A stretch of 22,746 nucleotides of DNA, taken from the IMG/VR virus record IMGVR_UViG_3300020424_000034, positions 1 to 22,746 of that record, one strand, 5' to 3'. Positions 1-22,746 of this stretch are shown here, one piece after another. The position numbers and the translations under genes are program-made. Position 1 is the stretch's first letter; each line of letters begins with the position of its first letter. The stretch comes from a virus. The notes under the pieces are model-generated. The model was not told the DNA's origin. It worked only from the letters and a program-made list of their open reading frames with translations, and made no database searches.

Positions 1-108
1 ATTTTTTGGTACAAAGTTAATGTTATTAGAAAAAATTATTTTAAAGAATTAACTCAATACGATTCTGGAAATAATAAGGGGAATGGCAAACATTCTAGGT
101 ATAAATAA
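1..108 (+). CDS. 3' end of an unidentified gene (partial)
   Basis: The first frame is open from base 1 for 35 codons and ends at TAA 106-108. Its stop shares a base with the ATG of the next gene (TAATG), the same junction seen twice more downstream, which supports it as a real coding end. The visible tail is basic and polar, ending in KGNGKHSRYK. The product cannot be identified from this fragment; by position it is probably a virion or tail protein. Confidence 0.6.
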   Translation: MFWYKVNVIRKNYFKELTQYDSGNNKGNGKHSRYK

Positions 109-881
109 TGGCGATCCCCGGAAGTGGTTCAGTATCTTTAAGTTCAATACAAACCGAATGGGGTGGTAGTAATCCTGCAAGCTTAAATGAGTATTACTCT
201 GGAAGTTTAGCTAGTAATGCTTCTGCTATTACTACATCTACATCGGTAGGTTATTCAAGTACAAGTCAATATGTTCCTGCTCAACCCGGAGGTAAATATA
301 GTCCTAGTATTCCTGCATATACTGGTTATTATCGTCAGTTTGGACATAAACATGTAGCAATAGAGAATACAAGTATTTATCCTGGTATTGGAGCTTCAGG
401 TACAGTTTACACTTATACTTTTGTATCAGGCATAGATCAAGTAGGAAACGCAGGACAAATACCTTCTTCTGGCGCTATACAAATGAATCATTTTAGAGGA
501 ACTGCTAATAATCCTACGAATACAGCCCGTTATGTTTCTGGTTTTTGGTGGAGGCAAAGTACAAATTCTAATGGTACTTGGGGTAATCATTTAGTTTCAT
601 TTACTATAGCTGGAACATTTGGAACGCAGTACGCTAGTAATTGGAACACTTCATCGTGCCCTTTTCGCTACATTGATGTTCCTGCAAAAGATGGAGTTCC
701 TGCAACGAGACTTTATGGAAGTGATACTCATTCAAATAGTGGGTGGATAACCGCCAAAAGTATTCTTATTCATGCTACTTATCCTAGTCCTGTCGGAGCA
801 ACTACTACTTACACTTGGACCACAAATAATAATACAAATATTAATATGTCAGGTACTTGGAATATAACTGTACAAACGTAA
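108..881 (+). CDS. Putative tail fibre / receptor-contact protein
   Basis: 257 residues rich in Ser, Thr, Gly, Asn, Tyr and Trp, with almost no charged helices, as expected of a beta-rich fibre or appendage. The N-terminus (MAIPGSGSVSLSSIQTEWGG) matches that of the protein at 4802 (IPTSGNITLNQMHTEAGG): both follow IPxSGx(V/I)xLxx(I/M)xTExGG, so the two probably attach to the same virion part or share a trimerisation start. The rest, with repeated YTYTF, YTWTT and GTW-type segments, is unlike the 4802 protein. The start overlaps the previous stop (TAATG) and its own stop overlaps the next ATG in the same way. The fibre role is inferred from composition and neighbours; I do not recognise the C-terminal domain. 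Confidence 0.6.
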   Translation: MAIPGSGSVSLSSIQTEWGGSNPASLNEYYSGSLASNASAITTSTSVGYSSTSQYVPAQPGGKYSPSIPAYTGYYRQFGHKHVAIENTSIYPGIGASGTVYTYTFVSGIDQVGNAGQIPSSGAIQMNHFRGTANNPTNTARYVSGFWWRQSTNSNGTWGNHLVSFTIAGTFGTQYASNWNTSSCPFRYIDVPAKDGVPATRLYGSDTHSNSGWITAKSILIHATYPSPVGATTTYTWTTNNNTNINMSGTWNITVQT

Positions 882-1114
882 TGATTGAAAAAGCAGAAGA
901 TATTATTTATTACGAAGAACCTGCCGATGATGGAACTATGTGGTATCGTTGCGACTATAAAGGAGTTGCCATACGAAAACCAAAATCCATGTTTGATGGC
1001 TTGACAGAACTTGAAATTAAACAAGTATTTTTTGAATATATAAATACAGAAATAGACGAAACTGTTTATGATATAAGTAAAAATGCTGAAAGCAAAACAA
1101 GCGAGGGAATATAA
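881..1114 (+). CDS. Small acidic protein of unknown function
   Basis: 77 residues beginning MIEKAEDIIYYEEPADDG, acidic overall and without a membrane segment. An upstream in-frame TTG at 857 would add eight residues, but the ATG at 881 is preferred because it forms a TAATG junction with the preceding stop, and the next gene starts the same way at 1114. The central part (WYRCDYKGVAIRKPKSMFDG) looks like a short folded beta unit. It is probably translated by re-initiation with its neighbours. I do not recognise a family; an accessory or chaperone role for the adjacent fibre is only a guess. Confidence 0.65.
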   Translation: MIEKAEDIIYYEEPADDGTMWYRCDYKGVAIRKPKSMFDGLTELEIKQVFFEYINTEIDETVYDISKNAESKTSEGI

Positions 1115-1815
1115 TGACAGTTCGATATGATTTTGTTGTAGTGCCAGAAACTCTTAAAGTAGTTGATGATGAATTTCAAATAGTAGTAGTTGAAGGCAAT
1201 CAAGGAGATGTAGCTTCTAGAACAGAAAAATCAGAAATAATTGAAGTAACAAATCAAATTTTTGATACTGAAAGTTCAAACATACTTAAAACTCCAAGTA
1301 TATTATCTGTTATAGAAGGTGGTGTAGAAGTTTCTCTTAGTTGGGAAAATGATGATATTACTGAATTTGATTTACAAAGGTTAAATTTATTAACTCAATA
1401 TGATTATTTAAAAAATGGTTCCTTTGAACAAACAAGTTGGGAAGAAGCTATGGCTAATAAAAGTTATAAAGCTACTTATACTTTTGGTAATGATTACGAA
1501 ACTTTACAAGAAAAAGGTTTTTCTTGGGGATTGTATGCTAAATATGGAGAAGTAAAAGCAACTCAAGACAATACTAAATTAGTTTGTTTTCTATCTAAAG
1601 TAGAAGGATATTCTGGCAGTGTTTTAGATATAGGCGTTGGCGAAACTAAAACCATTAATAAATCCGATAATTTAATGTACTTATTTTTTTCACAGAATTG
1701 TTCTATTGGAGATACACAGATAAGTCAGTATGATATAAAAAAATTAAATAGTTCTTCAGTAGAGATCACAAATGAATCAGAAACTACTGCAAGAATTATG
1801 GCGTATAAGAGGTAA
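1114..1815 (+). CDS. Uncharacterised protein, possible virion accessory
   Basis: 233 residues, joined to the preceding gene by TAATG. The first 45 residues are rich in Val and Glu. The middle (SVIEGGVEVSLSWENDDITE, about residues 65-85) resembles an Ig/FnIII-type beta opening. The C-terminal half is beta-rich with alternating aromatic residues, has a GETKTINKSDNLMYLFFSQN stretch, and ends on a basic tail. There is no signal peptide or membrane segment. It lies between a fibre-like gene and the Coq4 homologue, and its stop region supplies the Shine-Dalgarno (AAGAGGTAAT) of the latter. No function can be assigned; a beta-sandwich tail accessory is the simplest guess. Confidence 0.6.
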   Translation: MTVRYDFVVVPETLKVVDDEFQIVVVEGNQGDVASRTEKSEIIEVTNQIFDTESSNILKTPSILSVIEGGVEVSLSWENDDITEFDLQRLNLLTQYDYLKNGSFEQTSWEEAMANKSYKATYTFGNDYETLQEKGFSWGLYAKYGEVKATQDNTKLVCFLSKVEGYSGSVLDIGVGETKTINKSDNLMYLFFSQNCSIGDTQISQYDIKKLNSSSVEITNESETTARIMAYKR

Positions 1816-1820
1816 TAAAT

Positions 1821-2657
1821 ATGGCATGGAATTTAAAGAAAATATATGAATACAGCAGAGATGTATTTGAGAATAATCATAATCTACAAAAACTCGAAGA
1901 TGATTTTGGTAATGCAAGATTAGATGCTTATCAAGGTTTAATTAGACAAATGGCTATTCCTTTTGGTTTGGGAGCATTACTTACACATCTTAAAAAAGAA
2001 AAAAGACCTATTTTATTTGGTGGAAGTTGGAATGATGAAACTTATGTAAGAGAAAAAGTATTACCAAAATTATCAGATAGAGAGTGGCTACAATCTTTGC
2101 CTCCGAATACTGTAGGAGCGCACTTAGGTAATTTACTAAAAAATTGGTCTATGGAAGAACTTTATGATAAAAGATTTCTTATTGGAGAAAACACTAAAGT
2201 TCTTGCAGGAAGGAAAGGAAATAAACTCTGGAGTAATTTATCAAGTCACATGTTTTTAACACACGATATATGGCATATTTTATTTAGATACGATACTACA
2301 CTTTTTGGAGAAGGATTAATTCAACAAATTACTTTTAGAGCTATAGGCGTAGTGCCTGTTGCTTATGTAGCTTTTATTGTGACTTGTAAAGTTGCTTGGC
2401 GCACTAAATCTCTTATGCCTTTTAAAGTTTTAAGAGAGGCAGATAAACTAGCAAAACGAGCAAATAAAAAATTATTATCAGCCAATAGTCCTTTATATTT
2501 TCTTGAACAAGATATTGATGAAGTAAGAAAGAAATTTGATATAGGAGTTCCTGTTGAATATATAAAGTGGACACAAAAATTCCCAAATCATTTTAGAGGA
2601 GATACCATACACCCAGAATATGAGGATAAACAATGGATAAAAGCAGAATCAATTTAA
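1821..2657 (+). CDS. Coq4-family ubiquinone-biosynthesis protein homologue
   Basis: 278 residues. Residues 148-164 read HDIWH-ILFRYDTTLFG-E, an exact HDxxH-x11-E motif (H148, D149, H152, E164), the metal-binding signature of COQ4. The flanks also follow the family order: LSDREWLQSLPPNTVGAHLG (85-103) matches the stretch before the motif, a hydrophobic helix follows it (about 174-193), and FLEQDIDEVRKKFDI (227-241) matches the conserved family end. In eukaryotes COQ4 organises the CoQ biosynthetic complex and is linked to oxidative removal of the C1 carboxyl of the quinone ring; bacterial homologues exist. About 37 residues extend past the usual end. The start follows a good Shine-Dalgarno (AGAGGT), and the last 25 nt overlap the next gene. 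Family assignment is confident; activity in the infected cell is inference. It has no obvious relation to the surrounding virion genes. Confidence 0.85.
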   Translation: MAWNLKKIYEYSRDVFENNHNLQKLEDDFGNARLDAYQGLIRQMAIPFGLGALLTHLKKEKRPILFGGSWNDETYVREKVLPKLSDREWLQSLPPNTVGAHLGNLLKNWSMEELYDKRFLIGENTKVLAGRKGNKLWSNLSSHMFLTHDIWHILFRYDTTLFGEGLIQQITFRAIGVVPVAYVAFIVTCKVAWRTKSLMPFKVLREADKLAKRANKKLLSANSPLYFLEQDIDEVRKKFDIGVPVEYIKWTQKFPNHFRGDTIHPEYEDKQWIKAESI

Positions 2658-2875
2658 GATGGAACTTTCCTATTGCTCAAGCAGCGATTAAGAAAATAAA
2701 ATCAGTATATAAAGAACAAGGTTTATTTGAAGCTATAGCGTATGTACTAGTTATAGTAATTGGATTTAAAGTTGTAGTTATTAATGGAATTATTTACACA
2801 ATAAATTACTTGTTTTTGACCGACATTAAATATGGACCTTTTCTTTATTATGTCCTTGGAATTAAGTTAATTTAA
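2633..2875 (+). CDS. Small membrane protein overlapping the Coq4 homologue
   Basis: 80 residues: a basic amphipathic N-terminus (about 1-30, including AQAAIKKIKSVYKEQG), then a long hydrophobic region (about 32-62, likely one or two membrane passes) and an aromatic, hydrophobic tail. The ATG at 2633 lies 25 nt inside the 3' end of the Coq4-like gene, with GAGG about 7 nt upstream, so the two are probably co-translated. The stop abuts the next ATG (2876). The family is not recognised. Because ubiquinone chemistry is membrane-bound, a membrane partner or anchor for the Coq4-like protein is an attractive but unproven idea; a small holin-like or unrelated inner-membrane protein is equally possible. 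Confidence 0.6.
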   Translation: MDKSRINLRWNFPIAQAAIKKIKSVYKEQGLFEAIAYVLVIVIGFKVVVINGIIYTINYLFLTDIKYGPFLYYVLGIKLI

Positions 2876-3580
2876 ATGTTTGGAATAAGTGCATTTGCAG
2901 AATCACCTTTCGCTTCCCTAGCTGGCCTCGGAGGTAATGTAAATGTATCTTTAATAGGGCAGTCTGCCACTGCTTCAGTAGGCACGACAACTTTTGTTTG
3001 TGTAGCTCACATAAATCCCACAGGCCAAGGAGCAACTTCTGCCATAGGCGGAGTAGGTATTACTGCTGGCGGAGATATAGGTGTTACTGGTTTTTCTATG
3101 ACATCTGGATTAGGTTCAATGACAATCACAGGGGAATCTAACTTAACAATAGATTTTTCAAGCCAAGGAGCTACTTCTGAATTGAGCGGTGTAGGAGTAA
3201 ATGCGCAAGCTGTAGCAACTTTACCTAGTTTAAATACAAGCGTTGGCTCAGTAGGGGTAACTGTAACTGGAGTGGCAAATGTTACTCCAGCTAGTCAATT
3301 AGCTACTTCTGCTCTAGGCACAATAACGCAAAGATCAAGTAATACTATTGTCATATCAGGATTTGGCTTAACTAGCGGTTTAGGAACTATAACGGAAATA
3401 GCTAAAGCAAATGTAACTCTAATTGGGTTTGAGGCAACAAGTGAATTGTCCTCAGTATTAGTATGGTCTATGCTAGAAGAATCTCAAGCTTCAGGATTTA
3501 ATGAAATAACAGATACTCAAACTCCAGGTTGGTCAGAAGTAAGTGATTCTGAAACAGCTTCGTGGGAAGATGTGGCTTAA
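2876..3580 (+). CDS. Repeat-built virion (tail-associated) protein
   Basis: 234 residues made largely of about eight degenerate repeats with a period near 22 residues. The recurring core is G-x-x-A-T-S-x-(L/I)-G, with its Thr at residues 32, 54, 76, 100, 121, 144, 166 and 188 (for example GQGATSAIGG, SQLATSALGT, GFGLTSGLGT). Each core is followed by an alternating Val/Ile strand, suggesting a beta-solenoid or beta-helical shaft. The C-terminus carries a second short repeat of period 11: FNEITDTQT, WSEVSDSET, WEDVA. The protein is acidic at the end and has no signal peptide or catalytic motif. It directly precedes the S74 tail fibre, so a tail appendage or head/tail decoration is likely. The structural role is inferred. 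Confidence 0.65.
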   Translation: MFGISAFAESPFASLAGLGGNVNVSLIGQSATASVGTTTFVCVAHINPTGQGATSAIGGVGITAGGDIGVTGFSMTSGLGSMTITGESNLTIDFSSQGATSELSGVGVNAQAVATLPSLNTSVGSVGVTVTGVANVTPASQLATSALGTITQRSSNTIVISGFGLTSGLGTITEIAKANVTLIGFEATSELSSVLVWSMLEESQASGFNEITDTQTPGWSEVSDSETASWEDVA

Positions 3581-3617
3581 TAATGATAATTTAATTATAA
3601 TTTAACGAGGTAAAAAC

Positions 3618-4805
3618 ATGGCAAGTACGTTTGATAATAATCTCAGACTTAGAGAAATGGGAACTGGTGATGAATCAGGGACCTGGGGAAATCGTACAAA
3701 CGAAAATTTAGAATTAATTGGAGAAGCTTTAGGTTATGGAACTGAAGCAATAACCACAAACGCCGACGTACACACTACAACAGTATCTAATGGAGCTACT
3801 GCTCCTGGTAGAGCAATGTATTTAAAATACACTGGCACATTGGATTCAGCTTGTACTATAACTCTAGCTCCAAATACAATTTCTAAATTATGGTTTATTG
3901 AAAATGCAACTGGCGGAGCACAAAACATAATTATTTCTCAAGGTAGTGGCGCTAATGTAACCATACCAAATGGTAAAACTAAATTAGTCTTTACAGATGG
4001 AGCAGGTTCTGGAGCTGCTGTTACTGATGGTTTGGATAAAATAGATCTAGGATCTAATTCAACATTGAATGGTGGTGGTTTTAGTGATGTTACTGCAAGT
4101 TCATCGACAACCTTTACTAATAAATCGATAGACTCTGATAACAATACTATTACTAATATTGTAAATGCAGATATAAAATCAACAGCTTTAATAGAATTTA
4201 GTAAGATGGAAAATCTTACCGCGTCTAGAGCCTTAGTATCTGATAGTAATGGAGATGTTTCTGTAAGTGCAGTAACTGATACAGAGGTTGGCTACCTTGA
4301 TGGAGTAACTTCCAACGTACAAACACAAATTAACGCTAAATTAAATCAATCCTTACCTACAAACACAACTTTGAGTTCTACTGATAGCAAAGAGAGATTT
4401 TATTTTGTTAATAATGCCGACACTTATTATGGCTCTGGGTCAGGTCATTATTTTAGATATAATGGTGCTACAAGACTATCTCTTGACTCTAGCGGAAATC
4501 TTACAGCAGTAGGCAATGTTGGTGCATATTCTGATATGGCACTCAAAGAAGATATATATGAAATAGAAAATGCTTTAGATAAAGTCAAAAAACTAAGAGG
4601 CGTACACTTTACTAAAAAAGCAGACAAGTCAAAAGAAATAGGAGTAGTAGCTAACGAAGTAGAAAAAGTTGTTCCTGAATTAGTAGATGAAGTAGAAGAT
4701 GAAAAACTAGGAACAATAAAAACTATGAAGTATGCAAATACCGTTGGGCTTCTTATAGAAGCAGTAAAAGATTTAAGCAAACAAATAGAAGAACTTAAAA
4801 AATGA
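3618..4805 (+). CDS. Tail fibre with C-terminal S74 self-cleaving chaperone
   Basis: 395 residues. The N-terminus (SGTWGNRTNENLELIGEAL, about 20-38) is the attachment region common to marine-phage tail fibres. A central segment (about 155-245) carries TNKSIDSDNNTITNI and a LASRALVSD/GYLDGVTSNVQTQINAK-like shaft. The C-terminal ~95 residues are a peptidase S74 intramolecular chaperone: SDMALKEDI places Ser305 and Lys310 five residues apart, as in the Ser-Lys dyad of endosialidase-type chaperones, followed by EIGVVANEVEKVVPELV and NTVGLLIEAVKDLSKQIEEL. This domain directs trimer assembly and then cuts itself off just before the Ser. The start has Shine-Dalgarno GAGGT. The stop overlaps the next ATG by four bases. 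Confidence 0.85.
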   Translation: MASTFDNNLRLREMGTGDESGTWGNRTNENLELIGEALGYGTEAITTNADVHTTTVSNGATAPGRAMYLKYTGTLDSACTITLAPNTISKLWFIENATGGAQNIIISQGSGANVTIPNGKTKLVFTDGAGSGAAVTDGLDKIDLGSNSTLNGGGFSDVTASSSTTFTNKSIDSDNNTITNIVNADIKSTALIEFSKMENLTASRALVSDSNGDVSVSAVTDTEVGYLDGVTSNVQTQINAKLNQSLPTNTTLSSTDSKERFYFVNNADTYYGSGSGHYFRYNGATRLSLDSSGNLTAVGNVGAYSDMALKEDIYEIENALDKVKKLRGVHFTKKADKSKEIGVVANEVEKVVPELVDEVEDEKLGTIKTMKYANTVGLLIEAVKDLSKQIEELKK

Positions 4806-5410
4806 GCGATATACCAACCAGTGGTAATATAACTTTAAATCAAATGCACACCGAAGCAGGCGGTACTAGTGGTACTGCTTGCACTTTAAATGACTCTGAT
4901 ATCAGAGGATTGATAGGTAAAAGTTCAGGTGTTTCAATGTTTTTTAATGAATGGTATGGCGCAGCTGCAGAATTTCAAATTACTTTTTCTCCTGGATTTT
5001 GGACTATTCAATTAGGTCCTGGAGGTAACCAAATAAGAGGTAGTGGAGTTGATGAGTTTAATGGCGTAAATTATGGAAGTTTTACATCTGCTACAAGTAA
5101 ATCTAGTTTTTTTAGTGGCAATGCTGTTCAACATCTTTGGAATAGACATCATAATAACGGAGGTGCTGGAATATTTTATTTACAAGTAGCTGGTGTTGTT
5201 TCAAATACTGATAATGATGCCTTCGCTACGATAAATGTTAATGGCACATCTTTAAACAGGAGTGCTGCAGGTTATGGTTTTTCTGGTAGTGGAGGTAGTT
5301 CATTAACCACATGGTCTTGGAGTTTTACGCAAGGAGGAGGAGCAACTAACAATATTTACCCTATCTATGGGCAGAGTTATCCCAGTAGTACGGTAACTTT
5401 TACAAAATGA
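4802..5410 (+). CDS. Putative second tail fibre / appendage protein
   Basis: 202 residues, glycine-, serine- and asparagine-rich. The N-terminal 55 residues (IPTSGNITLNQMHTEAGGTS through a Trp-containing helix near FFNEWYG) form a module shared, as a motif, with the protein at 108. The remainder looks beta-rich (FQITFSPGFWTIQLGPGG, then GSGGSSLTTWSWSFTQGGG) and ends in STVTFTK. It starts within the stop of the S74 fibre gene (ATGA overlap), so the two are coupled and may form a fibre plus tip or adhesin pair. No enzymatic motif is seen. A receptor-contact role is inferred from composition and placement. Confidence 0.65.
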   Translation: MSDIPTSGNITLNQMHTEAGGTSGTACTLNDSDIRGLIGKSSGVSMFFNEWYGAAAEFQITFSPGFWTIQLGPGGNQIRGSGVDEFNGVNYGSFTSATSKSSFFSGNAVQHLWNRHHNNGGAGIFYLQVAGVVSNTDNDAFATINVNGTSLNRSAAGYGFSGSGGSSLTTWSWSFTQGGGATNNIYPIYGQSYPSSTVTFTK

Positions 5411-5417
5411 GGTAATT

Positions 5418-5552
5418 ATGGATACATTTATATGGATCATAGTTGGTTTATTAGTCGCTAAAGTAGTTTTAAAAGCTACAATGCCATATTTAAATAAATC
5501 AATTGATGAAAAAGCTAAAAAATATTGGGAAAATTTAAAAAGTTATTTTTAA
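5418..5552 (+). CDS. 44-residue single-pass membrane protein
   Basis: A short open frame from ATG 5418 to TAA 5550-5552. The start is well supported: TGAGGT, overlapping the upstream stop, is a strong Shine-Dalgarno at good spacing. The product has one membrane helix near residues 4-22 (FIWIIVGLLVAKVVLKA), then a charged Lys/Glu tail ending WENLKSYF. It is the first of three consecutive small membrane proteins upstream of the 634-residue structural protein. A lysis-associated or inner-membrane virion function is possible; no family is recognised. Confidence 0.6.
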   Translation: MDTFIWIIVGLLVAKVVLKATMPYLNKSIDEKAKKYWENLKSYF

Positions 5553-5564
5553 TACTAGATTGCA

Positions 5565-5915
5565 GTGGATGATCTAGTAAAAATAATTAATGAAGTAGGA
5601 TTCCCAATAGCAGCAACTTTAGGTTTAGGATTTTTTCTTTGGAAACTTTTAAATAAAATTATTAACGGCATGGAACAAAAAATAGATGTAGTTGATGACA
5701 AGATAAATGAAAGCATGGCAGCTATGGAAAAAAGACTAGATTCTAAATTAGACTCACAAATGGGCATATTAGTTCAATTAATAGATAGAGTTAGATCTGT
5801 AGATAATGAGATAATAAGGCAAGATGTTTTGTTAAAAACTTTATTAAATGCGCCAGAGCTCATAGAGCCTGATAAGTTATCTAAATCTGAAAGAGATGAC
5901 AAACGTAAAGATTGA
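5565..5915 (+). CDS. Small membrane-anchored coiled-coil protein, holin-like
   Basis: 116 residues with a GTG start at 5565. An in-frame TAG at 5556-5558 leaves only a few codons upstream, and no ATG occurs until well inside the gene. One membrane helix lies at about 11-30 (VGFPIAATLGLGFFLWKLL), followed by a long charged heptad region (about 35-95) and a basic, acidic-mixed tail. This single-pass plus coiled-coil shape resembles small phage holin-like or XhlA/BhlA-type proteins. It sits between two other small membrane proteins. No strong Shine-Dalgarno is visible, so translation may depend on the upstream gene. Function is inferred from topology only. Confidence 0.6.
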   Translation: MDDLVKIINEVGFPIAATLGLGFFLWKLLNKIINGMEQKIDVVDDKINESMAAMEKRLDSKLDSQMGILVQLIDRVRSVDNEIIRQDVLLKTLLNAPELIEPDKLSKSERDDKRKD

Positions 5916-5943
5916 TATAAAATGTAACGAAATATAAAAAAAC

Positions 5944-6153
5944 ATGGCAAGAACTACAGTAACAGAATTAGATAAAAGACTTAGCTCGCATGAAGCCGCA
6001 TGTGAACAAAGATGGAAAGAAAACTACAGACGTTTAGATGCTATCGAACAAGGTATTATTTCAATAAATAAAAGCATAAGAAACAGTTTAATTTTTACAA
6101 TTACTGTATTTTTAAGCGTTACAGCTTTCTTCATACAACAAACTCTTTTTTAA
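5944..6153 (+). CDS. XhlA-like small membrane protein (lysis-associated)
   Basis: 69 residues: a soluble, heptad-bearing N-terminus (TVTELDKRLSSHEAACEQRW through about residue 45) and a single C-terminal membrane helix (about 47-66, SLIFTITVFLSVTAFFI). This order, coil then C-terminal helix in about 70 residues, is that of XhlA-type hemolysin/holin-associated proteins, which work with a holin and endolysin in host lysis. The true holin and endolysin of this phage lie 2-3 kb downstream (8406-9270). No clear Shine-Dalgarno precedes the ATG (the upstream region is A-rich). Family assignment is tentative. Confidence 0.55.
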   Translation: MARTTVTELDKRLSSHEAACEQRWKENYRRLDAIEQGIISINKSIRNSLIFTITVFLSVTAFFIQQTLF

Positions 6154-6170
6154 CAAGGTAGGTATTTGTT

Positions 6171-8075
6171 ATGCCTTACACTAAGATTTTATTTAAACCA
6201 GGTATAGATAAAGAAGGAACTAGCCTTACTGCAGAGAACGGTTGGTTTGATGGTAATCTTGTTAGATTTAGAAGGGGCCTACCAGAAAAAGTAGGAGGTT
6301 GGGCAAAAAATAGTACAAGCATATTAGAAGGAACTCCCAGAGCTTTGCATGACTGGGTTAATTTAGACGGAACAGATTTATTAGGTGTGGGGACCACTTA
6401 TAAATATTATATTCAACAAGGTTCTGATTTTAGTGATGTTACTCCAATAAGAGAAACTACATCTGCAGGTGATGCAACATTTGCTAAAGTTGCCAACAGT
6501 GATGCTACCATTACAGTTACTGAAAACGGACATGGAGCTTCAATAAATGATTACGTTACTTTTAGTGGAGCTGCAGCCTTAGATGGAGGAAGTGGAAGCG
6601 GAAATATTACTGCATCTGTATTAAATCAAGAATATCAAATTACTAGTATTGTTGATGCCAACAGTTATACCATAGAAGCAAAAGACACTAACGGTAATAC
6701 CGTTTTAGCAAACGCTAGTGATTCTGGTAATGGTGGCGGTAGCACGGTGGCCGCATATCAACTTAATGTGGGTTTAGATACTTATGTATCCTCTACTGGT
6801 TGGGGTGCTGGCGGTTGGAGTTCTGGAAGTTTTGGTTCAGTAACTCCGTTATCAGCAAACAATACTTTAAGATTATGGACTCACGATAATTTTGGAGAAG
6901 ATTTAATTATTAATCCTAGAGCAGGTTCTATATTTAGATGGGACAACTCAAATGGTTTAACAACTAGAGCAGTAGAATTACAAACAATCGCTGGAGCTAA
7001 TTTAGTTCCTACTCGTTGTTTACAAGTTTTAACTTCAGACGTTGATAGACATTTAATTGTTTTAGGCTCCGATTCTTTAAACGCTAATGGTACAGCTAGG
7101 ACAGGAACAATAGATCCTTTATTAATATCTTTTTCTGATCAAGAAAATTTATTAGAGTTTGAAGCAAAAGCTACTAATACAGCAGGTTCTATAAGAATAT
7201 CTTCTGGTTCTCTGATTGTTGGTGGTTTAAAAGCTAGACAAGAAATATTGATTTGGACAGATGTATCTATGCACTCAATGCAATTTATTGGAGCGCCTTT
7301 TACATTTGGTTTAAATTTAATAAATGACAACGTTGGTTTAATTGGACCCAAAGCTGTAGTCAATGGCGATAATGGTATTTACTGGATGTCATCTGATGGA
7401 TTCTATTTTTACAATGGTTCTGTATCAAAACTACCATGTTCTGTTTTAAGTCATGTTTTTGATGATTTAAATTTAGATGAAGTTTATAAAAACTTTGCTT
7501 TTACCAATAGAGAATTTAATGAAGTCGGTTGGTTTTATTGTTCTGCTTCATCTACCGAACCAGATAAATATGTAGTTTACAATTACATAGAACAGGTTTG
7601 GAGCATTGGTGAATTAGAAAGATACTCTTGGATAGATAAAGGAATATTTTCTTTTCCTTTAGCCACTGGTAAATCTGGCAACTCTTATTATTTATATAAT
7701 CACGAAAGTGGTAATGATAATGATGGTTCACCAATGGACAATGTATTTATAGAGTCTGGAGACTTTGACATAGAAGACGGCGATAAATTTTATTCGGTTA
7801 GAGAAATAATACCTGACATAAAATTTACTGGTTCTAATGGTAACGCAGCTTTAAACGTAGTTTTAAAAACTAGAGATTTCCCTAACGATTCGCCAACAGA
7901 AAAAGTTAGCTCATCAATTACCAATACAACAAAAAAAATAGATACTAGAGCAAGAGCCAGACAAGCTATATATAGAGTAGAGTCTGATGATGACAATGAC
8001 GTATCAGCAAGAAATGGTTTAGAGTTTAGATTAGGAGCAACCAGATTTAATTTTAGAGAAGACGGAAAAAGATAG
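6171..8075 (+). CDS. Large phage structural (tail/neck) protein
   Basis: 634 residues, the largest tail-region protein before the ejection genes. The N-terminus (FKPGIDKEGT... NGWFDGNLVRFRRGLPEKVG) is a recurring opening in structural proteins of marine podoviruses. The body alternates beta strands with WT, GW and SSG turns. Around residues 100-200 there is a Gly/Asn/Ser-rich beta insert (for example SGAAALDGGSGSGNITAS), and residues 330-500 contain aromatic blade-like segments (YWMSSDGFYFYNG, VGWFYCSASSTE). It has a good start, with AAGGTAGG upstream. The stop overlaps the next GTG (TAGTG). The likely role is a tail tube, nozzle or stabilisation protein; which one cannot be decided by eye. 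Confidence 0.6.
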   Translation: MPYTKILFKPGIDKEGTSLTAENGWFDGNLVRFRRGLPEKVGGWAKNSTSILEGTPRALHDWVNLDGTDLLGVGTTYKYYIQQGSDFSDVTPIRETTSAGDATFAKVANSDATITVTENGHGASINDYVTFSGAAALDGGSGSGNITASVLNQEYQITSIVDANSYTIEAKDTNGNTVLANASDSGNGGGSTVAAYQLNVGLDTYVSSTGWGAGGWSSGSFGSVTPLSANNTLRLWTHDNFGEDLIINPRAGSIFRWDNSNGLTTRAVELQTIAGANLVPTRCLQVLTSDVDRHLIVLGSDSLNANGTARTGTIDPLLISFSDQENLLEFEAKATNTAGSIRISSGSLIVGGLKARQEILIWTDVSMHSMQFIGAPFTFGLNLINDNVGLIGPKAVVNGDNGIYWMSSDGFYFYNGSVSKLPCSVLSHVFDDLNLDEVYKNFAFTNREFNEVGWFYCSASSTEPDKYVVYNYIEQVWSIGELERYSWIDKGIFSFPLATGKSGNSYYLYNHESGNDNDGSPMDNVFIESGDFDIEDGDKFYSVREIIPDIKFTGSNGNAALNVVLKTRDFPNDSPTEKVSSSITNTTKKIDTRARARQAIYRVESDDDNDVSARNGLEFRLGATRFNFREDGKR

Positions 8076-8404
8076 TGGCAAAATTATTAGAAACTAGATT
8101 GCCTATAGCTGGCAGAGAAATAACGCCAGATGTTTTTAATAGATTGGTTAGAGTATTAGAACTAAACCTACAAAAGTTTGACCCTAATGCAACACTACAA
8201 ATAAATACAGAAGAAAAATTAAATACTAAATTTAATCCCGGTGATATTGTTTTTGATACTAGTAAGAATACTTTAGAGTTTTTTAATGGAGAAGAGTTTG
8301 AAGTTTTATCATCACAACCAACTGGTTCTTTTGAAGCTACAGCTTCTTTAGGTGAAGTTTCTGTTAGTGAAGAAGGATCAATATCAATAAACGTGAGCAT
8401 ATAG
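8075..8404 (+). CDS. Small structural-region protein of unknown function
   Basis: 109 residues from a GTG start that shares a base with the preceding TAG (TAGTG); the GTG, not a later ATG, is chosen because no in-frame ATG exists near the beginning. The N-terminus is helical (ITPDVFNRLVRVLELNLQKF), and the middle (FNPGDIVFDTSKNTLEFFNG) is a beta segment. The C-terminal Ser/Glu/Val stretch looks flexible. There is no membrane segment. It is tightly coupled to the 634-residue protein and immediately precedes the endolysin, so it is probably a partner or minor component of the tail. The family is not firmly recognised. Confidence 0.6.
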   Translation: MAKLLETRLPIAGREITPDVFNRLVRVLELNLQKFDPNATLQINTEEKLNTKFNPGDIVFDTSKNTLEFFNGEEFEVLSSQPTGSFEATASLGEVSVSEEGSISINVSI

Positions 8405-8405
8405 T

Positions 8406-8882
8406 ATGAACGATTGGAACAGTGAAACTAAATTAAGTCAAAATTTTAAATTAAAAGAGTTTGAAAAAAGTTTTGTAGCAAAGAGAAAAAATATAGATAA
8501 TTGTGTTCATGATAAAGAAACATTTAAAAGTCTGGAAAAATTATGTAAAAACATCGTTCAACCGATTAGGAACTACTACAAAATACCTTTTAGCCCTAAT
8601 AGCGGTTATCGCAGTATTACTCTCAACAGATATATTGGCTCTTCTGATACTAGTCAGCATGTATTAGGCCAAGCGGTAGATTTAGAAATACCTGGAGTAA
8701 ACAACGAAGAATTATTTAATTTTATAAAAGACGAATTAGATTTTGATCAAGTAATTTTAGAATATTATGATGGAGTAGATCCAAGTAGTGGTTGGGTTCA
8801 TGTTTCTTATGTATCTAATAAAGATAATAGAAACAGAGCCATGACTTTCGATGGTGACCATTATAGAATAGTAGAGGAGTAA
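8406..8882 (+). CDS. Endolysin, peptidase M15 family (D,L-peptidase)
   Basis: 158 residues forming a compact M15 zinc peptidase. The zinc-binding set is visible: SQHVLGQAVDLE gives His85 and Asp92 (HxxxxxxD), and WVHVSY gives the third ligand, His132. SPNSGYRS (63-70) is the conserved loop before the first ligand. These enzymes cut D-Ala-D-Ala or L-Ala-D-Glu type bonds in peptidoglycan stem peptides and act as phage endolysins, here presumably reaching the wall through the holin encoded next. There is no signal peptide or separate wall-binding domain, which fits a globular endolysin of a Gram-negative host. The start lies one base past the previous stop. The family call is confident; exact bond specificity is not. 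Confidence 0.88.
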   Translation: MNDWNSETKLSQNFKLKEFEKSFVAKRKNIDNCVHDKETFKSLEKLCKNIVQPIRNYYKIPFSPNSGYRSITLNRYIGSSDTSQHVLGQAVDLEIPGVNNEELFNFIKDELDFDQVILEYYDGVDPSSGWVHVSYVSNKDNRNRAMTFDGDHYRIVEE

Positions 8883-8886
8883 TATA

Positions 8887-9270
8887 ATGATTGAATCGTT
8901 AATAAAGCCAGTTAGTGATATTGTTGGTAAATTTGTAAAAGATAAAGATTTACAAGCTAAATTAGATCATGAGTTAGCTACTTTATTTCATCAAGCAAAT
9001 TTAGCTCAGATAGAAGTAAATAAAATAGAAGCAAAAGGCTCTCCGTTTCAACGAAATTGGAGGCCCTCTGTCGGGTGGATCTGCAGTTTTGCACTTGGTT
9101 ATCACTTTGTACTTGCACCCATAATTGAGGTTATAATAAAGACTTCTGGCGTACAGATAGAAATGCCAGAATTTGATTTTTCGCAGTTATCTGCGATTCT
9201 CATGGCACTCCTAGGAATGTCGGGACTTAGATCATACGATAAATTAAAAAGAACTGATACAAAAGGATGA
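8887..9270 (+). CDS. Holin of the GTA three-helix type
   Basis: 127 residues. An amphipathic N-terminal half (VSDIVGKFVKDKDLQAKLDH) leads to FQRNWRPSVGW (54-64), then membrane helices at about 62-84 and 98-113, ending GMSGLRSYDK. The F-x-R-x-WRP opening and the GMxGLRxY(D/E)K close are hallmarks of the holin family described from gene transfer agents and many alphaproteobacterial phages. It would form the inner-membrane hole that releases the M15 endolysin encoded four bases upstream. A Shine-Dalgarno (GAGGAG) lies at the end of the endolysin gene. Its own stop overlaps the next start (ATGA). Confidence 0.85.
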   Translation: MIESLIKPVSDIVGKFVKDKDLQAKLDHELATLFHQANLAQIEVNKIEAKGSPFQRNWRPSVGWICSFALGYHFVLAPIIEVIIKTSGVQIEMPEFDFSQLSAILMALLGMSGLRSYDKLKRTDTKG

Positions 9271-10811
9271 AAGATATAAAAGAAAATCAAGAAGGTTTAA
9301 AAGCTTTAGCTGACGAAAGACCAGATGTAGTAAAAAAAATGGGTTACGACCCAGAAAGTTTTTACGGCGGAGGATTAGCGATGTTAGCTAACGGCGGTTC
9401 AGTCGATCCAGACTCAGCGATAGATTTATTTAAAATGAAATCAGAAAACGATCTTCGAGATTTTATTGGTAAAAATGCAATATCTAAAATATTAGGAGAT
9501 GTGCTTAGAGGTAGAGATGTTAAAGATGCTCTAGAAGAAGGAGGCATAAATCAAATATTAAAAGAAAGCAACATACCGTTGAGAAAAGATGGTAAAGAAA
9601 TAATTTTTGATGTTAACCCTGAATTTTCTTTTTATAGAAATCCTATGGAAACAGGTATTAGATTTGAAAGAAAATTTAATGAAGGCGGCATTGCAAAACT
9701 TTTTGGTGGAGGTATGCCATTTCCTACATTTAAGAGTATTAAAAATATGTTTGGTTTCGGAGATGATAAAGATGAAGATAAAGAAAGAAAAATTAATGAA
9801 GTAACAGTAACTCCAGATTATGAAATAAGTGAAGCAGAAAAAGAAAAATTTTCAGAGTTAGTAGGAAAACCTTATGACAAAGATCTTTCGGAACAATATG
9901 ACAAATTAGCTGGCGACATTACTGAATATAATTTTGAATACGATAAACAAGGTAATTTAACAAATGACCCTTTTAAAAAACCACTCACCAAAGGACAAAA
10001 AGCATTGGCTGCTTTAGAAGGCTTGGGAGCTCTAGCAGATATACAAATGCCAGAAGCTGTAATGGTAAGTGGAGGAGGTATAGGTGAAGCGATAATGCCT
10101 ACTATGCCAAATGTTTTTAGAGTTGGCGGTATGGCAGACGGTGGAATAATGGAGATGGCAAATGGCGGAACAATGTATGCTGACGAAAATTTAAGAAAAT
10201 TAGAACAATTAATTGATGCTTCGCCATTAAAGAGTAAGGATAAGGCAATTCAAAAACAAATTGCTAGAATGCAAATGGCACAACAGTTTATGCCTGGAAC
10301 AACTCAATACATACCTACTGACGCTCCCTACAAAGCTGTCTATAGACCTTATTTTTCTGAAATAACTAAAGAATATGCAGCTGCTAGACCAGGCAAACCT
10401 TTTAGTGCTGCTGTAGCTCCTCCTATTGAAAAAGTTAATTTTAATTTGGGAATGAGACCTGAAGGAGGTTTTAACCCGCCAAGAAGAGTATCTGGCGTAG
10501 AATATGCAGCAGATGGAATGTTAATTGATGGTAAGTTTTTTCCAGAAACAGATGAATTAGTTTCTGGTCCAGGCTCTGAAACTAGTGACGAAATACCAGC
10601 TATGTTAAGCGATGGTGAATTTGTTGTTAATGCTAAAACTGTAAGAGGGTTAGGTTTACAAATGGGAGCAAACCCAGCAGATTTAGAAGAACAAACAGAT
10701 ATAGGCGCAATGGTTCTTGAGTATTTACAAGATACTCTAGGTCCAGATGGAGAGGCTGCTGATAAATTAGTTAAAAGCGGTTTGGGATCTTTAATAGGAG
10801 TTATGTCTTAA
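9267..10811 (+). CDS. Virion protein with GGI/NGG motifs
   Basis: 514 residues. Glycine motifs recur: GGGLAMLANGGS (34-45), EGGINQIL (91-98), NEGGIAKLFGGG (138-149) and VGGMADGGIMEMANGGTM (286-303). The C-terminal block SDEIPAMLSDGEFVVNAKTV (439-458) is a strongly conserved signature of a structural protein in many marine and environmental phages. The spacers are highly charged and probably disordered (about 165-240). It starts inside the holin stop (ATGA), with AAAAGG upstream. Its position between the lysis genes and ejection genes suggests a neck- or ejection-associated protein. I recognise the family pattern but not a proven function. Confidence 0.7.
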   Translation: MKDIKENQEGLKALADERPDVVKKMGYDPESFYGGGLAMLANGGSVDPDSAIDLFKMKSENDLRDFIGKNAISKILGDVLRGRDVKDALEEGGINQILKESNIPLRKDGKEIIFDVNPEFSFYRNPMETGIRFERKFNEGGIAKLFGGGMPFPTFKSIKNMFGFGDDKDEDKERKINEVTVTPDYEISEAEKEKFSELVGKPYDKDLSEQYDKLAGDITEYNFEYDKQGNLTNDPFKKPLTKGQKALAALEGLGALADIQMPEAVMVSGGGIGEAIMPTMPNVFRVGGMADGGIMEMANGGTMYADENLRKLEQLIDASPLKSKDKAIQKQIARMQMAQQFMPGTTQYIPTDAPYKAVYRPYFSEITKEYAAARPGKPFSAAVAPPIEKVNFNLGMRPEGGFNPPRRVSGVEYAADGMLIDGKFFPETDELVSGPGSETSDEIPAMLSDGEFVVNAKTVRGLGLQMGANPADLEEQTDIGAMVLEYLQDTLGPDGEAADKLVKSGLGSLIGVMS

Positions 10812-10812
10812 C

Positions 10813-11298
10813 ATGAGTAAATTTACTTTAGATAAACTTTCATTTAACGAAAAAGACGGTAAAGAAATAGCAGACTTTTTGGTTAATCATTTTCATGCAG
10901 ATCACTCTTTAGATGGTGGTGAATCTCCTAGAGTGCATTGGGGCAAAACTTCTTGGCAGATAAACAATGTTTTATTAAAAGGTGTTGTTTATGTGGTAAG
11001 AAGTAATCAAGAAATAATTGGTAGTTTAGGATTAGAAGAATGTTCTCATTGGTGGTCAGACGATGTTTTTTTAGGAGACAGTTGGTTTTTTGTTAGGCCA
11101 GAATATAGAAATGTAAAGGATGATTTAAAACCATCTAATATGTTATTAGAAGCTGGGATGAAACTTGCTGAAGAAAAAAATATACCAATCATAATGGGTA
11201 TATATAATATTGGTAGCATTGATAAAGCAGAAAAATTATTATTAAACAAAGGATTTCACCAAATTGGTGGGACTTATTACAACAATTTAAATAGGTAG
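10813..11298 (+). CDS. GNAT-fold acetyltransferase-like protein
   Basis: 161 residues with a GNAT layout: beta strands VVYVVRSNQEIIGSLGLEE (about 57-76), a strand and loop DSWFFVRPEYRN (93-104) ahead of the acetyl-CoA region, a helix SNMLLEAGMKLAEEKNIP, and the terminal KAEKLLLNKGFHQIGGTYY strand-helix-strand. The usual Q/RxxGxG/A pyrophosphate loop is weak or absent (RNVKDDLKPS stands in its place), so enzymatic activity is doubtful. In T7-type phages a GNAT-fold protein lies next to the internal virion proteins, just as here, so it may be a virion component rather than an enzyme. It lies one base after the preceding stop. Confidence 0.68.
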   Translation: MSKFTLDKLSFNEKDGKEIADFLVNHFHADHSLDGGESPRVHWGKTSWQINNVLLKGVVYVVRSNQEIIGSLGLEECSHWWSDDVFLGDSWFFVRPEYRNVKDDLKPSNMLLEAGMKLAEEKNIPIIMGIYNIGSIDKAEKLLLNKGFHQIGGTYYNNLNR

Positions 11299-11302
11299 TA
11301 TT

Positions 11303-12454
11303 ATGGGATGCACATGTAAAAGTAAACCAATTATGGGACCAAAAGCTGAATCAGTTGAGCTGCCTACCACTGGTTATTCTTTTGTATCTCCTTACATAGA
11401 AGATTACAGCAGAAGATTATTGGGCGCTTACTTCGGTTCTCCTGGAGAATACGAAGGCTTAATATCTCAAGAAAGACCTATTCCTATTGAAGGCACTGCA
11501 CAGCTAACTGAATTAGAAAGACAAGCAGCAGAACAAGCGGGACAACTAGGACAATTTGCAAGTTTTACTCCAGAGGGTATAGATTACTATAGACAAGCAG
11601 GAGATCTTGCAAGAGATCCAGTTGCAGCTGCCAGAGCTAGATTTAATCCTTTTGAAGATGACGTGGTACAACAATCAATAGATGATATTACCAAAGCCTA
11701 TCAACAAAAAGATATCGGTATTAGAGACGCTGCTGTTACTTCTGGAGCCTTTGGTGGTTCTAGAGGCAGAATAGCTCAAGCAGAAAATCAGGCGGCTTTG
11801 GGTAGAGGATTGTTGGAAGCAGTAAGTGGTATTAGAAGACAAGGTTTTCAAGATGCTCAAGCTCAAGTTGGTCAAAATATTGCACAGTTACAAAATGTTG
11901 GTAGCGGTATATCCACACTTGGAGCTGCTGGGCAAGCACAAGCAATTAACAGAATAGGAGCTATGGCCGGTCAAGGAGCTATCGACAGAAGTGTTCAACA
12001 ATCAGAATTATCTAGAAGATTTAGAGCGGCTGATGTCTTAGCTGATGAACCTTTTGCTAGATTGCAAAGAGGACAACAACTCTTAGCTGGAATGCCTGCT
12101 GGAGGTATTTCTGGGGGCACAGGCGCCCAAATATATCAACCTCAAATGGCAATGCAACCTTCACCATTATCTCAAATAGCTGGTGCTGCAGGAGCTGTAG
12201 GAACTGCTGCTGCTGGGATTGGCGCAGCTGTAAATTCAGACATAGAATTAAAAGAAAACATTAGAAGAGTAGGAGACTATGACGATAATCTAGGCTGGTA
12301 TGAATGGGATTGGAATGACAAAGCCAAAGAAATAGGAGTCGAATCAGAACCTACTGCTGGATTCTTAGCTCAAGAAGTTCTCGAAGTAGAGCCAGAGGCA
12401 GTAAGTATTAAAAATGGTTACTATGCAGTTGATTACGCGAGGCTTATGAGATGA
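11303..12454 (+). CDS. Putative ejection protein with C-terminal S74-like domain
   Basis: 383 residues. The N-terminus (MGCTCKSKPIMGPKAE) has two Cys. Residues about 70-260 are Ala/Gln/Arg-rich helices (AARARFNPFEDDVVQQSIDD, AQAEN, RLQRGQQLLAG), typical of internal virion proteins delivered with DNA. A Gly/Ala hydrophobic stretch near 285-310 (IAGAAGAVGTAAAGIGAAV) leads to an S74-like end: SDIELKENI gives Ser312 and Lys317 five apart, then GFLAQEVLEVEPEAVS. The frame stops right after VDYARLMR, so the long C-terminal helix present in the tail-fibre copy is missing. The stop overlaps the next ATG. The ejection role is inferred from composition and order. Confidence 0.65.
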   Translation: MGCTCKSKPIMGPKAESVELPTTGYSFVSPYIEDYSRRLLGAYFGSPGEYEGLISQERPIPIEGTAQLTELERQAAEQAGQLGQFASFTPEGIDYYRQAGDLARDPVAAARARFNPFEDDVVQQSIDDITKAYQQKDIGIRDAAVTSGAFGGSRGRIAQAENQAALGRGLLEAVSGIRRQGFQDAQAQVGQNIAQLQNVGSGISTLGAAGQAQAINRIGAMAGQGAIDRSVQQSELSRRFRAADVLADEPFARLQRGQQLLAGMPAGGISGGTGAQIYQPQMAMQPSPLSQIAGAAGAVGTAAAGIGAAVNSDIELKENIRRVGDYDDNLGWYEWDWNDKAKEIGVESEPTAGFLAQEVLEVEPEAVSIKNGYYAVDYARLMR

Positions 12455-14025
12455 TGGGCAAAAATCCTTACTCACAAGGCATAAAAGATTTAGGTCAAAA
12501 CGTAAAAGATTTTGGGAGCAGATTTGATCGAGAAACTTTTTATGATCCTGAAACAGGCGGCGTATTAAATATACCTGTTCCAGGCACAAGGGGAGGAATT
12601 TTTGGCGATGAAGGATTAGAGTTAGCAATGTTTGGTGAAGACGGAATGATATTTGATCCAACTGACCCAATTGATTATGGAATTTTAGCTTTAGCCGCAA
12701 CTGGTATAGGCATACCAGCAGCTATAGGTATCAAGGCTTTGACTACAGGAAACAAAATTAGAAAAATTGCTAGCAAAGCTGGCAACATAGTAGATAGAGC
12801 TTATATTCCTAGAGAAACAAACACCATCGGAGGCAAGGCAAAAAACTTTGGTAGATTGTTTGCGGCACAAGAAACGGTTGGATTTCCTAGCACTGTTAAA
12901 GATGTTAGAGAGCTAAGAAAAATAATAGAAGAAAATAAAAAGAAAGAGTTAGAAAAAAGCGGAGAATTTACTGTTTACGGTTATAAAAAAGATGGTGGAA
13001 TAATAGAAGGAATACAAAGCTTTAAAAAAGGTGGTAAAGCTGTTAAACAAGCTAAAGAAAAAATACAAAAAGAAGCTGATAAAAAAACCGGCGCACAAAC
13101 AGCTGATGCAGTAGATGAAGGTACTGGAGCTGGAGCTGGAGCAGACGCTGGACAAGCTCGTAGAAATATATTTCAAAGATATCCAAAAGCAACAGTTGCT
13201 GGTGTAGCTACTATTACAGCCAGTAGTTTATATTTTGGCGCTGGTGGTGATGGTGATGATGAAATAATTACTGGTACAGAAGGTTTAACAAGAAAAGATT
13301 TAAAAACTGCGGGAATGCCTGCAGTTAATGACGATCCAGATACTGTCGGTGAATTTATGAGAGAAATTTTAATAAATGATTATGGTTATTCAAGAAACGA
13401 TCAAGGCGGCGTTGGCCCTAAATATATAGATCCTAAGGATAAAACGAAAGGAATAGAAAGAGATAAACCAAGCTTCGGTGAATATGTAAAATCATTTGGT
13501 AAAGCTTATGGTCAAAGAGTAGCTAGTGACCCAGAGTTTGCAAAAAAAATGTTAGCTGGTTTTTCTGCAATGATGATGCCAAGAGAAGGTTTTGTACCTT
13601 TATCTCCTTTAGGAATACCAGAGTTTACCACTGCTTATCTAGCTCAAGACCAAGCTATAGAGGCTAACAAAGGAGCAACACAAAAACTATTAGAGTCAAT
13701 TAAAGATGATCCAGATTTGAGAAAATTATATTTAGCTGGAGAAAGAGCTAAAGCAGGGACTGTACTTGATGTTGCCCAAAGACTTAAAGATCTTAGACAA
13801 ATAATGTATGAAGCTTATAAAGGTCTTCAAGAAAGAAATCCAGGTGCAGGTCTTGGAACAAAAGATATGGAGATTGTTTTTACAGACCCAGATACTGGAA
13901 AAGAAACAATAATAACAGATGCTAATAAGTTAGCTTCTGTAACTGATTTACCAGCAGACGAAATATTTCCATACATTAGTGCTAGACCAAGGGCAGTAGC
14001 CCCAGCAGCCCCAGCAGACGATTAA
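12451..14025 (+). CDS. Putative internal virion / DNA-ejection protein
   Basis: 524 residues; ATG at 12451 overlaps the previous stop, and a second in-frame ATG follows immediately (12454), so the exact start is uncertain by one codon. Hydrophobic segments lie at about 75-98 (DYGILALAATGIGIPAAIGI) and 247-263 (ATVAGVATITASSLYF). Between them is a Lys-rich coil (about 155-215) and a DGGIIEGIQSFKKGGK glycine motif like that of the 514-residue protein. A GAGAGADAG linker precedes the second segment. Large size, Ala/Gly content, paired membrane-like helices and the position upstream of the 1299-residue protein all fit an ejectosome component comparable to T7 gp15. No catalytic motif is seen. Confidence 0.6.
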   Translation: MMGKNPYSQGIKDLGQNVKDFGSRFDRETFYDPETGGVLNIPVPGTRGGIFGDEGLELAMFGEDGMIFDPTDPIDYGILALAATGIGIPAAIGIKALTTGNKIRKIASKAGNIVDRAYIPRETNTIGGKAKNFGRLFAAQETVGFPSTVKDVRELRKIIEENKKKELEKSGEFTVYGYKKDGGIIEGIQSFKKGGKAVKQAKEKIQKEADKKTGAQTADAVDEGTGAGAGADAGQARRNIFQRYPKATVAGVATITASSLYFGAGGDGDDEIITGTEGLTRKDLKTAGMPAVNDDPDTVGEFMREILINDYGYSRNDQGGVGPKYIDPKDKTKGIERDKPSFGEYVKSFGKAYGQRVASDPEFAKKMLAGFSAMMMPREGFVPLSPLGIPEFTTAYLAQDQAIEANKGATQKLLESIKDDPDLRKLYLAGERAKAGTVLDVAQRLKDLRQIMYEAYKGLQERNPGAGLGTKDMEIVFTDPDTGKETIITDANKLASVTDLPADEIFPYISARPRAVAPAAPADD

Positions 14026-14030
14026 AAATT

Positions 14031-17000
14031 ATGGCAGAAAGAAAAGGCATACTCTCAGACATAGCCAGAGGAAGCTTACTTGGTTTACAAAAAAGTGCTA
14101 AAGGTATTGGAGAGACTGTTACTTCTGCTATAGATTATTTTGCCGATACTGATTTAACTAAAGATCTACAAACATTTTTTGACAATAGAATGATCGATGC
14201 GCCAGAAAGCACAGCTGGTGAGATAGCTTCTTTTATAACTCAATTTGGTGTGCCTGGATTAGGTGCAGCTGGTTTAATATCTAGAGCTAATAAATTTTCT
14301 AACCTACAAAAAGCTTTAACGTTTGGAGTTGTTGATGGCGCAGTAGCAACAGATGACACTACTACGATATTAGATGCTTTCATGGATAATGATTCCGACG
14401 AAGAAAGATTAGCTAGATTAAATGGTTCAGAGGCAGCAGCTGCTAGATTAATGGAAAAAGTTAATGTAGCAGGAGAAGCAACTGCTTTTGTCATGGGATT
14501 ACCTTACGCTATTAAAGGAGTAACTGGCGCAGTTGGTGGCACTTTAGACGCAGTGTCGCCAGTAGCAGCTAAAGTTATTGCCTCTAGTGGTTTAGCTAAA
14601 AAAACTACCAAAGTAAAAGATTTTGAAGGAGAGATGACAGAACAAACATTAGGTCTTTGGGAAGGAATTAAAAATGCTTTCAGCGTAAAAGGAGTTGGTT
14701 TAGAAGGACCTGTACCACTAATTAGTAGTGAAGGCTTACCTAATACTATAGTTGCTCAAGCTAAAGCGCAAAAGACTGCGATTGCTAACCATAATGTAGA
14801 GATGGTTAATAACAATATTAAAACTTTAGAAAAAACAATTAGTCAATTAGATTTAAGTCAAACTCAAGCCATGTCAATGGCCAGATCTATAGAAGATGCT
14901 TTGTTTCCTCAAATTAGAGTGTCTTATAAAAATCCAGGAATAACTAATCCAGATGAAATAAAAAAATTAGCTATGAAAGTTAGAGGTAATGCTCGTAGAA
15001 ATATAACAAACATAGAAAAAAGAATGACTAAATCTTATAAATCTTTAGGCATTGATGACAGATTAAAAATTAGCAATATAGTTAGAGACATGAGAGACCA
15101 AGTTGATGATATGTCTAGAGAAATATTAGATTTAAGAAAAACAGATGAGAAAGCTTTTAATGCTTTATTAACTGAAGAAGGTTTAAAAGATTCAGTAGCA
15201 AGAAACATAGGTATTTATGGAACTAGAGTTTATAAAGCTTTCATGGATGATGGTGCATTTTTAAAAAACTTAGATCCAAAATTAAAACAATCTGCTATAA
15301 ATGAAATAAAAAAAGTTACTGGTTTTGATGATAATACAGCAGATTATGTTTGGAGGAGCATAAGCTCTAGAGGTAGAAGTTCAGCAACCAATAAAGATTT
15401 TACTGGTTTTGAAACTGCTGAATTTATATCAGAGGGTTTATCAAAAGCTCAACAAGGAATATTAAAAGGCAGGACCTTAAACAATTTACCGGCAGTAAGA
15501 AGAGCTTTAGGAGAAGTGAGTGGCTATTTACAAAGCACGCCAGAACAAGCTTTAGCTAACACTGGGCTAGTAGCTGCAAGTACGATTAGTAAATTATCAA
15601 GCATAATTGGAAAGACTAAAGTTTTTCAAGATATTAAATTAATTAATGATATTGGACCAACTCAATTAGGAACTAAACAATTCTTAAAAGATAAAGAATT
15701 TTTAAAAGGAGCTATTGATGTAGGACCTAATAGATTTGCAAAACCATCCGCTGACGGTAAGACTGAAGTTATTTATAAACAATTTGGAGATAACTTTGGA
15801 GCTCTGTCTGGCATGGTAACTAGAGAAGATTTTTATAATGCTATTGCCAAAACAACTACTTCTTTTGAACAAAATCATCATGTTCTAATGAAAGCATACG
15901 CTCCTATGCTAGCTTTAAAATCTATATCACAATATGGAAAGACAGTTGGTTCGCCATTAGCACAAGTTAGAAACAATACTTCAATACCATTCTTTGCTTT
16001 ATTAAATGGTAACGTAGGTAGCACTGGTAAATTAGCAGACGCTTACGTAAATACTTTTGCTGGATTAATAGATCCTGCAAGTAGAAAATTAAAATCTGAA
16101 GTTGTTGAAGAGTTAACAGAATTAGGAATAGCACAAAGAGGTGGTAGTGCTATCTTTGGAGAATTAAAAAGAAACGCTGAGATAGCTTTTGATGCAGCTC
16201 CGGGTTTTGGAAGATTTGTAAAAGGAATAAAAGAAGCTCCTGGAATAAAACAAACTACAGATTTTGCAGAAGAAGTTTATAAAATGACTGATGATACAGC
16301 TAGAGTATTCAATTATTTTTTAGAAAAACCTAGATTTAAAAACGCATTAAACATAATAAGAGCTGATAAAAATTTAAAACCAGGGGCAGAGTTTGTTCCA
16401 GTGGAATCTATGGCCAATATAAAAAATTTTCAAAATAACATAACAATAGGAAAAAATGGCGGTGCAGTTTTAGATATAAGAAGACTCACTGATGATCAAG
16501 CAGAAGCTTTCGCTAGAGCTGAAACAGCTGAATTAACTTTAAATACCGTACAAAATTATCAAAGAGTTGTTCCTATTGTTAGAGATGGTATTAGTAGATT
16601 ACCCATAGGTAACTTTACAGCATTCCCTGCTGAGATGATTAGAAATGGTACAAACTCTTTACACAGAGCTATAAGAGAACTTGCTTCTGAAAGCCCAGAG
16701 TTACAAAAAATAGGAATGCGTAGATTGGCTGGAGCAATAACTGCTGGCGGTGGATTTGGCGCAGGCATAACAGCAGTTGGATCTTATTTGACTGGAGTTA
16801 CTTACGATCAAATAAAAGCTTTTCAAAGACAAGGAACTCCTTGGGAAGAAACAGCAACAATGGTTCCAGTAGGTTCTGATAAATTTGGCAACCCTACAGA
16901 ATTTTTTAATTTTAGTTACATGAATCCTTATGATTTATTTAGAAGGCCAGCTCTTAGAATATTAGCTGAAGTAGAAGAAGGTAATAGAAACGAAGAATCC

Positions 17001-17930
17001 TTAACAAAAATTTTATTAGATAGCACCTTTCAAGGAGGTTTAGAATTAATAACTCCTTTCGTAGAACCAGCTTTTGGTTTAAACGCTATTGCTGATGCTG
17101 CCAGAGGAGAAACAGCAACCGGTAGAAAAATATGGAGAGAAGGTGATACTGTTGGCGATAAAGCTTTGAAAGGTATTGTTTATTCTATAGATACAATACT
17201 ACCTTCAGCTACGCCAGTTAACTTTGAATTTTCTGAAGGCAATAATTTTTATGTCGGAGCTCGTTTAAAAGATGGTCCAAAGTCTATAATCAATTTTACT
17301 AAAAACGGCAATCCTGGAAAGGGAGGTAGAGGACAAGAATTAGATGTGGGCGAAACTATGTTGCAAGCATTTACTGGTATTAAAACCGTTAAACCACAAC
17401 TAGAAAAAACTTTATTATACAGAGCTTACGAAGCTGCACAGGCAGTGCAAGATTCTTCTAATGAATTTAATAAGTATTTAAATACTGGAAATGCAGGAGA
17501 AAAAGAAGCTCAAAATTATACATTAGCTTTTATAAGGGCTAATGGTGATAGATATAATGCTTTAAGAGATTTATATCAAACTTTAAACGATACTAGAATA
17601 TTGGGACTGACTCTTCAAGAACAATCAGATATTTTAAAAAAAGCGAAAATAACTAATTATGATGAAGTTTTAATGGGTAGATTCCAACCTATAGAACCTG
17701 ATGAAGACAAAATATTTGAAGAACAACTGAAAGGAAAAGATATTGACCCAATACGATTACAAGAAATATTTGAAGGATTGAAACTGGAGGATCTTGAAGG
17801 CAGATATAGAGGCAATCAATTTGGAGCAGTTCAAAGTCCTAATGCACAAATAAGAAATAAACAAACTCAAGATAGAGTTTCTGTAGCTTTAAGACAAGCG
17901 GAGATAGATAAACTACTAGGTATTACTTAG
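14031..17930 (+). CDS. Giant internal virion protein (gp16-like ejection protein)
   Basis: 1299 residues, the last and largest gene of the plus-strand late block. It is mostly helical and charged, with several hydrophobic Gly/Ala stretches: VPGLGAAGLIS near residue 75, AFVMGLPYAIKGVTGAVGG near 150, and AGAITAGGGFGAGITAVGSY near 905. These suggest membrane insertion on ejection. No lytic transglycosylase motif was recognised at its N-terminus, unlike T7 gp16. The C-terminus ends SVALRQAEIDKLLGIT. Size, order (GNAT-like protein, two mid-size ejection proteins, then the giant) and composition match the T7-type ejectosome. The stop TAG (17928-17930) overlaps the end of the convergent RHH gene by four bases. 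Confidence 0.65.
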   Translation: MAERKGILSDIARGSLLGLQKSAKGIGETVTSAIDYFADTDLTKDLQTFFDNRMIDAPESTAGEIASFITQFGVPGLGAAGLISRANKFSNLQKALTFGVVDGAVATDDTTTILDAFMDNDSDEERLARLNGSEAAAARLMEKVNVAGEATAFVMGLPYAIKGVTGAVGGTLDAVSPVAAKVIASSGLAKKTTKVKDFEGEMTEQTLGLWEGIKNAFSVKGVGLEGPVPLISSEGLPNTIVAQAKAQKTAIANHNVEMVNNNIKTLEKTISQLDLSQTQAMSMARSIEDALFPQIRVSYKNPGITNPDEIKKLAMKVRGNARRNITNIEKRMTKSYKSLGIDDRLKISNIVRDMRDQVDDMSREILDLRKTDEKAFNALLTEEGLKDSVARNIGIYGTRVYKAFMDDGAFLKNLDPKLKQSAINEIKKVTGFDDNTADYVWRSISSRGRSSATNKDFTGFETAEFISEGLSKAQQGILKGRTLNNLPAVRRALGEVSGYLQSTPEQALANTGLVAASTISKLSSIIGKTKVFQDIKLINDIGPTQLGTKQFLKDKEFLKGAIDVGPNRFAKPSADGKTEVIYKQFGDNFGALSGMVTREDFYNAIAKTTTSFEQNHHVLMKAYAPMLALKSISQYGKTVGSPLAQVRNNTSIPFFALLNGNVGSTGKLADAYVNTFAGLIDPASRKLKSEVVEELTELGIAQRGGSAIFGELKRNAEIAFDAAPGFGRFVKGIKEAPGIKQTTDFAEEVYKMTDDTARVFNYFLEKPRFKNALNIIRADKNLKPGAEFVPVESMANIKNFQNNITIGKNGGAVLDIRRLTDDQAEAFARAETAELTLNTVQNYQRVVPIVRDGISRLPIGNFTAFPAEMIRNGTNSLHRAIRELASESPELQKIGMRRLAGAITAGGGFGAGITAVGSYLTGVTYDQIKAFQRQGTPWEETATMVPVGSDKFGNPTEFFNFSYMNPYDLFRRPALRILAEVEEGNRNEESLTKILLDSTFQGGLELITPFVEPAFGLNAIADAARGETATGRKIWREGDTVGDKALKGIVYSIDTILPSATPVNFEFSEGNNFYVGARLKDGPKSIINFTKNGNPGKGGRGQELDVGETMLQAFTGIKTVKPQLEKTLLYRAYEAAQAVQDSSNEFNKYLNTGNAGEKEAQNYTLAFIRANGDRYNALRDLYQTLNDTRILGLTLQEQSDILKKAKITNYDEVLMGRFQPIEPDEDKIFEEQLKGKDIDPIRLQEIFEGLKLEDLEGRYRGNQFGAVQSPNAQIRNKQTQDRVSVALRQAEIDKLLGIT

Positions 17931-18106
17931 ATACCAAATTTAATATGATCAGCGCCACCATTTTTTTCAGCCAGTTCTATTTCTTTAATAGCTTTTTCAA
18001 CCAACCATTCAACCGTGTTAGCACGGGTCCTGTGAGTTAATGATGCGAGTTTACCTAATTTTTTGTGAGTTTCTTTGTTTACCCCGATGGTTACATGACT
18101 TGCCAT
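17927..18106 (-). CDS. Ribbon-helix-helix DNA-binding regulator
   Basis: 59 residues on the minus strand, with a strong Shine-Dalgarno (GAGGAGAAGCTGA before ATG 18106). The sequence has the CopG/Arc-type plan: a strand VTIGVNKETHKKL (5-17), helix A through LASLTHRTRAN, and helix B TVEWLVEKAIKEIELAEKN (31-49). RHH dimers insert the paired N-terminal strands into the DNA major groove. It is transcribed away from the nuclease pair starting at 18167, and converges on the giant ejection gene with a 4-nt overlap of stops. A 15-bp imperfect palindrome in the divergent gap (18125-18139) is a candidate operator. It probably regulates the strand-switch region, itself included; the target is inferred. 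Confidence 0.72.
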   Translation of the reverse strand: MASHVTIGVNKETHKKLGKLASLTHRTRANTVEWLVEKAIKEIELAEKNGGADHIKFGI

Positions 18107-18124
18107 TCAGCTTCTCCTCGTATG

Positions 18125-18139
18125 TTAATTATTACTTAA
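18125..18139. promoter_or_regulatory. Imperfect palindrome, candidate RHH operator
   Basis: TTAATTA-T-TACTTAA: the two 7-base arms pair at six of seven positions around a central T. It lies 18 nt upstream of the RHH start codon and overlaps the -35 region of the promoter for the 18167 gene. AT-rich palindromes arise easily by chance in this genome, so support is positional only. Confidence 0.35.
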
Positions 18140-18161
18140 TCTTTATAAAAAATTGTATAAT
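18132..18161 (+). promoter_or_regulatory. Promoter for the DUF1064/HNH gene pair
   Basis: A perfect TATAAT at 18156-18161 lies five bases before the ATG at 18167. The -35 region (TTACTT, 18-base spacer) is weak. There is no Shine-Dalgarno between the -10 box and the ATG, so transcription should start at or within a base or two of the start codon, giving a leaderless message. Confidence 0.5.
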
Positions 18162-18166
18162 AAATT

Positions 18167-18499
18167 ATGGCCTATAACAAGTACGGAGCTATTAAAGTAA
18201 AGCTCGATGGTATCACATTTGATAGCAAATTAGAGGCAGCTAGATATAAATTCTTGAAAGAATTAGAATCTGCTGGCGCGGTGTCAGACATAGAAGTTCA
18301 TCCACAATTTCCATGTTTCGTAGAGGGTAAAAAGATCTGCACTTATATAGCAGACTTTAAATATAAAAATGTAAAAGGAGAGGAGGTTATAGAAGATACT
18401 AAAGGAGTATTGACTGATGTCTTTAAATTAAAAAAGAAATTAGTAGAAGCAATATATCCTGATGTAACTATCGAAGTCATTCAATCACCTAGAGCATAA
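18167..18499 (+). CDS. DUF1064 family PD-(D/E)XK-like nuclease
   Basis: 110 residues, the normal size for the family. FDSKLEAARY (18-27) supplies the first acidic residue, Glu23; YIADFKY (60-66) supplies Asp63; and EDTKG (76-80) supplies the acidic-x-Lys centre (Asp77-Thr-Lys79). VFKLKKKLVEAIY (85-97) is the conserved closing helix. DUF1064 proteins are small phage proteins with the restriction-endonuclease fold, resembling T7 endonuclease I-type resolvases, and are thought to cut branched or host DNA. The ATG sits right after a TATAAT box with no Shine-Dalgarno. The stop overlaps the next start (TAATG), coupling it to the HNH-type gene. Confidence 0.8.
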   Translation: MAYNKYGAIKVKLDGITFDSKLEAARYKFLKELESAGAVSDIEVHPQFPCFVEGKKICTYIADFKYKNVKGEEVIEDTKGVLTDVFKLKKKLVEAIYPDVTIEVIQSPRA

Positions 18500-18990
18500 T
18501 GTCTCAAAAAACTAGAACTTGTACGCTCTGCAAAAAGAGACGCAAGATTAAATTTTTTGAAGCTAGAGAACAAACCGGAGGCGGAGTAACTTATCGTGGT
18601 ATTTGTAGAGACTGCCATGTTATAGATAGAAACAGAAAGCGATCATCAAGTTACAAAAGTTTTTTAAATTTACTTCACAATCAATTAAGACATACCAGGG
18701 TTAGTAAATTTCCAGATAAAGATTGGGAGATAACGCCAGAAGATTTAATAGAAATATGGGACGAGCAAGATGGTCTTTGTGCTTTATCTGGCGTATTGAT
18801 GACTCATCATCGAGACGGTAGTGGTAAGAAGGACCTTAACGTAACTATAGATAGAATAGATCCTAGCGTTTGGTATGTTAGAAGCAACATTCAATTGGTT
18901 TGTCAGCGTGCCAATATCATTAAACATACTCTGACTGAGGACATGATGCTTTGGTGGTGTGAAAATATTGTAAGAAATAAAAAGAAATAA
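18499..18990 (+). CDS. Zinc-ribbon plus HNH-type endonuclease (variant)
   Basis: 163 residues. Residues 8-39 hold two Cys pairs (CTLC at 8-11 and CRDC at 36-39), a zinc ribbon. The C-terminal part, from about 85, reads EQDGLCALSGVLMT, then TIDRIDPSVWYVRSNIQLVC and QRANIIK, the plan of phage HNH proteins with an IDRID core (Asp118, Asn130, Asn139). The classical first and last His are replaced by Arg119 and Asn139, as in a known phage subgroup; whether it cuts DNA or only binds it is uncertain. It is coupled to the DUF1064 gene by TAATG, so the two nucleases probably act together in DNA degradation or processing. Confidence 0.72.
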   Translation: MSQKTRTCTLCKKRRKIKFFEAREQTGGGVTYRGICRDCHVIDRNRKRSSSYKSFLNLLHNQLRHTRVSKFPDKDWEITPEDLIEIWDEQDGLCALSGVLMTHHRDGSGKKDLNVTIDRIDPSVWYVRSNIQLVCQRANIIKHTLTEDMMLWWCENIVRNKKK

Positions 18991-18999
18991 AAAGTTTTT

Positions 19000-19028
19000 T
19001 TTATATGCCAAATATTTTTGTATATAAT
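19000..19028 (+). promoter_or_regulatory. Strong sigma-70-like promoter
   Basis: TTTATA (19000-19005, four of six matches to TTGACA), a 17-base spacer, and a perfect TATAAT (19023-19028). The expected start site falls on or beside the ATG at 19035, six bases after the -10 box, so any message for the small peptide would be leaderless. Readthrough would produce antisense RNA over the minus-strand genes beyond 19153. Confidence 0.6.
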
Positions 19029-19034
19029 CCGCGC

Positions 19035-19133
19035 ATGAATTTTAAGAATATACTCACCGGAAGTGCTGGGTATTTCTTTAGTGGCAGTTTCATCCTCTAC
19101 ATGACAAATCTTTTCTTCGTCCTGTATTTTTGA
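19035..19133 (+). CDS. Possible 32-residue hydrophobic peptide
   Basis: ATG 19035 to TGA 19131-19133 encodes 32 residues that are almost entirely hydrophobic or aromatic after the first eight, spanning one membrane (SAGYFFSGSFILYMTNLF). A good promoter ends six bases upstream, and no Shine-Dalgarno is present, so it would be read from a leaderless mRNA. The sequence occupies most of the gap before the convergent minus-strand gene. A membrane-active regulator, toxin-like or lysis-timing peptide is conceivable. Equally, the promoter may make a non-coding or antisense RNA; short frames of this length occur by chance. Confidence 0.4.
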   Translation: MNFKNILTGSAGYFFSGSFILYMTNLFFVLYF

Positions 19134-19152
19134 TCTACACTAAGCCAGTGCT

Positions 19153-19410
19153 TTATTTATAGATCTGTTTTATTTTATAGCCTTTCTCAGAGTTATTAAG
19201 GTTTATCATCTTGCGCTCTAATTTTGGTAATGATTTCCAGAACACTGGAGAGTGTTGATAATCATATAAACCACAAACAGTACAACGACCATTTTCCATA
19301 CTGGTGGGCCAGTGACAGGCGTTGATGCAAGGATAATCAGCGAGACTGGTAGTTTCGCCTCTAAGACTAGCTATGTTTTTAAATGTATCTAATTTAAATA
19401 TTTTAGCCAT
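19153..19410 (-). CDS. DUF1289-like four-cysteine protein
   Basis: 85 residues with Cys28, Cys32, Cys43 and Cys46: PCINAC then GRCTVCG, followed by a Trp (FWKSLPKLERKMI). The CIxxC, then CxxC, then W with LxxxER order matches DUF1289, a family of small predicted metal- or Fe-S-binding proteins in proteobacteria; the Arg that usually follows the second pair is not in its place. Function of the family is unknown. The start ATG at 19410 has Shine-Dalgarno GAGGTG, contained in an inverted repeat (19411-19438). It is the last gene of the minus-strand block and has its own promoter, so it may be expressed separately from the exonuclease upstream. Confidence 0.65.
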   Translation of the reverse strand: MAKIFKLDTFKNIASLRGETTSLADYPCINACHWPTSMENGRCTVCGLYDYQHSPVFWKSLPKLERKMINLNNSEKGYKIKQIYK

Positions 19411-19438
19411 TACGCACCTCTTTATAGAGATATGCGTA
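19411..19438 (-). promoter_or_regulatory. Inverted repeat covering the ribosome-binding site
   Basis: Outer arms TACGCA (19411-19416) and TGCGTA (19433-19438) are perfectly complementary, and inner arms CTCT and AGAG (19418-19421 and 19426-19429) pair around a four-base loop. It abuts the start codon at 19410 and contains the GAGGTG Shine-Dalgarno. It could act as an RNA hairpin masking that site or, since the predicted start site lies inside it, as a DNA operator. Confidence 0.5.
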
Positions 19439-19468
19439 TTATATAACGATTTTTATATATTATTGCAA
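19438..19468 (-). promoter_or_regulatory. Promoter for the DUF1289-like gene
   Basis: On the minus strand, TTGCAA (19468-19463) and TATAAT (19443-19438, perfect) are separated by 19 bases, longer than ideal. The message would start near 19431, with a leader of about 20 bases holding the Shine-Dalgarno. It lies in the 66-base gap behind the exonuclease gene. Confidence 0.45.
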
Positions 19469-19476
19469 CTTTTTTA

Positions 19477-20337
19477 CTAAAAGGGTGTAGGTATCAAGCC
19501 AAATATAAGTTCATGATCAGGGCAGTTTTTCTTGTCCATTTGTTGTTTTGGATTTAATAACACACCTTTTTTGCCACAACGCCAAGTAGCTCCAGAGACT
19601 TCTATGATTGGCTTTGAGTGTTTACAGTTTCTACAATTTTTAAAAGGTGGTTCTGCTCTACCTAAATAAACTTCTCTAGATTCTTTTGGTAAATTCTTAA
19701 CTTTCCAATCGTTCTCACTTAAGAATAAATCCGGTGGCTCTGGCGAAGTAATAATTCTTTTAGCTTTCTCTATCAAGGATTGAAAGAGCTCGTCATTATA
19801 TTTAATTACTTCACTGTAAATATCAGAATTGTTTTTGTTGTAAACCAAAGCTAATGATTTAGGTAATTTAAAAGCACCCATATAACAATGTACTTGTGCT
19901 TCGTATTCTAGTGACCAACGCTCGTAACTGTTCTCACTAACTAAATTATTAAATCTTCTGTCATTAGAGCTCTTGACTTCCAGGACCATAGAATCATCAT
20001 CATGCTCTGGCAGGTTCTTAACCACACCATCTATATGTCCAGAAAAATGGTCGCCAAGTAAAGAAGCTTTGAACTGATCACCTTTTTTATCTTCAGTAAA
20101 TACTTCTACGCCATCTGCTTTTTTAAGATAATCAATAACTACGTCTTCAATAACATTACCTAGTTCTAAGATCCTAGATACTCTTGGCTCAAATTTATTT
20201 GGTGGTAAGCACCATCTAAAATTTAACCACAGCATTCTTTCATCTGGATTACCAATCTGACTCATACCTAAATATGGTCTGTACTTTGGTGGCTCAGATA
20301 ACATTACATGATCTATCATTTTATTTATCTTGCTCAT
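19477..20337 (-). CDS. RecB/Cas4-type PD-(D/E)XK exonuclease
   Basis: 286 residues. The catalytic set is visible: HIDGV (Asp103), LEVKS (Glu120, Lys122), and the RecB-type helix YEAQVHCYM (Gln148, Tyr152; QxxxY). The C-terminal part has four cysteines: CRNC (235, 238), C254 and C272. They could hold a zinc or iron-sulphur cluster, although their spacing differs from the Cas4/AddB arrangement. Such enzymes are phage exonucleases that trim or degrade DNA, often for recombination or host-DNA recycling. Its ATG overlaps the stop of the helicase gene (ATGA), so helicase and nuclease are probably made together and may form a RecBCD-like functional pair. Confidence 0.8.
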   Translation of the reverse strand: MSKINKMIDHVMLSEPPKYRPYLGMSQIGNPDERMLWLNFRWCLPPNKFEPRVSRILELGNVIEDVVIDYLKKADGVEVFTEDKKGDQFKASLLGDHFSGHIDGVVKNLPEHDDDSMVLEVKSSNDRRFNNLVSENSYERWSLEYEAQVHCYMGAFKLPKSLALVYNKNNSDIYSEVIKYNDELFQSLIEKAKRIITSPEPPDLFLSENDWKVKNLPKESREVYLGRAEPPFKNCRNCKHSKPIIEVSGATWRCGKKGVLLNPKQQMDKKNCPDHELIFGLIPTPF

Positions 20338-22004
20338 AGAAATATCTCCTTATCGTCAAAAATTACTTTCTTTACATTAAAATATTTACCTTCTCTTTTT
20401 ATCCCAACAGACTTAACTCCTTTGAGAGCTCCTTGGTTTATCTTAGCTGCTGCTTGTTCAGAAGTTCTAGGTACGCCCCATATTTTTGGATCTACTAAAC
20501 GACACCAATAATTAATTGCTAGTCCGTGCATTCTTGAATGGCCAAACATAAGCGGCATCATCCTAGGTAAGAATTGATTATCAACATAAAAGAATACCTT
20601 ACAATATTTATTGCCATTTTTAGAGTCAGCAACTGCTGCACTAACACTAGTCACAGCTTCTAAAGAACTTTTGTTCTTTTGCTTTTCGTCAGAGATAACT
20701 GCTCCAGAATCTGCTTTGGTTTTCTTAGCTACCTTTCTTTCTTCCATAGGTACTAAGAAAGTTAAGAACTCTGCTACCGGAAACTCTTCATTGCATTCGA
20801 CACATTTCTTTGCATGCGGTGGATTGACAGCCAAACAATTGCCACAGATTTTAGGTCTTCTTATTTTTATTTCTTGATCTGGCTTGGCTGTATCAATACA
20901 ACCATGTCTAGCAATGTTCTCACCATAATCCAAAAGCAAACAATTATCTTTGCCTGGATACAATCGCATACCTCTGCCACACATCTGAACGTATAGTCCT
21001 AAACTTTTGGTTGGTCTTAGCATGGCAATACAATCTGTTCTGGGAGCGTCCCAACCTTCTGTTAAAACACCTACATTGCAAACAGCGTGTACCTTTCCAG
21101 ATTCAAAGTCTTCTAGTATTTGTTTTCTTTCTTCTCCAGGAGTTTCGCCAGTTAGTAATCTTGATTCAATCCCATGCTTTTGTAAGTGCATATTCATCTT
21201 CATAGCATGTAATACTGATACGCAGAAGAACACGGAAGCTGTTCTGCCTTTGGTATATGCTTTGTCTAACCAATCATTGATGATAGCGACAATGGTCTTC
21301 TCGTCCATAGCTAATTTTTCTAGATCAGATTCTTTGTAATCACCACCTTTAAATTTAAGCTTGGCTTTACTAGCGTCAATAATAGTATTGTCATCTACTT
21401 TGTAAGAAGTAATTCTAGCTAGATAACCTTGGTCTATTAAGTCTGGTATCTTTGCTTGATAAGCAATGTCATGAAAAAAATGATCTTTTCTTTTGCCATA
21501 GATATAACCTTGACCCATACGATATGGCGTAGCAGTACAACCTAAAACACGCATAGCTCTTTCAGCAGACAACTCATTAATTATCTTTTGATATCTAGTA
21601 TGTTCGTCTGGAGATATGTTATGAGCCTCATCAATAATAGTGTAATCAAAGTGTCCAACTTTTTTTAATCGAGATCCAGAGGCTAAAGTATCTCTTGAAG
21701 CTACAAGTATTTGAGAATCTATCTCAGATCTTTTTAACCCAGCTGATAGCACACCGACTGGTGCATCTGGCCATACTGATTTTATTTTTTCTTCTGCTTG
21801 TTCGATAAGTTCTTGTCTATGTGCTAAGACTAAAAACCTAGCGTCAGAATATTTCTTTATGGTTCTTTTAATAAAGTTAGAAAAGATAACTGTTTTGCCA
21901 GACGCAGTAGGTAAACTGAGTAGAGGGTGTTTCTCTATTGACTCAGTTGCAAACCAACTTTCTAACGCAGTGATAGCGTCTTCTTGATACGGTCTTAGTT
22001 TCAT
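20334..22004 (-). CDS. RadD-like SF2 DNA helicase
   Basis: 556 residues. An N-terminal RPYQEDAI motif (Q-motif-like) precedes Walker A LPTASGKT (31-38), DEAH (125-128), TATP (157-160), and the second helicase domain ending in QMCGRGMRL (340-348). A four-Cys zinc knuckle follows (CGNC at 387-390, CVEC at 401-404), as in RadD/YejH-type helicases. A C-terminal domain (about 420-556) adds WCRLVDPKIWGVPRTSEQAA. The proteins work in DNA repair and recombination; phage versions may help replication or genome processing. The start is the ATG at 22004, with an AAGGAAG Shine-Dalgarno in the preceding small gene. It shares a 4-nt overlap with the exonuclease downstream. Confidence 0.82.
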   Translation of the reverse strand: MKLRPYQEDAITALESWFATESIEKHPLLSLPTASGKTVIFSNFIKRTIKKYSDARFLVLAHRQELIEQAEEKIKSVWPDAPVGVLSAGLKRSEIDSQILVASRDTLASGSRLKKVGHFDYTIIDEAHNISPDEHTRYQKIINELSAERAMRVLGCTATPYRMGQGYIYGKRKDHFFHDIAYQAKIPDLIDQGYLARITSYKVDDNTIIDASKAKLKFKGGDYKESDLEKLAMDEKTIVAIINDWLDKAYTKGRTASVFFCVSVLHAMKMNMHLQKHGIESRLLTGETPGEERKQILEDFESGKVHAVCNVGVLTEGWDAPRTDCIAMLRPTKSLGLYVQMCGRGMRLYPGKDNCLLLDYGENIARHGCIDTAKPDQEIKIRRPKICGNCLAVNPPHAKKCVECNEEFPVAEFLTFLVPMEERKVAKKTKADSGAVISDEKQKNKSSLEAVTSVSAAVADSKNGNKYCKVFFYVDNQFLPRMMPLMFGHSRMHGLAINYWCRLVDPKIWGVPRTSEQAAAKINQGALKGVKSVGIKREGKYFNVKKVIFDDKEIFL

Positions 22005-22007
22005 TGA

Positions 22008-22151
22008 TCATCTTCCTTGTCCTCTATATGCTTTGAAGGACTTCCTTTTATTTTTATTCATCGTACTGAACTTTACATTGCCATAACCTTGGCTAGTCTT
22101 TTTATACTTAGCCCTGGATATATGTATTCTTGCTTCTTTTCTTACAGCCAT
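22008..22151 (-). CDS. Small, very basic 47-residue protein
   Basis: Minus-strand frame from ATG 22151 to TGA 22010-22008. It is rich in Lys and Arg (MAVRKEARIHISRAKYKKTS to AYRGQGR) with a recognisable tail, FSTMNKNKRKSFKAYRGQGR. Similar small basic proteins with this ending recur in marine phages, but their function is unknown to me. Start and stop are coupled on both sides: its ATG shares a base with the stop of the upstream gene (TGATG), and its stop lies three bases before the helicase ATG. The charge suggests nucleic-acid binding or a helicase accessory. Confidence 0.65.
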   Translation of the reverse strand: MAVRKEARIHISRAKYKKTSQGYGNVKFSTMNKNKRKSFKAYRGQGR

Positions 22152-22561
22152 CAGTGTTTTGTTTTACTTTCTGGTTCAACATCTAATATGTCTAAATCTT
22201 CTTCACTCATATCGTATTTATTTTTTGCATATTCAAATGGAGTAGATCCAGCTAGATTACCTAATACATCTGCTTGAAAAAATACATCTTCTCTATTCAT
22301 GCCTTTTTCTTTAGCAACATCATGAACAACTCTGCCCCAAGAGGCCCCAATCAACATTGTAGCTCCATTGGTATCTTCTATTAACACGTCATAAGTGACG
22401 CACATTGCATAGGTTAGTAATACTTCTAGAAGTTTATGTGGATTCTTTATATCCTCCATTCTTTCGTTGAATTTTTTCATGTGTATGCGTAATTCTTCTA
22501 AGAGATCTTTCTGAGATATCTCTTCCAAATTTATCATTTTTATTTTTTCCTTGTCTTTCAT
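22151..22561 (-). CDS. Unknown acidic protein upstream of the helicase
   Basis: 136 residues from ATG 22561, preceded by Shine-Dalgarno AGAAGGTG; a second ATG at residue 9 is also usable. The N-terminal ~50 residues form a charged helix (NLEEISQKDLLEELRIHMKK). Residues 45-65 are more hydrophobic (LLEVLLTYAMCVTYDVL), and the end is acidic (MSEEDLDILDVEPE). No catalytic motif or family is recognised. The first 128 nt overlap the preceding gene in another frame. It is co-transcribed with the helicase and exonuclease, so a DNA-metabolism accessory is the most likely class. Confidence 0.6.
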   Translation of the reverse strand: MKDKEKIKMINLEEISQKDLLEELRIHMKKFNERMEDIKNPHKLLEVLLTYAMCVTYDVLIEDTNGATMLIGASWGRVVHDVAKEKGMNREDVFFQADVLGNLAGSTPFEYAKNKYDMSEEDLDILDVEPESKTKH

Positions 22562-22712
22562 GGAGCACCTTCTCTCTTTTGAATCTATTTATCGAAATAA
22601 TGACAGAAGAAACTTCAAGAAATAATTCTTCTGGCAGTCTATTGTCATTAACCTCATATATTTTTGCTAACAACTTCTCAGAGTTAGCGACTAATTTTTT
22701 ATCATCAATCAT
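22434..22712 (-). CDS. Small unknown protein, C-terminal half in doubt
   Basis: 92 residues from ATG 22712 (Shine-Dalgarno AGGAAAC). The first ~50 residues look like a helical protein (VANSEKLLAKIYEVNDNRLP to NRFKREKVL). The last ~42 (from HERQGKNKND) are unusually Lys/Arg/Gly-rich and lie opposite the better-looking reading frame of the next gene. The 128-nt overlap is long for this gene-dense phage. It may be a true overlapping gene or a frame carried on by an indel near A-rich tracts at 22535-22550. The frame relation is +1, not the -1 of classical slippage. Function unknown. Confidence 0.45.
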   Translation of the reverse strand: MIDDKKLVANSEKLLAKIYEVNDNRLPEELFLEVSSVIISINRFKREKVLHERQGKNKNDKFGRDISERSLRRITHTHEKIQRKNGGYKEST

Positions 22713-22746
22713 ATTTGTTTCCTAATCTGTGCCTACCAAGACCGAT
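22705..22746 (-). CDS. 3' end of a further unidentified minus-strand gene (partial)
   Basis: From the window edge one minus-strand frame stays open for 13 codons (IGLGRHRLGNKYD) and stops at TGA 22707-22705, overlapping the next start by eight bases. The other two frames have stops in this stretch. It is probably the C-terminus of the next gene of the block; too short to identify. Confidence 0.4.
   Translation of the reverse strand: MGLGRHRLGNKYD

Follow-up and report, generated by a model that had tools for sequence, protein, structure and literature searches.

The phage gene at positions 1821..2657 (plus strand) of the window, the whole 22,746-nucleotide stretch of viral DNA analysed here, encodes a protein of 278 amino acids that almost certainly belongs to the Coq4 family, as judged from Pfam, phmmer, predicted fold and profile–profile comparison. 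The gene, hereafter coq4, is carried by a marine phage and flanked by phage genes. It is the central gene of a phage cassette of almost constant make-up, in which it is followed by a small membrane-protein gene (c1), with or without a further gene upstream (c3), and which recurs over several phage groups. The product is most likely a quinone-ring decarboxylase that depends on a metal and associates with the membrane, so that coq4 would serve as an auxiliary metabolic gene; we hold this reading at slightly better than even odds (roughly 0.5). This suggests that the virus tops up or steers a respiratory electron carrier of its host during replication.

Family membership and the metal motif

The coq4 reading frame is complete, with 278 codons and an ATG start preceded by a purine-rich AAGAGG. 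The first-pass annotation had called the product a Coq4 homologue and had set a search with the Coq4 family profile (PF05019) as a possible refutation. That search gave a significant match (28.6 bits, E 1.1e-6, cut-off 22.9), although with the single protein as query it spans no more than residues 147–242. All 23 aligned proteins of the clade to which the gene belongs (phage A, see below) match PF05019, with a best E of 3.3e-13, and no other Pfam family was matched. Profile–profile alignment (hhalign) of phage A with 17 bacterial Coq4 proteins yields a probability of 99.8% and an E of 2.8e-29 over 222 columns. A phmmer search of PDB sequences returned two weak matches, both solved bacterial Coq4 proteins (6e12 and 3msq), while searches of NCBIfam and PHROGs with coq4 returned none. 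The AlphaFold2 model (pLDDT 84, pTM 0.85) was built from an alignment that contained bacterial Coq4 and is therefore not independent of homology. Its alpha-helical fold resembles these same two structures, as the annotation had anticipated of a true homologue: Foldseek against the PDB assigns 6e12 and 3msq a probability of 1.00, with the next match at 0.07 and the remainder at about 0.1 or below, and they superpose on the model with a TM-score of 0.68 by target length at 5–6 Å rmsd. The viral structures of BFVD gave no significant match to the model. The homologue call is thus borne out by the PF05019 cut-off, the profile–profile match and confident PDB matches that are Coq4 proteins alone.

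Coq4 proteins carry an HDxxH-x11-E metal motif, and all four of its residues are present in the translation, at codons spanning 2262..2312 (plus strand): His148 (2262–2264), Asp149 (2265–2267), His152 (2274–2276) and Glu164 (2310–2312), with exactly 11 residues between His152 and Glu164, as had been claimed. The two family-like flanks also stand as quoted, LPPNTVGAHLG at residues 93–103 and DIDEVRKKFDI at residues 231–241. In the model, His148, Asp149 and His152 lie on a helix formed by residues 130–155 and Glu164 on a helix formed by residues 161–175, with pLDDT values of about 90–95 in this region. The four ligands are invariant across 43 aligned phage and bacterial sequences, and number among the 17 invariant columns of the 23-member phage-A alignment. 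The motif with its spacing is kept in 41 of the 41 phage reading frames read, a count obtained with a search pattern that itself used the motif region. A fair test of conservation is provided by searches seeded with the genes beside coq4, which made no use of the motif: they brought in additional coq4 genes, several of greater divergence, and in all 13 of those read the four ligands are retained, although W151 and further positions of the motif differ. Among bacterial Coq4 proteins, some members from Sphingomonas and Cupriavidus have an x12 spacing instead. Ratios of dN to dS for coq4 are well below 1 (e.g. 0.10/1.73 and 0.14/0.83), placing the gene under purifying selection. The reading frame and its motif are real and not a product of chance.

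Viral relatives and separate acquisitions of Coq4

A search of IMG/VR, the collection of viral records from which the window comes, recovered 58 coq4 loci. Phage A comprises the window and loci whose proteins are 38–96% identical over essentially their full length, and occurs across several phage backgrounds; most of the remaining loci form a distant set, phage B, at about 25–34% identity. No relative was detected by tblastn among the 50,697 deposited phage records of INPHARED, using coq4 of the window, L028 and L041 as queries, and c1 and c3 likewise had no relative among deposited phages. The annotation's remark that no phage Coq4 had been characterised therefore agrees with INPHARED, the BFVD structures and the open-access literature, in which no prior report of a phage Coq4 was found.

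In the tree, phage A forms a single clade (support 100/100) with a stem length of 2.48 changes per site, whereas phage B, together with L042, is nested among bacterial Coq4 (support 100/99); L042, a 360-kb viral contig, is left out of the argument. L067 groups with the Coq4 of a marine bacterium at lower support (92/84). The separate placements of phage A and phage B indicate that Coq4 entered phages at least twice, with phage B acquiring it independently of phage A, and L067 appears to represent a further, unrelated acquisition. No close cellular relative of the window Coq4 was found in a pattern-limited scan of one genome per species across 84,980 species, and the bacterial matches kept from it are only 20–31% identical over the matched part, with 22–31% for those ranked closest by E-value; recent capture of the phage-A gene from a host was rejected on this ground. 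Phage A thus appears to be old or fast-evolving, no donor having been recognised in that scan.

Phage Coq4 has a predicted fold in common with its cellular counterparts, which include human and yeast COQ4, the cyanobacterial Alr8543 (6e12), a Nostoc punctiforme protein (3msq) and alphaproteobacterial members. It further resembles them in the motif and its spacing, in length, in the family-like flanks and in a hydrophobic helix after the motif. Phage A nevertheless differs from cellular Coq4 in its low identity and separate, long-stemmed clade, in mostly carrying LFRY rather than LTGY beyond the motif, in an extra conserved C-terminal tail (R-x-D-T-[FI]-H-P) in most members, and in its linkage to the phage-specific genes c1 and c3. 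R118, N139 and H143 are also invariant within the clade.

These features bear on the substrate. Some alphaproteobacterial genomes (G058, G251) hold as many as six matches to the Coq4 family, suggestive of roles other than ubiquinone synthesis, and a Coq4 relative is present in Synechococcus elongatus, included as a control. Cyanobacteria make plastoquinone and are not known to make ubiquinone; together with the multiple matches per genome, the cyanobacterial members imply that proteins of the family need not all act on ubiquinone. It is accordingly possible, as a tentative alternative, that phage Coq4 is a genuine enzyme of the Coq4 fold that now acts on some membrane lipid other than ubiquinone itself, such as a host-specific lipid or a different acid, prenylated or aromatic. 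The long divergence of phage A, its clade-specific residues and tail, the paralogues within single bacterial genomes, the Synechococcus relative and the association with partners that have no known ubiquinone-pathway role are all consistent with such a shift. Against it, all metal ligands and the Coq4 predicted fold are retained, and the Fe-S and redox genes that adjoin coq4 in T4-like phages suit a role in respiration.

The coq4–c1 cassette and its genomic contexts

The gene c1 (2633..2875, plus strand) shares 25 nt with the 3' end of coq4 in the window and encodes an 80-aa protein whose hydropathy profile contains one strong hydrophobic segment, marking it as a one-TM membrane protein and a candidate partner or anchor for Coq4. 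It lies directly downstream of coq4 in 20 of the 21 testable phage-A loci, a count that includes a copy in L025 recognised by eye; L029 alone lacks it. Upstream of coq4 in the tail-module contexts is c3 (1114..1815, plus strand), encoding a beta-rich, cupin-like protein of 233 aa. When IMG/VR was searched with c1, coq4 stood directly upstream in 27 of 31 loci, the other four starting at a contig edge; with c3, coq4 stood directly downstream in 26 of 27 loci, the last ending at the end of its contig. Many of these contigs are near-copies, so that independent cases are fewer than the counts, but phage-A members as distant as about 30% identity are represented. The 85-aa frame c8 (857..1114, plus strand), upstream of c3, is confined to the closest relatives (six loci) and falls outside the core cassette. 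Neither c1 nor c3 has a match in Pfam, NCBIfam, PHROGs or PADLOC. The AlphaFold2 model of c3 (pLDDT 77) matches almost exclusively cupins in Foldseek, at weak TM-scores of about 0.3–0.45, and is probably not a metal cupin enzyme, since its invariant columns contain no histidine. The near-constant pairing of coq4 with c1 suggests that a Coq4-type enzyme has a membrane partner hitherto overlooked.

Three genomic contexts were distinguished. In the first, represented by the window and by those loci of L010–L023 and L029 whose flanks are long enough, coq4 and c3 lie amid tail-fibre and S74-chaperone genes; the annotation had placed the gene in a tail-gene setting, and in the window it does lie among genes of both kinds. 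The window contig encodes a tail fibre, endolysin, holin, DNA ejection protein, helicase and exonuclease. The nearest relatives of its virion proteins, at 25–41% identity, come from the pelagiphages HTVC027P and HTVC023P, a gammaproteobacterial phage, cyanophages and roseophages, which is suggestive of a marine proteobacterium as host.

The second context (L024–L028 and L030) lacks c3, and several of its loci carry T4 RNase H-like genes. Genes for a peroxiredoxin and a phosphoribosyltransferase precede coq4. Five of the six loci have c1 after it, then genes for an IscU-like scaffold and an A-type Fe-S carrier; in those five a glutaredoxin gene comes next, assigned by cluster in four and by position in one. 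The third context is that of phage B, in which c1 and c3 are absent and coq4 lies between the terminase (gp17-like) and tail-sheath (gp18-like) genes in the loci examined. In L067, an IscU gene is found about 4 kb from coq4.

The first-pass annotation also put forward the idea that the Coq4 fold has been reused in the virion, which in this tail setting would make it a tail or appendage protein. The position of coq4 amid fibre and chaperone genes across the first context and the beta-rich nature of its constant neighbour c3 fit this idea. It is, however, disfavoured and a virion role is very improbable, because T4-like phages carry the same coq4–c1 pair away from any tail module, beside redox and Fe-S genes. 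That c1 is a membrane protein, that the metal ligands are invariant, and that the phage-B gene sits between terminase and tail sheath, showing its location not to be fixed, also count against it. A role in defence or anti-defence was likewise dropped, there being no PADLOC match.

Several features of the surrounding DNA are recorded in their own right. In the window, two fibre-like proteins (108–881 and 4802–5410) have a similar short segment at the N-terminus, as if tail-fibre genes had been shuffled around the coq4 cassette. The DNA-ejection-type protein at 11303–12454 (phrog_4287) also matches tail-fibre PHROGs over residues ~292–382, which recalls the S74 chaperone end of fibres and is unusual in an ejection protein. 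L010, the closest relative phage, encodes the curli-secretion proteins CsgF and CsgG (7707–8994; Pfam E 1e-14 and 4e-44) a few kilobases downstream of the cassette, and these gene clusters recur in L012. In the T4-like L028, positions 3350–11164 hold a block of viral signalling and redox genes, running from a CHASE2-adenylate cyclase through a HAD hydrolase, peroxiredoxin, phosphoribosyltransferase, coq4, c1, IscU, A-type carrier and glutaredoxin to a glycosyltransferase. The phage-B insertion falls within the structural cluster of T4-like phages in L045 (5960–10999), and likewise in L031, L036, L039, L058 and L065.

Proposed role in host quinone synthesis

Animal COQ4 is a Zn-dependent C1 decarboxylase, and its same-motif mutants H142A-H146A and D143A-E158A lose activity (PMC7615680); the human protein has been described as an oxidative decarboxylase (PMC11495197). 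On the computed foundation of family membership, conserved ligands, a Coq4-like predicted fold, purifying selection and a fixed gene cassette, we infer the following scheme, in which the bound metal, the reaction and its substrate, the partnership at the membrane and the gain for the phage are all conjectural. Phage Coq4 would sit on the host inner membrane, working like cellular Coq4, and would bind a divalent metal through His148, Asp149, His152 and Glu164. There it would remove, perhaps oxidatively, the C1 carboxyl of a prenylated quinone precursor of the 4-hydroxybenzoate type, keeping quinone synthesis, and hence respiration and ATP supply, running during infection. The membrane protein c1 may hold or feed Coq4 at the membrane, and c3 may act as an accessory in those phages that carry the cassette in the tail region. 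A quinone-ring membrane enzyme is the most economical reading because the motif and predicted fold are intact, a candidate membrane partner is encoded beside it and the neighbours in T4-like phages are Fe-S and redox genes. It is also favoured by the repeated uptake of Coq4 by phages, by the IscU gene that again lies near coq4 in the unrelated L067 acquisition, and by the earlier record of ubiG in aquatic viromes (PMC9301287; PMC8066274). The earlier suggestion that host quinone synthesis is sustained or redirected by the phage is plausible in this light, and the Fe-S/redox neighbours and the membrane protein c1 lend it support. A fuller version is more doubtful: a quinone-ring enzyme complex evolved by tailed phages, in which Coq4, as a metal-dependent (oxidative) decarboxylase, has a dedicated one-TM partner and a cupin-like accessory, is coupled to viral Fe-S cluster assembly in T4-like phages, and serves a virus that rebuilds respiratory capacity during infection.

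The distance of phage A from cellular Coq4 and the occurrence of the family in cyanobacteria and in several copies per genome weigh against the quinone reading. Among the window and relative genes scanned, no other quinone gene was identified beside coq4. Coq4 occurs in 27 of 289 alphaproteobacterial genomes and UbiD in 123, with both in eight and neither in about half, so that finding Coq4 in a genome does not amount to finding ubiquinone synthesis. Complementarity of UbiD and Coq4 in Alphaproteobacteria, considered as a clue to need, was not decisive for the same reason.

Phage proteins can act by mimicry, and phage Coq4 might accordingly join or compete with the host quinone-synthesis complex and slow or redirect it, with the small membrane protein c1 doing the targeting. 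Such a host-takeover role seems improbable. It would accord with the membership of animal COQ4 in a multi-enzyme complex (PMC7615680), but a pure decoy need not retain four metal ligands, which are nonetheless invariant here, and with Coq4 in so few alphaproteobacterial genomes many possible hosts offer none to mimic.

As a proposed quinone-ring decarboxylase, phage Coq4 invites comparison with two known systems. UbiG is a methyltransferase, and methyltransferases form a large class prone to misannotation. The gene ubiG has been listed as a viral auxiliary metabolic gene in Baltic Sea and Lake Baikal viromes, and is alike in being a virus-borne ubiquinone-pathway gene with a proposed effect on electron transport (PMC9301287; PMC8066274); Coq4 differs in representing another step (C1), in its conserved catalytic residues and in the partner genes that regularly accompany it. 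UbiD/UbiX, which decarboxylates at C1 in bacterial ubiquinone synthesis, would act at the same pathway step as phage Coq4 if the proposal is right, but consists of unrelated proteins and uses prenylated FMN (PMC7615680). No UbiD was recognised among the window genes scanned.

What is added here is the near-constant coq4–c1 cassette, with or without c3, and its T4-like version embedded in Fe-S and redox genes. In animal coenzyme Q synthesis, the C1 step was the one that had escaped identification until 2024 (PMC7615680); viral homologues as divergent as these may aid the structural study of the enzyme responsible. More broadly, a conserved and repeatedly acquired quinone-synthesis enzyme, if true, would extend the support that phages give to their hosts. 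Phages prop up photosynthesis and carbon metabolism; with Coq4, that support would reach the central machinery by which marine heterotrophs respire.
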